From NCBI GenBank assembly GCA_019285755.1, contig CP079103.1, positions 806,001 through 870,000 on the forward strand: a stretch of 64,000 bases of DNA, written 5' to 3'. A model generated the notes under the pieces. It saw only the letters and a program-made list of their open reading frames with translations. It did not search any database and was not told where the DNA came from. How positions within the stretch are numbered: the stretch's first letter is position 1; every line of letters begins with the position of its first letter. This document shows, piece by piece, positions 1 through 64,000 of this stretch. Origin of the DNA: Chitinophaga sp. E66. GTDB taxonomy: Bacteria > Bacteroidota > Bacteroidia > Chitinophagales > Chitinophagaceae. The translations under genes and the position numbers were made by a program.

Positions 1-796
1 ACCCGCCCCTGTGCCGGTGAGCACATCCACGACGCTCCGGGTGAAAGTGACAACGACAGCCAGTACGATAGGCAGGTCGATATTGAGGAAGCCGTGCTTC
101 AGCCCTTTCAAGGCAGGAATATAGAATGCCTGGGCGGAGTAAAAGAAGACAGGAAGGGAGAGGAGGAGGTTCAGGTACCGGAACACGATGGTCATCTGTC
201 CTTCCATGTGCCCTTCGCCGGAGAAGTATTCCGGGAACGACAGCAGCATGATATTGGCGAAACAAAGCCCGCAACGCCCAGCTGATAGATGAGCTTGCGG
301 TTGGGGGCGGGCTTGCGGGCGCGGAGGTCCTGCAAGCTGATATACGGCTCGTAACCGATGCTGGTGAGCGTTTCGGCTATTTTGCGCAGGGTGGTTTGTG
401 AAGGGTCGTAAATGATCCGGGCCTCCTTTTCAGAAAAGTTGACTTCGGTACGGAGCACGCCGGGATCCAGGCGGTGGAGGTTCTCCAGGAGCCATAGACA
501 GGAGGAGCAGTGGATGTGCGGGATATGGAAAGTGACGTGGGCCTGCTTCTCGTCGCGGTACTGCAACAACTGTTGCTGGGTGCGCTCGTCGTCGAGGAAG
601 TTGAATTTATCTTTCCGCACCGCCTGCCGCTGCGCAACGCCGGGCCTTTCGTTGATCTCGTAATAACGGCAAAGGCCGTTCTCGTTCAGGATTTCGTAGA
701 CTGCCTGGCAGCCCTGGCAGCAGAAAGTTTCGTCAGGGGGCAAGGCTCGCCGCAGTGCGCACACTGGTGGCTTACTTCCTGGGCTTGTTTGATCAT
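1..796 (-). CDS. ccoI: Copper-translocating P-type ATPase CcoI/FixI, N-terminal part, runs off the left edge
   Basis: This is the N-terminal part of a heavy-metal P-type ATPase of the type that supplies copper to cbb3 cytochrome oxidase in the inner membrane. The start ATG (794-796) opens a Cys-rich zinc-ribbon-like segment (CAHCGEPC, CCQGCQ). A heavy-metal-associated domain with the CSSC metal site (HCSSCLWLLEN) follows, then the first membrane helices. The reading frame shifts twice, near 741 (C5 where six C are needed) and near 264 (a short A/T run one base short); on both sides the protein is clearly the same family. The catalytic DKTGT half lies beyond position 1. It lies 65 bases downstream of a CcoP-like cytochrome on the same strand. 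Family assignment is confident; the copper role is from family knowledge. Confidence 0.88.
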
Positions 797-861
797 GCTC
801 CAAAGTATCCGCCCTTGCGCGCACGGGCGATGAGTGGTGTCAGACACGGCGATGATCGTTA

Positions 862-1581
862 TCAACTGCCGCTGATGGAAAGGATGAACCCGGTCAGCTG
901 CGCGATTTCCTGGTCGCTCAGGTTCTTTTCCCAGGCCTGCATCCCTTTGGCGGGCACGCCGAATTTGATGGTTTTGAATATTTCGTTGGTGCTGCCGCCG
1001 TGTAGCCACTGATCGTCGGTCAGGTTAGGGCCGATGCCGCCTTTGGCGTTACCGGCGTGGCAGGCGGTGCATTTACGGCTGAAAATCTGTTTACCGGCCT
1101 GAATGTCAGCGGCTTCGGTCAGCTGCGGAACGTTGCTGGGGTCGATCGGGACAGCTTTGACAGCTGGGGCCGCCGGCGCTTCGGCGAGGGTGGCGGGCGC
1201 AGCGGTGGATGAGTTGTTCAGGGCGAAAATCCACACGTATCCCAGCACGCCGGCCAGGATAAAACTGCTGGCCCAGGCTTTATTGCCGACCCTTATGCCG
1301 GTCAGGAAGCGCAGGAGCCACAGCAGCGCCAGGATCACCACCACTTCCAGGATAAGAACGGCGGAGAGCGTGGCGAACATGTCGTTCGGTAAGTCCGGGA
1401 CAATGGCCACAGCGGCAACGCATTTGGTGAGGTCTTTACGGAGATGTTTGTCGCGGTATACCTCCATGGCCGAAATAACCGTAGAGGCGAGTAAGATGAT
1501 AACGAGGAGCAGGCCGATGCCGGTCATCAGCATAAACAGCGCTACGGGGTGCGTCAGTTCTATCCAGGATGATGTGTTCAT
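862..1581 (-). CDS. Membrane-anchored mono-haem cytochrome c, CcoP-like
   Basis: Intact 239-residue protein. Three hydrophobic helices at about residues 14-38, 68-92 and 105-123 are followed by an Ala/Pro-rich linker and one cytochrome c domain with the haem motif CTACH and a downstream segment GGIGPNLTDDQWLHGG typical of the CcoP subunit of cbb3 oxidase. The Met ligand would be in the segment AKGMQAWE. Unlike classical CcoP it has one haem motif, and the N-terminal half does not match the usual WWKW-containing anchor. It probably passes electrons to a cbb3-type oxidase encoded beyond the left edge, since ccoI follows 65 bases downstream. The start at 1581 gives a sensible N-terminus. Confidence 0.82.
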   Translation of the reverse strand: MNTSSWIELTHPVALFMLMTGIGLLLVIILLASTVISAMEVYRDKHLRKDLTKCVAAVAIVPDLPNDMFATLSAVLILEVVVILALLWLLRFLTGIRVGNKAWASSFILAGVLGYVWIFALNNSSTAAPATLAEAPAAPAVKAVPIDPSNVPQLTEAADIQAGKQIFSRKCTACHAGNAKGGIGPNLTDDQWLHGGSTNEIFKTIKFGVPAKGMQAWEKNLSDQEIAQLTGFILSISGS

Positions 1582-1650
1582 AGGTAATAATCTTTACAGA
1601 AAGCTACGAAGGAACGTCAACGGAGGGCATGAGGCGTCTCAGGCGGGGAC

Positions 1651-1664
1651 CTGACTTTTGTCAG
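1651..1664. promoter_or_regulatory. Perfect inverted repeat CTGAC-N4-GTCAG, possible Crp/Fnr-family operator
   Basis: The 14-bp sequence CTGACTTTTGTCAG is a perfect 5-4-5 inverted repeat 70 bases upstream of the cytochrome start. The geometry is the same as the FNR box (TTGAT-N4-ATCAA). A Crp/Fnr-type regulator of an oxygen-responsive oxidase locus would fit the context; the identity of the regulator is inference. Confidence 0.45.
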
Positions 1665-1730
1665 CCGGCCCGGCAGGAATGTTATAATAGAAGGCCATAA
1701 TTGTATAACAGCGCATCCCATGAGCCGGGG

Positions 1731-1738
1731 TACCTTTG
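1731..1738 (+). promoter_or_regulatory. Bacteroidota -7 promoter element (TACCTTTG)
   Basis: An exact match to the TAnnTTTG -7 consensus of Bacteroidota primary-sigma promoters, 25 bases before the small ORF at 1763. I see no well-placed -33 TTTG. Confidence 0.5.
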
Positions 1739-1762
1739 TATCATCATCAAAATGCGCCATTT

Positions 1763-1831
1763 ATGAAGATCATTAAAAGCATATTCCGGTTTATCGGATC
1801 GCTTTTCACCAAGAAAAATTGTTGTAAGTAA
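1763..1831 (+). CDS. Possible 22-residue basic peptide ending in Cys-Cys-Lys
   Basis: A short open frame of 22 codons begins 25 bases after a good -7 element and ends 10 bases before the His/Met-rich gene. It starts MKIIKSIFRF, is rich in Lys/Arg and aromatic or aliphatic residues, and ends KKNCCK. An amphipathic basic helix with a Cys pair could bind metal or sit on a membrane, but nothing shows that it is translated. I do not recognise a family. The alternative is that it is simply the leader of the downstream gene. Confidence 0.35.
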   Translation: MKIIKSIFRFIGSLFTKKNCCK

Positions 1832-1841
1832 AACCTGACGC

Positions 1842-3211
1842 ATGAAACGATTAGCAGCACTGGCTTTTTGACAGCCATTACCATATCCGTATCCGCACAG
1901 CACGAGCATCACCAGATGCCGGCGAAGAAAGACACCGTCCCCGCAAAAGACCCGCACGCCGGGCATAACATGCAGGATATGAAACCGGATACCGCGCACC
2001 GGGGGCATAAAATGGGCTTCATGTCTTCCGCCTATAGCCTGAACCTGCCCATGAGCCGCAATGGCTCCGGTACCAGCTGGTTACCAGACAACAGCCCGAT
2101 GTATATGTACATGACGGGCAACGACCGTAGGAACTTCATGTTCCATGGTAACGTATTCCTCCGCTATACCTCCACTGATTTTACCGCCAAAGGCTCCCGC
2201 GGCGCCGGAAAATTCGACGCCCCTAACTGGTTCATGGGTATGATGAACCACCGGGTGGGCAAAAAGGGCTGTTCAATACTACCGTGATGCTGAGCTTCGA
2301 CCGGCTCGTGATGGGCGGGGAAGGTTATCCGCTGCTGTATCAGTCCGGCGAGACCTGGAACGGCCGTCCGCTCGTAGACCGCCAGCACCCGCACGATCTT
2401 TTGCCGCGATAAGCGTGGGATATACGCACGCCATAAATAAAGATATGGACGTATACGCGTACCTCGGCTATCCTGGCGAGCCTGCTATCAGTGCGCCCGC
2501 ATTCATGCACCGCGTATCAGCCATGAATAACCCCGATGCTCCGCTGGGCCACCACTGGCAGGATGCCACACATATCACTTTCGGCGTAGGGACCCTGGGC
2601 TTCCGGTATAAGCAGGTAAAAGCGGAATTCTCCAGCTTCACCGGCCGCGAGCCGGACGAGAATCGTTACAATTTCGATAAACCCTTATTCGATAGTTACG
2701 CCTATCGCGTGAGCTACAACCCCTCGCGCCAATGGGCCCTGCAATTCTCCAGGCTTTCGTGCACAGCCCGGAAGCGCTGGAGCCCGATGAGAACGTGACC
2801 CGCACCACCGCATCCGCCATCCATACCGCCTTACTTCGTAAACCCGGCAGCTTCGTGGCGTCTACGGCCGTCTGGGGACTGAACTCCAAATCAGACGGGC
2901 ATAAGGAACATTCTTTTCTCGCGGAAAGCAACCTGCAGCTGCAAAAGAATGCCATTTACGGGCGATATGAATTCGTGGAGAAATCGACACATGAACTGCA
3001 GCTGGAAGAACAATTCGGCGAAGATAAGTTTGGCGTTCATGCCTTTACGTTAGGATATGCCCGGACGCTGGCTACCATTTGGAAAACGAACGTGGCACTC
3101 GGGGCGCAGGGAACGGTTAATTTCGCCAACCAGGCGCTCGACGGACTGTACGGCAAGCAACCCCTCAGCGGCCAGGTATATCTGCGGATCAGCCCGGCCA
3201 TGCATAGATAA
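1842..3211 (+). CDS. Exported His/Met-rich protein of unknown function
   Basis: About 455 residues once the frames are joined. A signal peptide (MKRLAALAFLTAITISVSAQ after correcting a T5 run near 1864) is followed by a His/Met-rich segment (HEHHQM, DPHAGHNMQDM, HRGHKMGFM), then a body rich in aromatic residues and alternating strands (GNVFLRYTSTDF, DVYAYLGYPGEPA). It ends with strand-like segments, as in an outer-membrane or beta-rich protein. Frame breaks lie near 1864, 2268, 2402 and 2750. The His/Met clusters resemble copper-handling proteins and a copper ATPase and cytochrome are divergently encoded next door, so a periplasmic or outer-membrane copper role is a reasonable inference. I do not recognise a named family. 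Confidence 0.7.
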
Positions 3212-3242
3212 ATATTAAGGATTAAGTAATTACATCAATTAT

Positions 3243-3280
3243 GAAAACCTGCGGGAAATACGTATTCTCCGCAGGTTTTC
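3243..3280 (+). terminator. Rho-independent terminator
   Basis: Perfect 12-bp stem (GAAAACCTGCGG / CCGCAGGTTTTC) with a 14-base loop, 31 bases after the His/Met-rich gene. The T-tract is part of the stem. Confidence 0.8.
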
Positions 3281-3368
3281 ACGCATTATGCAGGAATCAC
3301 ACGTTCATTGCAGCACGGTCTTTGCAATAATCATTACATTCGACGGTAATTTTTAATCTGAGTCAGGA

Positions 3369-5024
3369 ATGAGATACGGCAAGTTCATACCGGTACTGCT
3401 TTGCATCATGGTCACAGCAGCCTGCGGACGTAAAAGGGCAAGCCCCGCCAGCAGGAAGTTGTGCAGAATGTAGCGCAGCTGGACGAAGTGGTGCCACTTC
3501 AGATCGCGGAGCGCCTGGAATATGTGGATGGCAACGAGGGCTGGATGGAAGACAGTGTAATGTCGCTCAGTCCCGCCGCATTACGGGCCGCATATGCCGC
3601 GCAAAGCGGCAATGCGATCTGGTCGAAGAACGGGGAAGCTATTCCCAGGCAGACAGCCTTTTCCGCTGGATCGTAAACGCCCGGCTCTACGGGCTCAATC
3701 CCAAACACTATCACTTCACGGCACTGGAGGAAGCGCAACAGCGCCGCCGTAACGATAGGGACGCGCGCCGCGACGCAGCGCTCTGGGCGCAGACGGATGT
3801 GCTCCTGACAGACGCTTTCTTCAAACTCGCCACGCATCTCCACTATGGCGTCATCCCAAGAGACAGTGTAGCCTTGCGCAAAGATTCCGTACTGACGGAT
3901 GATTCACTGAACTCCCTTCTGCGCGATGCCGTGGCGGGCAACAGGATCAGCGAAGTGTTACAGGCCCGGGAGCCGCAGCATGAAGCCTATCGCCTGCTGA
4001 AGATCGGCATGGCGGAATATGATGCGCGGATGGGAAGGGAACGTTGGGATACGCTGCCTGCCGAAATTTCGGATACCATTTCCTTCCGCCGCATGCTGGC
4101 GCAGCGGTTGGCGCAGTCGGGTTATTTCGATACGCTGGCAAATACCCTGGAAGATACTATTGCGATTAAGAAAGCCGTGAAACAATTCCAGCAGGAAATA
4201 CATCTTTACCCGGACGGTATCGCCGGCAAGCGCACTATTCAATACCTGAACCGCCAACCGGCAGACTGGTTAGAGCAGGCGGCCATCAGCCTCGATCGCT
4301 GGCGCAAGATGCCTGACACTTTACCCGCCCGTTATTTAATGGTAAATATCCCCGCATTCAGGCTAATGGTCTGGGATGATTCCATGGGCACCGTCCTGGA
4401 ATCCCGCGTGATCGTGGGCACCCCGCGCACGCGTACCCGCAGCTGAGCTCGGTGATGACCAACTTCGTATTGTACCCTTATTGGCGGGTACCTTATAGCA
4501 TCGTGTTCAAGGAAATGCTCCCGCAGATCAAAAAGGACAGGAAATACCTGGCGGATAAGAATCTCGAAGTGGTGGACCATCACGGCAATATCATCCCTCC
4601 CGATTCTATCGACTGGCAGAAACTGAATAAAAATTACTTCCCTTATGTGCTGCGGCAAATGGACGGCCTGGATAACTCCCTGGGTATTATGAAGTTCAAC
4701 TTCGCCAACCGTTTCAGCGTTTACCTGCACGATACCAATAACCGCAAGCTCTTCGCCAATTCCAACCGCGCATTAAGCCATGGCTGTGTACGCGTGCAGG
4801 CCTGGGACAGCCTGGCGATGTTCCTCGTCCGCAGCGATCCCAAGCCAGAGATGGCGGACAGCGTCCGTACCTGGCTCGACAGGGAGGAGCAGCGCACCTA
4901 TGCATTCGCCCGGAGGCTTCCCATCTATATCCGCTATTTCTCGGCCGAGTACCGCGAAGGCAGGCTGCAGTTCTATGAAGACGTGTATGGCGAGGATGCC
5001 CGCGTCCGGAAGTACCTTCAATAA
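3369..5024 (+). CDS. L,D-transpeptidase (YcbB/LdtD-like) lipoprotein
   Basis: A murein cross-linking enzyme of about 550 residues. The N-terminus is a lipoprotein signal (MRYGKFIPVLLCIMVTAACG, lipobox TAAC). Next come a helical scaffold domain, a peptidoglycan-binding module (AVKQFQQEIHLYPDGIAGKRTIQYLN), and the YkuD catalytic domain with the active-site motif SHGCVRV near 4770-4795. The domain order matches the large Gram-negative YcbB family that makes 3-3 cross-links. Frame breaks near 3450, 3650 and 4437 (C3 where four are needed) split it; the domains on both sides agree with one gene. It lies upstream of a TonB receptor and a LytS/LytTR pair on the same strand, but a shared operon is not shown. 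Confidence 0.88.
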
Positions 5025-5114
5025 CACCATTCATTCCCCGCATTCAACGATTCGCGAAACCCGGCTAGGCGGCAAGGGGTCTATGTGCGCAATTTTGCCG
5101 TAAAAGAACCCCCA

Positions 5115-7443
5115 ATGAAAATTATCTACTCCTGGCCCTGATGATACTGATAACCCTGGAAACGGTGGCGCAGGCGTTGCCCCGGCAAACCGTCAAGGGC
5201 GTGATTATTGACCGCGCCACGCATTTCCCGCTTCCCGGCGCGGCTATTTCCATTCCTACATTGAATAAAGGCGTGGCTACCAATGATAATGGAGAGTTCC
5301 GCATACCGGATGTCCCCGTTGGCAGGCATAACATCCAGGTGAGCATGATGGGCTACGAGCCCGTAATGTTACAAATGGTGGAAGTGAACGCCGGTAAGGA
5401 AACCGTATTGGAAATCCCCTTACGGAGACCGTTATCACGCTCAAAGGTGCAGAAGTGACCGTGAAGCGCGGAGAGGGGCCCGGCGGAAATATGGCGCTGT
5501 CGGGTGCCAAACAGCTGAATATCGAAGAAGGCATGCGGTTCGCCGGATCCCGGAACGATCCCGCCCGCATGGCGCAGAACTTCGCCGGCGTGTCCGGGGC
5601 TAATGACGGACGCAACGACATCATCATCCGTGGTAACTCACCTTCCGGGGTGCTTTGGCGAGCAGAAGGAGTGGATATTCCCAACCCCAATCACTTCAGC
5701 ACCTTCGGCGCCACCGGCGGACCGGTCACCATTCTCAACACCAATACGCTCCGCACTTCTTCCTTCCTGACCGGTGCTTTCCCGGCAGACTACGGCAACG
5801 CTTTGGCGGGAGCTTTCGATCTCCGGCTGCGAAATGGCAATAAGGACAAGTACGAGATGCTCGCGCAGGTAGGGTTCAACGGCTTCGAAGCCGCAGCGGA
5901 GGGGCCGCTTGGCAAACGTGGCGGCGCCTCCTTCCTGGTAGATTACCGCTATTCACTTATTGCCGCTGTGCACGCGCTTGGGCTGAGCGTGGGCACCGGC
6001 GCCAGTGTTCCTAACTACCAGGACCTGACGGTGAAGATCAATGTACCCACGAAGAAGGCAGGTACATTTGGGTTATTCGCCATGGGCGGATTATCAAATA
6101 TCCACTTCGTACCGGGGAAGATTCCACCAACCTGTATAACTCAGGTGACTATGAAGTGCTCAATACATCCAATACCGGTGTGGTGGGTATTACACATGCG
6201 TTCAACTTCTCGCCCAGGACTTATGGCCGCGCTTTTGCCGCTATTTCCGCGGCGGAAAGCAAAATGGATAACTTCGAGTCGAAGAATGACGTGCGGGGCA
6301 AGCGCCGGCTGGATCTGGATTATAGCCTGATACGCGCCAGCTTCGGGTATCGCGTAGATCATAAATTCAATACGCGCAATCAATTCAGCATCGGCGCTTC
6401 CGGCGAGAAGATGCGGCTCGATATGCGCAACCAGCGTATCAAAGACGGCGATACTGAACTGAGCGATATGGTGAACATCACCAACGGCGCCTGGTTAGGG
6501 AAAGGCTGGATGAACTGGCAACACCGTGCGGGCAAGGATTTCACGTTCAACGCCGGCGTGTACGGACAGTATTTCGGATTGAACGGCCAGTTCCTTGCTG
6601 AACCGCGCGTAAATATGAAATACGACCTGTCGAAGCGGCAATCGATAAATATGGGATTGGGAATGCATAGCCAGCTGCAGCAAATGGAAGTGTACTTTAA
6701 TGAAACCGCCGGCTCGCTGACCAATAAAGAGTTGTCGCCCACGCGTGCCCTGCATGCCGTGCTGGGTTACGACCTGTTGCTGGGGAACGCCTGCGCTTCA
6801 AAGCGGAGACCTATTACCAGCAGCTCCGCGACGCGCCGGTGGAAAGAATGCCTTCGTCCTTCAGCCTCCTGAATTACGGGGCAGACTTCGGCTTCCCGGA
6901 CAAACCGAACCTTTACAACGCTGGAAAAGGCCGGAACTATGGCCTGGAACTGACGCTGGAGCGCTTCCTGCATGAAGGGTTCTACTTCCTCTTCACACAA
7001 AGCATATTCAGCTCCGGTACCAGGGCAGCGACAAGATCTGGCGGAATACGGCTTTCAATTCCAAGTATGTAACCAACGCCCTGGTGGGCCGTGAGTGGAC
7101 CATCAAACCGGGATTCAGCGTGGGGGCGGATACGAAAGTGAGCGTGGCCGGCGGGCAATGGTATACGCCTTTTAATGAGCGGGCCACAGTAGAACGGGGA
7201 TATGTGGTCTACCAGGAAGACAAGGCCTATTCTCTGCGGAACGACCTGTATTTCCGTTGGGACCTGAAATTCTCCTTCACCTGGGAACTGGGCCGCACCA
7301 CTCAGAAATTCTTTATAGATTTACAGAACCTGACCAACAGAAAGAACATCTATACACGTACGATCAATACGGAAACGGGCAAGATCACGCAGGTGAATCA
7401 GATCGGGCTCTTCCCGAACGTTAACTACCAGTTTACCTTCTAA
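5115..7443 (+). CDS. TonB-dependent outer-membrane receptor with carboxypeptidase-regulatory N-domain
   Basis: About 775 residues when joined. A signal peptide (after restoring A5 near 5117) is followed by a carboxypeptidase-D regulatory-like domain (VKGVIIDRATHFPLPGAAISI, GEFRIPDVPVGRHNIQVSMMGYEP), the plug (NDIIIRGNSPSGVLWRAEGV, GALAGAFDLRLRNG), and a beta-barrel that ends with the aromatic strand NVNYQFTF. No ligand can be assigned from sequence. Frame breaks lie near 5117, 5418, 6116, 6785 and 7015. It ends 18 bases before a LytS-type kinase gene, so receptor, kinase and regulator may be one transcription unit. It is shorter than SusC proteins and has no SusD partner, which suggests a siderophore- or metal-type substrate, but this is inference. 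Confidence 0.87.
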
Positions 7444-7461
7444 AGCAAACAGACGAAGCTT

Positions 7462-8490
7462 ATGCGCAATAACGAATCGGCGCTCGGATTCAACGATAAA
7501 TGGTTTGTGCTGCTCGGCATCCCGCTGCTGGCGTTTCTCACGCCTATCATGTACTTCGGAGTCCGGTTCACGCGGGAGCCACGGTACAGCTGGCTGATAT
7601 TTGCTTTCTCCATCGGGGCTACCACAATCTACTGGCTCGGCAACCGTTGGATGATCATCCTCATGCGGCGTAAATACCCGCTGCTCGGCCAGGCCCCGAA
7701 ACGAATCGCCTTTACGATATTGCTGATGTTCCTTTATACCTTCGCTGTTTCCAATTTCAATGGAATTACGCCGCCGGTATGGTCGGATATCGTGTTGCCT
7801 TACCCTGATCTTAACGTGTTAGGGTTCATCAATACCCTGATCGTAGCCGGTATTTATGAAGTGATCTGGTACCAGGCGCAGCTGAGGCTTTCCATGCAAG
7901 GCCAGGAAGACCTTCGCAACGAGAGCCTGGAAGCGCAGATCAGGGCGCTGAAAAGCCAGGTAGACCCGCATTTCCTGTTCAATAACCTGAACACCCTCAG
8001 CTCCGTGGTCCACAGCGATCCCGACAAAGCGGAACACTTCATCCAGCAACTCTCCAAACTTTACCGGCATATGCTCGAAGTGCAGGATACTACGCTCGTC
8101 ACCGTCCGGGAGGAGCTGGGACTGCTCGAGGCATATGTGTATCTGCTCAAAACCCGTTTCGGCGACAATCTCCGGGTGCACATCGATATCCCGGAAGCTT
8201 ACCACGAAAGAAGGATCATTCCGTTCGCACTCCAGATCGTTGTGGAAAATGCCATGAAGCATAACGTAGTATCAGCGGCGAAGCCCCTCAATGTGAAGAT
8301 CGAAGTGGTGAATGAGAAGATCGTGGTGTCCAACAACCTGCAACGGAAATTGCACGCGGTACCGTCTACCGGCAAAGGATTGGAGAACATCAACGCCCGG
8401 GTGCGCCTGCTGCTGCGCGAGCAGGAGGTGGAATCCGTAGTTACGGCAGATCAATTCATCGTTTTACTCCCCATATTTCCCGCCTCATGA
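7462..8490 (+). CDS. LytS/YehU-family sensor histidine kinase
   Basis: Intact 342-residue membrane kinase. Four hydrophobic helices occupy roughly residues 14-130; a short coiled linker leads to the His_kinase domain with the phosphoacceptor motif QVDPHFLFNNLNTLSSVV, then a GHKL ATPase domain (N-box VVENAMKHNVV, G-box STGKGLENINARVRLL). There is no separate sensor domain, so the membrane region probably senses the signal. The stop overlaps the start of the LytTR regulator by four bases (ATGA), which indicates translational coupling and a cognate pair. It lies 18 bases downstream of a TonB receptor. The stimulus is unknown. Confidence 0.92.
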   Translation: MRNNESALGFNDKWFVLLGIPLLAFLTPIMYFGVRFTREPRYSWLIFAFSIGATTIYWLGNRWMIILMRRKYPLLGQAPKRIAFTILLMFLYTFAVSNFNGITPPVWSDIVLPYPDLNVLGFINTLIVAGIYEVIWYQAQLRLSMQGQEDLRNESLEAQIRALKSQVDPHFLFNNLNTLSSVVHSDPDKAEHFIQQLSKLYRHMLEVQDTTLVTVREELGLLEAYVYLLKTRFGDNLRVHIDIPEAYHERRIIPFALQIVVENAMKHNVVSAAKPLNVKIEVVNEKIVVSNNLQRKLHAVPSTGKGLENINARVRLLLREQEVESVVTADQFIVLLPIFPAS

Positions 8491-9252
8491 TCCGAGTAGT
8501 TATCATAGAAGACGAAGCCCCGCCGCCGGGAAACTCAAAACGCTGCTTAGCCGCCACGACGAAGAAGTGGAAGTCCTCGCTGTGCTCGACAGTGTGGAAG
8601 AATCCGCCAAATGGTTCCGGCACTTTCCCGCGCCCGATCTCATTTTCATGGATGTGCAACTGGCCGACGGCCTCAGCCTGGAGATATTCAGACAAGCGGA
8701 TCTCACAGCCCCGGTAATCTTCACCACTGCCTACGACCAGTACATGTTACAGGCCTTCCGCAATAACGGTATCGAGTATCTCCTCAAGCCGCTCGACGAA
8801 GCGGAGCTGCGGCAGGCGCTGGCGAAGTTCCGGCAGTTTTGCCGCCCGAAGCAGGAGGCCGGGAACTGGGAAGACCGCATCCAGCAACTGTTGCAATACG
8901 TTCAGCCCGCCAGTTATAAAGAGCGCTTTATGGTGAAAAGCGGCCAGCAGCTCTATTATGTCAATACGGGAGACCTTGCCTGTCTCTACGCCGACGGCAA
9001 ATTGGTGTATGGGATCGATTTCGCCGGGAAGCGGCATATAATGGAAGATAACCTCGCAACGATAGAGCCCCAGTTGCCGCCAAAGGAGTTTTTCCGCGTG
9101 AGCCGCCACCTCATCGTGCACGTGAAAAGCGTCCGGAGGGTGCATCCTGGTTCAGCGGCCGTCTCAAACTGGATCTCCAGCCCGCGCCCGAAGTAGACCT
9201 GGAGGTGAGCCGCGACCGGGTTTCGGGATTCAAAGAGTGGTTAGGAAAGTGA
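8487..9252 (+). CDS. LytTR-family response regulator
   Basis: About 255 residues when joined. A receiver domain (MIRVVIIEDE acidic pocket, LIFMDVQLADG phosphoacceptor Asp, Thr/Lys switch residues in VIFTTAYDQYML and YLLKPLD) is followed by a LytTR DNA-binding domain (ERFMVKSGQQLYYVNTGDL, FFRVSRHLIVHVKSV). Frame breaks lie near 8525 and 9150; the C-terminus in the correct frame ends at 9252 (FKEWLGK). It overlaps the kinase gene upstream. Response regulators of this type bind paired direct repeats in promoters; I could not identify target sites. Confidence 0.9.
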
Positions 9253-9315
9253 TTTCGTTGTTATGTTTGTAACCGGTTGATAATTAGTTATATACGGACG
9301 AAACGGAGAGTGATC

Positions 9316-9376
9316 GGCCTGTATTTGGCCTCCAATCGGCCTGTAATTGGCCTGTAATCGGCCTGTAATCGGCCTT
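9316..9376. repeat. Six-copy 11-bp tandem array (GGCCTgtaatc)
   Basis: The word GGCCT starts at 9316, 9327, 9338, 9349, 9360 and 9371, exactly 11 bases apart. The unit is close to GGCCTGTAATC with a few substitutions. It lies in the intergenic space between converging genes (stop at 9252, next stop at 9490). The period equals about one helical turn. No gene or known site explains it. Confidence 0.9.
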
Positions 9377-9432
9377 TTGCGGTTTTTGCAATCTTAAGGC
9401 CGCGCCTGTTGCGAAGTATTTGCATGAAAATA

Positions 9433-9467
9433 AAAAGGGCTGACGGTTTTCACCGGTCAGCCCTTTT
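9433..9467. terminator. Bidirectional terminator between converging genes
   Basis: Perfect 12-bp stem (AAAAGGGCTGAC / GTCAGCCCTTTT) with an 11-base loop. A/T tails on both sides let it serve the LytTR gene from the left and the thioredoxin gene from the right. Confidence 0.85.
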
Positions 9468-9489
9468 CTATCTATCAACTGTGGTACGC

Positions 9490-10612
9490 TTATTTGATCA
9501 CTTCAGCCAGCTTGGCAGCCAGTGCATCGCCACGGAGGTTCTTGGCGATGATCTTGCCTTCGGGGTCCAGCAGGAAGTTCTGGGGAATAGCGCGGACAGC
9601 GTAGAGCGCTGCGGCTTCGTTTTTCCAGAATTTCAGGTCGGATACCTGGGGCCAGGTCAGGCCGTCGTCTGCGATCGCTTTCAGCCATTTGTCTTTAGCA
9701 TTGGGCTGGTCAAGGGATACGCCGAGGATGGTAAAGTTCTTGTCTTTGTATTCGTTGTATGCTTTCACTACATGAGGGTTCTCAGCACGGCAGGGGCCGC
9801 ACCAGGAAGCCCAGAAGTCGATCAGCACATATTTGCCACGGAAAGAAGAGAGGGCGATGGGATTGCCTTCAGGATCGTTCTGGGTAAACTCGGGAGCGGT
9901 AGCGCCAATGGAAACAGCTTTTACTTTCTCGAGCAGTTCGCCATATGCTTTACCGTCCGGGCTGGATTTCACTACAGCGGCCAGCTTGTCGAACTGGGGC
10001 TTGATGGCGGCATAATCCGGAACGGAGCCAGCCATAGATTTCAGTGCTTCCAGGCCGGGGAGGGATTTGGTGTGGCTTTCCGCGAATTTCTTCAGGATAG
10101 CGTCTTCATCTTCTCCGATCTGCTTGCTTTCGGCCATAATGCCTGCCATGAATACAGAATCTTTCTTTTGTGCTTCCGATGAACCATAGTAACGTGCCAT
10201 GAGGGCTTTGTTACGATCGCCTACGGGTTTCAGCAGCGCGTCCATGGCAACCTGGTCGTTGGTGTGGATACCGCCTTTAATGGTGGCGTTTTTCAGGAGT
10301 CGGCGCTTTTAATGGTAACCGTACCCGGCTCCAGGTAGATCTTTACCTGTTGGTTGGTATTGCGGGGAGCGTCGGGGCCGTAGCTGATCAGCACGTTTGC
10401 TTTCGTGATGCCGGCAACGGTGCCCGCGAAGGAGAATTCGCCGTTTTTCAGGATGGCGGAGTCTTTTTCTGTTCGCCGTCTACGGTATAAACGAGGTACG
10501 TCTTAACAGGCGCGTTGAAGTTGCCCACCTTGCCTTTAACGGAGTACTTGGTCTGGGCATGAACCATTGCCGGCAGGAGGAGCACTGCGGGCAGGATCTG
10601 AAATCTTTTCAT
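9490..10612 (-). CDS. TlpA/ResA-type thioredoxin-fold protein with DUF4369-like N-domain
   Basis: About 373 residues. A signal peptide (MKRFQILPAVLLLPAMVHAQ) is followed by a beta-rich DUF4369-like domain (YSVKGKVGNFNAPVKTYL), a helical middle region and a C-terminal AhpC/TSA-thioredoxin domain with the redox motif WCGPC, preceded by KYVLIDFWAS and followed by a cis-Pro region (RAIPQNFLLD). Such proteins reduce disulfides in the periplasm, for example in cytochrome c maturation or in oxidative defence. Frame breaks lie near 10465 and 10300. It is transcribed alone, convergent with the LytTR gene. Family confident; substrate unknown. Confidence 0.88.
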
Positions 10613-10710
10613 TTGATTGGTTTGATTTTACGCTCTAAAAATAGGAAAGAAATTGGTTACGGGCTTGCCGCCCATCATAAATTAGCCTCGTACTATGTCC
10701 GGTTGTTCGG

Positions 10711-11642
10711 TCAGCGGCCCTGCTGCTGGCGGTAATGGTTGGGAGATATGCCCATCAGCCGGGTGAAGAAACGCGAAAAATAGTAGGGGTCGTCCATACC
10801 CACCAGTTCCGCTACTTCCTTGATGCGCATATCTGTATTCAGCAGCAGCTCGCAGGCTTTCTGCGCTTTCAGGTTATTGAAATATTCTATGGGCGTAAAG
10901 CCTGTTTTTTCCTGAACAGATGCACGAAGTGGGAAACGGAAAGGCCGGCGTCCTCCGCCATTTGCTGTAAAGTCAGCTGCCGGCCGATCTGGCGTTTCAT
11001 TTGGCCAGACGCGACAGCGATAACATCCGCGTCTGCCGGTTGCGTTTCGGGGTTGAACCTTTCCGGAAAGAGGAGAGAGGCTATGAACTGACCGAAACAA
11101 AGATTGGCATACACGAGGTTGTCCAGCTCGTACCCGTTTTCCAGTTGCTGGTAAATGGAAGTGAAGCATTCGATGCGTTGCTCCCGCCAGGGAACCGAGC
11201 GTTTCAGGGATCCGGTTCTCTCCATCAGCGTCTGAGCCACCGCATCAGCCGTGCTGCCCGAAAAATGCACCCAGAAAATGGTCCAGGGATCGGCTTCGTC
11301 GGCCCGGTAGGTATGCGGCGTCTGACGGGGAATTATGAAAAATTCACCGGCGCTGATGTTAAAAGTCTGCTTATTGAACCGGGCATTGCCTTTGCCATCC
11401 GTACAATAAATCAGCACATGCTGATCCACGCCCGCCGGCCTGACCCGGTAATGAAACTGTGCCTTCGGATAGTAACCTATATCCGTAATATGCAACGGGG
11501 CAATCAACGGGTTGCCTACACACTGGTCCCGGAGTACTTTACGTGGAATGATGACTGCCCGCTGGCCGTCAAATCCGTCTTTTTCTTCATGAAGCTGCTG
11601 TTTCACCTCCGTAATATAATCCATTTCCCGGCCCAACCTCAA
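10711..11642 (-). CDS. AraC-family transcriptional regulator
   Basis: About 310 residues. An N-terminal cupin-type AraC-binding domain (NISAGEFFIIPRQTPHTYRA, PWTIFWVHFSG) precedes the double helix-turn-helix DNA-binding domain (LTLQQMAEDAGLSVSHFVHLFRKKTGFTPIEY, IKEVAELVGMDDPYYFSRFFTRLMGISP). One frame break near 10910 separates the two HTH halves. It is divergent from the SusC/SusD operon with about 200 bases between, the normal place for a carbohydrate-sensing activator of that operon. Start at 11642; 11624 (MDYITEVK) is also possible. Confidence 0.9.
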
Positions 11643-11780
11643 TGTATTGAGTTACCTATAGAAATATGTGATTTTCATATATAATTTTAACATTTATCCG
11701 GGGCTGGGGCTAAACGGCGGATCAGCATAAAATCCATCACTTCCTCAATCTTATCCATTTTTCATATTCTTGCGCCCGTT

Positions 11781-11788
11781 TAAATTTG
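11781..11788 (+). promoter_or_regulatory. Bacteroidota -7 element upstream of susC (TAAATTTG)
   Basis: Exact TAnnTTTG match, 59 bases before the susC start, in the divergent region shared with the AraC gene. A -33 TTTG at the usual distance is not obvious, as expected if an activator is needed. Confidence 0.55.
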
Positions 11789-11846
11789 GGTTCGGAAAAA
11801 AATCACATTAGACGTAATCAACCAAACGCATTAAAATCTCTCGGCT

Positions 11847-14800
11847 ATGAAATTGATCCACGTACGGCGCAATCCGGGTGAGACGGTAATATCTCCACCT
11901 GGCAGACTTTCTTTGTTGCATGTAATTCCCCACATGGCTAAAGTGCTTTTTGCATGGCTATTATTGGCGTTGCCATTATGGTCGTCTGCCCAGCAGGCCG
12001 CCGGACAAGTAACGGTGACGGGCAGTGTGAAAGACTCCTCCGGCGCCATGCTGCCGGGTGTAACCGTGCTGGTGGCCGGCGTTACCGGCAAAGGTACCAC
12101 CACCAATACGGATGGGCGGTTTGTGCTGGACGTTCGCCCCAATGCCACGCTTCAGTTCACGCTGATGGGTTTCGAAACGATATCCGTGCCGCTTGCGGGC
12201 AGGACGACGGTCGACGTAGTATTGCGGGAGAAAGTGAGCCAGCTGACCGACGTCGTGATTACGGCGTATGGTAAAAGCAGCAGCGGGAAGCCATCGTGGG
12301 AGCGGTTACGACCGTCAATCCCAAAGACCTGAAAATCCCGTCCAGCAATCTGACAACGGCCCTGGCCGGACAGGTAGCGGGCATGATCGCCTATCAGCGC
12401 AGCGGCCAGCCCGGACAGGATAATGCCTCCTTCTTCGTTCGCGGCGTCACCACATTCGGGTATAAACAGGATCCGCTGATCCTCATCGATAACGTGGAGC
12501 TTACGGCTACCGATCTGGCCCGCCTTCAGGTAGACGATATCGCCAGCTTTTCCATCCTGAAAGATGCCAGCGCCACATCGCTCTACGGCGCCCGCGGCGC
12601 TAACGGCGTTATCCTGGTGACGACAAAAGAGGGTAAGGCCGGCAAAGCGAAAATCAATTTCCGGTTCGAGAACTCCATTTCCCAGGCAACGAAGAACCTG
12701 GAAATGGCAGACCCCGTGTCTTACATGGAGCTTTTTAACGAAGCCATCATGACGAGAGATTCCCTCGGCGGGCCCCGTTACGATCAGAACAAGATCAATC
12801 ATACCAAAAATAGCGATAATAAGTTCGTATACCCGGCGGTAGACTGGATGAGCGAATTGTTCAAACAGCGCACCAACAACCAGCGCGCCAACCTCAGCGT
12901 AAGCGGCGGCGGCGAAGTAGCCAGGTATTATGTGGCCGGCGCCTTCAACCGGGATAACGGTATCCTGAAAGTCAGCCCCGTTAACAATTTCAATAACAAC
13001 GTACGGCTGGATAATTACCAGCTCCGTTCCAACGTAAATATCAACCTCACCAAAACGACCGAAATGGTCGTAAGGCTGTCGGGTAATTTCGATGAGTATA
13101 CCGGACCTGTGACGCAGGACGCATCGTTTGGCACCGACCTGTACTCCCTGGTGATGCATACCAGCCCGGTAGATTTTCCGGCTTTCTTCCTCCCGGATTC
13201 TTCAACTGTGTTCGACAAGCACATCCTTTTCGGCAACAAGCTGCTGGAAACAGGCCAGCTGGGCACCAACCCTTATGCACAACTGATGAGGGGATATAAG
13301 AACTTTTCCCGCTCCCGCATGTCCGCACAGGTGGAGATGACGCAGAACCTGTCCTTCATAACCAAAGGGTTGAATTTCCGCGGGATGGTGACCACCAACC
13401 GGTATTCATTCTTCGATGTAACCCGCCAATACAATCCCTTTTATTACCAGGTGGGTGATTATGACCGGCAGAAAGATGAATATCGCCTGGTTTGGTTGAA
13501 TAATAAACCGGGTGAAGCCACCGAATATCTCGATTTTAACTCCGGCAAAGGGATATCTCCACGTTCATTTACCTGCAGGGCGTGCTGGATTACAACCGCA
13601 CATTCGGCGATCATACCATCAGCAGCACCCTCGTAGGCACACGCCAGCAGACGCTGAACACGGACGGAACTACTTTGCAGGCGTCTCTTCCATACCGTAA
13701 CATGGGATTGGCCGGGCGTGCAACTTATTCTTACCTGAGCCGCTACTTCCGGAGTTCAACTTTGGTTATAACGGCAGCGAGCGCTTCTCTTCCAACAACC
13801 GCTTCGGTTTCTTCCCGACCATTGGTGCATCGTGGGTGATTTCCAACGAGAAGATGTGGGAAGGCCTGCGCGACGTGGTAACGAGGGCTAAGATCGCGCG
13901 AGCCATGGCCTGGTGGGTAACGATGCCATCGGCGCACAGCGGTTCTTCTATCTGTCCGAAATGAACATGAATTCCGGCTATGGCGCCACCTTCGGCAGGA
14001 ACAATGCCTACGGCCGCAGCGGGGTGTCCATCATTAACTACGAAAACCGAGATGTCACCGGGAAACATCCCATCAAACGAATATCGGCGTGGAGCTCTCG
14101 TTTTCGATAAGCTGAATTTCATCGGCGAAATTTACCGCCAGCGCCGGACCAATATCCTCCAGCAACGTAGTTCCATCCCCAGCACTTCAGGGCTGGAAGC
14201 AGGATCAGCGCTAATATTGGTGAAGCCATGTCGGAAGGCGTGGACCTGTCGCTCGATTACAAGCAGAATTTTGGCAAAGACGCCTGGGCGGCCGTTCGCG
14301 CTAACCTGACTTACGCGACGAATAAATATGTACAATATGAAGAGCCCAAGTTTGACGAAGCATGGCGTTCCCGCATCGGCAACTCCATCGGCCAGACCTA
14401 TGGGTTCATTGCAGAGCGGTTGTTCGTGGACGATGAGGAAGTCGCCAATTCACCCCGGCAGAACTTCAACGGCTACGTGACCCGCGGCGGTGATATCAAG
14501 TACCGCGACATTAACGGCGATGGTCAGATCACCGAGCGCGACATGGTGCCGATCGGCATGCCTACCGCGCCGGAACTGGTGTATGGCGCCGGATTCTCCG
14601 TGGGTTATAAGAACTTCGACCTCTCGGCGTTCTTCCAGGGCCTGGGCCGTGAGTCTTTCTTCATTGACGTATCCGATGTCGATAATTCCGGCGGATATCT
14701 GGAAAGCACCATGCCTTTTGTTGCCAATGCACAGATTTTAAAAGCATATGCGGAGAACCATTGGTCCGAAGAGAACCAGAACATCTACGCGATGATGCCC

Positions 14801-15099
14801 CGTTTATCGCATACGCATAACTACAACTCGGCCCCTCGCCTCAAGGTGGCGTAACCATCCCCAACACCTGGTTCATGCGTAACGGCGCGTTCCTGAGATT
14901 GAAAAGCGTGGAAGCTGGTTACACCATCCCGCGGCACATCACGAAGCGCTATCATATCGAGAACCTGCGGATCTATTTCAACGGTCTGAACCTCCACACC
15001 TGGAGCGCCTTCAAGCTGTGGGATCCGGAAATGGCCGGCAAAGGCATGGCTTACCCGGTTCAGAAAGTGTTCAACTTCGGCATCAACGTCAACCTGTAG
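11847..15099 (+). CDS. susC: SusC/RagA-family TonB-linked outer-membrane importer
   Basis: About 1084 residues when joined. The hydrophobic signal sits around residues 30-50 (MAKVLFAWLLLALPLWSSAQ), so an alternative start is 11934. Next come a carboxypeptidase-regulatory domain (VTVTGSVKDSSGAMLPGVTV), a TonB-box-like DVVITAYG, the plug (NASFFVRGVTTFG, ASATSLYGARGANGVILVTTK) and a large barrel. SusC forms the transport channel capped by SusD and imports glycan oligosaccharides. At least six frame breaks (near 12285, 13555, 13755, 13900, 14205 and 14845) split it. susD follows 11 bases downstream. The substrate is not evident; no glycosidase is in the operon. Confidence 0.92.
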
Positions 15100-15110
15100 T
15101 GTGTTTAAAA

Positions 15111-17015
15111 ATGAAAATCATGAAATTCAATATACGTACCTGGATCGTGGCGGCCGTTCTGATGGCAAGCTTCCCGTCCTGTAAGAAATACCTGGACGTG
15201 GTGCCTGACAACGTGGCGACGATCGACTACGCGTTCCGCAACCGCAACGAAGCGGAAAACTACCTGTTCACCTGTTACGCTACCATGCAACGGTCGCTCT
15301 TCTACGCCTGGTCCGACCCGGCGTTCACCACAGGAGGAGCTGCTGCACCCTTTCCCTGTAGAGAACAATGCGGACATGGGCTTCCGGATGCTGCGCAGCG
15401 GCAACAACGTGCTGTCCGTAGAGCTGGACTTCTGGAGCGGTAATAACGCCGGTGTGAACCTTTACCAGGCCATCCGCCGTTGCAATATTTTCCTGGAGAA
15501 CGTAGATAAGCCGGTAGACCTGAGCGCCAACGAAAAAGCCCGTTGGATCGCCGAAGCCAAATTCCTCAAAGCATATTACCATTACTGGCTGGTGCGCATG
15601 TACGGTCCCATCCCGGTTATCCGTAAGAACCTCCCGGTGAATGCAAGCATAGAAGAAGTGCGGGTAAAGCGCGAGCATGTGGATACGGTATTCAGCTACG
15701 TAGTGCAGTTGCTGGATGAAGCCGCCGTGGGCCTTCCGCGTATCATTACTTCGGAAGCGAGCGAACTGGGCCGTATCACGCGTTCCATTGCGATGAGCGT
15801 AAAAGCCGAAGCATTGGCCTGGCAGGCTAGCCCGCTGTTTAACGGCAACCCGGATTATGCCAACTATCGCTCCAAAGAAAGCCAGCCCCTGTTCTCTCAA
15901 ACAGCGGATCCCAACAAATGGGTCCTGGCCGCCGAAGCTTGTAAAGTGGCGATAGAAGAAGCGCATGCGGTAGGGCGGAAACTCTATCCCTTCGTACCTC
16001 CGGCCAACCTCGTGGGCCTGAGCGATTCTACCTTTAATGTGCTCGCTTACCAGGGCGCCGTGACGCATCTGTTCAACGACGAAGTGATCTGGGGCGCCAA
16101 TACGGTAAATTCCGACTGGCAGTATATCTGTATCCCGAAAATGGCCGCGGAATCGCAGACCAACGATGTGATCTGGGGAAGCCTGTCGGTTCCCATGGCA
16201 ATCGCCGAATTATACTATACGAACAACGGCGTGCCTATCAACGAAGACAAGACCTGGGATTATTCAAATCGGTATGTGCCCCGCGCCAGCGATGAAGCAC
16301 ACCGTTATTATATCCGGAACGGTTACCAGACCGCCGGCCTGAACATGAACCGGGAGATGCGCTTCTATGCCAGCCTAGGGTTCGATGGTGGCAACTGGTT
16401 CGGTAACGGAACGCTGGACGATGATAACCAACAATACATCCAGGGTAAAATGAAACAGATCAGCGGCCCTGCCATGATCGTGAAGACGAATTCCACCGGC
16501 TACTGGCCTAAGAAACTGGTTCCTTACCAGAGCGAATTCCTGGCCCGCAGCCTGCCCGTTCCTTTTGCAACGCCCCGCATCCGCCTGGCGGCCATGTACC
16601 TGCTTTACGCAGAGGCGCTGAATGAGACCGGCAAGAGCGCGGAGGCGCTGACCTGGATCAATAAAGTGCGGGAAAGGGCAAAGCTTAAAACCGTGGAAGA
16701 ATCCTGGACCAACTATTCTAACAACCCCTCCAAATACAGCAGCAAAGACGGCCTGCGCCAGATCATCCACCAGGAAAGAAGGATCGAGCTTGGATTTGAA
16801 AGCCAGAACGGATGGGATTTGCGCCGCTGGAAAGAAATGAGGACTACCTGTCCAAACCGATCCAGGGTTGGAGCGTGTATGAGGAAACCGTAGCGGGATA
16901 CTACCGTCCGCGTACGATCATCACTCCGGTGTACAACACGCGCGAATACCTGTGGCCTATCAGGGACGCGGATCTGACCGTAAATCCGAATCTCGTGCAA
17001 ACGCCCTTATGGTAA
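15111..17015 (+). CDS. susD: SusD/RagB-family glycan-binding lipoprotein
   Basis: About 635 residues. A lipoprotein signal (lipobox region ASFPSCKKYLDVVP, the usual SusD start) precedes the TPR-rich SusD fold (AEAKFLKAYYHYWLVRMYGPIPVI) and the C-terminal segment RIRLAAMYLLYAEALNETG and RRIELGFESQNGWDLRRWKEM. It forms the lid over SusC at the cell surface and binds the glycan. Frame breaks near 15335 and 16840. It is the second gene of the operon susC-susD-surface lipoproteins. Confidence 0.93.
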
Positions 17016-17047
17016 GCCGTTTTTACTTCAACACAAATCCATTCAAG

Positions 17048-18245
17048 ATGCAAACTTCACAAACCAAAATATTTGCGCTGCTGGCCCTGTTGGGGATGGC
17101 TACCGCATTGGGCAGCTGTTTTAAGGACGACGCCTACAACGAGCCTACGGATAAAGATGGCGCTAAGCCGGCGCCCGTCACCAATGTGCAGGTAACTAAC
17201 CACAACGGCGCCGCTACCATAACGTATTCGCTGCCGAATTCTTCCAACCTGCTGTACGTAAGGGCTAAGTATAAAACCAACGACGTCGCAACGCGGCAGA
17301 CGCAGGTTTCTTATTATTCCAACAAAGTGGAAGTAAGCGGCTTCGCTGAAAAGAAAGAATACGAAGTGATCCTGACCACCGTTTCGCGCGCTGAGGTAGA
17401 ATCGGAGCCGGTAATCGTAAAAGTGAACCCGGAAACCCCGGTTCACCGCCTGGTGATGCCGACGGTGCGTATAGAGCCCGATTTCGGCGGCGTATTCATC
17501 GCCTGCGAAAATACCATTCGTGAAAAGATCGGCGTGATCGTTATTGCTCCCGACAAGAACGGCGAATACAAACCGATTGAGAGCCGCTATACTACCAATG
17601 AGCACACCGCATTCAGCGTCCGTGGTTATGAAAACGAGCCCCGCCAGTTCGGCGTATATATCGTTGACCGCTGGGGAACAGCTCCGATACCCTGTTTGAG
17701 ACCATCACCCCGTTGTTTGAAGAACTGCTCGATAAGAACAAGTTCGCGGACATGAGCATGCCCGGCGATGAACCTTCCGATTATCAATGGTATATGCATT
17801 ACCTGTGGGATGGCAACAGCGATCCCAACAGCACCGGGTTCCACACTACTACTATCGGCGCCCTGCCCAAGCATATTACATTCGATATGGGAGCCAGCTA
17901 TAACCTCAGCCGGTTCAAGACATGGCAGCGTGGCGGCGGCTGGTACGACTTCTCGCACGGCAACCCGAAAAGGATGCGCGTCTGGGGCACGAACGAAAGG
18001 CCTTCGGCAGACGGCAGCTTCAATGGCTGGACGATGCTCGGCGAATACGAAGCTCCCGCAAAACCCTCCGGCAGACCTCCTTACGATAACACAGCGGAAG
18101 ATCAGGCTTTCGGCAGGAACGGTTTCGAATTCAATATCCCGCCCGGATCGCCCAGGGTTCGTTACATCCGCTTCCGGTACTGGAAACATGGTCTAACACC
18201 AACTTCTGGCACCTGATCGAAATCTCTTTCTGGGGTCAACAATAA
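17048..18245 (+). CDS. DUF4959/DUF5000-type surface lipoprotein of the Sus operon
   Basis: About 400 residues. A lipoprotein signal (LGMATALGSCFKDD) is followed by a fibronectin-III-like DUF4959 domain (APVTNVQVTNHNGAATITYSLP), a DUF5126-like middle region and a C-terminal DUF5000 / discoidin-like domain (PKHITFDMGASYNLSRFKTWQRGGGWYDFSHGNPKRMRVWG, RVRYIRFRYWKTW). The C-terminal fold is that of carbohydrate-binding modules, so a role as a surface glycan-binding partner of SusC/SusD is likely. Frame breaks near 17685 and 18190. It lies 32 bases after susD. Confidence 0.85.
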
Positions 18246-18262
18246 CCATAAACGACAACTAC

Positions 18263-18966
18263 ATGCAATTCAGATATCTCAATACACAATACGCAGCGGT
18301 TGCCGCCGGTTTGCTGCTGCTGGGAGGATTATCCGCCTGCGACAAAAAGCCGACCGATTTCAGGGAATATCTCGGCGACAAGGAAAAAGTGTATGCGGCG
18401 TGATGCACAATCTGCTGGCTATGCCGGGAAAGGATCGTATTCAGTTCAGCTGGCAACCCAGCGCCGACCCTTCGGTAAAGACTTATAGAATAACCTGGAA
18501 CCGTGGAGAGTCTAAGCAGGAAATTGCAGCTGCTTCGCACGATCCGTCACAGACGCTCACAGCCATGGTGAATGGCCTGACGGAAGACACCTATGATTTC
18601 AAGGTCTTTGCCTTAGACGGCGCCGGCAATTCCTCGATCCCCGTGGAGCTGTCTGGTGTCCGCAGCTATGGTGTGCGTTACCAGAACGGCCTGCGCAACC
18701 GTGGTATCATTTCGAAGTGGTTCGAGTCCGATAAGACCCTGGTGATTCAATGGGCTACGGCCGATACCGTGCATACCGGTTCAAAGATCACGTACACCGA
18801 TATCTCCGGGCAGGAACGTACGGTAGACGCGGGTGCGGACGTATGGGAAACACGGGTGCCGAATTGCCGCGACAACGAGCCGGTTAGCATATTGTCTGGT
18901 TACAAGCCCGTGCGCCAGGCCATCGATACGTTTTTTGCACCTAAGCCGGATACATTGCAATTTTAG
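18263..18966 (+). CDS. DUF4998-type lipoprotein of the Sus operon
   Basis: About 235 residues. A lipoprotein signal (LLLLGGLSACDKKP) is followed by the motif REYLGDKEKVY typical of DUF4998 proteins and one or two fibronectin-III-like units (AMPGKDRIQFSWQPSADPSVKTYRITWN, LTEDTYDFKVFALDGAGNSS). A frame break lies near 18400. It is the last gene of the operon, followed by a strong terminator. These proteins commonly accompany SusC/SusD and DUF5000 proteins; the exact ligand is unknown. Confidence 0.8.
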
Positions 18967-18992
18967 TTTCCAACTGTTCAATTGTTAGCAAT

Positions 18993-19024
18993 GGCCCCTG
19001 GACGTAATATCCGGGGCCTTTTTT
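18993..19024 (+). terminator. Terminator of the Sus operon
   Basis: A GC-rich hairpin (GGCCCC...GGGGCC with the inner TGGA/TCC extending the stem) followed by six T, 26 bases after the DUF4998 gene. Confidence 0.85.
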
Positions 19025-19041
19025 ATAGGGCGAACATAAAA

Positions 19042-19066
19042 AACGGCCTCCGCGTGGGAGGCCGTT
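19042..19066 (-). terminator. Terminator of the type II isocitrate dehydrogenase gene
   Basis: Perfect 10-bp stem (AACGGCCTCC / GGAGGCCGTT) with a T-run on the minus strand after it; placed just downstream of the gene ending at 19085. Confidence 0.85.
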
Positions 19067-19084
19067 GTTATCGCAAGTGTTGGA

Positions 19085-20315
19085 TTACTTGGAGAGTTTG
19101 GCTTTCAGGCCTTTGTCCAGCTCTTCGAGGAATTCCTCGGTGTAGAGATAGTGTTTGCCGTGCTCCACTTTGTTGCCATGGATGCAGACAGCCAGGTCTT
19201 TGGTCATTTTGCCGCTTTCTACGGTCTCGATGCACACGGCTTCGAGGGCGTGGCAGAAATCGATCAGCGCCTGGTTGCTATCCAGCTTGCCACGGAATTC
19301 CAGGCCGCGGGTCCATGCGAAGATGGAGGCGATGGGGTTGGTGGAAGTAGGTTTGCCGGCCTGGTGGTCGCGGTAGTGACGGGTAACGGTACCGTGAGCC
19401 GCTTCGGCCTCCATCGTTTTGCCATCGGGCGTAACGAGGGTAGAGGTCATGAGGCCAAGGGAACCGAAGCCTTGTGCCACAGTATCTGACTGTACGTCGC
19501 CATCGTAGTTCTTACAAGCCCATACGAAGTTACCGTTCCATTTCAGGGCGGAAGCCACCATGTCATCGATCAGGCGGTGCTCGTAGGTGAGGCCGTTCTT
19601 ATCGAACTCAGCTTTGAATTCTTTCTGGTAAACGTCTTCGAAGATGTCTTTGAAGCGGCCGTCGTATTTCTTCAGGATGGTGTTCTTGGTGGAGAGGTAC
19701 AGGGGCCATTTCTTCATGAGGGCCTGGTTGAAGCAGGCGCGTGCGAAGCCGTAGATGGACTCGTCCGTATTGTACATAGCGAGGGCAACGCCGTCGCCTT
19801 TGAAGTTGTATACTTCGAATTCCTGTACGTCGCCGTTCTCGCCTTCAAATTTGATGGTGAGCTTGCCTTTCCTTTGGTCAGGAAGTCGGTAGCGCGGTAC
19901 TGATCGCCGAATGCGTGGCGGCCGATGCAGATGGGGGCGGTCCAGTTGGGAACGAGGCGCGGTACGTTCGTCATCACGATGGGCTCGCGGAACACGGTAC
20001 CGTCCAGGATGTTGCGGATAGTGCCGTTGGGCGACTTCCACATCTGTTTCAGCTTGAATTCTTCTACACGCTGTTCGTCGGGCGTGATGGTGGCGCATTT
20101 GATGCCCACGTTATATTGTTTGATAGCGTTGGCTGCGTCGATAGTTACCTGGTCGTTGGTCGCATCGCGGTGCTCCATGCCCAGATCGTAGTATTTAATA
20201 TCCAGGTCCAGATAAGGTGTGATCAGTTTGTCTTTGATGAACTTCCAGATGATCCGCGTCATTTCATCGCCATCCAGTTCAACCACAGGGTTTGCAACTT
20301 TGATTTTTGTGACAT
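19085..20315 (-). CDS. NADP-dependent isocitrate dehydrogenase, eukaryotic-type (type II homodimeric)
   Basis: About 410 residues. It converts isocitrate to 2-oxoglutarate and CO2 with NADP+. The sequence has the eukaryotic/type II hallmarks: [14 protein letters not shown] at the N-terminus, [39 protein letters not shown] and the C-terminal [12 protein letters not shown] and [13 protein letters not shown] blocks. Frame breaks lie near 20298 (A5 where six are needed) and 19870. The start is the ATG at 20315 (MSQKIKVANP after correction). A second isocitrate dehydrogenase of the bacterial type lies 158 bases upstream on the same strand, which is unusual. Confidence 0.93.
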
Positions 20316-20473
20316 CGATTTAATGTTTTGTTTTTCGCTTATAGATTCTTTATGAGACACGAAATCCCGCTACGGATTACGTTTTTTGTCAAATGATATT
20401 ATTTGAATGTCGAAAGATAGTATTATCCTTCAAAAAAACGTAATCGTGGCGGGAAAATCGCTGTTAAGGCTAT

Positions 20474-21734
20474 TTAGAGCTGCTTGATGATCTCGTCGGC
20501 GAACTCGCTGGTCTTCACGAGCGTGGCGTCGTCCATCAGTTTGTAGAAGTCGATGGTTACGCGTTTGCGCATGATAGCGGTGCTGAGGCCGTGTGTGATG
20601 ATATCGGCTGCTTCCTTCCATCCGAGGTATTCCAGCATCATTACGCCGGAAAGGATCACGGAAGAGGGGTTCATGGTATCTGTGTTGGCGAAGCGGGGCG
20701 CGGTGCCGTGGGTGGCTTCGAACACGGCGTGGCCGGTAGCGTAGTTGATGTTGCCGCCGGGCGCGATGCCGATACCGCCAACTGCTGCTGCCAGCGCGTC
20801 GGAGATATAGTCGCCGTTCAGGTTGAGGGTGGCGATCACGGAGTAGTCTTGCGGCGCCAGGAGGATCTGCTGGAGGAAGTTGTCGGCGATCACGTCGTTC
20901 ACGATGATCTTGTTATGCGCTTTGGCAACGGCAATTTCCTTGTTGGCGGCGTCTTCTCCCTGTTCGCTCTTGGTTTTCTCCCATTGCTCCCAGGTGTACA
21001 CGTATTCTCCGAATTCGCGGGTGGCCAGTTCGTAGCCCCAGTTCTTGAAGCCCCTTCGGTGAACTTCATGATATTGCCCTTGTGCACGATGGAAACGGTG
21101 GGTTTCTTGTGCTCGATGGCGTATTTGATGGCGGCGCGTACCAGCCTTTCGGTACCTTCCTTAGACACCGGTTTGATGCCCAGGAGGAGGTTTCGGGAAA
21201 CGGATCTTGTTAACGCCCAGCTCTTCGGTGAGGAATTTGAGCAGTTTGTTGGCGCCTTCGGTGCCATACATATATTCGATGCCGGCGTAGATGTCTTCGG
21301 TATTCTCACGGAAGATCACCATATCCACCTTTTCGGGGTGCTTTACGGGGCTGGGAACCTTGTTGAACCAACGTACGGGCGCACGCAGGCATAGAGGTCC
21401 AGCTCCTGGCGCATGGCCACGTTCAGGGAACGGATACCGCCGCCCACAGGAGTGGTCAGCGGGCCTTTGATAGACACCAGGTATTCCTTCAATGCGTCCA
21501 AAGTAGTTTTGGGAGCCATTCGCCCGTTTCCTGGAAGGCTTTCTCACCCGCCAGTACTTCTTTCCACTCGATTTTCCGCTCACCGCCGTAGGCTTTCTCC
21601 ACAGCCGCGTCGAACACCCGAACGCTCGCGCGCCAGATATCCGGACCGATGCCATCACCGATAATAAACGGAATAATAGGATGGGCAGGAACCTTGATCT
21701 GCCCGTTGATCATCTGAATTTTTTCTGCCGGCAT
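20474..21734 (-). CDS. icd: Isocitrate dehydrogenase, bacterial type I (E. coli Icd-like)
   Basis: About 420 residues. A decarboxylating isocitrate dehydrogenase of the beta-decarboxylating family: [14 protein letters not shown], the substrate loop [27 protein letters not shown] (with the Ser that is phosphorylated in E. coli), [18 protein letters not shown], and [30 protein letters not shown]. Compared with E. coli Icd from memory, the cofactor-selecting positions Lys344, Tyr345, Val351, Tyr391 and Arg395 read Arg, Phe, Met, Ile and Lys, so cofactor preference should not be assumed. Frame breaks near 21515, 21385, 21190 and 21050. A good promoter element lies 24 bases upstream. Confidence 0.92.
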
Positions 21735-21757
21735 ATTGCTTGTTCTTTATTGCACCG

Positions 21758-21765
21758 CAAAGGTA
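21758..21765 (-). promoter_or_regulatory. Bacteroidota -7 element of icd (TACCTTTG on minus)
   Basis: Reads CAAAGGTA on the plus strand, an exact TAnnTTTG on the minus strand, 24 bases upstream of the icd start. Predicted 5' leader of about 15-18 bases. Confidence 0.6.
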
Positions 21766-21853
21766 ACACATTTACAACGGTCCCGGAACCCGCAATTGTG
21801 AGAATTAACTTAAATTCGGTACCTGAATTGTCTGACCCGTAAATCCGGACCCA

Positions 21854-22515
21854 ATGGAGCAACATATTGTCACAATACTTGATGTATCCCCGTAACCCAC
21901 GACGTTAAACGCTTTACAATACGCAAACCCCAGGGCTACGCTTTCATTCCCGGACAGGCGACCGACGTGGCCATCAATAAACCGGGGTGGGACGATCAGC
22001 TCAGGCCTTTCACCTTTACCGCCCTCAATGACTGGGATCACCTGGAGTTTACCATCAAGATATACGACGACCACGACGGCGTCACCCATCACCTCGGCCA
22101 GCTAAAGGCGGGCGACGAACTGATCATCCACGAGCCCTGGGGCGCCATCCAATACCAGGGAGAGGGCGTCTTCATCGCCGGAGGCGCGGGCATCACTCCC
22201 TTCATCGCCATCTTCCGACAGTTGCAGAAAGAGGGTAAGGTTGGTGATAATAAATTGATTTTCAGTAATAAAACGCGGGAAGACATCATCCTGGAAGACG
22301 AATTCCGCGGCATCCTGGGGGCCAATTTCATCAATACCCTCACCGACCAGGCCCTTCCCGGGTACGATCACCACCGGGTAGACGAGGTATACCTCCGCGA
22401 CAAAGTAAAAAACTACCGCCAGCACTTCTATATCTGCGGCCCGGACCCCATGGTGGCCGCTCTTCAGCCCATTATCAGGAAATTAGGCGGTGAATCCATC
22501 GTCGTGGAACTCTGA
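21854..22515 (+). CDS. Ferredoxin-NADP reductase-like flavin oxidoreductase
   Basis: About 220 residues. An FAD/NAD(P)H oxidoreductase of the ferredoxin reductase superfamily: FAD-binding motif RPFTFTAL, a pyridine-nucleotide motif GGAGITPFIAIFRQL and the C-terminal CGPDPMVAALQPIIRKLG. There is no iron-sulfur domain, so it needs a separate electron partner. A frame break near 21890 (C4 where five are needed) splits off the first 13 codons (MEQHIVTILDVSP). It is divergent from icd and precedes the LiaF-like gene by 133 bases. The physiological partner is unknown. Confidence 0.85.
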
Positions 22516-22577
22516 CCGGTTTCACCGGAGATTTCCCCCTTTTACCGGTAAATCCACCCCCGCCCGCCTGTTAGCGG

Positions 22578-22608
22578 TTGTCCCGCGTATATCCGCTCCG
22601 TATGTTTG
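22578..22608 (+). promoter_or_regulatory. Promoter of the LiaF-like/LytS/LytTR operon
   Basis: A TTG at 22578-22580 and TATGTTTG at 22601-22608 are separated by 20 bases, a good match to the Bacteroidota -33/-7 arrangement. The next gene starts at 22649, giving a leader of about 35 bases. Confidence 0.65.
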
Positions 22609-22648
22609 CATCATCAATCATAAACACAAATCGCAAACACTACAACTT

Positions 22649-23363
22649 ATGAACAGGTATAACCGTAGATACGAAAGTGGCAACAGCGGGCTTTGGGCCG
22701 GCGTAGTCGTTCTCTGCATCGGTCTCTTTATTCTGCTGAGAAGAATGGGGCTCGATCTTCCCCATTGGCTCTTCTCCTGGCCTATGATCCTCATCGCCAT
22801 CGGTTTTATCATGGGCGTGAAAGGTAAATTCCAGGGCGTGGCCTGGTTCGTCGTAACATTCATCGGCTGTGTTTTCCTGGTGGGAGATATCTTTCCGTAC
22901 GACTGGAACCTGCGAAGGTTTGTATGGCCCGGCATTCTCATCGTGATCGGTGTATACATCATCGGGCGGGCAACCAGCAAGCGACAGCAATACGAAAGAA
23001 TATTCGCGGCAGACGATACCGCTAACGCAGAGGACTACATCCAATCCACCACGCTGTTCAGCGGCACCAATAAAGTGATCCTCTCCAAAGATTTTAAGGG
23101 CGGCAGCATCACCACCATGTTCGGGGCACTGAACTAAACTTCTCCCAGGCAGATATTAACGGTGAGGTAACGCTCGACATCACAACGCTGTTCGGCGGCG
23201 TGGAGATCGTTGTTCCTTCGAACTGGAACGTGATCGTGGACGTCAACACCACCTTCGGCGGTATCGAAGACAAGCGCATGGTTCCGCCGGTGCTGCCGTC
23301 GGGCAAGACGCTTATCCTGAAAGGCTCCTGCACTTTCGGGGCGTAGACCTGAAAAGCTATTAA
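22649..23363 (+). CDS. LiaF-like membrane protein, envelope-stress type
   Basis: About 238 residues. Four closely spaced N-terminal helices (LWAGVVVLCIGLFILLRRMG, WPMILIAIGFIMGV, VAWFVVTFIGCVFLVGDIF, WPGILIVIGVYIIGR) form a LiaI/DUF5668-like region; the C-terminal half is a beta-rich LiaF-type domain (LNFSQADINGEVTLDITTLFGGVEIVVP, VDVNTTFGGIEDKR). LiaF proteins restrain cell-envelope two-component systems in Firmicutes. Here a LytS/LytTR pair lies two genes downstream, so it may control that pair; this is inference. Frame breaks near 23135 and 23338. Confidence 0.85.
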
Positions 23364-23452
23364 TCCTTTCCTTCCGTCTATCTTTCATCCATTCCCTTTT
23401 TACCCCATTCCATCCATACATCCATCCTTCATTTACCGAAAACCTTTAAAAC

Positions 23453-23804
23453 ATGTATTGGTACGTAGCTAAGATCGTATACCAGATCATTTGCGGCACA
23501 GGCGAGCACCTCCCGCAATTCGACGAGCAGTTGCGCCTTATCAGCGCCACCAGCAAAGCCGAAGCCTGGAAGAAGGCCGTACAGATCGGGGAGCAGGAAC
23601 AATATGCGTTCCGCAACCAGCGCGAAGAACTGGGAATGGCGCTTCATCAACGTTCCTGAACTGCATACGCTCGACGAGCTGAAAGACGGCATGGAGATCT
23701 ATTCCCGCGTAGAAGAGCCAGACAATGCCAACAGCTATGTGGCCCTGTTGCAGATGAAGGCGGCGCAGCTGCAGACGCAGAAAATGTTTGAACTGAATGT
23801 CTAA
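23453..23804 (+). CDS. DUF4288-type small protein
   Basis: About 116 residues; starts MYWYVAKIVYQIICG, a pattern typical of DUF4288 proteins, followed by QFDEQLRLISATSKAEAWKKA and WRFINVPELHTLDELKDGMEIYSRV. No signal peptide or membrane segment, so it is cytoplasmic. A frame break near 23635 separates the halves. It lies between the LiaF-like gene and the LytS kinase and overlaps the kinase start by eight bases, suggesting it is part of the same operon. Function unknown. Confidence 0.78.
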
Positions 23805-24888
23805 TACCGGAAATTACCTCCCTTGGCAACACATCTCTTAAAAGAAGGGCCCATCCGGTGGACGTTCCTCATCGCCTGCTGCGTCTTCTCCGCCGTACAT
23901 GGTTTCATCATGCATTACTGGCTGGGGTAGACGGGCCGAACGCCTGGATGGACGCCAATATCCACAACATTCTCCTGTTCATCGCGGTGGCCGCCATCAC
24001 CCAGATGCAGGCTTATTATAGACCGGTGAGGATGCGTTACGTATATGTGGCCGTCCTCACTACGGTCATCACCATCGGATGGCTCATGCTCACGCTCGTG
24101 ATCCTGAGAGCCATCTTCCCGGCGGACACTGTATATCTCCAATGGTTGTCCGATACCGCGCCCGTCCGGTTTGCACTGGGTTGGCTGGTGCTCATGGGCA
24201 CAGGGTTTCTCAGCTTCATCCTGTATGAAATGGAAGAGCAGCGGCAGGCGCTGGCCCGTAAAGACGCGGCGGAGAAGCTGGCAAGGGAAGCCGAACTGTA
24301 CAAGCTCCGCCAGCAATTGCAACCGCACTTCCTGTTCAACAGCCTTAATTCCATCAATGCCCTCGTATCCATCCGGCCGGAAGAAGCCCGGCAGATGATC
24401 CAGCAACTGAGCGACTTCCTCCGGGGAACGCTTAAAAGGGAAGACCAGAGCTGGATCCCCTGCGCGAGGAGCTCCAGTACCTCCAGCTATACCTCGATAT
24501 CGAGCAGGTGCGTTTCCGGCACCGGTTGTCTACCGAAGTTATAACGGACCCCGGCGCAGGGGATTTCAACATCCCGCCCATGCTCCTGCAGCCAGCCGTG
24601 GAAAACGCCATCAAGTTCGGGCTGTACGATACCACGGAAGCCATCAGCATCCGCATCCACGCGTGGACGGAACGCGATGTGCTCTTCGTTTCCATCACCA
24701 ATCCGTTCGATGTGGAGATGTCGTCTCCCGCGCGTAAAGGCACCGGCTTCGGGCTTAATTCCATCGGCCGGAGGCTGTACCTGCTCTTTGCCCGGCAGGA
24801 TCTGCTTGAAACGAAGATAGAAGGCAATATTTTTACCACACTTATCAAAGTACCGCAACAGCATGATAAAGACCATTCTCATAGATGA
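23797..24888 (+). CDS. LytS/YehU-family sensor histidine kinase (second pair)
   Basis: About 364 residues. Four hydrophobic helices (near WTFLIACCVFSAVHGF, ILLFIAVAAITQM, VYVAVLTTVITIGWLML, RFALGWLVLMGTGFLSFIL), a coiled linker, then the His_kinase motif LQPHFLFNSLNSINALVSI and a GHKL ATPase domain (LLQPAVENAIKFGL, GTGFGLNSIGRRLYLLF). The start ATG at 23797 overlaps the end of the DUF4288 gene. Frame breaks near 23836, 23928 and 24450 correct by one inserted base. It overlaps the regulator gene by 26 bases and is its cognate kinase. Confidence 0.9.
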
Positions 24889-25591
24889 CGAGCCCCTCGC
24901 CCGCGAACTGGTCAGGGAATACCTGCGCGACTTCCCGGAAGTGGAAGTGGTGGCAGAATGCAATGATGGATTCGAAGGGCTCAAGGCCATCCAGCAACAT
25001 CAGCCCGATCTCCTTTTCCTCGATATACAAATGCCTAAGATCAACGGTTTCGAAATGCTGGAGCTGGTAGACAAGCTGCCCAGGTCATCTTCACCACCGC
25101 GTTCGAAGAATATGCGCTCCGCGCTTTTGAGGTCAGCGCCGTGGATTACCTCCTCAAACCGTTCTCCAAAGACCGCTTCGGCAAAGCGCTGCAAAGATGC
25201 TGGACCGCCGTTCTGAGGTAACGCCCGAACTGCTGGACCATGCCTCCCGCGAGATGCCTATGCAGCAAAACAGGGTAGTGGTGAAGATCAACGGAAGATC
25301 AAGATCATCCCCGTGCAGGATATCCATTACCTCGAAGCGGCGGACGATTACGTGAAGATCATTACCGGCGAAGGTTCTTTCCTCAAGAATAAAACGATGA
25401 CTTTCTTCGAAAAGATGCTCGACCCGCAGCAGTTCATCCGCGTGCACCGGTCGTACATCTTAAACATCGCGCAGATCACACGGATAGACCCATATGAAAA
25501 GGAAAGCTACCTCGCCATCCTGCGCGACGGCAGCAAGATCATGGTCAGCAAAACGGGTTATCCCAAATTGAAGGAAGTGCTGGGTTTGTAG
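24863..25591 (+). CDS. LytTR-family response regulator (second pair)
   Basis: About 244 residues. Receiver domain ([57 protein letters not shown]) and a LytTR DNA-binding domain ([50 protein letters not shown]). Frame breaks near 25080 and 25297. It ends the operon LiaF-like - DUF4288 - LytS - LytTR. This gene order is recurrent in Bacteroidota and suggests envelope-stress sensing, though no target promoter is identified here. Confidence 0.9.
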
Positions 25592-25614
25592 CGTTTCTAT
25601 CTACATATTTCATT

Positions 25615-26007
25615 TTAGCTGGAGAGACTGGAACAGGCGTTCCAGTTTTTCTTTTTAAGGATCTTCTGACCTGTCTTGCCCCTGGCGATGAGCCTGCCAT
25701 TGCAGCGGGCTTCGTAGGAGCAGATCATTTCGTGGCCGTTGATGCTTTCGGCGATAGCAGTAAATTCTACCACGGAACCCGCTGTTGCAGGGCTCAGGTG
25801 TTCTACGGACAGCATCGTGCCGATGCCTTCTTCTTCTGGGGATTTCATGTCGAGTACGAAGAGGCGGCAGCACCATTCGGCGTCGCGGGCGAGGGCGAAG
25901 GTGGCGTATACGGGGTGAACGCTGCCGCTGTCGAACGCGGCGCAGTCTTCGGGGCGCACCTGGCGGCTGAAGCGCCGCTCGTCGCCGGGTTGTACAGGAA
26001 TGGCCAT
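25615..26007 (-). CDS. Hotdog-fold thioesterase, FlK-like
   Basis: About 130 residues. Short hotdog-fold protein with VYATFALARDAEWCCRLFVLDM, a Gly-Thr turn IGTMLSVEHLSPATAG and CSYEARCNGRLIARGKTGQKIL, a pattern like fluoroacetyl-CoA thioesterase-type proteins. A break near 25650 may alter the last 15 codons (the other frame continues KLERLFQSLQLK and ends at a TGA just beyond). It follows mntH by 17 bases on the same strand, so it may be co-transcribed; a functional link to manganese is not apparent. Substrate unknown. Confidence 0.7.
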   Translation of the reverse strand: MAIPVQPGDERRFSRQVRPEDCAAFDSGSVHPVYATFALARDAEWCCRLFVLDMKSPEEEGIGTMLSVEHLSPATAGSVVEFTAIAESINGHEMICSYEARCNGRLIARGKTGQKILKKKNWNACSSLSS

Positions 26008-26024
26008 CTTTGAAATTACGAATA

Positions 26025-27899
26025 TTATTGCACCACCAGCACGGGGATATGGACCTTGTGGCGGACGTAGTTCACGGTTTCCCCGTAGAGCCAGTCTTTC
26101 AGTCCCGAGTGGCCGTGGCCCCCAGTATCAGCAGGTCGGCGTTCTCCGCTTTCACGATCCTGGCAATCTCTTTGGCGCGGTGGCGGTACCCCAGTTGCCC
26201 CGTGGCTTTGATGCCGCGTTGGGCCAGGAGGTGGATGTAAGTATCGAGTTGTTCCTGGTCTTTTGGGTTTCGAAATCGTGGGCGTCTTTCCCGAAGTACC
26301 GGGCGGAGGCGCTTTCCACGATATGAATAAGGAGGTATTCTGTGTGCGGGCTGCCCTGTGCCAGGGCGTTGGCGATGACCCGTTCGTCCTGCTGCGAGAA
26401 ATCCAGCGCCATGGCGATGCGGCCGTAGACGGGTTTCTCCAGGTCGCCCAGGGATACGTTGGCCGGGTGCATCTGGGCGGAGCGCATCTTCCGGTAGCGG
26501 CTCAGCCAGGGTAAATGACGGTGATGACCAGCAATGCCAGGAACCCAAGGATCACCAGGAGGATCAAACCGTCTACCCACCAGGGTTGTCGCTGGTAAGA
26601 AAGGCCTCCGCTTCATTGTACACCATCCGGATATTCAGGTATACCAGTACGCTGGAAATCAGCCAGGCAGCCGCTTTAACGTATGGTTTGATGGCAAAGG
26701 CGCCCATCGTTTGTTTATCGCTGACGAAGTGGATCAGGGGATAATAGCGAACCCTAGCTGCAGGCTCAATAATACCTGGCTGAATACGAGCAGTTCGCCG
26801 ATCTTTTCTTCTCCCGCGATCAGGATCACCAGCAAGGCTGGAATAATGGCCACGAGCCGCGTGATCAGCCGGCGCAGCCAGGGATTGATCCGCAGGCGTA
26901 AATAACCTTCCATTACGATTTGCCCGGCGAGGGTGCCGGTAACGGTGGAGCTTTGTCCGGCGGCTATGAGCGCCACCGCGAAAAGGATAGGAGCCAGTTT
27001 GCTGCCGAGTAAAGGTTCCAGCATGCGGTGAGCCTCGTGGAGGTCTGCGATACCGGTGTGCCCGGCTTTATAGAAGACGGTGGCGGCCAGGATCAGGATG
27101 GCGGCGTTTACAAAGAACGCCAGGTTCAGCGCGATAGCCGTATCGGCAAAGTTGATCTTCAGGGCGCGGCGGATGCCGCTTTCCGTCTTATTGATCTTCC
27201 GCGTCTGTACCAGGGCCGAATGGAGGTATAGGTTATGCGGCATAACAGTGGCGCCGATGATGCCTATGGCGATATATAGCGCGGTTTCATCGGGCAGGGA
27301 GGGAATAAATCCCGTCACCACTTCGCCCATGGGCGGCTTTGCAATGAGCAGCTGTACGAGGAAGGAAGTGCCTACAATAGCTACCAGTGCTATGATAAAC
27401 GCTTCCATCTTCCGGATGCCATAGCGCTGCAGCACGAGCAGCAGGAAGGTGTCCAGTACCGTCAGGCTAACGCCCCACATGAGGGCAGGCCGGTCAGTAA
27501 TTGTATACCGATGGCCATCCCCAGTACTTCCGCAAGGTCGGTGGCGGCGATAGCGATTTCCGCTAATACATATAAAATGAAGTTGACAGGGGCCGGGTAA
27601 GTTTCGCGGTTGGCCTGCGCCAGGTCGCGGCCGCGGACGATGCCCAGCCTTGCGCTGAGGCTTTGCAGCAGGAGGGCCATGATATTGCTCATGAGCAGCA
27701 CCCACAGCAGCGTGTACCCGTAGCGGCTGCCGCCTGCCAGGTCGGTGGCCCAGTTCCCCGGGTCCATGTACCCCACGGAAACGAGGTAGGCCGGCCCGAA
27801 AAAGGCCAGTATCCTTCTCCATTTGGAACGCTGTGGGCGGGTAGTGTCTATGCTCTGGTGAACTTCGCTGAGTGAGGCGCTGGATTCCTGCGTACGCAT
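26025..27899 (-). CDS. mntH: Nramp-family Mn2+ transporter with fused C-terminal UspA domain
   Basis: About 625 residues against about 410 for plain MntH. The first two thirds are an 11-helix Nramp transporter with the metal-site motifs DPGNWATD (helix 1) and VMPHNLYLH (helix 6), importing Mn2+ with protons. After a final helix ([21 protein letters not shown]) comes a cytoplasmic universal stress protein domain ([49 protein letters not shown]). Frame breaks near 27485, 26745, 26590, 26262 and 26100. It lies nine bases downstream of mntR in one operon whose promoter is covered by a palindrome. The fusion occurs in several Bacteroidota; what the UspA domain binds is not known. Confidence 0.92.
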
Positions 27900-27907
27900 G
27901 CTGCCGG

Positions 27908-28566
27908 TTAAATTGATTTGACCATGATGTTCTTCGATACCTGTTCACTAAGGGTAAAGGCCGGCTGGTTACGGATCTTTACCTCCACGGAATTGTCGAA
28001 CGCGTATCTTTCAATAATATCGATATGGGTGCCGAGACGGATGCCCTTGGCATTGAGGAACTCCAGCAGGGCAGACGATTGGTCGGACACGCCCGCCACT
28101 TCCAGCCGACGGGCCGTGGCCTTATCCAAAGACACGAGGGGCTGGGTCCTGGAGATCTTGCCCTGCGCATCCGGGATCGGGTCGCCGTGTGGGTCTGTAG
28201 TAGGGTTGCCAGGAAGGCGCTCAGCCGGGTGATCAGCTTCTCGCTCCGCACATGCTCCAGCTCCTCGGCAATCTCATGCACCTCGTCCCAGCTAAACTCC
28301 AGCTTATCTACCAGGAAACACTCCCATAAACGGTGGCGGCGGACGATCTGCAATGCCAGCTTGCGGCCTTCGGTGGTAAGGCTGATGCCCTGGTACTTCT
28401 CATAATCGATCAGCTTCTTTTCCTTCAGCTTCTTGGCCATGTCCGTCACCGAGGCCGGCTTGGTATCCAGCTCATAGGCGATGGCATTGGTGCTCACCAC
28501 GTCGTTCCCGTCTTGCAGCTTGTAAATGCTTTTGATGTAGTTCTCTTCCGCAACCGTCAAGTTCAT
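27908..28566 (-). CDS. mntR: DtxR/MntR-family metal-dependent regulator
   Basis: About 219 residues. Winged helix-turn-helix ([47 protein letters not shown]), a metal-binding and dimerisation domain ([35 protein letters not shown]) and a C-terminal SH3-like FeoA domain ([21 protein letters not shown]). With metal bound it represses uptake genes. It is the first gene of the mntR-mntH operon, and a strong palindrome overlaps its promoter, so autoregulation is likely. A frame break lies near 28200. Confidence 0.93.
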
Positions 28567-28579
28567 ATCCTCTAAATTA

Positions 28580-28601
28580 TTATTTAGACAAATCTAAATA
28601 A
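28580..28601 (-). promoter_or_regulatory. Palindromic MntR operator overlapping the mntR promoter -7 box
   Basis: Arms TTATTTAGA (28580-28588) and TCTAAATAA (28593-28601) are perfect complements around CAAA, a 9-4-9 palindrome. On the minus strand positions 28589-28596 read TAGATTTG, an exact TAnnTTTG -7 element, so a repressor bound here would block the promoter. The mntR start is 23 bases downstream. Confidence 0.8.
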
Positions 28602-28676
28602 AATATTCCGGAAGTAAAAACTATGGGAGAAATTTGGAATTATGACTACCTTTTCGGCCAATTACGACAAATCACT

Positions 28677-29591
28677 ATGCGGAGCATAATCATCCTGTTT
28701 CTGGCGTTCGGCATACTGGCCGGCTGCAAGTCCCGTACTAAGACTGTTACCGAAGACGAGCGCGAACTGACGTTCGCGGATTTTTCCAATAAGTTCCCCG
28801 CTGCCGAGGCACTGCGTTGGAACGCGGACTCGTTGAAGCACAAGCGGGTAGACAGCCTGGCGTTTAAAGCCCGGTACCTGAAGCAGTTCCTGCCAGATAC
28901 CCTTGGCAAAGGCGTCTTTACTGCCGCCGAAAAGCCTAAGTTCTGGCCGGTAGGGCAGGTTGCTCTTACAGAAGACCTCCGTCTTTTCCTCGTGGAAGGC
29001 TCCGCTAAATCGGGCGCAGCCGCCTGGATGTGCTTTTATGATAAGAACGGCACTTTCCTCCGCCGCCACCTGGCCGCCCGCTATGTTGCCGGGGATAATA
29101 AGAAGACGGGCTTCTCGGTAGACCGGAAAGGCACCATCCGCGTCACCACTGAAACGGGCGCCGCTATTGCCCGTGAAGATGTATATGCCGCCAATCCGGA
29201 CGGCAGCCTGGCGCTGGTGCTCACCAATTCCAACGAGCCCGCGGTAACGGGGTTATTCAATCCTATCGACACCCTTCCGCGCAAACATAAATTCTCCGCT
29301 AACTATACCGCCGGCGAGGGCAATATCGTCTCCATCCGGGACGGCGAAACGCCCAAAGAGTTCCTTTTCTTCATCCACTTTACCCGCGACAAGGGCGCCT
29401 GCATCGGCGAAGTAGACGGTACCGGCCGCTTTACCAGCGCCACTACCGGGCAATGGCGGGATAAGCAATCCGGCTGTATCGTGGATTTTAAATTCACCGG
29501 CAGTAAGGTGACCATCAGCGAAACGGGCTGCGGGGCATACCGCGGCATCAAGTGCGCGTTCGAAGGCAGTTTCACTAAAAAGAAGAAGTAA
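28677..29591 (+). CDS. Lipoprotein of unknown function
   Basis: Intact 304-residue lipoprotein from the ATG at 28677 (lipobox LAGC in MRSIIILFLAFGILAGCKS); an in-frame start at 28623 would add 18 non-signal residues and is less likely. The mature part has two Cys near the C-terminus (SGCIVDFKF, ETGCGAYRGIKCAFEG), perhaps a disulfide in the periplasm. Charged and aromatic content is unremarkable and I recognise no domain. It stands divergent to mntR and converges with aat. Confidence 0.75.
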   Translation: MRSIIILFLAFGILAGCKSRTKTVTEDERELTFADFSNKFPAAEALRWNADSLKHKRVDSLAFKARYLKQFLPDTLGKGVFTAAEKPKFWPVGQVALTEDLRLFLVEGSAKSGAAAWMCFYDKNGTFLRRHLAARYVAGDNKKTGFSVDRKGTIRVTTETGAAIAREDVYAANPDGSLALVLTNSNEPAVTGLFNPIDTLPRKHKFSANYTAGEGNIVSIRDGETPKEFLFFIHFTRDKGACIGEVDGTGRFTSATTGQWRDKQSGCIVDFKFTGSKVTISETGCGAYRGIKCAFEGSFTKKKK

Positions 29592-29597
29592 ACCGGG

Positions 29598-30243
29598 TTA
29601 ATCCAGGTTGCGCTGTATCGTGTCCAGGAAAGAGACGCGGCTGATAAACCGTGCGCCTAAGGAAGCGAGGTGATGGGTATGTACCTGGCAGTCGATAATG
29701 GCCAGCTTGCCGGCATAATCCCGTGCGAAGGTGATGAATGCGGCTTTGGAGGCATTGCTGACGGCTGCGAACATGCTTTCGCCAAAGAAGCAGCGGCCGA
29801 TCTTCAGGCCGTATAAACCGCCGACTAGCGTATCGCCTTCCCAACACTCCACGCTCATGCCGTAGCCTTGCTTGTGGAGTGTGGTGTAAGCGCGGAGCAT
29901 GTCGCGGGTGATCCAGTGCCGTCTTGCCCTTCCCGGGGCGCCAGGCGGCAGCGGTCTATCACCGTTTCAAAGCATTCGTTATAGCTGATGCGGAAGGCCC
30001 CTTTATTCAGGACCTGCTTCATGCTGTGGGAGACTTTTATTTCTTCGGGGTACAGCACGAAGCGCGGGTCGGGGCTCCACCATAGGATGGGTTTGCGCAT
30101 GTACCAGGGAAAGATGCCGGAGCGGTAGGCGAGGAGCAGTCGCTCCGGGCTAAGGTCTCCGCCGATAGCGAGCATCCCGTCCGGTTCCGCCATGGAAACC
30201 GGGGAAAGTATAATTCGTTGTCGGGGAGATAGTAAAGGGGCAT
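29598..30243 (-). CDS. aat: Leucyl/phenylalanyl-tRNA-protein transferase
   Basis: About 214 residues. It adds Leu or Phe from tRNA to proteins with N-terminal Lys or Arg, making N-degrons. Family blocks are visible: MPLYYLPDNELYFP, GMLAIGGDLSPERLLLAYRSGIFPWY, LWWSPDPRFVLYPEE, GMSVECWEGDTLVGGLYGLKIGRCFFGESMFAAVSNASKAAF and IIDCQVHTHHLASLGA. Frame breaks near 30190 and 29915. It begins two bases after the clpS stop, so both are one operon for the N-degron pathway: Aat marks proteins, ClpS delivers them to ClpAP. Confidence 0.93.
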
Positions 30244-30245
30244 TA

Positions 30246-30551
30246 TTAAGATGCGACGGTTTCTTCTACGGTGGCGCTGATGCCACGGTCGAGCAAAGCT
30301 TCGCACATGGGCCTCAGGTCGGTGAAAGAACCGTTTTTAACAGCGTATTTGCCTTTATAATGGATAATGAGGGCACATTGTTCGGCCTGATGCTCGTTGT
30401 GGCCGCATACTTCCACCAGCGACTGGATCACCCAGTCGAAAGTGTTTACTTCATCATTCCATACTATCAGGCTGAAAGGGAATTGTTCCGCCGTTTCCAC
30501 CAGCACATCCTCCGCTTCCTGAACGGATACGCCTGTTCCCGTGTAATGCAT
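30246..30551 (-). CDS. clpS: ClpS adaptor for the Clp protease
   Basis: Intact 101-residue ClpS: PFSLIVWNDEVNTFDWVIQSLVEVCGHNEHQAEQCALIIHYKGKYAVKNG is the conserved core with the Asn-Asp (NDEVNT) substrate-binding loop and the HxxxAEQxA helix. It recognises N-terminal Leu, Phe, Tyr or Trp on substrate proteins and hands them to ClpA. A -7 element lies 20 bases upstream and aat follows directly, so the pair is a regulated unit from one promoter. No clpA is in the window. Confidence 0.95.
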   Translation of the reverse strand: MHYTGTGVSVQEAEDVLVETAEQFPFSLIVWNDEVNTFDWVIQSLVEVCGHNEHQAEQCALIIHYKGKYAVKNGSFTDLRPMCEALLDRGISATVEETVAS

Positions 30552-30570
30552 GTTCGGTTCAATGTTTAGG

Positions 30571-30578
30571 CAAAGTTA
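30571..30578 (-). promoter_or_regulatory. Bacteroidota -7 element of clpS-aat (TAACTTTG on minus)
   Basis: CAAAGTTA on the plus strand, an exact TAnnTTTG on the minus strand, 20 bases upstream of the clpS start codon. Confidence 0.6.
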
Positions 30579-30683
30579 CATTTTTTGCGATCGTCCGGGA
30601 GTTTACGGGAATGGTCGTAAATTAACAGCCATGAAACCGGGCGTGCGCGGTTCCATCAACCATTGGACAGAAAATAATTATAG

Positions 30684-32839
30684 ATGAAAGGATTGGTTTT
30701 ACTCTTGAATATCAGCTTGCCCCTGAAAGACCCGGTGCCGATTTTCAGCTTGGTGTTGTTCATTATTTTGTTGGCGCCCATCATTCTACGCAAGTTCCGG
30801 ATCCCCAGCATCATCGGGTTGATCCTGGCAGGCATGGCGATAGGGGATCATGGTTTTCGCATCATCGAACAGGGCAGTATTAAGCTGTTCGGGAACGCCG
30901 GCCTGCTGTACATCATGTTCCTTGCCGGCCTGGAGCTGGATATGACGGAGTTCCGCAAGAACCGGCACCGCAGCGCCGTATTCGGCGCCTTTACTTTTTT
31001 ATACCGCTCCTGCTGGGGTATGTTTTGTGTACCTATGTACTGCACTTTAATCTCATGGCCACCCTGCTGATCTCCAGCATGTTCGCCACTCATACGCTGG
31101 TTGCTTACCCCTGGCCAGCAGGCTGGGCATTAACAAAAACGAAGCCGTAACCGTAGCCGTAGGCGGCACCATTATCACCGATACAGCCGTACTGCTCATC
31201 CTGGCCATCATCACCGGCGCGCAGACGGGCCACCTGGATACTGCGTTCTGGCTGCGGCTGGGCATCTCGCTGACGATATTCGCCGTGGTGGTCATGTGGG
31301 GATTCCTATGATCGGGCGGTGGTTTTTCAAGAAGATCAAGGACGATAAAACGTCGCACTTCATATTCGTGCTGGCGCTGGTATTCCTGGCCGCATTCCTG
31401 GCCGAGCTGGCGGGAGTAGAGGGTATTATCGGCGCATTCCTCGCAGGGCTGGCGCTCAACCAGCTCATACCGCACACTTCACCCTTAATGAACCGTGTTG
31501 AGTTCGTGGGCAATGCCATCTTCATTCCCTTCTTCCTCATTTCTGTAGGGATGATCGTAGACCTGAAAGTGCTGCTGAAAGGCCCTGAAGCCCTCATCAT
31601 CGCGGGCTCGCTGACGGCCATGGCGCTTCTCAGCAAATGGCTGGCCGCTTTCTTCACGCAACTGGTATTCGGTTATACCCCACCCAGCGCAACGTAATCT
31701 TCGGCCTCAGCAGCGCGCATGCCGCCGCCACCATTGCCGTGGTCCTGATCGGTTTCAATATGGGCATCATTAATGAGAATGTGCTCAACGGAACGGTGGT
31801 GCTCATCCTCGTTACCTGCATGGTATCTTCCTTCGTGACAGAGAACGCCGGCCGCAGGCTGGCACTCGTGGAGGCCGACCGCAAACCGGAAACCGCCGGC
31901 GGACCGGAGCGCTTCCTCATTCCCATCGCACAACCCGAACGCATGGAACCCCTGCTGGATTTTGCGCTGATGGTAAAACAACCCGGCAACCCCGCGCCCG
32001 TATACCCGCTGGTAGTGGTGCAAGACGATGAGGAAGCCCGTGAAAAGATCCACCTCAGCAATAAGACCATGGAAAAGGCCGTCATCCATGCCGCCGCGTC
32101 GGAAAGCAATCTGCAGGTAGTGACGCGCGTAGATCTTAACGTGACCGACGGCATCTCCCGCGCGGTAAAGGAATTGCTCATCTCCGACGTGATCCTTGCC
32201 TGGAGCGAAAAGAACAGCGCCACCGACAGGATCTTCGGCAACATCTTTGGCACCACCACAGACAATGTGCTGCAGAGCGTCTGGGAAACCGTCTACATCT
32301 GCGACTTCCACACGCCCATCAATACCACTAAGAAACTTGTGCTCATATTACCGCGTAACACGGAATACGAACTGGGCTTTTCGCATTATATGGAAAAGAT
32401 CGTGCTGCTGGCCAAGCAGGCCGGGGCGCGCATCCTGGCATATTGCGGCAAGGGCACGCAGACTGCCGTGGAGAAGTTTGTAGCAGAAGCGAAAGCGAGT
32501 GTTGAAATCAGTTTCCGGGCACTGGAAAACCCGGAAGACTTTCTCGTCATCGCCCGCAGTGTATCGGCAGACGATATGATCGTTGTAGTGGCTGCCCGCA
32601 GAGGTACATTATCTTTCCAACCCTACCTCGAAGGCATTCCCGCTAAGATGGGCCGCCACTTCCGCGAGAACAATATCATCCTCATCTACCCCGAACAGCG
32701 CACGGCGGAGAACAGCGAGCCGGGTATGCAGGACGAAGACATTTCGCTCATGCCTATCCAGGAGCAGCTGCGCAACTTCCAGAAATTGAAGCGGATGGTG
32801 CAGAGAGCGTTCAACGGACCATCTAAGCCGGAAGCGTAA
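30684..32839 (+). CDS. CPA2-family cation:proton antiporter with C-terminal UspA-like region
   Basis: About 720 residues. The first half is a 12-helix monovalent cation/proton antiporter (PIILRKFRIPSIIGLILAGMAIG, LLYIMFLAGLELDMTEF, EGIIGAFLAGLALNQLIPHTSPLMNRVEFVGNAIFIPFFLISVGM). The last 300 residues are cytoplasmic with alternating sheet and helix (ERFLIPIAQPERMEPLLDFAL, KKLVLILPRNTEYELGFSHYMEKIVLLAKQAGA), like paired UspA domains, which probably bind a nucleotide. Frame breaks near 31000, 31105, 31300 and 31680. The ion and regulation are unknown. A strong terminator follows. Confidence 0.9.
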
Positions 32840-32860
32840 AAATGGATAACTGAATGTATA

Positions 32861-32893
32861 AAAAGGCCGTCTCGAAGTATGAGACGGCCTTTT
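32861..32893. terminator. Bidirectional terminator between antiporter and M60 gene
   Basis: Stem AAAAGGCCGTCTC / GAGACGGCCTTTT, 13 bp, seven-base loop, serving converging genes on both sides. Confidence 0.88.
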
Positions 32894-32914
32894 GTTATTT
32901 GGATGGGAGTACGA

Positions 32915-35900
32915 TTATTGCTTGATGATTTTTTTAGTGATGACGCCATGTTTGCTGAGGAATTGTAAGAAGTACATACCTGGCGGCATGTGGGTCAGGT
33001 CCAGCCGTACTGTTTCTCCGCCGAGCGCCTTCCTGGTGTGCATCAGGGTGCCGGTAATGTCGGTCAGGCGCAGTTCTATTGGTCTTTTCCTTCGCCGTTC
33101 AGCGTTACGTTCACATAGGATCCGGTCGGGTTCGGGAACACTTTGATGTTGGCGTGTTCACCGTTTGCTTCCTCGATGCCGGTGATAACGTTCTGCCCGG
33201 GGAGGGTAGCCGGATAGACGAGCTTCTTGGCGCCATTGTACCCGATAGCAAACACTGCGGTTGCGGTGTCGGGGAACTGCACTTTCGTGAAGGTTCTGTC
33301 TGCGCTGCCGGTGCCAAAAATTGCGACATCCAGGAGCGTATCGTTTTTATATGTTTCGAAGGCCACTGCATGCTGCCATTCATCCGCGTCTACCGTTAAC
33401 TCGTTGCTGTTGAGGCTGACGCCTACGCCGGCTGAACCGGTAACCGCCTGCCGCAGGCGATAGGTATTTACGCTGTTGGCGGAGATGTAGTTGATGACGG
33501 GAGATGCGGGAGCGGGGTAGTTTTTGGCTTTGATGGCGGCTATGGTGGCATCTATCTCCTGTTGCGTGATAGTGATCAGTGCGGAGGAGTAGTCTGTCAC
33601 CACTTCATTGATCGGTACCAGCAGGCCGGCTTTAACGAAGAAGTCTGTAAGGTCTTCTTTCACCACATCGCAGATGTTGACAACACAATTGAGGATGAGC
33701 TGTTTGTCTGACAGGCCGCTTTCATTGGTGGTGCGTACTTTCTCCAGCATGTCTCCCAGCCAGTAGGCCACATCGGGCTGGTTGCCCCGGGCGCCGGTGT
33801 GCCGGACAGCCGTTGTTGAAGGGTAGGGAGGTTTTTGCTGGCGCCTGCTGCCTGGTAGTAGAGTTGCAGCTGCCAGAAGAGGATCAGCCTTTTGAAGACA
33901 TCGGATTCGTCATGATAGGGCGTTTGTTGATCAGGCCGTACCATATACCGGCATTGATGCGCCCGCCGATAAGATCCGGGCGTACGTCGTCTACCGAAAT
34001 GCTTTCCTGCTCCAGGCGGGTAAATCCGGGATAGGAGGTGCCCATGGTGTATTCGCACCAGGCAGAATAGAGGTTGTTGGTAACCTCCGTGGTACCGGTC
34101 CATTTGAACCCGGGACGCACCTGGTTAACGTGACCGAACTCATGCGCCACGCCCCAGGGATTAACGAAAACTCCTTGTTCGTTTGCCAGTCCGGGTTCGC
34201 CCCAGGTGAGATCGAAATGCGCGCCCCATCCGCCGGCGAACCATCCGCCTTTGTATTCTGAATAAGTGAACATGTGATTTTTTGGGACCCGGTTATATTT
34301 AAACAACCCCATCAGAATGAACTGGTTCTTTACGATCGAATCATACGCGGCGATCAGGCCCTTGCCGGATGCGGCTGAATTGTTCAACAGCGCGGCTTTG
34401 TGGTAAGCCATGTTCACGTATTTGCCTTTGATGTCCAGGCTCGGGTAGATCTGGTTGGTCAGGTAGTTGAACCAGTCTGTATCCGTATCCGTCAATGGAT
34501 CGTAATACCCGTTGACGCGGCCGCTGGCGATGTGGATCCTGATGTTGGGAAGTGAGGCATTGTCATTATAATAGCTGATGTAAGCCAGGCCGGCCGTAGT
34601 GATATCGATCACGTTCAGGCCTTCCTTCAGGGCGTAGCTCTGGTCGGTGATCGAGGTGGGTGACCCGAAGTCGGTTACCCGAAGGGAGGGCGTAACGCCG
34701 CCGGTGGGTCCTACAAAGATCACGGCTTTGTCGTTGGCTTTAAATGCGATACCGGTGGGGTTCTCGAAAGAGTTATAGCCGGAAGTCTTCAGCGCGGCTG
34801 CGGTAGTGCTTACGAGCGGGTAAACCTGGTAAGACTGGTAACGGAACTTCTTGTCGTACGTCTGGTTGAAGAGGCATTGTGCCAGCGATTTAAAGAAAGG
34901 CATGGAGATGGTATCGATCCTTGCCTGGGTTACGCCTGGTTTCAGTACGGTGTAAAGGCTGTCGAATATACCGCTGTATATATTGGCGGCGGCGGTGTTC
35001 TTCGTGAAGAATTCCATTTCCGCGCAGGGCAGCAAAGTTATTCCCGCCGTTGAGTACTTTGATGATGACGGCGCGGACGTTCACCAGTGGCGTCGTCAGC
35101 TCGATGCGGCTGGGAGAGCCGCTATAGCCGAGGTCGGCATCTTTTGCCTTAATGGGTGTGCCATTGGGCGTGGTTTTATACCACACTTCTATGTTCCCGA
35201 AATTACCGTTGATGTTGCCATCCAGCCGGGGAGTGTACACGATGTAGTCGATTTTATTGTTTCCCTGGAAATTGTAGGTCATCTCGATCGGAAACCGCCG
35301 CCGGCCCAGGAGGAATGGTATAAGGTCGACTTGTCGTTATCCAGCGTTTTGTCGATCCCTTCACCGGCGCTGTTGGCGGCCGGAGATACGGAGGCGTTGT
35401 TGGCCGTCAGCTTCTTATCCAGCAGGCTGGCAAGTCCCGATGTCGGGTTGGAGCAGTCTACGGGTATTACGGTGGGTGTGGAAGACCAGAAGATCATTTC
35501 ATTACAGCTGGAGAAATTGCCTGTGGCCTGGGACACGACGAAGCGTACGCAGGCGGGGGTATCTATTCCGTTTGCGGCTACGTTTACGATCTTGGTGGTG
35601 TTGTCGTTCGCCCAGTTGAGGTCTGCTACTTTCACGAAAGGTCCGTTGGTTTTGCGGGCCCATAGCGCTACGGTCCGCCAGACGCCGTTCAGTCCGCTGG
35701 ATCTGGGGACGTACTCGATCTTGTTGATGTTGTTGACGCCATTGAAGTAGAAATCCACTGTGTCGGGGATGGCGTTGAGGTTCCAGTCGGAATGGTATCC
35801 GGTGGCGAGGTCGCCGTCATAGCATTTGCTGAGCTCTGCGCCCGGTTGCGCGGGCCTCGGGAGACTGCGTAAATAGGGGCGGCCTGGTATTGGGCAGACG

Positions 35901-35949
35901 CAATGCTGCTGCATACCATACCCAATAAAAGAGTAGTGATGTATTTCAT
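32915..35949 (-). CDS. Secreted M60-family metallopeptidase with two discoidin-like domains and a T9SS sorting domain
   Basis: About 1010 residues. Signal peptide (MKYITTLLLGMVCSSIASAQ), two discoidin/F5-8-like modules (SKCYDGDLATGYHSDWN...VDFYFNGVNNINKIEYVPR; IDKTLDNDKSTLYHSSW...KIDYIVYTPR), then an enhancin-like M60 catalytic domain with the zinc motif HEFGHVNQ and a downstream Glu in TTEVTNNLYSAW. The C-terminus (IKVFPNPTGSYVNVTLNGE...GMYFLQF) is a type IX secretion sorting domain, so the protein is exported or surface-attached. M60 enzymes cut glycosylated mucin-type proteins. Frame breaks near 35850, 35288, 35030, 33910, 33785 and 33078. It stands alone; the glycan cluster is 20 kb away. 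Confidence 0.88.
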
Positions 35950-35991
35950 AATAAACGATTAAGTGCCTAAATCATACAAAACATTTTGGTC

Positions 35992-36003
35992 GACAAATTT
36001 GTC
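35992..36003. promoter_or_regulatory. 12-bp perfect palindrome upstream of the M60 gene
   Basis: GACAAATTTGTC, 42 bases upstream of the M60 start. Candidate operator, but short AT-rich palindromes arise by chance. Confidence 0.3.
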
Positions 36004-36148
36004 CGGTTCACTGGTTTCGGGTAACACTGTAAAATATACTGGGGAAATCTCCTGAGGTGGTAATATCTTATCAATACACGCGGTTTTTCTTCAATTGGGT
36101 TCTCCAGAAAACTTCTTATCAAATATATAATAATATCTCAGGTTTTAA

Positions 36149-36178
36149 AATGGACGATCTTCCGTAAGATCGTCCATT
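36149..36178 (-). terminator. Terminator of the ImmA/IrrE operon
   Basis: Stem AATGGACGATCTT / AAGATCGTCCATT (13 bp) with a four-base loop and a T-run on the minus side. It touches the stop codon of the gene ending at 36178. Confidence 0.85.
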
Positions 36179-36747
36179 TACGCATCTTCGCTTAGCTTTC
36201 GCATAGCATTAGCAAAGTTTTGGGTTGTTGAATCATATACTTCATGACCATAACCATGCTTTTCATTTAATTCATATAGCATTTTGTAAAGAGTAAATGG
36301 ATTTTGGCTTTCGGAAACCCACTTAACGATTAAGTCTAGCATTTCGTTCATGACAGGTTGGAATGTCATTCTGCTATCACTTCCGCGGACGCCATTTCCA
36401 TCACTTTTCTTTTTTCCAAGATTTAGAAAGACGAGTTTTTCGTCGTAAATGATTCGTCTTGCTTCTTCAAATTCTTTGCCTTTGGGGAGGTTTTTCAAAA
36501 GTATGTTTTGGATACCTTTGTAGTAAATTTGCCATTTTTGTTCTGGATCTTCGAATGATTTACCTAAAGTTTGCCTTAATTCGTCAATTTCTTCCAGTCC
36601 GCCGCCGGATAGGTCCAGGCGTAATTGTTTTCCCTTAATTTCAGAAGCACGACGTAGTAGCTCCATTCGCTCCGCATTGACATCTGGTTGGACATCAGTT
36701 CCTTTTTTAGCCTGTTGTTCAGGTTGTTTGAAATCTTCGTCTGCCAT
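36178..36747 (-). CDS. Unknown protein, partner of the XRE-ImmA/IrrE peptidase
   Basis: Intact 189-residue protein, cytoplasmic by composition. The N-terminal 30 residues are polar and Lys/Gln-rich, a helical middle follows (EIDELRQTLGKSFEDPEQKWQIYYKGIQNILL), then a basic loop (NLGKKKSDGNGVRGSDSRM) and a C-terminal helical segment (MLDLIVKWVSESQNPFTLYKMLYELNEKHGYGHEVY). I recognise no family. It starts three bases after the stop of the ImmA/IrrE gene, so both are one operon. The sequence is clearly more AT-rich than the neighbours, which points to horizontal transfer. It may be a toxin, an effector or a substrate of the peptidase; none of these is shown. Confidence 0.75.
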   Translation of the reverse strand: MADEDFKQPEQQAKKGTDVQPDVNAERMELLRRASEIKGKQLRLDLSGGGLEEIDELRQTLGKSFEDPEQKWQIYYKGIQNILLKNLPKGKEFEEARRIIYDEKLVFLNLGKKKSDGNGVRGSDSRMTFQPVMNEMLDLIVKWVSESQNPFTLYKMLYELNEKHGYGHEVYDSTTQNFANAMRKLSEDA

Positions 36748-36750
36748 AGT

Positions 36751-37955
36751 TTATGAATTTAGTTCAAAGGTTCTTTTGAGGTTGTTTGCGATTTCCGAAA
36801 TGCTCGTTTCTTTCCAGGTGATAGCGTTCAATTTGCTCAATGCGTCTGTGCTTTTGGGGATTTCGGTGCTAAATGCGCGCCAGTAGTCAAGATTATAAAT
36901 TTTATGTTGATAGAATTGATATGCGTTGTAAATCATGGCCGGGTGAACCTGAAGTTGCGATGCAAATCTCTTTACAACCACCGGATTATGAATATGTGGT
37001 TTGATGTATTGAAATTGTGGTTCGTCGCAGAAGTAGTCCATCATGAATTTGTTAGCGTCATCTTCAATTAGTAGCAGGTCCGGCTGACCATCATCGGTCA
37101 GGTGGATCCTGGTTTTTTCAATAACATCAAAATCAAAAATGGCATGGTGTAGCTCATGCATGAGAGTTGTCCAGATGGTGGGATAGCGTTTGCCAAGATC
37201 AGTCAAAATAATGCAAGGTTTGCCATTAACCAAAAAGGTCCCACCCTGATTTGAGTGGTCGGCAGATGTCCTTGCGCTATTACGGTTACCCCGCAATCGT
37301 ATAGTGCGCGACAAACAGTGAGGAGTCCATTTTCGACATCAGTAGTGTATGGTTTGGCTTTAGCTATGATATCCTTTACTCCTTCTCTATCAAATTCGTT
37401 CGGGTTATTGATGTTTTGGAATACGCGATAAGCGGCGTCAATCCAAAATTTCTTCATTTTATCAGTAAAAAGCCGTTTGGTCCGTTTACTATATAATGGT
37501 TCATCGAACGCCTGTTCGAAAGCAGTAATACTTTCAAATTGGAAGAAGGTAAGCAAACGTGAGATAATGGTATTAAGGTCGGCCTTTTTCTCAAGGAACC
37601 CCAGCGTTTCCAATCTTTTCAGATCGAAATGCTTGATTAGAAAAGTTGCTTTGCGGGCGCGGTCAAGAGACGTTATATTTTCGACATTTTGGTCTCTTAA
37701 AACTGCCGCAACAAGTTCTTGTAACTCAATATCAAGAAACTCTGCAAGTTTTACGATATGAATAAGGTTTGGTTGTTTTGCCGTTCCTGATAGTATCTCC
37801 TCGAAAACATCTTTATCAATGGCTAGTAATTCCAGTGCTTTAGATTTTGATATCCCATATTCAATGATCTTCAAATCAAAGATTTCGCGGGCGCTGTTCC
37901 CCTTAGGTTCCTGAAACGACTTATTTAATAAATCTTCTATTTGAAATTGAGCCAT
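36751..37955 (-). CDS. XRE-type HTH fused to an ImmA/IrrE (COG2856) metallopeptidase
   Basis: About 401 residues in one frame after a break near 37244. The N-terminal 90 residues hold a HTH-like segment (GISKSKALELLAIDKDVFEEILSGTAKQPNLIHIVKLAEFLDI). The C-terminal half is a zinc peptidase domain with the motif HELHHAIFDF (HExxH) and a helix that would supply the third ligand (EDDANKFMMDYFC). Such proteins often cleave a repressor or act as the antitoxin or regulator side of stress modules. Two similar palindromes lie upstream, fitting autorepression. AT-rich, adjacent to a tRNA: likely acquired. Start ATG 37953-37955. Confidence 0.85.
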
Positions 37956-37958
37956 ATG

Positions 37959-37972
37959 AGGGTGATTACCCT
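37959..37972. promoter_or_regulatory. Operator copy 1 of the ImmA/IrrE operon (AGGGTGATTACCCT)
   Basis: AGGGT-GATT-ACCCT inverted repeat starting four bases upstream of the start codon. It matches operator copy 2 at 38013 in the core GGGTnATTACCC. Confidence 0.65.
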
Positions 37973-38012
37973 ACAATATTACACCTTTTTATTTAGGTGA
38001 ATTAATTATTAG

Positions 38013-38024
38013 GGGTAATTACCC
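38013..38024. promoter_or_regulatory. Operator copy 2 of the ImmA/IrrE operon (GGGTAATTACCC)
   Basis: Perfect 12-bp palindrome 53 bases (five helical turns) centre to centre from operator copy 1, with AT-rich promoter sequence between them. The two copies would let a dimeric XRE protein loop or cooperate. Confidence 0.65.
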
Positions 38025-38189
38025 TTTAAATTTAAAATTGAAAACAGAGGAGGTTAATTCCAGAATGGAATCTGTTGCCAGTCGGGAGCTGGGCTTGAAA
38101 ACAATAATCGGCTGAGAGGAGATTATATTGCTGGAAGGAAGTTGACTTTATAGGGTTAGGCTTTGATGTGGCAGTTCTTCGCTAGCATA

Positions 38190-38316
38190 AACAAAAAGCC
38201 TCGTCGCAATGACGAGGCTTGTAGTGCGAGAGCTGGCGGATTCGAACTGAGGACAGTTTTCCACCATGCGAATATTATCAACAAAAAGCCTCGTCGCAAT
38301 GACGAGGCTTGTAGTG
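38190..38316 (-). repeat. tRNA-Val 3'-end plus terminator repeats, locus A
   Basis: Downstream (left) of tRNA-Val copy A come a terminator hairpin (38286-38310, arms AAGCCTCGTC / GACGAGGCTT), then a spacer, a diverged copy of the tRNA-Val 3' end (38228-38247, core GAGCTGGCGGATTCGAAC) and a second copy of the same hairpin (38196-38220), 90 bases from the first. The stretch 37973-38189 between operator 1 and this array holds operator 2 and otherwise no recognisable gene. Confidence 0.85.
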
Positions 38317-38391
38317 TGGGAGCTGGCGGATTCGAACCGTCGACCCTCTGCTTGTAAGGCAGATGCTCTGAACCAGCTGAGCTAAGCTCCC
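38317..38391 (-). tRNA. tRNA-Val (anticodon TAC), copy A
   Basis: 75 bases. Acceptor GGGAGCT pairs with AGCTCCC, anticodon loop CTTACAA gives anticodon TAC (valine), T-loop TTCGAAT. No CCA is encoded (3' end is A followed by CAC). The T-stem reads GACGG / CCGCC, leaving one A-C mismatch. Identical to copy B at 42765. The same 3' end recurs in repeat units downstream. Confidence 0.95.
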
Positions 38392-38510
38392 TTTTTGTTT
38401 TCCCGTTTCGTGAACGCTTGTCGTTCGATGGGAGTGCAAATATATAGACAAATATTTCAAAAACAATCAGCTACGCCAGAATTTTTTTAATTGTTTTCAT
38501 GGGAAGAAAG

Positions 38511-38533
38511 AAGCCCGCTACCGTAGCGGGCTT
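38511..38533 (-). terminator. Terminator of the polytopic membrane protein gene
   Basis: Stem AAGCCCGCTA / TAGCGGGCTT, three-base loop, T-rich on the minus side; just after the gene that ends at 38541. Confidence 0.85.
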
Positions 38534-38540
38534 CAGGATG

Positions 38541-39956
38541 TTATTCCGTATCGTAGGTAGCAACGAGCAATGCATCGTCATCATGTAAAGCCGGATGAAA
38601 TATTTCCAGCAGTACAAATAAAGATGCCAGTGCCGCAATGCTGAATATTAGTGCGAGAGGAAGCGCTTCCATGAAAGATAATGCCAACAAAAGGATGTTC
38701 ATCGTTACGATAAAGAACACGGCTTTGCGATGGTTGTACAGTAAAAAGTAGCCCAGCACTTTGATAGCGTACGCCGCGATGATCGTCAAGAGTGTATACT
38801 TAATTATTCTCAGTTCATTCGGATCTCCCATGCCGAAATGCATGTACATGCTCTGCATCCGGCCGCTGAACATACTGTCGTAAGAAAGATATACGCGGAT
38901 GATGCCAAACACGGCAAAAATAATCCCCAATATCACGATCCAGTGGGCGAGGGTGGAAGTTTCGCGCTGTAGATAGTATTGTGCATTTTCCTTCGTCGTA
39001 TGATGCGCCTGCTGGCCGTTGGAGACGATCAGTACCGATATGATATTCAGCAACGGAATGAAATGCATGGCATACACCAGCCCGTTCGATTGTTGAATGG
39101 TCAGCATCCTGCCGGTCACCACATTGCGGATCAGGTAAAGATTCACGACAGCGACTACCAGGCAAAATACCGAGAACCATCCCAGGATGGCGCCGACGAT
39201 GATAATGCCGGTGGTCCCGAAAGTAAATCTTTCAGACTCCCATACGATATTCATGATACCTGCGAAGGTAGGGAGTTGTGTTGCACAGCCCAGCGTGGTC
39301 ATGAACAACACGGGGTACAGGAACAGGTAGGTGTTTTTGCCCGTCACAAGTACCTTGGACTTAAGGAGTGATTTGTAACCAGGGATTTCAAGGTAATTCC
39401 TGATGAGGAATGCCTGGCCGTGGAACACATAGGGGATCGAGAACCCGATCACCGAAGCGAAGATCAGCCGAACGATGAGGAAGAATGTATTACCGCCAAA
39501 CGAAAGGGGCACGTTCATCACCGAAGTGAAATAATTCAGCTGTGTGCTGCCCGCAATGGCCATCAGCGCCCAGAGCAGCAGCCCGGATTTCAGGAAATGC
39601 CGCCTGTCTGACAGGAACTGACGGGCCAGGATGCACACGGCGATGAACAGGTATCCGTTCAGCACATGCCAGTATATGTACTCGGCATTGAAGGCCAGTT
39701 GCGACCGCACCCAGTAAGAAGTTGCGAACGCCGCGGCAAAAACGCCCGCATAGATACCGAGCTTAGGCCAGTCGCACGATTGGATGAACGTCCAGGCGGT
39801 AATGACGAAGAACGTAGCGCCATACAGGATCTGGACATAAGGCTGGGTGTAATCCTTCACGAAGAAGAAAATCACGGCCAGTGCAAGCACCTGCAGCACG
39901 CCGGGGATCCATTGCTGACGGATCGTTTTGATTTGATCAGGTTGAAAATAAGGCAT
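38541..39956 (-). CDS. Polytopic membrane protein of unknown function
   Basis: Intact 471-residue integral membrane protein with about twelve hydrophobic segments (for example VLQVLALAVIFFFV, WHVLNGYLFIAVCIL, LIVRLIFASVIGFSIPYVF, TFGTTGIIIVGAILGWFSVFC, WIVILGIIFAVFGIIRVYL, IIKYTLLTIIAAYAIKVLGYFLL, LALIFSIAALASLFVLLEI). The N-terminus is cytoplasmic and short; the C-terminus ends in an acidic tail (DDDALLVATYDTE). No motif identifies a known transporter family. It lies between the two tRNA-Val copies, alone between terminators. Confidence 0.75.
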   Translation of the reverse strand: MPYFQPDQIKTIRQQWIPGVLQVLALAVIFFFVKDYTQPYVQILYGATFFVITAWTFIQSCDWPKLGIYAGVFAAAFATSYWVRSQLAFNAEYIYWHVLNGYLFIAVCILARQFLSDRRHFLKSGLLLWALMAIAGSTQLNYFTSVMNVPLSFGGNTFFLIVRLIFASVIGFSIPYVFHGQAFLIRNYLEIPGYKSLLKSKVLVTGKNTYLFLYPVLFMTTLGCATQLPTFAGIMNIVWESERFTFGTTGIIIVGAILGWFSVFCLVVAVVNLYLIRNVVTGRMLTIQQSNGLVYAMHFIPLLNIISVLIVSNGQQAHHTTKENAQYYLQRETSTLAHWIVILGIIFAVFGIIRVYLSYDSMFSGRMQSMYMHFGMGDPNELRIIKYTLLTIIAAYAIKVLGYFLLYNHRKAVFFIVTMNILLLALSFMEALPLALIFSIAALASLFVLLEIFHPALHDDDALLVATYDTE

Positions 39957-40166
39957 AGTGGATATGGATTGATGTGTATAGGAATATGGGTTTGCCAGTG
40001 GTGTATCCGGTTATGATCCGGTTTTTAAGCTATTTGATATTAAAAATATTGAAAATGTCTATTCCATGGGAAGAATATTGAAATAAGCCCTCCCGAAAAG
40101 GATACCCTTTCTCCCGTTATGGTAACTGCGATGCCGGAAATTGCGCCTTCAAACATTACCACACAC

Positions 40167-40882
40167 ATGAGACATTCCTACAAATGGGCCGCCGGCGCCT
40201 GCGCCGTGGCAGTGATCCTGGCAGCATGTTCCAAAGACGATAAGGACGAAGCGACCACCCCCACGGGCAACTACAACAAACTCATTACCGTTGCCAACTT
40301 TAACGGCGACACCACTACCAGCAAAACGACCATTTACTTTAGCCTGGAACAGGAAAAGGCCGGTTCTCCGAAGAACCTGCTCAGCGCCGACTGGGATATT
40401 GCCCTGGGAGGTAATGCCAATTCCTCCGTTTCCGGTAACTATGGCGCCAACGAAGATGGTAATACTACAGCCGGGAAGGGCGGTCCGGGTAAAGGGGGCG
40501 TACTCATTATCGACAAACCCTTCGACCAGGTGACCAAAGTGCCCGATGGCGCTGTGTTCCTCACTACCTCTGCCGGCGTAGGCCTCGATACTGCTGGTTT
40601 CTTCGGTACCACCACCGGCTGGTGCGTATACGACTTCTCCGGCACCCTGCGCGCCACCAAAGGCATCGGCGGGGCTAATGCCGCCACCCAGAAACATACC
40701 GTATGGGCCCGCCCGGACCGTACCATCATTGTGCGGACCGCTACCGGCAACTATGCCAAGCTGAAGATCACGAGCATGTACAAAGATGCGCCAGCCGAGC
40801 CGGTAACCGCTACCGCGCGGCCGTTCTTCCACTTCCAGTACGTACTGGCAGCCCCGGCTCAAAGGATTTCACCATTAAGTAA
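40167..40882 (+). CDS. HmuY-family heme-binding-like lipoprotein
   Basis: About 238 residues from the ATG at 40167; lipoprotein signal (VAVILAACSKDDKDE) then a beta-rich domain with TTIYFSLEQEKAGSPKNLLSADWDIALGG, a Gly-rich loop and the C-terminal RPFFHFQYVLAA typical of HmuY proteins. HmuY binds heme at the surface for a TonB receptor (HmuR), which is absent here. A break near 40857 (C4 where five are needed) alters the last nine codons; the corrected end is SKDFTIK with stop at 40882. Whether it binds heme cannot be seen from sequence. Confidence 0.82.
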
Positions 40883-40926
40883 CATCCTCCATTTACATAT
40901 TCTGCTATAACAATCATCAAAACAGG

Positions 40927-40949
40927 AACGTCCCGCTTACCGGGACGTT
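40927..40949 (+). terminator. Terminator of the HmuY-like gene
   Basis: Stem AACGTCCCG / CGGGACGTT with a short loop and following T-run. Confidence 0.85.
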
Positions 40950-41307
40950 TTTACTTACTATAATGTAATGGAGGATGGATTGCTCTGCGGATGGCAAGGA
41001 GGCTACGGGATGCAAGCAGTTATCTACGGAATAACTACGGAGTATCCCTGCGCCGTCTACGTATTGTCTATGCATGGCTATCGAATGGCGATAGTATTGT
41101 GGGTGGGGTTAACGTGGACTTGATGTGGAGTTACTGTGGAAGTGGGGTGGAGGCGGGTAAATACCTGCGTAGGGCGTATAAAGAGGGGAGAGGTAATTGC
41201 CGCCCATGGCATTGCCTGCCGGGAGAAAGGGCTTCCGGGCAGGAGTAAGTTTGATATGTATTGAAATTGAACGCATTATAGTAAAAAATCACTTTTATGG
41301 CGGGTAG
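40950..41307. other. Non-coding stretch with degenerate 11-bp periodicity
   Basis: No convincing gene: the only longer frame (40991-41248) is Arg/Gly-rich and unlike any family. CTACG-like words start at 41024, 41035, 41057 and 41068 (and a related CCCTG at 41046), that is, steps of 11 bases, echoing the arrays at 9316 and 63968 but with unrelated sequence. Otherwise nothing recognised. Confidence 0.45.
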
Positions 41308-42103
41308 CTATTCCCTTTGAATGATGACCACCTTGTCGGCGGTGTGCAGTATTCCGTTTGTGAGCCCGGTGGGGATGTGGCGTAATTGCTTGTGGGGTTT
41401 AGATTTGGCTGAAATTACTTCCAGCGGTTGCTCTTCCTGAACCGCGATGATATCCGCTGCGTTGAGCTTCCTGTTGCAGGATGCGCCGTCTTCCAGTGGA
41501 ATCTTACCTGCATCACTACGATCAGTGTCCCTTTTCCGGGCACATTTACCGAGAGTTCCGCGCCTTCGAAATTCAGTTTGGCGCTGGGCTCATGCAGTTT
41601 CCGGAGGTAGTCTTTCCCGATGACCATAAAGGCAACATCCGTGCCGGTGACCCTGCGTGTGGTAAAGTCGATCCGCTTGGCGATAAGTTTGATTTCGATG
41701 GCTACCGCGTTGCTGACGGCGTCCAGTTTGGCGGGATGGATGTGCAGCTTGCCGTCGCCCGAGAAATCAGAGCGGCCGGGAAAGAATTTGCCAACATCTG
41801 TGTGCGGGTTGAATTGAAAGCCCTTCAGTGCGGCGTGGTTGTTAGGGCCGGCTTTGAAGATGGTTTTGTTCAGTTGGTTGATGTGTGCGCCGTAATGGGG
41901 ATATCCAGCTCGTCAGCGAAGACGCTGCGGATAAAGGCTCCCTTGTTACTGGCCGCGCCGAACCATTTGGCCGAGCGGCGGGTATTATCCGTCTGCCGGA
42001 CTTTTTCGGGCCGGGAGCGGAGGCATACCTTGCCGCCCCGGCGGTAGGCAATCACGTTACCGAGCTTGCCTGTGAAGTTGAAGATTGAATTAAATACTGC
42101 CAT
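41308..42103 (-). CDS. Unknown protein with an N-terminal GKLGNVIAYRRGGK motif
   Basis: About 264 residues, joined across breaks near 41870 and 41500. The N-terminus (FNFTGKLGNVIAYRRGGK, VRQTDNTRRSAKWFGAASNKGAFIRSVF) resembles an uncharacterised Bacteroidota family whose members begin with a Gly-rich GKxGNVxG turn and a conserved basic Arg/Lys run; the rest is a beta-rich region (KIDFTTRRVTGTDVAFMVIGKDYLRKLHEP). No signal peptide or membrane helix. Stop at 41308. I cannot name a function; the N-terminal pattern recalls phage- or virion-like proteins but this is weak. Confidence 0.55.
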
Positions 42104-42540
42104 GAAAAATGATTTTTGCGTTCATATAAATTTACGGAACAGCTGCCGGATAAGATGCAAGCGCCTCAAAATGATGACATTTGTCAAAAAATTAGGGGAC
42201 AGGAAATTTTTTCAGAATCAGCCGAAAGACAGGCCTGCTTTCATTTTAGTATAGGAATCAATCAAATATTTCAGCTATGAAACAAACTAGAAAAGCACCT
42301 CGTAAACAGAAGTCTGAAGGAAAAAGAATGAATGGAAGCCGATAGGTTCACACCCACCGATTATCTTAAATAACATTACGATGAAGAGCCGCCAGATAAC
42401 CGAAGCATACGGCTTATCTTTCCGCGGTGCAACTGACCGGGCGCCTGTTTACCTGGTGCCGTAAATAAAGAAATAGATATTGAGATGGGGATTGCTGCCC
42501 GGAGGGCATAAAAAAGCCCCGCAAATTGCGAGGCTTTTGA
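42104..42540. other. Non-coding stretch with two tiny open frames
   Basis: No established gene. Two short plus-strand frames are visible: 42277-42345 (22 codons, very basic, MKQTRKAPRKQKSEGKR) and 42381-42464 (27 codons, MKSRQITEAYGLSFRG). Neither has a clear promoter; either may be chance. A hairpin (42511-42538) closes the stretch at the start of the tRNA-Val repeat array. Confidence 0.35.
42277..42345 (+). CDS. Possible 22-residue basic peptide
   Basis: Open frame starting MKQTRKAPRKQKSEGKR; over a third of its residues are Lys or Arg. Such a composition resembles small ribosome-associated or nucleic-acid-binding peptides, but the frame is short and lacks supporting signals. Confidence 0.25.
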   Translation: MKQTRKAPRKQKSEGKRMNGSR

Positions 42541-42764
42541 GAGTGGGAGCTGGCGGATTCGAACCGTCGACCGAATCAGCTTGCCGAGGCAGTTCTCGGC
42601 CATGCGAATATTATAAACAAAAAGCCTCGTCGCAATGACGAGGCTTTTGAGAGTGGGAGCTGGCGGATTCGAACCGTCGACCGAATCAGCTTGCCGAGGC
42701 AGTTCTCGGCCATGCGAATATTATAAACAAAAAGCCTCGTCGCAATGACGAGGCTTTTTGAGAG
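42541..42764 (-). repeat. tRNA-Val 3'-end plus terminator tandem repeats, locus B (period 110 bp)
   Basis: Two near-identical 110-bp units start at 42541 and 42651. Each carries the 3' end of tRNA-Val (acceptor, T-arm and adjoining bases), a spacer with the hairpin GCCGAG...CTCGGC, and the terminator AAAAGCCTCGTC / GACGAGGCTTTT (42620-42648 and 42730-42758). A third copy of the start word lies in the functional tRNA (from 42762). Locus A has diverged versions of the same elements with a 90-bp spacing. Confidence 0.9.
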
Positions 42765-42839
42765 TGGGAGCTGGCGGATTCGAACCGTCGACCCTCTGCT
42801 TGTAAGGCAGATGCTCTGAACCAGCTGAGCTAAGCTCCC
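42765..42839 (-). tRNA. tRNA-Val (anticodon TAC), copy B
   Basis: 75 bases, identical in sequence to copy A (38317-38391), including the A-C mismatch in the T-stem. Anticodon loop CTTACAA, acceptor GGGAGCT / AGCTCCC, no encoded CCA. Transcribed leftward into the 110-bp repeat units, whose hairpins serve as terminators. Confidence 0.95.
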
Positions 42840-42930
42840 TTTTGTTTTCCCGTTTTTGTGAACGCTTTTCGTTCGTTGGGATTGCAAAGGTAGAATCTTT
42901 TTCTCTCTGCCAAATTTTTTTCAAAAATAT

Positions 42931-44209
42931 TTAGCGCAGTTCCCAATCCACGATTTTATTGCTCCATTCCTGGCGGAAAGGCGTGGTGATCTTGATGTAA
43001 TTGTCGGTGTACCCTTCCATCATACCGTCTTTCCCGTGCGATTCGAAAAGCACCGTGCGCGTTTGTCCCAGGTGCTGCTCGGTGAAGTACGACATTTTCT
43101 TGTGGCTCAGGTTGCGAAGGGCCTTGTTGCGTTCCTGGCGCACGGATACCGGCACCACCGGCTGGATGGTCAGCGCATGGGTGTTATCGCGCTCGCTATA
43201 GGTGAACACGTGCAGGTAGGATACATCCAGGCTGTGGAGGAAGTCGTAGGTTTCGCGGAAGTGCGCGTCGCTTTCGGAAGGGAAGCCCACGATCACGTCT
43301 ACGCCGATGGCGCAATGCGGCATCTTTTCCTGATGCGGGCTACCTTGTCGGCATACAGCTCGCGGCGGTAGCGGCGGCGCATCAGCGCCAGGATGTCGTT
43401 GCTGCCGCCCTGCAGGGGAATATGGAAATGGGGCATGAACTTCTTGCTGGCGGCCACGAAATCGATGATCTCGTCGGTCAGCAGGTTAGGCTCGATGCTG
43501 GAAATACGGTACCGTTCGATGCCTTCGATGGCGTCTAATTGCCGGATGAGGTCGAAGAAGGATTCTTCCCGGCGTTTGCCGCCTTCGAAGCCTTTGCCGA
43601 AATCGCCCAGGTTTACCCCGGTGAGCACGATCTCCTTTACGCCGTTGGCGGCCAGTTCGCGGGCATTTTGCAGAACGCCTTCGATGGAGTCGCTACGGCT
43701 GATACCGCGGGCCATGGGGATGGTGCAGAAGGAGCAGGTATAATCGCAGCCGTCCTGTACCTTCAGGAAGGTACGGGTACGGTCGTTGATGGAATAGCTG
43801 GAATGGAAGGTATTGACGTCTTCAATGTCGCAGGAGCAGACTTTGGCGCCGCCGTCGCCCTTGGTGAGCTCGCGGATGTGGTCGGCGATGTTGAATTTCT
43901 CGGCGGCCCCAGTACCAGGTCTACCCCGGGTATCTCGGCGATCTCTTTGGGTTTGAGCTGGGCGTAGCAGCCGGTGATGACTACCATGCTGCCGGGGGCG
44001 CGGCGCTGGATGCGGCGCACGATCTGCCGGCATTCCTTGTCGGCATTGTCGGTCACGGAACAGGTGTTGATCACGTATACGTCCGCCGTGTCGTCAAATT
44101 CTTTCCGCACAAACCCGTCCTTCTCCAGCGCCCGCCCGATGGTGGAGGTCTCTGAGAAGTTCAGCTTGCAACCTAGCGTGTGAAATGCCACTGATTTTGT
44201 ACCTGTCAT
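42931..44209 (-). CDS. mtaB: tRNA threonylcarbamoyladenosine methylthiotransferase MtaB
   Basis: About 428 residues. Radical-SAM methylthiotransferase that adds a methylthio group at C2 of the t6A at position 37 in tRNAs. N-terminal UPF0004 domain (SVAFHTLGCKLNFSETSTI, NTCSVTDNADKECRQIVRR, VVITGCYAQLKP), radical-SAM cluster CDYTCSFCTIP (CxxxCxxC), and a C-terminal TRAM domain (HLGQTRTVLFESHGKDGMMEGYTDNYIKI). Frame breaks near 43905 and 43320. The promoter -7 element ends only nine bases before the ATG, suggesting an almost leaderless transcript. Confidence 0.93.
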
Positions 44210-44217
44210 AAGGATGG

Positions 44218-44225
44218 CAAAGGTA
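44218..44225 (-). promoter_or_regulatory. Bacteroidota -7 element of mtaB (TACCTTTG on minus)
   Basis: CAAAGGTA on plus, exact TAnnTTTG on minus. It ends nine bases before the mtaB ATG, implying a leader of only a few bases. Confidence 0.55.
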
Positions 44226-44323
44226 CGATTTCCGGGCGTTTTTCCGTTATTGATATGGTAAAAGAGCGATATGTGTGCCCCGGCCTTGAAAAGCTCCCCG
44301 GGATACAGTAACTTGCCGGTTTT

Positions 44324-45086
44324 ATGCGTGTAATCTCGAAAGTTCTGAAGGGCATCTATGTTGTGTACGCCGGGATCGTCTGGCTGGCCATCATGCTCGT
44401 GATCCTGCTGCCCATCGTGGCGGTTTCTTTCCTGGGCAAAGTCAGGGGCGGCAACCTGGTGTTCTATTTCCTGCGGTTCTGGGCGCACGTCTGGTTCCCC
44501 GCCGTGGGTATTTTCGTGTCGCGGAAATGGAAGACCCCCGAACCAAGGAGCCCTGTATTTACATCGCCAACCACGCCAGCTACCTGGATGCGGCCCTCGC
44601 CGTGAAGGTAATGCCCCTCCCGTTCCGCCCCCTCGGTAAAAGCGAGCTCTCCAAAGTACCCTGTTCGGCATGATCTACAGCCGTTCCGTGGTGCCTGTAG
44701 ACCGCTCCAGCGCCCGCGGCCGGGTACAGTCGGTGCGCGATATGATGTTCATGCTCCAGCATAAAGTGAGCCTGCTCATCTTCCCCGAAGGCACCACCAA
44801 CAACTCCGGCCAGCCATTGCTGCCCTTCCACCAGGGCGCTTTCCGCATCGCGATAGAAACGCAGACCGATATCCGGCCCGTGCTGTATGTCGACTGCCGC
44901 GCCCGCCTCCAGGAGCTCAACCCCATGAGCCTCAACCCCGGCAAATGCCGCGTGGTGTTCCCGGAAGCCGTTCCCGTAAAAGGAATGACCATTGAAGACG
45001 TGCCCGCCCTCCGTCAGAAAGTATACGATATGATGGACGCCGAGCTCCGCAAATACAGATCGTTCCCGGCGCTCCAGCCCGCATGA
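44324..45086 (+). CDS. plsC: 1-acyl-sn-glycerol-3-phosphate acyltransferase
   Basis: About 255 residues. It adds the second acyl chain in phosphatidic acid synthesis at the inner membrane. One N-terminal helix pair (VVYAGIVWLAIMLVILLPIVAVSFLG) precedes the acyltransferase domain with the catalytic motif NHASYLD (HX4D), FGMIYSRSVVPVDRSSARG and the FPEGTTNNSG substrate motif. Frame breaks near 44530 and 44655. The stop overlaps the priA start by four bases (ATGA), so both are co-translated. Confidence 0.92.
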
Positions 45087-47522
45087 AATACGCCGACGTC
45101 ATATTGCCCTTAGCCCTGCCGCGTAATTATACCTACGCCATACCGCCTGAGATGGAAGCTTCCATCCAGCCCGGCTCCCGCGTGGCCGTACAGCTCGGCA
45201 AGCAGAAGCGGTATGCCGGTATCGTGAAAAGCATCCACGAACTGCCGCCTTCCAATTACAAGACCAAGGCCATCCAGGACGTGCTCGACAAAGAGCCGGT
45301 GGTTTACCCCACCCAACTGGCCTTCTGGGAATGGATCGCGCAATATTACATGTGCAACGAAGGGGACGTCCTCAACGCAGCGCTACCCGCGCATCTGAAG
45401 CTCTCCAGCGAAACAGTGCTGCTGTATAACGACGCCTTCGGCGACGATTTCACCGAACTTAACGACCACGAATACCTCATCGCCGAAGCCCTCCAGATCC
45501 GCAAGGAACTGCGTATCGGGAAGTGCAGCTGATTCTCGACCGTCTCGATATTTACTCCGTCATCAAGCAACTCATCGAAAACGGGTTTGCCTGGTGTACG
45601 AAGAACTAAAGGAATCTTACAAGGCGAAGATGGAGAACTATGTTTCCCTCCGCCCCGGACTGGAAACCGACGAAGCCCTCGCCCCGCTGTTCGATGAGCT
45701 GTCGCGCGCGCCCAAGCAGATGGAACTGCTCCTGGCATACCTCCACCTTGTGAAAACGCAGGGCGCCGTACTGCAAAGCGAACTGCTCAAAAGTCCGGCG
45801 CTTCGGCCGCACAGCTGAAAGGGCTTGTGGATAAAAAGATCCTGCTGGTAGAGAAGAAGCAGGTAGACCGGGTGCCCCTCGGTAAAGTAGAGACGCTGCT
45901 TGATTTCGATCTAAGTCCCGCCCAGGAAACGGCCCTGGCCGGCATCCGCGCCGGGTTCCAGGATAAACAGGTGACTTTGTTGCATGGAGTCACATCCAGC
46001 GGCAAGACCCAGATATACGTTAAGCTGATAGAAGATGCGCTGGCAAACGGTAAGCAGGTGCTCTACCTGTTGCCCGAGATCGCGTTGACGGCGCAGATCA
46101 TCCGCCGGCTGCAGAAGCACTTCGCAGGACAGATCGGCATCTACCATTCCCGCTTCTCCAATAACGAGCGCGTGGAAATCTGGAACAAGGTAAAAAGCGG
46201 GGAGATCCGCATTGTGCTGGGCGCGCGCTCCAGCCTGCTGCTGCCCTTCCGTGACCTGGGGCTCATCATCCTCGACGAAGAGCACGACGCTTCCTTTAAA
46301 CAACACGAACCCGCTCCGCGTTACCATGCCCGCGACGCCGCCATCTATTACGCCAGCCTCTTCAAGGCAAAGGTGCTGCTCGGCTCCGCCACGCCGGCAC
46401 TGGAGAGCTATTACAACGCCAAACAGGGCAAATACGCACTGGTAGAACTGAACGAGCGCTTCGGCGGGATCGATATGCCAGACATCGAGATCGTTGATCT
46501 CAAAAAGGAAAACGCGCTGAAGGAAGTGGTGAACAACTTCACTTCCGTATTGCGAAAGGAGATCACCCAATCGCTGGAGAACAAGAAACAGGTCATCCTC
46601 TTCCAGAACCGGCGGGGTATGCACCGTTCCTCATCTGCACCACCTGCGGCTGGATCCCCAACTGTAAACAATGCGACGTATCCCTCACTTACCATAAATA
46701 CCAGGATAAACTCAGCTGCCACTATTGCGGCACCCGTTATCCTTACATACATGTGTGCGGCGCCTGCGGCAGTCAGACCCTGCAGACCAAGAATTTCGGT
46801 ACAGAAAAGATCGAGGAAGACCTGCTGGAACTCTTTCCCAAAGCACGCATCGCCCGCATGGACCTCGACGCCATCCGCAGTAAGGACAGCCATAACAAGA
46901 TGATCCAGGCGCTGGAGCAACAGGAGATCGATATTCTCGTGGGTACGCAAATGGTCGTAAAAGGACTGGATTTCGAGAACGTGAACCTGGTCGGTATCCT
47001 CAGTGCGGACAGCCTGCTCAGTTATCCCGACTTCCGGGTGAATGAGCGCGCCTTCCAGTTGATGGAACAGGTGAGCGGGCGCTCCGGCCGTCGTGACGGA
47101 AAGGGAAAGGTGGTGGTACAGGCCAGCAATACCCGGCATCCGATCCTGCAATTCGTGGTGGAGCATAATTACCGGAAGATGTACGAGAGCGAGATCGCGG
47201 AACGGGAGCAGTTCGGGTACCCCCGTTTTACCGGCTGATGAAGATCACCCTGAAGCATAAACAGCAACAGACGGTGGAGCAGGCGGCCATGGTATTGGGT
47301 AACTGGTTGAAGCCACACCTGGGGCATCAGCTCGTTGGGCCCGCCGCGCCGCTGGTAAGCCGGGTGCGCGGATTTTACCTGCAGGAGATGCTCATTAAGC
47401 TCCCGAAAGACAGCAAGAAGATCACGCAGATCAAGCAGCTGGCAAAAGAAATGTTCCTGCAACTGACGATCGAAAAGCAGTTCCGTTCCGTCATCATTAT
47501 CCCCGATGTGGATTGCGTGTAG
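45083..47522 (+). CDS. priA: Primosomal replication restart helicase PriA
   Basis: About 815 residues. The 3' DNA-binding domain (YADVILPLALPRNYTYAIP, GSRVAVQLGKQKRYAGIV) is followed by the superfamily 2 helicase core with Walker A GVTSSGKT, LLPEIALTAQI, DEEH box (LIILDEEHDASFKQ), LGSATPALES and VKGLDFENVNLVGIL. Zinc-binding Cys pairs (CTTCGW, CKQC, CHYC, CGACG) lie in between, and the end matches the PriA C-terminal domain. It restarts stalled replication forks. Frame breaks near 45525, 45585, 45795, 46620 and 47225. Confidence 0.94.
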
Positions 47523-47525
47523 CCG

Positions 47526-48168
47526 TCAGCTCTGATGGAAGAGGATATAGTGCACGCCCGATTCCCCTTTTTCTGACAACCTTCTCATTTTCTTTGCAAC
47601 ATCCTCCGCCTTTACCGGGCGGTACTTGCTCCATCTGCCACGCATGAGGAAGCCGAATACCGGCATCACCCACAGCGCTACCTGCTCACCGAAACGCATT
47701 TCTTTCCGGCTGCCCATGAGGAAGCTGGGTTGATAGATAAATATAGCGGGAATTCCAGTGCCCGTAATGCGGCTTCTGTGCGGCCCTTTGTACGGAGGTA
47801 GAAGTTTTTGAAGAGGCCTGCGCCCCGATGGAAGACACGAGATGGAATTGCGTAATGCCGTTTCTGCGGGCAATGGTCCCGCAACGAACAGGGATGTCGT
47901 AATCCACGGCAGTGAAGGCTTCCTGGCTGCCGGCTTTTTTAATGGTAGTGCCGATACAGCAGAACAGTACATCGCCATGCAGAACGGATTGCAGGGCGGC
48001 TTCGTCGGTGAAGTCAACCACGATCTGCTCCAGCTTTCCGTCGCGGAAGGGGAGGGGCTTTCGGACGAGGGCCTTCACCTTTTCGAAGTGGCTGTCTTTC
48101 AGCAGCTCCTGCACCAGTAATGCGCCCACGAGCCCGGTGGCTCCAATCACAATTGCTGTTCCCGGCAT
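47526..48168 (-). CDS. NAD(P)-binding SDR-like oxidoreductase
   Basis: About 213 residues. Rossmann fold with the dinucleotide motif GATGLVGALLVQELL at the N-terminus and a TGxxGK-less short form of the extended SDR family (HFHLVSSIGAQASSKNFYLRTKGRTEAALRAL has the YxxxK-like pair Y/K). It resembles NmrA/HTATIP2-type proteins that bind NAD(P)H and may reduce quinones or sense redox state. A frame break near 47810. Start chosen at 48168 (MPGTAIVIGATG); the longer frame to 48219 lacks homology. It stands divergent from murB and converges with priA. Confidence 0.78.
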
Positions 48169-48180
48169 ATGAATGTTGTT

Positions 48181-48188
48181 TATATTTG
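48181..48188 (+). promoter_or_regulatory. Bacteroidota -7 element of murB (TATATTTG)
   Basis: Exact TAnnTTTG, 37 bases before the murB start and 13 bases beyond the start of the divergent SDR gene. Confidence 0.5.
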
Positions 48189-48225
48189 TTCCGTTATTAA
48201 AGATAGGACATTTGAACACTTACAT

Positions 48226-49240
48226 ATGAGGGTATCTGAAAATGTTTCGCTCCGGCCTTACAACACATTCGGCATCGACGCCACCGCACGGTATTTCGCC
48301 TCCTTGCACTCCCGTGAGCAGCTGGAAACGCTGTTGCTCGATCCGAAATATGCCACCCTTCCCCGGATCATCCTGGGCGGCGGCAGCAACATCCTGCTCA
48401 CGAAAGACTTTGACGGAATCGTGCTGAAGAACGATATCAAAGGGATCGCATCCATCCGGGAAGACCATGACTACATTTACGTAAAAGCAGGGGCGGGTGA
48501 GAACTGGCACCAGTTCGTGCAGGACTGCATCGCTAAAGGGCTCGGTGGACTGGAGAACCTATCCCTCATTCCCGGTAACGTGGGCGCCAGCCCTATGCAG
48601 AATATAGGGGCGTACGGCGTGGAGATCAAGGATGTTTTTCACGAGCTGGAAGCGTTTCATCTGCGCGACCGGGAGATACGGCTTTTCGATAGGGAGGCCT
48701 GTGCTTTCGGGTATCGCGAGAGTGTGTTCAAACATCAGTATAAAGAACAGTTCGCTATCCTGCATGTCACTTACCGGCTCTCCAAAAGCCGGTCTTCAAT
48801 ACCAGCTACGGCGCCATTGAACAGGAACTGGAGCGCATGGGCGTGAAGGAATTATCCATCCGCTCCATCAGCCAGGCGGTGATCAATATCCGTTCCTCCA
48901 AACTCCCCAACCCCGCGGAGATCGGCAATGCCGGCAGCTTCTTCAAAAACCCGGAAGTAACGCCGGAAACCTATGAGTCGTTAAAACTCGCATTCCCCAA
49001 CATCGTGGCCTATCCTTTGGCCAACGGCCAATATAAACTGGCGGCAGGCTGGCTGATCGAACAGGCGGGTTGGAAAGGGTACCGCGACGGCGATGCCGGG
49101 GTACACCAACGGCAGGCGCTCGTGCTTGTGAATTACGGCCGCGCCGGGGAGAGCAGATCGTAGAACTGTCCTGGAAGATAGTTGAGAGTATTAAAGAGAA
49201 GTTCGGCGTTACGCTCGAGCGCGAGGTCAATATTATTTAG
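48226..49240 (+). CDS. murB: UDP-N-acetylenolpyruvoylglucosamine reductase MurB
   Basis: About 338 residues, E. coli-type MurB. It makes UDP-N-acetylmuramic acid with NADPH and FAD in peptidoglycan synthesis. Motifs: [22 protein letters not shown] (FAD), [20 protein letters not shown], the catalytic Ser region NAGSFFKNP and [12 protein letters not shown]. Frame breaks near 48785 and 49150. Its end overlaps the end of the converging ypdA by eight bases (49233-49240), so it has no separate terminator in between. Confidence 0.94.
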
Positions 49241-50203
49241 CCGTCGAAGCGATGTGGCGGATGATCTTATCCGCGTGTTCACGGGAATTCTCGATGAACC
49301 ACACATGCGTGTTCATACCTCCGCACACCACGCCGGCGAGGTAAATGCCCGGCATATTCGTTTCCATAGTGTCTTCATTGTAGACAGGTTCCCTCACCCC
49401 ATCGGCCGAAAGCTGGATGCCCGCACTCTCCAGGAAATGGAAATCGGGCTGGTAGCCTGTGGCTGCGATGACAAAATCATTCGGGATGGTAATGATGCCT
49501 TCGGGAGTAAGGATATCCGCTTCCTGTTCCCGGATCCCTATGAGCGAGGAATGGTAGTAGGCTTTTATGCTGCCTTCTTTAATGCGGTTCTCAATATCAG
49601 GTTTTACCCAGTATTTAACCCGTTTGCCGATCCCGTCTTCCCGGATGACCATGGTTACTTCCGCGCCCTTGCGGTAGGTTTCCAGGGCTGCGTCTACGGA
49701 TGAGTTGTTGGCGCCGATCACGATTACCTTTCGCGTGGCGTAATAGTGCGGGTCTTTGTAGTAATGCGTCACCTTAGGCAGGTCTTCGCCCGGGATGCGG
49801 AGAAGGTTGGGGATGTCGTAGAAGCCGGTGGCGATGACGATGTTCTCTGCCTCATACACGGCTTTATCGGTGAGCACGGTATATCCTTTGGCGGCGGGTT
49901 TGATCGTTTCCACCTTTTCGAATAAATGGATATTGACTTCCTTGCTTACGGCTACGCGGCGATAATATTCGAGGGCTTCCGGTCGGGTGGGTTTCGCGTT
50001 GTTGGACACGAAGGGTATACCGCCGATCTCGAGCCGTTCGCTGGTCGAGAAGAAAGTCATATTGATGGGATAGCGATACAGCGAGTTCACCAGGCAGCCC
50101 TTTTCAATCACCACATAATCCAATCCCTGTTGCTGCGCCGCGAGCGCGCATGCGAGGCCAATGGGGCCTCCTCCCACAATCAGTAATGCGACCTTTTTGC
50201 CAT
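49233..50203 (-). CDS. ypdA: YpdA-type NADPH bacillithiol disulfide reductase
   Basis: About 323 residues. FAD/NADPH flavoprotein with the Rossmann motif LIVGGGPIGLACALAAQQQG, a second dinucleotide motif VIVIGANNSSVDAALETY, IATGFYDIPNLLRIPGEDLP and the C-terminal YLAGVVCGGMNTHVWFIENSREHADKI. It lacks a CxxC pair, as expected for YpdA rather than thioredoxin reductase. It reduces bacillithiol disulfide in species that make bacillithiol. The start ATG is at 50203 after correcting A5 to A6 near 50195. Last gene of the operon rmuC - GNAT - GATase - ypdA. Confidence 0.85.
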
Positions 50204-50206
50204 ACG

Positions 50207-50885
50207 CTAATGTACGGCATTTTGCGCCAGCGTGTCCAGCAGGCGGAATAGGACTTCCTTCGTTTGGGCAGTGTTTGGGATGCCTTCGCGCATGCCATGG
50301 GCGTCCTGTACCCAGTCGCCCGGCTGCAGGTGATGCCCGCAGGCTTCGATCATTCCGTCAATAGACGCCGGCGTCATTTCCAGGTGGAATTGCACGCCCA
50401 CGGCATTCCGTCCGAACCGGAACGCCTGGTTCTTCGTGATGGCGGATGAAGCTAGTAATTCGGCTCCTTCCGGCAATTCGAACGTATCGCCGTGCCAGTG
50501 GCAAACCGTAAGGGTTTCTGGCGCCCAATCTGCCTGGAAGTTCACGGGGTACCAGCCAATCTCGGGCTGACTGTTCGGATACACCTTCGCGCCCAGCGCC
50601 GCGGCCAGCAACTGGGAACCGAGGCACACGCCCAGTACGGGCTTTCCGGATTCTACGGCGTCGGTAATGAACGCCATTTCGTTCCTGAGCCAGGGGATAT
50701 TCCGTGGTGTCGTTAACGCTCATGGGGCCGCCCATCACTATGAGCATATCCACATCGGATGCCGCCGGCAGGGGATCGTTTTCATAAAAACGGGTGTATT
50801 CGAGCGAATGGCCGTTGATCTCTGCCCACTCCGCAATAGCGGCGGGGCCTTCGAATGGTACGTGCTGAAAAATGCGGATGCGCAT
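50207..50885 (-). CDS. Class I glutamine amidotransferase-like protein
   Basis: About 226 residues. GATase1 fold with the nucleophile elbow GVCLGSQLLA, HWHGDTF, and the Glu-His pair in QFHLEMTP; N-terminus MRIRIFQHVPFEGPAAIAEWAEINGH. Members include GMP-synthase-like and gamma-glutamyl hydrolase-type enzymes; with no synthase domain its substrate is unknown. Frame break near 50690. It ends three bases before the ypdA start and follows the GNAT gene by seven bases, so it is within the same operon. Confidence 0.85.
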
Positions 50886-50891
50886 GGCGGA

Positions 50892-51370
50892 CTATAATTG
50901 AAGATGATAGAATTTGACATCGACCGGCAGGATGTAAGGTCCGTCTGGTATTACGCCTCTTTCCACCTGCACGAAGCCGTTCTTTTCGTAGAAGCGGTGG
51001 GCGGCGTGGAGGATTTCGGCGGTGCCGAGGTAGATATGGGCGTAATCATGTGAGCGGGCCCAGTCTTTGAGCGTTTCCAGCAGCTTCAGCGCCACGCCGT
51101 GTTCCTTGCCACGGTAATCCTGGTGGACGAACATCTTCCGCAGGGCGCCTTTGCCTTCTCCGAGGTCCATCAGCGCGATGGTGCCGACGAGTTTACCTTC
51201 GTCTACAGCGATCCAGAAGTTGCTGATGCCTTGCTGGTATACTTCGGGGATGATGGCCAGGTCGGGTTGCTGCTCGCGGGTTACCGGCAGGCCGAACTCC
51301 TTTGTTGGATGTGGAGGATGAAATCATAAATCTGGTCCGCATAATCGGACGTGAACGGTTGTACATGCAT
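50892..51370 (-). CDS. GNAT-family N-acetyltransferase
   Basis: About 159 residues. Acetyl-CoA binding core GxGxxG-like RGKEHGVALKLLETLKDWA preceded by ALMDLGEGKGALRKMFVHQDYRG and followed by YLGTAEILHAAHRFYEKNGFVQVE (the Tyr as general acid). The N-terminus is MHVQPFTSDYADQIYDFI. Frame break near 51300. In an operon between rmuC (15 bases upstream) and the glutamine amidotransferase gene. Substrate unknown. Confidence 0.87.
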
Positions 51371-51385
51371 ATTTTATGGGGTGAT

Positions 51386-52757
51386 TTAAACGTTCCCGTG
51401 AATCGCTTTCAGCCCGTCGTCGGGAAAGCGAATGTCCATGTCGTTGGCAATGTCTCTGGGGAGGGATTTGGTCGTTTTGGCGTCCAGTTCCCGGATCTGT
51501 TCCAGTTTGCCGATGATGGTATCGCCTTTGCGCTTGCCTTCTTTCAGCCTGTTCATGGCTTCATGGTAAGCGGTGCCGGCTTTGTTGATATGTTCGCCCA
51601 TTCCCTGCATTTCTTCGAGGAAGAGGATGAATTTGTCGTACAGCATGCCGCACTGCCGGAAGATCTCGTCTACGTTGCGCGCCCTGTTCTCGTGCTGCCA
51701 TAGCTGGCGGACGATCTTAAACGTAGCCACGAGGGTAGAGGGGGTGATGAGGACCACCTTTTTGGCGAGCGCGCGGTTGAATATCTCGGGGCTTTCGTTC
51801 AGGGCCAGTGTCAGCGCTGGTTCGAAGTGCATGAACATGAACACGAAGTCGGGCGATTTGAGGGTGCCAAGGCGTTGGTAATTGCGGGCGCCCAATTCGT
51901 CGATGTGTTCATTGATATTGCGGACGAGTTGTTTGAGGTGGAGTTTTTCTCTGCCGGGTCCTGCGTATTGAAATAGGCGACATAGGCGTTGAGGCTCACT
52001 TTGCTGTCGATGATCAGGTGTTTGCCATCCGGGAGTTTCAGGATGAAATCCGGTCGGAAGTTTCGGCCCTGGTCGGCGTCGCGGTGGGTTTCTTCGCTGG
52101 TGTAGTCGATGTATTTCTGGAGGCCTTCGGCTTCGAGGATGAGGCGGAGGCGGTCTTCGCCCCAGTTGCCTTGTACTTTGACGTCTGATTTGAGGGCGCT
52201 GGCCAGCCGCTGGGCATCTTCGCTGAGGCGGAGGTTCAGTTGCTGGAGGGATTCTATTTCTTTTTTGAGGGAAGTGAGGTCGTGGATATCTTCTTTCCGC
52301 GTCTCTTCGATGGTTTTGCGGAACTGGCCGATGTCGGTCTGAAGGGGGCCAGCAGGTGGTCTAATGCGAGCTTATTGGTTTCGAGGAAATCGCGGCTTTT
52401 CTGGTGAAGGATGTCGTTTGCGAGATTGGCGAATTCCTGCCGGTTGCGCTCATGGATCTGCCGGAGCTGGTCGCCGAAAAGTGAGAGTTGTTCTTTTTCC
52501 TTGTCTGCAGCGGCCAGGGAGGCCGTCAGGCGGCGCAATTCCCCTTCCTGAGACTTGAGTTCCTGATCGCGCTGGTGGAGCGTAAAGAGGGTGCTGTCAT
52601 ACATTTCCCGGGTCACATATCCTTCGTCTACCTGTTCGCGGCTGAGGCGCTGGGCCAGTTCGTGCTTCGGCACATAGAACCGGCGGAGGAGGAGGTAGCC
52701 AAGCAGGCCGCCTGCGAACAGCCCTGCCATCAGTACGGAAAGGAGGGTTAATGTCAT
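51386..52757 (-). CDS. rmuC: DNA recombination protein RmuC
   Basis: About 457 residues. A single N-terminal membrane helix (LLSVLMAGLFAGGLLGYLLL) is followed by a long coiled coil (EQVDEGYVTREMY...KEKEQLSLFGDQLRQIHE) and the RmuC domain (VQGNWGEDRLRLILEAEGLQ, RPDFILKLPDGKHLIIDSKVSLNAYVAYF, LIPSTLVATFKIVRQLW-like). RmuC limits recombination at inverted repeats, probably through a nuclease-like fold. Frame breaks near 52350 and 51940. First gene of the operon rmuC - GNAT - GATase - ypdA; its promoter element ends six bases before the ATG. Confidence 0.92.
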
Positions 52758-52762
52758 GGGAG

Positions 52763-52770
52763 CAAAGTTA
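52763..52770 (-). promoter_or_regulatory. Bacteroidota -7 element of rmuC (TAACTTTG on minus)
   Basis: CAAAGTTA on plus, exact TAnnTTTG on minus, ending six bases before the rmuC ATG, which would make the transcript leaderless. Confidence 0.55.
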
Positions 52771-52800
52771 AGGAATCGGGGCGATGCGGCGTTGGCCGGA

Positions 52801-52820
52801 TTATGCACACCTGTGCATAA
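52801..52820. promoter_or_regulatory. 20-bp palindrome TTATGCACA-CC-TGTGCATAA
   Basis: A 9-2-9 perfect inverted repeat 31 bases upstream of the rmuC -7 element, between rmuC and the terminator of nagB. It could be an operator for rmuC or a short hairpin; no regulator is identified. Confidence 0.55.
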
Positions 52821-52829
52821 AACGAAAAA

Positions 52830-52852
52830 GGTCCGGGCGTGTTGCCCGGACC
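52830..52852 (-). terminator. Terminator of the nagB-lmbE gene
   Basis: Stem GGTCCGGGC / GCCCGGACC, five-base loop, T-run on the minus strand; 28 bases beyond the stop. Confidence 0.87.
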
Positions 52853-52879
52853 GTATCAAACATTTCTCTTTAGTATTTA

Positions 52880-54798
52880 TTACATGAAATGGTAGCGAAC
52901 GAAGGCTTCCATCGCCGCGTATTTCTGCAGACCGAGTTTGTCGTACAGTTCGGCAGTGTTGGCGTTGCGTTCTTCGGCGCGCTGCCAGAACTCGCGTGCG
53001 TCGGCGCCCTGGAAGGGAACTACGTCTTTCTGGCTCTGGTGGATGAAGATACCCAGGCGTTTCTGCATGATCTGGTCGGGGCTCATGGGCACCGCCATTT
53101 CGATCTCGTGGATATCCCATTCCTGCCATGCGCCTTTATACAGCCAAACCCAGCAATCTTTCGCCCAGTCGTCGTTTTCACTTCTTCCAGTGCGGCAAAG
53201 ATGATGTCGAGGCATACTTTATGGGTGCCATGCGGGTCGGCGAGGTCGCCTGCGCAATATACCTGTTGCGGTTTCAGTTCGCGGAGCAGCTCCACGGTCA
53301 GCTTCACGTCTTCAGGGCCCATGGGCTTCTTCTCTACCAGGCCGGTTTCGTAGAAGGGCAGGTTCTGGAAATGCGCGTGATCGTCGCCTACGCCCACGTA
53401 GCGGCAAGTGGCGTTCGCTTCACCACGGCGGATCAGCCCCTTAATGGCGCGGATCTCGGGGTATCTTTCTGGCTGGGCTTCTTGCTGCCGATAAAAGCCT
53501 TCGCGTTCTCCAGGATCTGGGAGCTCTTGCTGCGGTCGATGTCGAACATGCCTTCGAAACCTACGGCGAAGTCGATGAAACGGAGCACAAACTCGTCGGT
53601 AACCGCGATGTTGCCGGAAGTCTGGTAAGCAACGTGCACGTCGTGCCCTTGTTCGTGGAGACGGATGAAGGTGCCGCCCATGGAGATGATATCGTCATCA
53701 GGGTGCGGGCTGAAGATGAGGGCGCGCTTGCGCTCGGGGGTAGAGCGTTCCGGATGGTTGGGAAGCTCAGCGCCGGGTTTACCGCCGGGCCAGCCGGTGA
53801 TGGTATCGCGGATGGCGTTGAATTCCTTGATATTCAGCTCGTAAGCGGAGCCGTATTGTACGATCAGGTCGTTCAGGCCATTATTGTTATAATCCTTGTC
53901 GGTGAGCATGAGAATGGGCTTGTTCAGCTTCAGCGCCAGGCTGGTTACCGCTTTGCGGGTCAGCAGGGGCGTCCATTCACAGTCGCCTGTGAGCCAGGGC
54001 TCCTTGTTGCGGGTCAGCTCGGAAGCGGCCTGCTCATCGATCACGAATTTGCAGTTAGGGTGCTGCTGGAGCAGGGAGGCGGGCCTGGTCGGTGCTGGAG
54101 CCTTCTACGGAGCGGCGCACGATTTTGGCTTTATGCTGGCCCCAGGCGAGGAGGATGACCTTTTTAGCCTTCATGATGGTGCCGATGCCGGTAGTAATGG
54201 CAAGGCGGGGTACCTGGCTCATGTTGGAGAACTCGTAAGCGTTGGCCAGACGGGTGCTGTTGTCCAGGGTTACGAGGCGGGTATGGGAGTTGACGTTGGA
54301 GCCGGGCTCGTTAAAACCGATGTGCCCGTTGTTGCCGATGCCCAGGATCTGGATATCGATACCGCCGGCTGCTTCGATCTTGCGCTCATACGCTTCAGCG
54401 TAAGCTTTGATCTCCTTGGGAACTGTGCCGTCCGGAACGTTGCAGTTTTCTGCGGGGATGTCGATGTGATTGAACAAATGCTCTTTCATAAACCGGTTGT
54501 AGCTCTGAAGCGCGTCCGGCTCGATCGGGTAATACTCGTCGAGGTTGAAAGTCACCACGTTTTTAAAGCTCAGTCCCTCTTCTTTATGAAGGCGAACGAG
54601 TTCAGCATAAAGGTACTTCGGAGTAGATCCGGTGGCAAGACCTAATACGGCAGGTTCTTTCGCAGCCTGCTTTTCGCGTATAAGAGCAGCGATCTCCCTT
54701 GCCACGGCTTTGGAGCCTTCCTTGGCGTCAGGGTGAATGTCCACGGAAATCTGTTCGAAACTGTCGATCAGTTCAATTTCCTGGTGATTGATGGTCAT
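52880..54798 (-). CDS. nagB: Glucosamine-6-phosphate deaminase fused to an LmbE/PIG-L-type deacetylase domain
   Basis: About 640 residues; ordinary NagB has about 260. The N-terminal part is NagB (LGLATGSTPKYLYAELVRLH, VVTFNLDEYYPIEPDALQSYNRFM, ILGIGNNGHIGFNEPGS), converting GlcN-6-P to fructose-6-P and ammonia. The C-terminal part is an LmbE-like zinc deacetylase (IFSPHPDDDIISMGG, metal site ADPHGTHK). Such fusions could deacetylate GlcNAc derivatives and then deaminate them. Frame breaks near 54085, 53460 and 53180. Next to GH20 and GH92 genes, so it probably channels amino sugars from glycans into glycolysis. Confidence 0.92.
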
Positions 54799-54984
54799 TG
54801 TTCAGTTTTTTAATGCGTTTTCAAAAACGAGCCGGAAAATTAAATAAAATACAGGGAATGTTCTTAAAAATTTATGATTGACTATTTGTCCGGCGCCCCC
54901 TTCCCCGAAATCCAAAAAGCATTTTACTCCGTTAATTAATACAAACCTCGCCTCTGTTCACCCTAAAACCCTCTTTTGCCACCC

Positions 54985-55390
54985 ATGATGCATAAAATGA
55001 TCCTGATAGCGGCCGGCGCCGCCCTTTGATCGTAACCGGCATATCGGCAACCCTCCGGGCAGACAAACCCCTTGCTACCGAAAGCGATAACAATTGGGTG
55101 AAATCCAGGACCGGGGCCTGGGCAGGTAAGAAATCCGGCAGGCAGCTCTGGTACAAACTCGACCGCAATGCCCGGATATGGTTTAGCCTGGATGGGCACG
55201 ACTGGTCAGAAGAGGCAGACGGGATGTGGGCCGACAAGCAGGACCGCCAGCTTAAAGTAGGGAAGGCAAGTTGTGGTGGACGGACGACGACGGCAAGAAC
55301 TTCGAAGAAGTCCCGGAATGGAAATGGCAGGGGCCCCGCGGAGAGTGGTATAAATTCGATGCTAAATGGACCCTTTGGGTCTCGCGATAA
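54985..55390 (+). CDS. Small Trp-rich exported or anchored protein of unknown function
   Basis: About 135 residues. N-terminal hydrophobic segment (ILIAAGAALLIVTGISATL) that could be a signal or anchor, then a repeating pattern rich in Trp, Asp and Lys (NNWVKSRTGAWAGKKSGRQLWYKLD, WFSLDGHDWSEEADGMWAD, WWTDDDGKNFEEVPEWKWQGPRGEWYKFDAKW). The alternating Trp/Asp pattern resembles small beta-propeller or lectin-like repeats but no family is recognised. Frame breaks near 55035 (T3 where four are needed) and 55265. Lone plus-strand gene between the nagB and GH20 genes. Confidence 0.6.
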
Positions 55391-55485
55391 TATTCTATAG
55401 AGTCATCAGGAATATTTCAAAATAGAGTCACGAATAGCATACAGATGAAGAAACAGGTCCGCCGTTCTCGAACGGTGGTCGAAAA

Positions 55486-55515
55486 GAAAAAGCCGGGCCT
55501 CATGGTCCGGCTTTT
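55486..55515. terminator. Bidirectional terminator
   Basis: Stem AAAAAGCCGG / CCGGCTTTTT with a ten-base loop, between the Trp-rich gene (plus) and the end of the GH20 gene (minus). Confidence 0.87.
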
Positions 55516-55522
55516 TCTTTGC

Positions 55523-57812
55523 GCTATTGTACGATAAGCTCATCCACAAATAGCCAGGCGGGTTCCCCCTCGCCGGGGCGCCGTCAGGTATTTTGCCGAG
55601 GGCCCGCAAGGTAAACTTTACGTACCGGCCCTTCACATCCTGTAAGCCCTCCCTGATCCGGATGATGCCGTTGCCGCCGGGATCTTTGCGTTGGAGCACT
55701 TCTTTATAATGCTTCCGTCTTCCGACACGGCGATCACGATTTCTTTCGGCGGGTATATCCATTGTTCGCGGTTGGCGAGGTAATTAAGCCCCACGCGCAT
55801 GATATCCGTACTATCTCCCAGGTCCACTATGGCTTCCATGGCGCCGCCGCTGTAGCCGGTCCATTGATTGGCTCCGAACTCCTTTGTCCCTTCGATACCG
55901 TTCACCAGGCAAAAGCGCCCGGATTATAGTTTTGGTGGGGCGGTTTGGACAGGGTTACCTTTTGCCCATCGCTTTGTGGAAAAGGAATGCCTGCTGGTAC
56001 TCGTTGCCGTAGGGCTTGCCGTCTTCCAGCACGATGGCGCGGATAGTACCGGTTTGGGTGACCGGTACCGGCGCCGTGTAGGCTGTGGCGCTGGCGTCGG
56101 GGGCTGAGCTGTCTGTGGAGTAGACGATCTTGCCGCCGTCGAGCTTAGAGTCCAGGCGTACCTGTACGCCGTTTTTACCATCGCTTTCCACAACGGGGCG
56201 TACTTCGAAGACGTGTTTGGCGTAGTTGACGCTCTTTTATCCAGGCGGGGAAGTGGCGTTTGAGCCTTTCCAGGAAATCGTCGAAGTTCCTTTTCTCCTT
56301 TGGAGACCATAGGACCTCCGCCAGTGCCACGGCGCGGGGTATACCATGTATTCCGCGTGCTCCGGGCTTCCGATGTACTCTGTCCACACGTTAGCCTGTG
56401 CGCCTTTGATAAAGGCGGCTTCTGTTGCAGAAAGGCCGTCGGGAACAGGGTCGTACCCATACACTTTGCTTACTGGTGTAAGGCTGCCATTGGCCAGGGG
56501 CTCGTTTTACCGAGCGATTGATAGTAATCGAAGTATACGTATCCGGCGGGAGTCATGATGACGTCGTGGTGCTGTTTGGCCGCCGCAATGCCGCCTTCGA
56601 TACCCCGCCAGCTCATTACTGTGGCGTTGGGCGCGAGGCCGCCTTCGAGGATCTCGTCCCATCCGATGATCTGGCGCCCTTTTTCATTCAGCCATTTTTC
56701 CATCCTGTGGATGAAGTAACTCTGCAGGGCATGTCCGTCTTTGAGGCCTTCTGCTTTCATGCGAGCCTGGCATTTGGGGCATTTGTCCCAACGCACTTTC
56801 GGGCATTCGTCGCCGCCGATGTGGATGTATTTGGAGGAAAGAGGATCATCACTTCTTCCAGCACATTTTGCAGGAATAAGAAGGTAGAGTCGTTGCCTGC
56901 GCAGAACACGTCATCAAAAACACCCCATGTGGTGCCTACGCTATAGGGGCCACCGGTGCAACCGAGGCTGGGATATGCCGCGAGGGCCGCCAGGGCATGG
57001 CCGGGCATTTCTATTTCTGGTATAATGGTAACATGGCGCTCTTCCGCGTATTTCACTACATCCTTGATGTCTTCCTGTGTATAGAAGCCGCCGTATGGCT
57101 TACCGTCGAATTTATTGTCTTCGATCCTGCCTTCCAGGGTTTCCTTTCTTCTGCTGGCGATTTCCTGGAGCTTAGGGTAGCGCTTGATCTCGATGCGCCA
57201 GCCCTGATCGTCTGTCAGGTGCCAGTGAAAAGTATTCATCTTATGCATGGCCAGCAGGTCGATGTATTTCTTGATGAAGTCAACCGGGAAGAAGTGGCGG
57301 CTTACATCGAGGTGAAGTCCGCGGTAGGCGAAGCGTGGCTGGTCGGAGATATCCGCGCCCGGCAACCAGTATGCCGTGGCGGAATGCATGGGCAACAACT
57401 GGATGAGGGTTTGCATACCATAAAACGTTCCGGCTGCATCGTCGCCATCAATGGTGACCAGGTCTTTCCCAACTTTCATCCGGTACGCTTCCGCGATGGC
57501 TTTTTCGCCTTCCGGGCGGGTCCGGAACACAATGGCGTTCATGGATCCGCTGTCCTGCACCTGTAAAGCGAACCCGCTGAGGGATCGGAACCATTCATTG
57601 AACAGATCGGCTGTTTTGCGGTCTGCCGGGGTAGCGGCCACCAGCACGGTGCGTTTATCCAGCAGGAAGGAGTCCGCCGTTTCGGTGAGCCTTGCGGGCA
57701 AGGGTATGAGGCTGATGGGCGCTTTGGGCGCGGTGCCATCCGGGCCATAGGTACCGCAGGAGGCGAGGCCGGCTGCGGCTAATAAAGCAACGAAGAGCGT
57801 TTTGATGGTCAT
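55523..57812 (-). CDS. Beta-N-acetylhexosaminidase, GH20, with C-terminal discoidin-like domain
   Basis: About 760 residues. Lipoprotein signal (LLAAAGLASCGTYGP), then the GH20 N-domain (LTETADSFLLDKRTVLVAATP), the TIM barrel (RFAYRGLHLDVSRHFFPVDFIKKYIDLLAMHKMNTFHWHLTDDQGWRIEI) and the catalytic Asp-Glu pair in the GGDEC segment (joined across a break near 56845). A chitobiase-type C-terminal beta-domain (KIVYSTDSSAPDA) and a discoidin-like F5/8 module (GTKEFGANQWTGYSGGAMEAIVDLGD) follow. It removes terminal GlcNAc or GalNAc from glycans at the cell surface or periplasm. Seven frame breaks. Downstream genes in the same direction are a fibre-like protein and GH92. Confidence 0.92.
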
Positions 57813-57818
57813 GACTGT

Positions 57819-58766
57819 CTATGGTTTTGAGTCGGGCAAAGCGGCTTTACGAGCCTGGCTTTCTTTTTCCAGTGCGGCCACCTTGACCTTCAGCTTATCA
57901 TTTTCTTTTTCAGTTCAATAAGATACAACGTTAATTCCTCTATTTTCTGCATTTGGATCTTCTGCATGGCGCCAAGGTCGAGGCCTTCTTTTTCGATCGT
58001 CGCGGCGGAAGGTACGTCCGGCAGGTGTTGTTGGGTACGGATGTGGTCTTCTACGAACTTCAGGTCCCGCAATACATATGCCGAATCGAATACATAGTCG
58101 GGCCAGCCGGTTAATGTGACTTTTACTTTTTCGCGGTGATGTCACCGTTTACGGCCAGGCGGCTTTGTGGGGTGGTGGTACCGATACCTACATTGCCGTC
58201 GTGGCTGATATGCATTTGCACGACCGGGTCCACTCCCTGTCCGGCATTGGACACAGGATTGGTAAGAAATTGCAGGTAAGTGTCCCAAGAGGTGCCCCTA
58301 TAAGACCGGATCATAGCTTTGCCAGCATTTTGGAATTCATATGAAATATCCCGTTTGCTGCCTTCGCCTCCAGGAAAGTTAGGTCCAAGAATAACTACTT
58401 TTGCATATTCGCTATTGGTGACTTTTCCAAATACCGGATTCGGTGCCGTAATACCATTCTTGACTCTCAACATGCCGCTACTATCCAAATGCATCACTTC
58501 TCTTGCATCTGTGCTATAGTCGATCAGCTTATTGTTCTCAAAAAGCCACCGGAAACGGAAGCCGCTGGCAGCGTTGCCATAGATGCCGAAATTGAAAGAG
58601 CCATTAGTTTGATGGATAAATCCGGAACGGAAGTTACCTGACCACATGCCGGTTTTAATAGTATTGAAGTACACGTTGTTCATTCGAATGGTATCGAAAG
58701 TGCCGACCTGAGAAAAAGCCGTTCCACCAAAAAGCACGGTCAACAGCGAAAGGATGATTTTTTCAT
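57819..58766 (-). CDS. Tail-fibre-like surface protein with C-terminal coiled coil
   Basis: About 315 residues. A signal peptide (MKKIILSLLTVLFGGTAFSQ after adding one A near 58757) precedes a beta-rich region (SGFIHQTNGSFNFGIYGNAASGFRFRWLFENN) and the typical trimer-fibre segment HISHDGNVGIGTTTPQSRLAVNGDITAK, then a conserved segment (GWPDYVFDSAYVLRDLKFVEDHIRTQQHLPDVPSAATIEKEGLDLGAM) and a coiled coil ending KEKESQARK. Such fibre-like proteins are widespread and of uncertain role in Bacteroidota. Frame breaks near 58757, 58130 and 57910. Lies between GH20 and GH92. Confidence 0.8.
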
Positions 58767-58773
58767 AGAAAAA

Positions 58774-58796
58774 GGGAGGGTTTTTTTGACCCTCCC
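58774..58796 (-). terminator. Terminator of the GH92 gene
   Basis: Stem GGGAGGG / CCCTCCC around a T-rich loop with a T-run on the minus strand; seven bases after the GH92 stop. Confidence 0.85.
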
Positions 58797-58802
58797 AAGA
58801 TA

Positions 58803-61730
58803 CTATTCAATAATGATTTCATCTGCGAAAATGTGCCCATGCTCACCCTTGCCCGGATGCCAGTCGGGGATGATGCCCATGGATGTTGCCACCACTTTCA
58901 CATACCGCGCTTTCGCATTGACGGGCAGGCTCAGCTCCTGGATGAAGCTGCCGTGTTCGCGGGGTGAAAAGGTATTCTTTGCCACGCCGGCCGATTTATA
59001 ATCCCTGCCGTTGTCGGAAAGAAAGAACTCCACCTGCGTGGGGTAGAAGATCCATGAGCCAATGTCCTGCAGTACGCCCAGGCCGAGCTTCTTCAATTGG
59101 CGGGGAGCCTTCAGGTCCACGATGGCTTCCAGGTCGCCGGGCGTGTGGCTTTGCCATGCGCCGAGGCGGAAGTCTTCCCGGCCACGGATCCCGTCTATCA
59201 ATCCGTCAGGGCCACCTGCTGTAAACTGCGGGTGGATCTTAGACAGTACCTGGATGGTTTTATCGGTAGGGATGAGGTAGAACGGCGTTTCAGTCACCTG
59301 GCTGTATTGCCCGTTGCGGAAGGCCACGGCTTTGAGGCGCGCGGTTTTCTTCAGGGTAATGGGACCGGTATATTTGCCGGATGCTTTCGTAGGATTGCTG
59401 CCATCAAGCGTGTAGAAGATGCTGGTGTTAGGTTCTACGGCTTTTAAGGAAACGGGCATCGAATGTTTAAAGCGGTCTTCGGCAGCGATCACATAAGGCA
59501 CCGCTACGATGAGGTCTTCGGTGATGGCGCTTACGGGTACATTCGTGCCGGTGGCCCAGGTTTTATTGGGCGTGCTGCTCATGTCGAACGTCAGTTCGCC
59601 TCCGGCCATGATGGCAGCGTGCGGCAGTGCGGAAACGGTCAGCGGAGTTACTTTGCCGGAAGCGTCTTTCAGGCTCACGTTTTTAACATAGAAGTGCTTC
59701 GGGCTGAGGTTGTTCGCTTTAATGGTAAACGTCTTGCCGCTTTCGAGGTGGATTTTCACTTCATCGAAAGCAGGCGTTCCAAGAGCATACTGACCATCGC
59801 CGGGGCGAACAGGGTAGATGCCCATGGCGCTCATGATATACCAGGCGCTCATCTGCCCGCAGTCTTCATTGCCGCTGAGGCCGTCCGGCGCGTTGTGGTA
59901 CATGGTGTTCATCACCTGGTGCACCAGTTCCTGCGTTCTCCAGGGCTGACCGGCATAGTTGAACAGATAAGCGATATGATGGCTGGGCTCGTTGCCATGG
60001 GCATACTGACCGATCAGGCCGGTAATGTCGCTCTGGTGGCGGCCGGACAGTTTGTCTTCCGTGGTGAAGAGATGATTCAGTTTATCGATGAATTTCTCCC
60101 TTCCGCCGTTCAGTTTCATCAGGCCGGAAACATCTTGCGGAGCATAGAAGCTGTATTGCCAGCTGTTGGCTTCGGTGAAGAAGTTGTTCACCTCGGTGGG
60201 AACGAATGGGCTCATCCATCTTGCGCCGATCTTGCCGCGCACGAAGCCGGTAGATGCGTCGTAGATGTTTTTGTAGGATTGCGCGCGGCGCATATAGCGG
60301 TTATACACTTCCATATCGCCCATCATCTTGCCCATCTGTGCGATGCACCAGTCGTCATAGGAGTATTCCAGCGTGCGGGACACGGATTCCGGTTGAGTGT
60401 CCATACTGAGGTAACCCTGGCGAATGTAATCCTGCATGCCGAAACGCGTGCCTTCCGCATAGCTGCGCATGGCTTCCAAAGCGTATTTCGCATCGTATCC
60501 ACGGATGCCTTTCTGGTAGGCGTCCACGATCACGGGAACGGAGTGGTAACCGATCATGCAGAAGGTCTCGTTGCCGCTCAGTTCCCAAACCGGCAGCATG
60601 CCGCCGTTCTTGTATTGGGCCAGGAAGGTATTGATCCAGTCATTGGTCTTATGCTGGTTAATGATGGTCATGAGGGGATGCAGGGCGCGGTGGGTGTCCC
60701 AGAGGGAGAAAACGCTATGGTTCTCGAAACCTTCGGCCTTGTGGACCTTCAGGTCTGTGCCGCGGTATTGCCCGTCTACATCCATGTAAAGATTGGGGTT
60801 GAGGCAGGCGTGGTAGAGGGCTGAGTAGAACATGGTCTGTTGGTCTTCCGTCCCGCCTTTCACTTCTATTTTTCCGAGCTCTTTGTTCCAGGCGCTGACT
60901 GTATTGGCGAGCGTGCCGTCGAAGTCGAAGCCGGGCATTTCGGCATCGAGGTTTTTCATGGCGCCTTCTTCGCTGACGCCGCTGATCGCTACTTTCACGA
61001 GCACGGGGTCTTTCACGTCAAATGTAAAGCAGGCTTTGATGTTGCGGCCTTCCGCCTGCTGCAGTGCGCCTTTGGTGGTGTCGCCAAGGGCAACGGTATG
61101 ACTCCGGAAGGGCTTGCTGAACTTCATGGCGAAAAACAGGATCTGGTCTTTGGCCCAGCTGGTGGAGCGGCGCATGCCCACTACAGTGGAGTCGTTGATC
61201 ACTTTCAGGGAGGAGTTGATAACGATATCGCGGTGGTAAAGATCGAGCAGTACGTGCCCTTCTTTAGCCGAGGCGGGGAATTCGTATTTATGCAGCCCAA
61301 CGCGGCGGGTAGCCGTAAGGCTGGCCTGGATGTCGTATTTGTCGAGATGTACGCTGTAAAAGCCCGCGTATGCCTTTTCCCGTGCATGTGAAAAGGGCGA
61401 GGCGTAAGCTTCGTTGTTCCACGCAGGTTGACCGGTAACTGGCATGAGCAGGACATCGCAATAGTCTTCGATGCCGGTACCGCTGAGATGGGTATGTGAG
61501 AAGCCGTATACTACGGAGTCGGTGTAATGATAACCGGAGCAGCCGTCCCAGCCTTTGAGGCGGGTGTCGGGGCTCAGCTGAACCATGCCGAAGGGCATGC
61601 TGGGCCCGGGATATGTATGCCCATGGCCGCCGGTACCGATAAAGGGATTTACTTTGTGCGCATAGTCCTTATGCTGCGCATGCGCTGCAGACGCCAGCCC
61701 CAGGGCCAGCATAACCATCCATTTTTTCAT
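58803..61730 (-). CDS. GH92-family alpha-mannosidase with CHB_HEX and discoidin-like C-terminal domains
   Basis: Intact 975-residue enzyme, the longest unbroken gene in the window. Signal peptide (VMLALGLASAAHAQ) and the GH92 core: VNPFIGTGGHGHTYPGPSMPFGMVQLSPDTR, GCSGYHYTDSVVYGFSHTHLSGTG, and the catalytic region DGLSGNEDCGQMSAWYIMSAMGIYPVRPG. A chitobiase-type beta-domain (SIFYTLDGSNPTKASGKYTGPITLKKTARLKAV) and a discoidin-like end (RQLKKLGLGVLQDIGSWIFYPTQVEFFLSDNG) follow. GH92 enzymes trim alpha-mannose, often from N-glycans or yeast mannan. A LacI-type palindrome lies 86 bases upstream. Confidence 0.94.
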   Translation of the reverse strand: MKKWMVMLALGLASAAHAQHKDYAHKVNPFIGTGGHGHTYPGPSMPFGMVQLSPDTRLKGWDGCSGYHYTDSVVYGFSHTHLSGTGIEDYCDVLLMPVTGQPAWNNEAYASPFSHAREKAYAGFYSVHLDKYDIQASLTATRRVGLHKYEFPASAKEGHVLLDLYHRDIVINSSLKVINDSTVVGMRRSTSWAKDQILFFAMKFSKPFRSHTVALGDTTKGALQQAEGRNIKACFTFDVKDPVLVKVAISGVSEEGAMKNLDAEMPGFDFDGTLANTVSAWNKELGKIEVKGGTEDQQTMFYSALYHACLNPNLYMDVDGQYRGTDLKVHKAEGFENHSVFSLWDTHRALHPLMTIINQHKTNDWINTFLAQYKNGGMLPVWELSGNETFCMIGYHSVPVIVDAYQKGIRGYDAKYALEAMRSYAEGTRFGMQDYIRQGYLSMDTQPESVSRTLEYSYDDWCIAQMGKMMGDMEVYNRYMRRAQSYKNIYDASTGFVRGKIGARWMSPFVPTEVNNFFTEANSWQYSFYAPQDVSGLMKLNGGREKFIDKLNHLFTTEDKLSGRHQSDITGLIGQYAHGNEPSHHIAYLFNYAGQPWRTQELVHQVMNTMYHNAPDGLSGNEDCGQMSAWYIMSAMGIYPVRPGDGQYALGTPAFDEVKIHLESGKTFTIKANNLSPKHFYVKNVSLKDASGKVTPLTVSALPHAAIMAGGELTFDMSSTPNKTWATGTNVPVSAITEDLIVAVPYVIAAEDRFKHSMPVSLKAVEPNTSIFYTLDGSNPTKASGKYTGPITLKKTARLKAVAFRNGQYSQVTETPFYLIPTDKTIQVLSKIHPQFTAGGPDGLIDGIRGREDFRLGAWQSHTPGDLEAIVDLKAPRQLKKLGLGVLQDIGSWIFYPTQVEFFLSDNGRDYKSAGVAKNTFSPREHGSFIQELSLPVNAKARYVKVVATSMGIIPDWHPGKGEHGHIFADEIIIE

Positions 61731-61815
61731 TCACTGTTTTTAAGTATCCGTCCACCGCCGCCGCGGCATAGAAGCAGGCCCGGTGGGAAAAAGCTAAAAT
61801 AAGGAAAATGTATCG

Positions 61816-61829
61816 CTAAAACGTTTTAG
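61816..61829. promoter_or_regulatory. Perfect 14-bp palindrome CTAAAACGTTTTAG, LacI-family operator-like
   Basis: The centre AACGTT with AT-rich arms is typical of LacI/GalR-family sites. It lies 86 bases upstream of the GH92 start. No LacI-family gene is in the window. Confidence 0.65.
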
Positions 61830-61881
61830 TGTTCCGGAAAATGATGAATGGAGTCATGGTAGGGAAGCACATGTAATAAAA

Positions 61882-61907
61882 AAAGCCCCGGTGCTTGCCG
61901 GGGCTTT
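61882..61907 (-). terminator. Terminator of the EEP-family gene
   Basis: Stem AAAGCCCCGG / CCGGGGCTTT, short loop and a T-run on the minus strand, 23 bases after the stop. Confidence 0.87.
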
Positions 61908-61929
61908 CGTGAATATGATCGTCAATTAC

Positions 61930-62705
61930 TTATTTCAGCAACAGGTCCACAATAACGGGCCGGTGGTCGGATGCGATGGTCTCCTCTATCGCCGATGCCT
62001 GGCTCACATGCCAGCGGCCTTTTCCGGAGAGCAGCACATAATCCAGTTTCTGGGTGGGCTTGTCTGAGGGCCGGTGGGGCCCAGCTTTTCGGTAGCGTCT
62101 GTGAAGTGCGCCTTCAGTTGTGTGATCTCCTTTGAAGACGGCAGGGCATTAAGGTCGCCGGCGATGATCAAGGGAACGGATGAGCGCTGCAGTTGTTGCA
62201 ACAACAATTGGATCTGCGCCAGCCGGTCGGCCGGGTCTTCCGTATGGTCGAGGTGGGCGCTGGCGAAGCGCAGGAGGCTGTCGCCCGGGAGCTGAACGGT
62301 CACGATCGCCGCGGATCTCGGCTCGCCGTCTTTGCCTTTGGAGGGCAGTGCCAGTGTCTGGGCCTGTTGGATAGGGTATTTAGAAAGTACCCCGTTGCCA
62401 TAACCGCCGCCGTCGAAGTCCATGGCTTTACCAAAATAGATGTACATGCCGGTGGCATCGGCCAGTTCTTTGAGGATATCGGCCTTACTGATGCGGAGGG
62501 TGGCGGAGTCGACCTCCTGGAGAGCCACCAGGTCCGGGTTGGTGGCGAGGATCACGGCGGCGATGCCCTGCACGTCGAACTTGCCGTTCATGTTCTCCGC
62601 GTGGTGGATGTTGTAGGTTAATACTTTGATAACCTGGCCCTGCACCTGTGCGTTTGCGGTCAGGGCGCTCATCGATAAGATCAGATATAGAATAATTCGC
62701 TGCAT
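61930..62705 (-). CDS. Exported endonuclease/exonuclease/phosphatase (EEP) family protein
   Basis: About 258 residues with a signal peptide (ILYLILSMSALTANAQ). EEP motifs: VLTYNIHH, DLVALQEVD (metal Glu), FASAHLDH (catalytic His), IIAGDLNALPSS (GDxN) and the C-terminal IASDHRPVIV (SDHRPV). The substrate of the exported members (a sugar phosphate, a lipid or DNA) is unknown; near GH92 a phosphorylated mannan is possible but is inference. Frame break near 62075. Start at 62705. Confidence 0.88.
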
Positions 62706-62763
62706 ACAGTGGTCAAATGGATCCGGGCGATCGGCGCAAGGCGGAGATCCGCCCGGATACGCT

Positions 62764-63640
62764 TATTTAAAAATGCTCTTCACGGAACGGCCGATCCAGC
62801 TCTGCGGAGTTTTCAACCCGAAGATATATGCGATCGTTGCGGCCGTATCGTACGTCATCACGCTTTCTTTCACCTCGTTATTCTTTTTAATGCCCTTTCC
62901 CATGAAAATCCAGGGATCTGCATTTCTACCATCGTCTTACCGCCATGGCCTTTGTTGATGCCGCCGTGGTCGGAAGAAAGGATGATCACGCTGTTATCCC
63001 ACATTCCGGCGTCTTTCACTGCCTGGAGGATTTTCCCTAGTAAAACGTCGTTCTTGTGCACTTGTTCATAGTACGCCGGGATGTTATGTCAATTTCATGC
63101 CCAACTCCGTCAGGCTGGTCGAAATGGATGAAAAGGAAGTCCGGTTTCTTTTCCTTCAGGTAGGCAATGGCCGTTTCCGTGGTGGCGCTGTCGGTAGGAC
63201 AATTCACATCCTTATTCACCGCTTTTTCGGGAACAGGTAACCGATGCCTCCCAGGAATAGATCACGCCGGTCTCCGCATTGGGCTTCTGTTCGCGCAGCA
63301 GGGTGAAGAGCGATGGAAACAGACCGTATTGGTCCAGCTCCCGGGGCTCTGCTTCAGGCGTCTTGCTGCCCCATTCGGTAAAACCATGCAGCTCCGGGCC
63401 TGCCCCCATGATCATGGAAGCCCAGTTTACCGCGCTGGAAGAAGGCAATACGCTGCGCGCCTTGAGCGTCCAGCTTCCGTCTGCCATCATCTGCTTCATG
63501 ACGGGATTGTCGGATTTTTCCATGGCATAGGCGCCGAGACCGTCCATCCCGATCAGGATCACGTGTTGCACTCCTTTTACCTGCGCGTTCGCTCCGAACG
63601 CCATACACAACAATAAAGCTAAGTAGCGAGCTTTTCTCAT
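62764..63640 (-). CDS. Exported type I phosphodiesterase / nucleotide pyrophosphatase-like enzyme
   Basis: About 292 residues. Signal peptide (RYLALLLCMAFGANAQ), alkaline-phosphatase superfamily core: HVILIGMDGLGAYAM (metal Asp), the nucleophile region VLPSSSAVNWASMIMGAGPELHG (Ser or Asn in place of the usual Thr), FIHFDQPDGVGHE, VIILSSDHGGINKGHGG (metal Asp-His). It hydrolyses phosphodiester bonds outside the inner membrane. Frame breaks near 63230, 63085 and 62915. It is the first gene of this minus-strand group; the gap to the EEP gene holds a 9-bp GC hairpin (62720-62758). Confidence 0.88.
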
Positions 63641-64000
63641 GTTAGGACTAATTTAAAATTTATTTAATGTATCAGCAATGGTGCTTTTTTCACAAACCGG
63701 AAATGTGGATAAAAGTAGTCATTCAATTGTTGCTGTTGTTTAATATTTATACACATGGAGTGAGTTTTATATAACCGGCGTATACATCGATTGTAAAAGG
63801 GACTGTCTCAAAGTAGTCTGACGGCTTTTGTTTCGGGCTAATTGCCTTCCAGACTGCCTGTTATATCCTGCTTACAACCTTCAGGCTTGCAAATTGTCAT
63901 GTATTTATCATACGTATATTCCGGGTATATCTTACCTATGTCCTACCCCTTTAAAGGTTAGCATATAGGTAGGACATAGGTAGGACATAGGTAGGATATA
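63641..64000. other. Non-coding right edge with 11-bp tandem array and inverted repeat
   Basis: No gene is seen. Words GGTAGGA start at 63968, 63979 and 63990, exactly 11 bases apart (unit GGTAGGACATA). The complement CCTATGTCCTACC lies at 63935-63947, so a hairpin of 13 paired bases can form. The array runs to the window edge and may continue. Confidence 0.85.

Follow-up and report, generated by a model that had tools for sequence, protein, structure and literature searches.

What a fused DNA-binding zinc peptidase does together with a small protein of no recognised family, encoded directly behind it, is the question raised by an AT-rich unit in the genome of Chitinophaga sp. E66. A first-pass annotation had proposed an undescribed system of the stress or defence type, and we followed up this proposal in a window of 64,000 nucleotides (contig CP079103.1, positions 806,001 to 870,000) and in relative loci, which carry L numbers below.

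Operon layout and the state of gene 1

On the minus strand of the window, two putative operators, O1 and O2, are followed by gene 1 (37955 to 36751) and by the partner gene (36747 to 36178). The gene 1 stop codon ends at 36751 and the partner ATG is at 36747, and this leaves the spacer of 3 bases that had been claimed. The unit, at 36149-38030, had a G+C content of 0.394 against 0.535 for the whole window, and only 8 of 1243 equal-length sliding windows, with those overlapping the operon counted in, were lower or exceeded it by no more than 0.005; the description as an AT-rich two-gene unit was thus borne out. An inverted repeat across the partner stop codon (36148..36179), noticed by eye, is a candidate terminator, and it was not flagged by an automated scan of the sequence. 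The unit had also been placed beside a tRNA, and a tRNA-Val indeed lies at 38316-38391, about 360 bp from the gene 1 start codon. However, this neighbour looks incidental because no tRNA was found near any of 32 relative loci (2-18.6 kb searched per locus), and tRNA-linked integration was ruled out as a general feature. Partial copies of the tRNA-Val 3' end with a terminator hairpin adjoin both tRNA-Val genes (38187-38254 and 42524-42743), and an 18-base tRNA stretch was present in five copies in the window, the two genes included, versus none expected; the partial copies may be traces of past integrations or slippage.

Gene 1 was not a single open frame in the window. The first part (37203..37955, minus strand) is an ORF of 250 aa that encodes the N-terminal XRE HTH, a middle helical domain, and the start of the M78 domain, and it is frame-broken at its end. 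The second part (36751..37314, minus strand) is an ORF of 187 aa in another frame, homologous from residue 23, which encodes the ImmA/IrrE (M78-like) peptidase with its HELHH zinc-binding motif at 37144..37158 (minus strand, counted from the sequence and the ORF). The break lies between 37,203 and 37,314. The proposed HTH-peptidase fusion was, therefore, correct as to both domains and the motif, but the frame is broken here and intact in all 15 first-fetched relatives (396-414 aa), to whose proteins residues 1-241 of the first part showed 48-61% identity. In agreement with membership in the M78 family, HExxH was present in 64 of 64 rows of the gene-1 alignment and in 120 of 120 database relatives, and PF06114 was precomputed on some of the latter. 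When the intact gene 1 of three relatives was scanned, this Pfam model gave 23.6 bits in L022 (cut-off 22), 14.6 bits in L001, and no match in L026. The best structural match of the M78 domain was CapP. The loop that joins the HTH and middle domains to the protease domain was unusually conserved and lies in a low-confidence region; for loci of this class, it provides a specific place at which cleavage might occur.

The genome is one contig of 6.29 Mb with a completeness score of only 65%. Per 10 kb, the window had 0.94 ORFs of at least 400 aa, against 1.56 for a second genome from the genus (three stretches) and 2.4-3.0 for two loci from Niastella and one from Pseudoflavitalea; when the bases within ORFs of at least 250 aa were counted instead, the fraction in the window (0.39) did not fall below that of L041 (0.38), a locus from the same genus. 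Adjacent genes in the window also look split across frames by eye, e.g., at 33076-35949 and 42931-44671, and this and the scarcity of long ORFs are consistent with many small frame errors in the assembly. Since completeness is low and long ORFs are rarer than in relatives, an assembly error is the more likely cause of the break in gene 1, rather than decay. On a Hymenobacter qilianensis plasmid (L117:3935-5133), gene 1 is also found as two ORFs, with an intact partner of the P63C type behind it. Two copies are thus known in which gene 1 is broken and the partner intact; if the breaks are real, cells with these copies would hardly tolerate a strongly toxic partner.

The partner family, its linkage to gene 1, and its exchange

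The partner gene (36178..36747, minus strand) encodes a protein of 189 aa, and the earlier statement that it has no recognised family held, as no significant family match was obtained. A search of 5.8 billion proteins returned 328 relatives at E 0.001, the window protein included, and a distant member used as the query returned 170; among the 120 matches listed of each set, none carried a Pfam domain. Only weak, scattered matches were seen when 132 diverse members were scanned against Pfam one by one, and PADLOC models did not match the partner of the window or those of the three intact relatives scanned. Over the 132 members, 11 positions were invariant, i.e., E26, P68, Y76, L87, E103, K104, G119, R121, D124, R126, and N161 (window numbering). 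The AlphaFold2 model predicted an all-helical core with a disordered N-terminus and a mean pLDDT of 79, with ten-residue blocks at 90 or above between residues 71 and 180. That the partner could be a P63C protein was suggested by the annotation of a protein encoded next to a gene-1 homologue on a Hymenobacter plasmid; this identity was rejected, that protein being of an unrelated partner type: PF10546 (P63C) did not match the window partner at E 1 and was not among the matches listed (25 of 29 families) for the 132 members, and hhalign of the partner against the P63C partners gave a probability of 0.6%, that is, no detectable kinship. No description of the gene-1/partner pair was found in the literature, as judged by titles and abstract openings in a non-exhaustive search.

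Gene 1 was found directly upstream of the partner and on the same strand in 26 of 28 relative loci, and the two exceptions are contig ends, L047 keeping the last part of gene 1 and L052 being cut within the partner. A partner standing alone in relatives, named earlier as a sign against the pair, was thus not encountered. The gap between both genes ranged from -17 to +22 bp in 24 loci; the listed gaps of 174 bp in L005 and 116 bp in L012 are too long, because the ORF caller picked a late partner start. Diverged partners followed gene 1 in the plasmid loci L054, L119, and L120 (62, 57, and 64 bits), and a weaker one was detected in L116 (26 bits). The distances of gene 1 and partner were correlated over 30 loci (r 0.92), and we did not count this as evidence of binding, since it is expected for co-inherited neighbours.

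The partner was present in 2 of 99 relatives including its own genome (2 of 60 of the same genus). It was also sporadic among more distant genomes, with 12 of 395 sampled from the phylum, 3 of 395 from the class, and 7 of 86 from one distant family, where the larger genome searches were limited to scoring a few top candidates per genome. The operon was scattered over Bacteroidota and green sulfur bacteria, in part on plasmids, and we regard it as a mobile, sporadic, and conserved unit, with conservation and sporadic occurrence being well supported. The phage collection yielded only distant gene-1 cousins, in 3 records, and none of the 99 pattern matches in viral_contigs was confirmed as a relative. 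Near-alike three-gene cassettes, made up of gene 1, partner, and a KAP/PDC-S49 gene, were observed in a Flavobacteriaceae MAG (L009) and in Moheibacter (L010), and their likeness suggests recent horizontal transfer.

A tree of gene 1 was built from 47 chosen proteins (30 with the partner family, 6 with P63C, and 11 HigB- or Beta-linked, only 10 HigB-linked cousins having entered), leaving out L117, where gene 1 is broken, and L121, cut by the record end. A branch with 100/100 support split the regulators that have a small downstream partner from the 11 linked to HigB or Beta. The P63C-linked regulators formed one clade (100/99), whose placement inside the small-partner group the tree did not resolve, and the positions of L057 and L059, on long branches, are unsure. 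A P63C-type protein occupied the partner position in seven loci (L055, L094, L095, L114, L115, L117, and L118), called by a Pfam match in one, by record annotation in four, and by alignment to those in L094 and L095. Since these proteins stand at the partner position and are not detectably related to the partner family, the regulator, as read from the sequences, keeps its place and the partner is exchanged, being either of the all-helical family or P63C.

In the HigB-linked cousins, 9 of 10 upstream proteins matched a HigB/RelE-type Pfam family at E 0.01, three of them above the cut-off, and that of L060 gave no such match. A profile of 14 HigB-like proteins matched the HigB-linked cousins, but no ORF at E 1 in the window stretch or in the partner or P63C loci. 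Among the proteins scanned, cousin L059 was the sole locus with Beta_protein. In Achromobacter phage CF418P1 (L060:2663-4590), a small HigB-like ORF and an XRE-M78 gene are accompanied by an unrelated third gene of 161 aa; neither the small ORF nor the third gene gave a Pfam match.

Paired putative operators

Putative operator O2, GGGTGATTACCC, is a palindrome at 37960..37971, 4 bp from the gene 1 start codon, and O1, GGGTAATTACCC, is a perfect palindrome at 38013..38024, 53 bp from O2. The twin palindromes by the start codon were thus located as first described. The operator pattern had three matches in the window, one site being counted on both strands, versus a shuffle mean of 0.00. To search for pairs elsewhere, two similar 14-bp palindromes 30-100 bp apart were sought within 160 bp upstream of gene 1 in 31 loci, i.e., the window, 26 of the main set, and 4 plasmid loci, and in L002, L012, L041, L043, and L048 a later gene 1 start than that of the ORF caller was used. 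The best pair was spaced by 52 bp in 21 loci and by 53 bp in 3 (24 of the 31 partner loci), and its score was reached by at most 4 of 100 shuffles in 23 of these 24 and by 12 of 100 in L002. A relaxed search also detected a 52-bp pair in L010 and L042, and in L009 a weak pair at 53 bp that was tied with an unrelated one. No operator pair was found in the 160 bp upstream of gene 1 in L116, L119, and L120, and L054 had one clear palindrome.

The sequence of the operators varied by lineage in step with that of the HTH, in counts that ignore relatedness. Sites resembling GGGTAATTACCC were paired with the HTH motif DKDVF in 14 of 16 relatives, the others being DKHVF (L002) and DKDTL (L013). In six loci, AGGTAAATTTACCT sites were paired with I[QE][RK][RK]SL, and single cases were CTGGAAAGTTCCAG with DIRTFDD in L011 and TTGAAATTTTTCAA with DYNTLKR in L046. 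Operators that vary with the HTH make the regulatory half of the system directly testable. Palindrome pairs 63-64 bp apart were also observed in 3 of the 7 P63C-type loci tested (L094, L115, and L118).

An octamer adjoining O2, TAATATTG (37974..37981, minus strand), has one mismatch to TAnnTTTG, the consensus of the Bacteroidota -7 promoter element, and a TAnnTTTG octamer adjoined O2 in 15 of 28 loci tested. Because of this arrangement, O2 probably covers the transcription start, with O1 upstream of the promoter. In the 6.29-Mb genome, the looser pattern GGGTNATNACCC had four sites, two of them being O1 and O2, and the reversed control pattern had two. From these counts we infer that the operon is autoregulated and lacks a large regulon; a wider regulon of this operator was also considered as a candidate and was unsupported by the same search.

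Neighbourhood, known systems, and candidate mechanisms

The up to 5 nearest genes of 28 loci (132 proteins) matched 110 PADLOC families at 1e-12, versus 11 for 122 control proteins (12 other stretches, 8 genomes); these figures are families, not proteins, as numerous models may be hit by a single restriction gene, and the difference is inflated, with L049-L051 sharing neighbours, L009 and L010 likewise, and the control spanning fewer genomes. Among the 25 families listed were type II, IIG, and III restriction enzymes, PDC-S49, AbiEi, and SoFic. The defence-type setting proposed from the window, therefore, gained support, and these neighbours are suggestive of a defence-rich environment of the operon. 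Directly behind the pair, a KAP/PDC-S49 gene was found in L009 and L010 (gap 22), AbiH in L012 (gap 10, short ORF), and a SIR2_2 match below the Pfam cut-off in L002 (gap 9). No same-strand ORF lay within 40 bp behind the pair in 20 of 28 loci, two of these ending at or shortly after the partner. In Pontibacter actiniarum (L054:2744-3782), a RES toxin and an Xre/MbcA antitoxin are encoded just upstream, i.e., a second toxin-antitoxin in tandem.

Gene 1 has the architecture of component B of PD-lambda-2, as PADLOC PD-Lambda-2_B matched it in 3 of 3 intact relatives (69.8, 80.3, and 59.6 bits) and matched both fragments in the window. In the excerpted account of PD-lambda-2 (Vassallo 2022, PMC9519451), the system consists of a HigB-like A, an Xre-peptidase B, and a C related to a P4 antitoxin; B is toxic alone and rescued by A, and C is needed for defence. 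The operon differs in that a HigB-like A is absent and an unrelated small helical partner is encoded downstream instead. From the wording 'P4 phage antitoxin', component C would correspond to the Beta_protein family, for which the window partner gave no Pfam or PADLOC match at E 1 and which was not among the matches listed (25 of 29 families) for the 132 partner members. With no A and no C, the operon, on its gene content, fails as a member of PD-lambda-2. Similarly, it differs from HigBA in that profile and Pfam tests detected no HigB toxin gene. It resembles CapH/CapP, ImmR/ImmA, and DdrO/IrrE in combining HTH repression with an M78-type protease, CapP being the best structural match, but there repressor and protease are separate proteins, whereas here they form one polypeptide. 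To our knowledge, none of these three has an extra partner like that of the operon.

RosmerTA, whose report we take to be that of Ernits 2023, is similar in pairing an ImmA-domain HTH protein with exchangeable small partners. Its RmrA model matched L022 weakly (23.5 bits, E 5.6e-6) and gave no match at 0.01 in L001 and L026; no PADLOC model matched the partner. The excerpt of its report describes ImmA-domain antitoxins with diverse toxins (PMC10440598). Also similar in layout are the Xre-COG2856 fusions, which, in the excerpt of Makarova 2009 (PMC2701414), join Xre to a Zn-peptidase in mobile, toxin-antitoxin-like operons, many with RelE or PIN toxins, and for which a protease-controlled three-component system was predicted; the partner studied here matches neither of the toxins named there. 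By kind, the operon would thus be placed with the Xre-COG2856, PD-lambda-2, and RosmerTA systems. The claim of an undescribed system had, accordingly, to be narrowed: the kind of gene 1 is known from PD-Lambda-2_B and from the excerpt of PMC2701414, and the partner family is unrecognised. What is new to us is this family, together with its replacement by P63C proteins and the conserved pairing of the operators.

With a probability of about 0.42, we read the operon as an autoregulated, protease-switched, toxin-antitoxin-like module, probably serving a phage or stress response. The XRE domain of an intact gene 1 protein very likely binds the two promoter-flanking operators and represses the operon, and the same protein would hold the small helical partner in check. 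IrrE/PprI is activated by single-stranded DNA, and CapP is said to be likewise, in the excerpt of PMC10904395; by analogy with both, the M78 domain would be activated by a trigger, for instance phage infection or single-stranded DNA. The protease might then cut a target, perhaps its own conserved, flexible inter-domain loop, lifting repression and freeing the partner, which might be an effector that slows or stops the cell and could instead be a sensor or an inhibitor. Against this module stand the facts that the partner is named by no family model, that L116, L119, and L120 have no operator pair, L054 only one palindrome, and L009 a weak pair, and that gene 1 is broken beside an intact partner in the window and L117, if the breaks are real. 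By analogy, the XRE-peptidase that is itself toxic alone in the excerpt on PD-lambda-2 (PMC9519451) would also speak against it.

That reverse polarity, which we consider rather unlikely here, would make the XRE-M78 protein the harmful activated protease and the partner its inhibitor or sensor, whose loss during infection frees the protease. It would fit the two copies in which gene 1 is broken and the partner is not, and also partners that differ by clade while the regulator stays; however, PD-lambda-2A is HigB-like and the HigB-like profile finds nothing in the window or the partner and P63C loci, and ImmA-type proteins are antitoxins in the excerpt on RosmerTA (PMC10440598). The defence-type genes directly behind the pair in L009, L010, L012, and L002 and the CapP-like M78 domain bring up another reading, unlikely in our judgement, in which gene 1 senses damage and the partner tunes the protease, in a switch with no toxin of its own, as CapH/CapP controls CBASS; its output would be the genes behind the pair (KAP NTPase, AbiH, SIR2-like) or others elsewhere. 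Yet most loci have no ORF close behind and the GGGTNATNACCC operator has only two other genome sites, so that a lone pair would control only itself. Finally, the frame break and the patchy, partly plasmid-borne distribution could be those of a selfish addiction module or a regulatory remnant that plays no part in defence and is decaying in this genome. This is improbable, as the operators and the two proteins have been conserved in different families, relatives have them intact, and low completeness and scarce long ORFs point to an assembly error.

A more specific proposal, offered with considerable doubt, is that of a proteolytic immune switch, in which an autoregulated XRE-M78 sensor-repressor, acting from two operators five helical turns apart, would cut its own inter-domain loop when activated and work with exchangeable small effectors, either the all-helical family or P63C. 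If true, neither effector family would have been linked to phage defence before, within the reach of the searches. The HTH-ImmA/IrrE systems gain a conserved partner family with no assigned function, and a regulator is seen to keep its place while its partner is swapped.

Among 198 genomes of the order, all three long P63C proteins (305-331 aa; L061, L062, and L063) were encoded next to a gene for a transposase-like protein, presumably of the IS1595 type.
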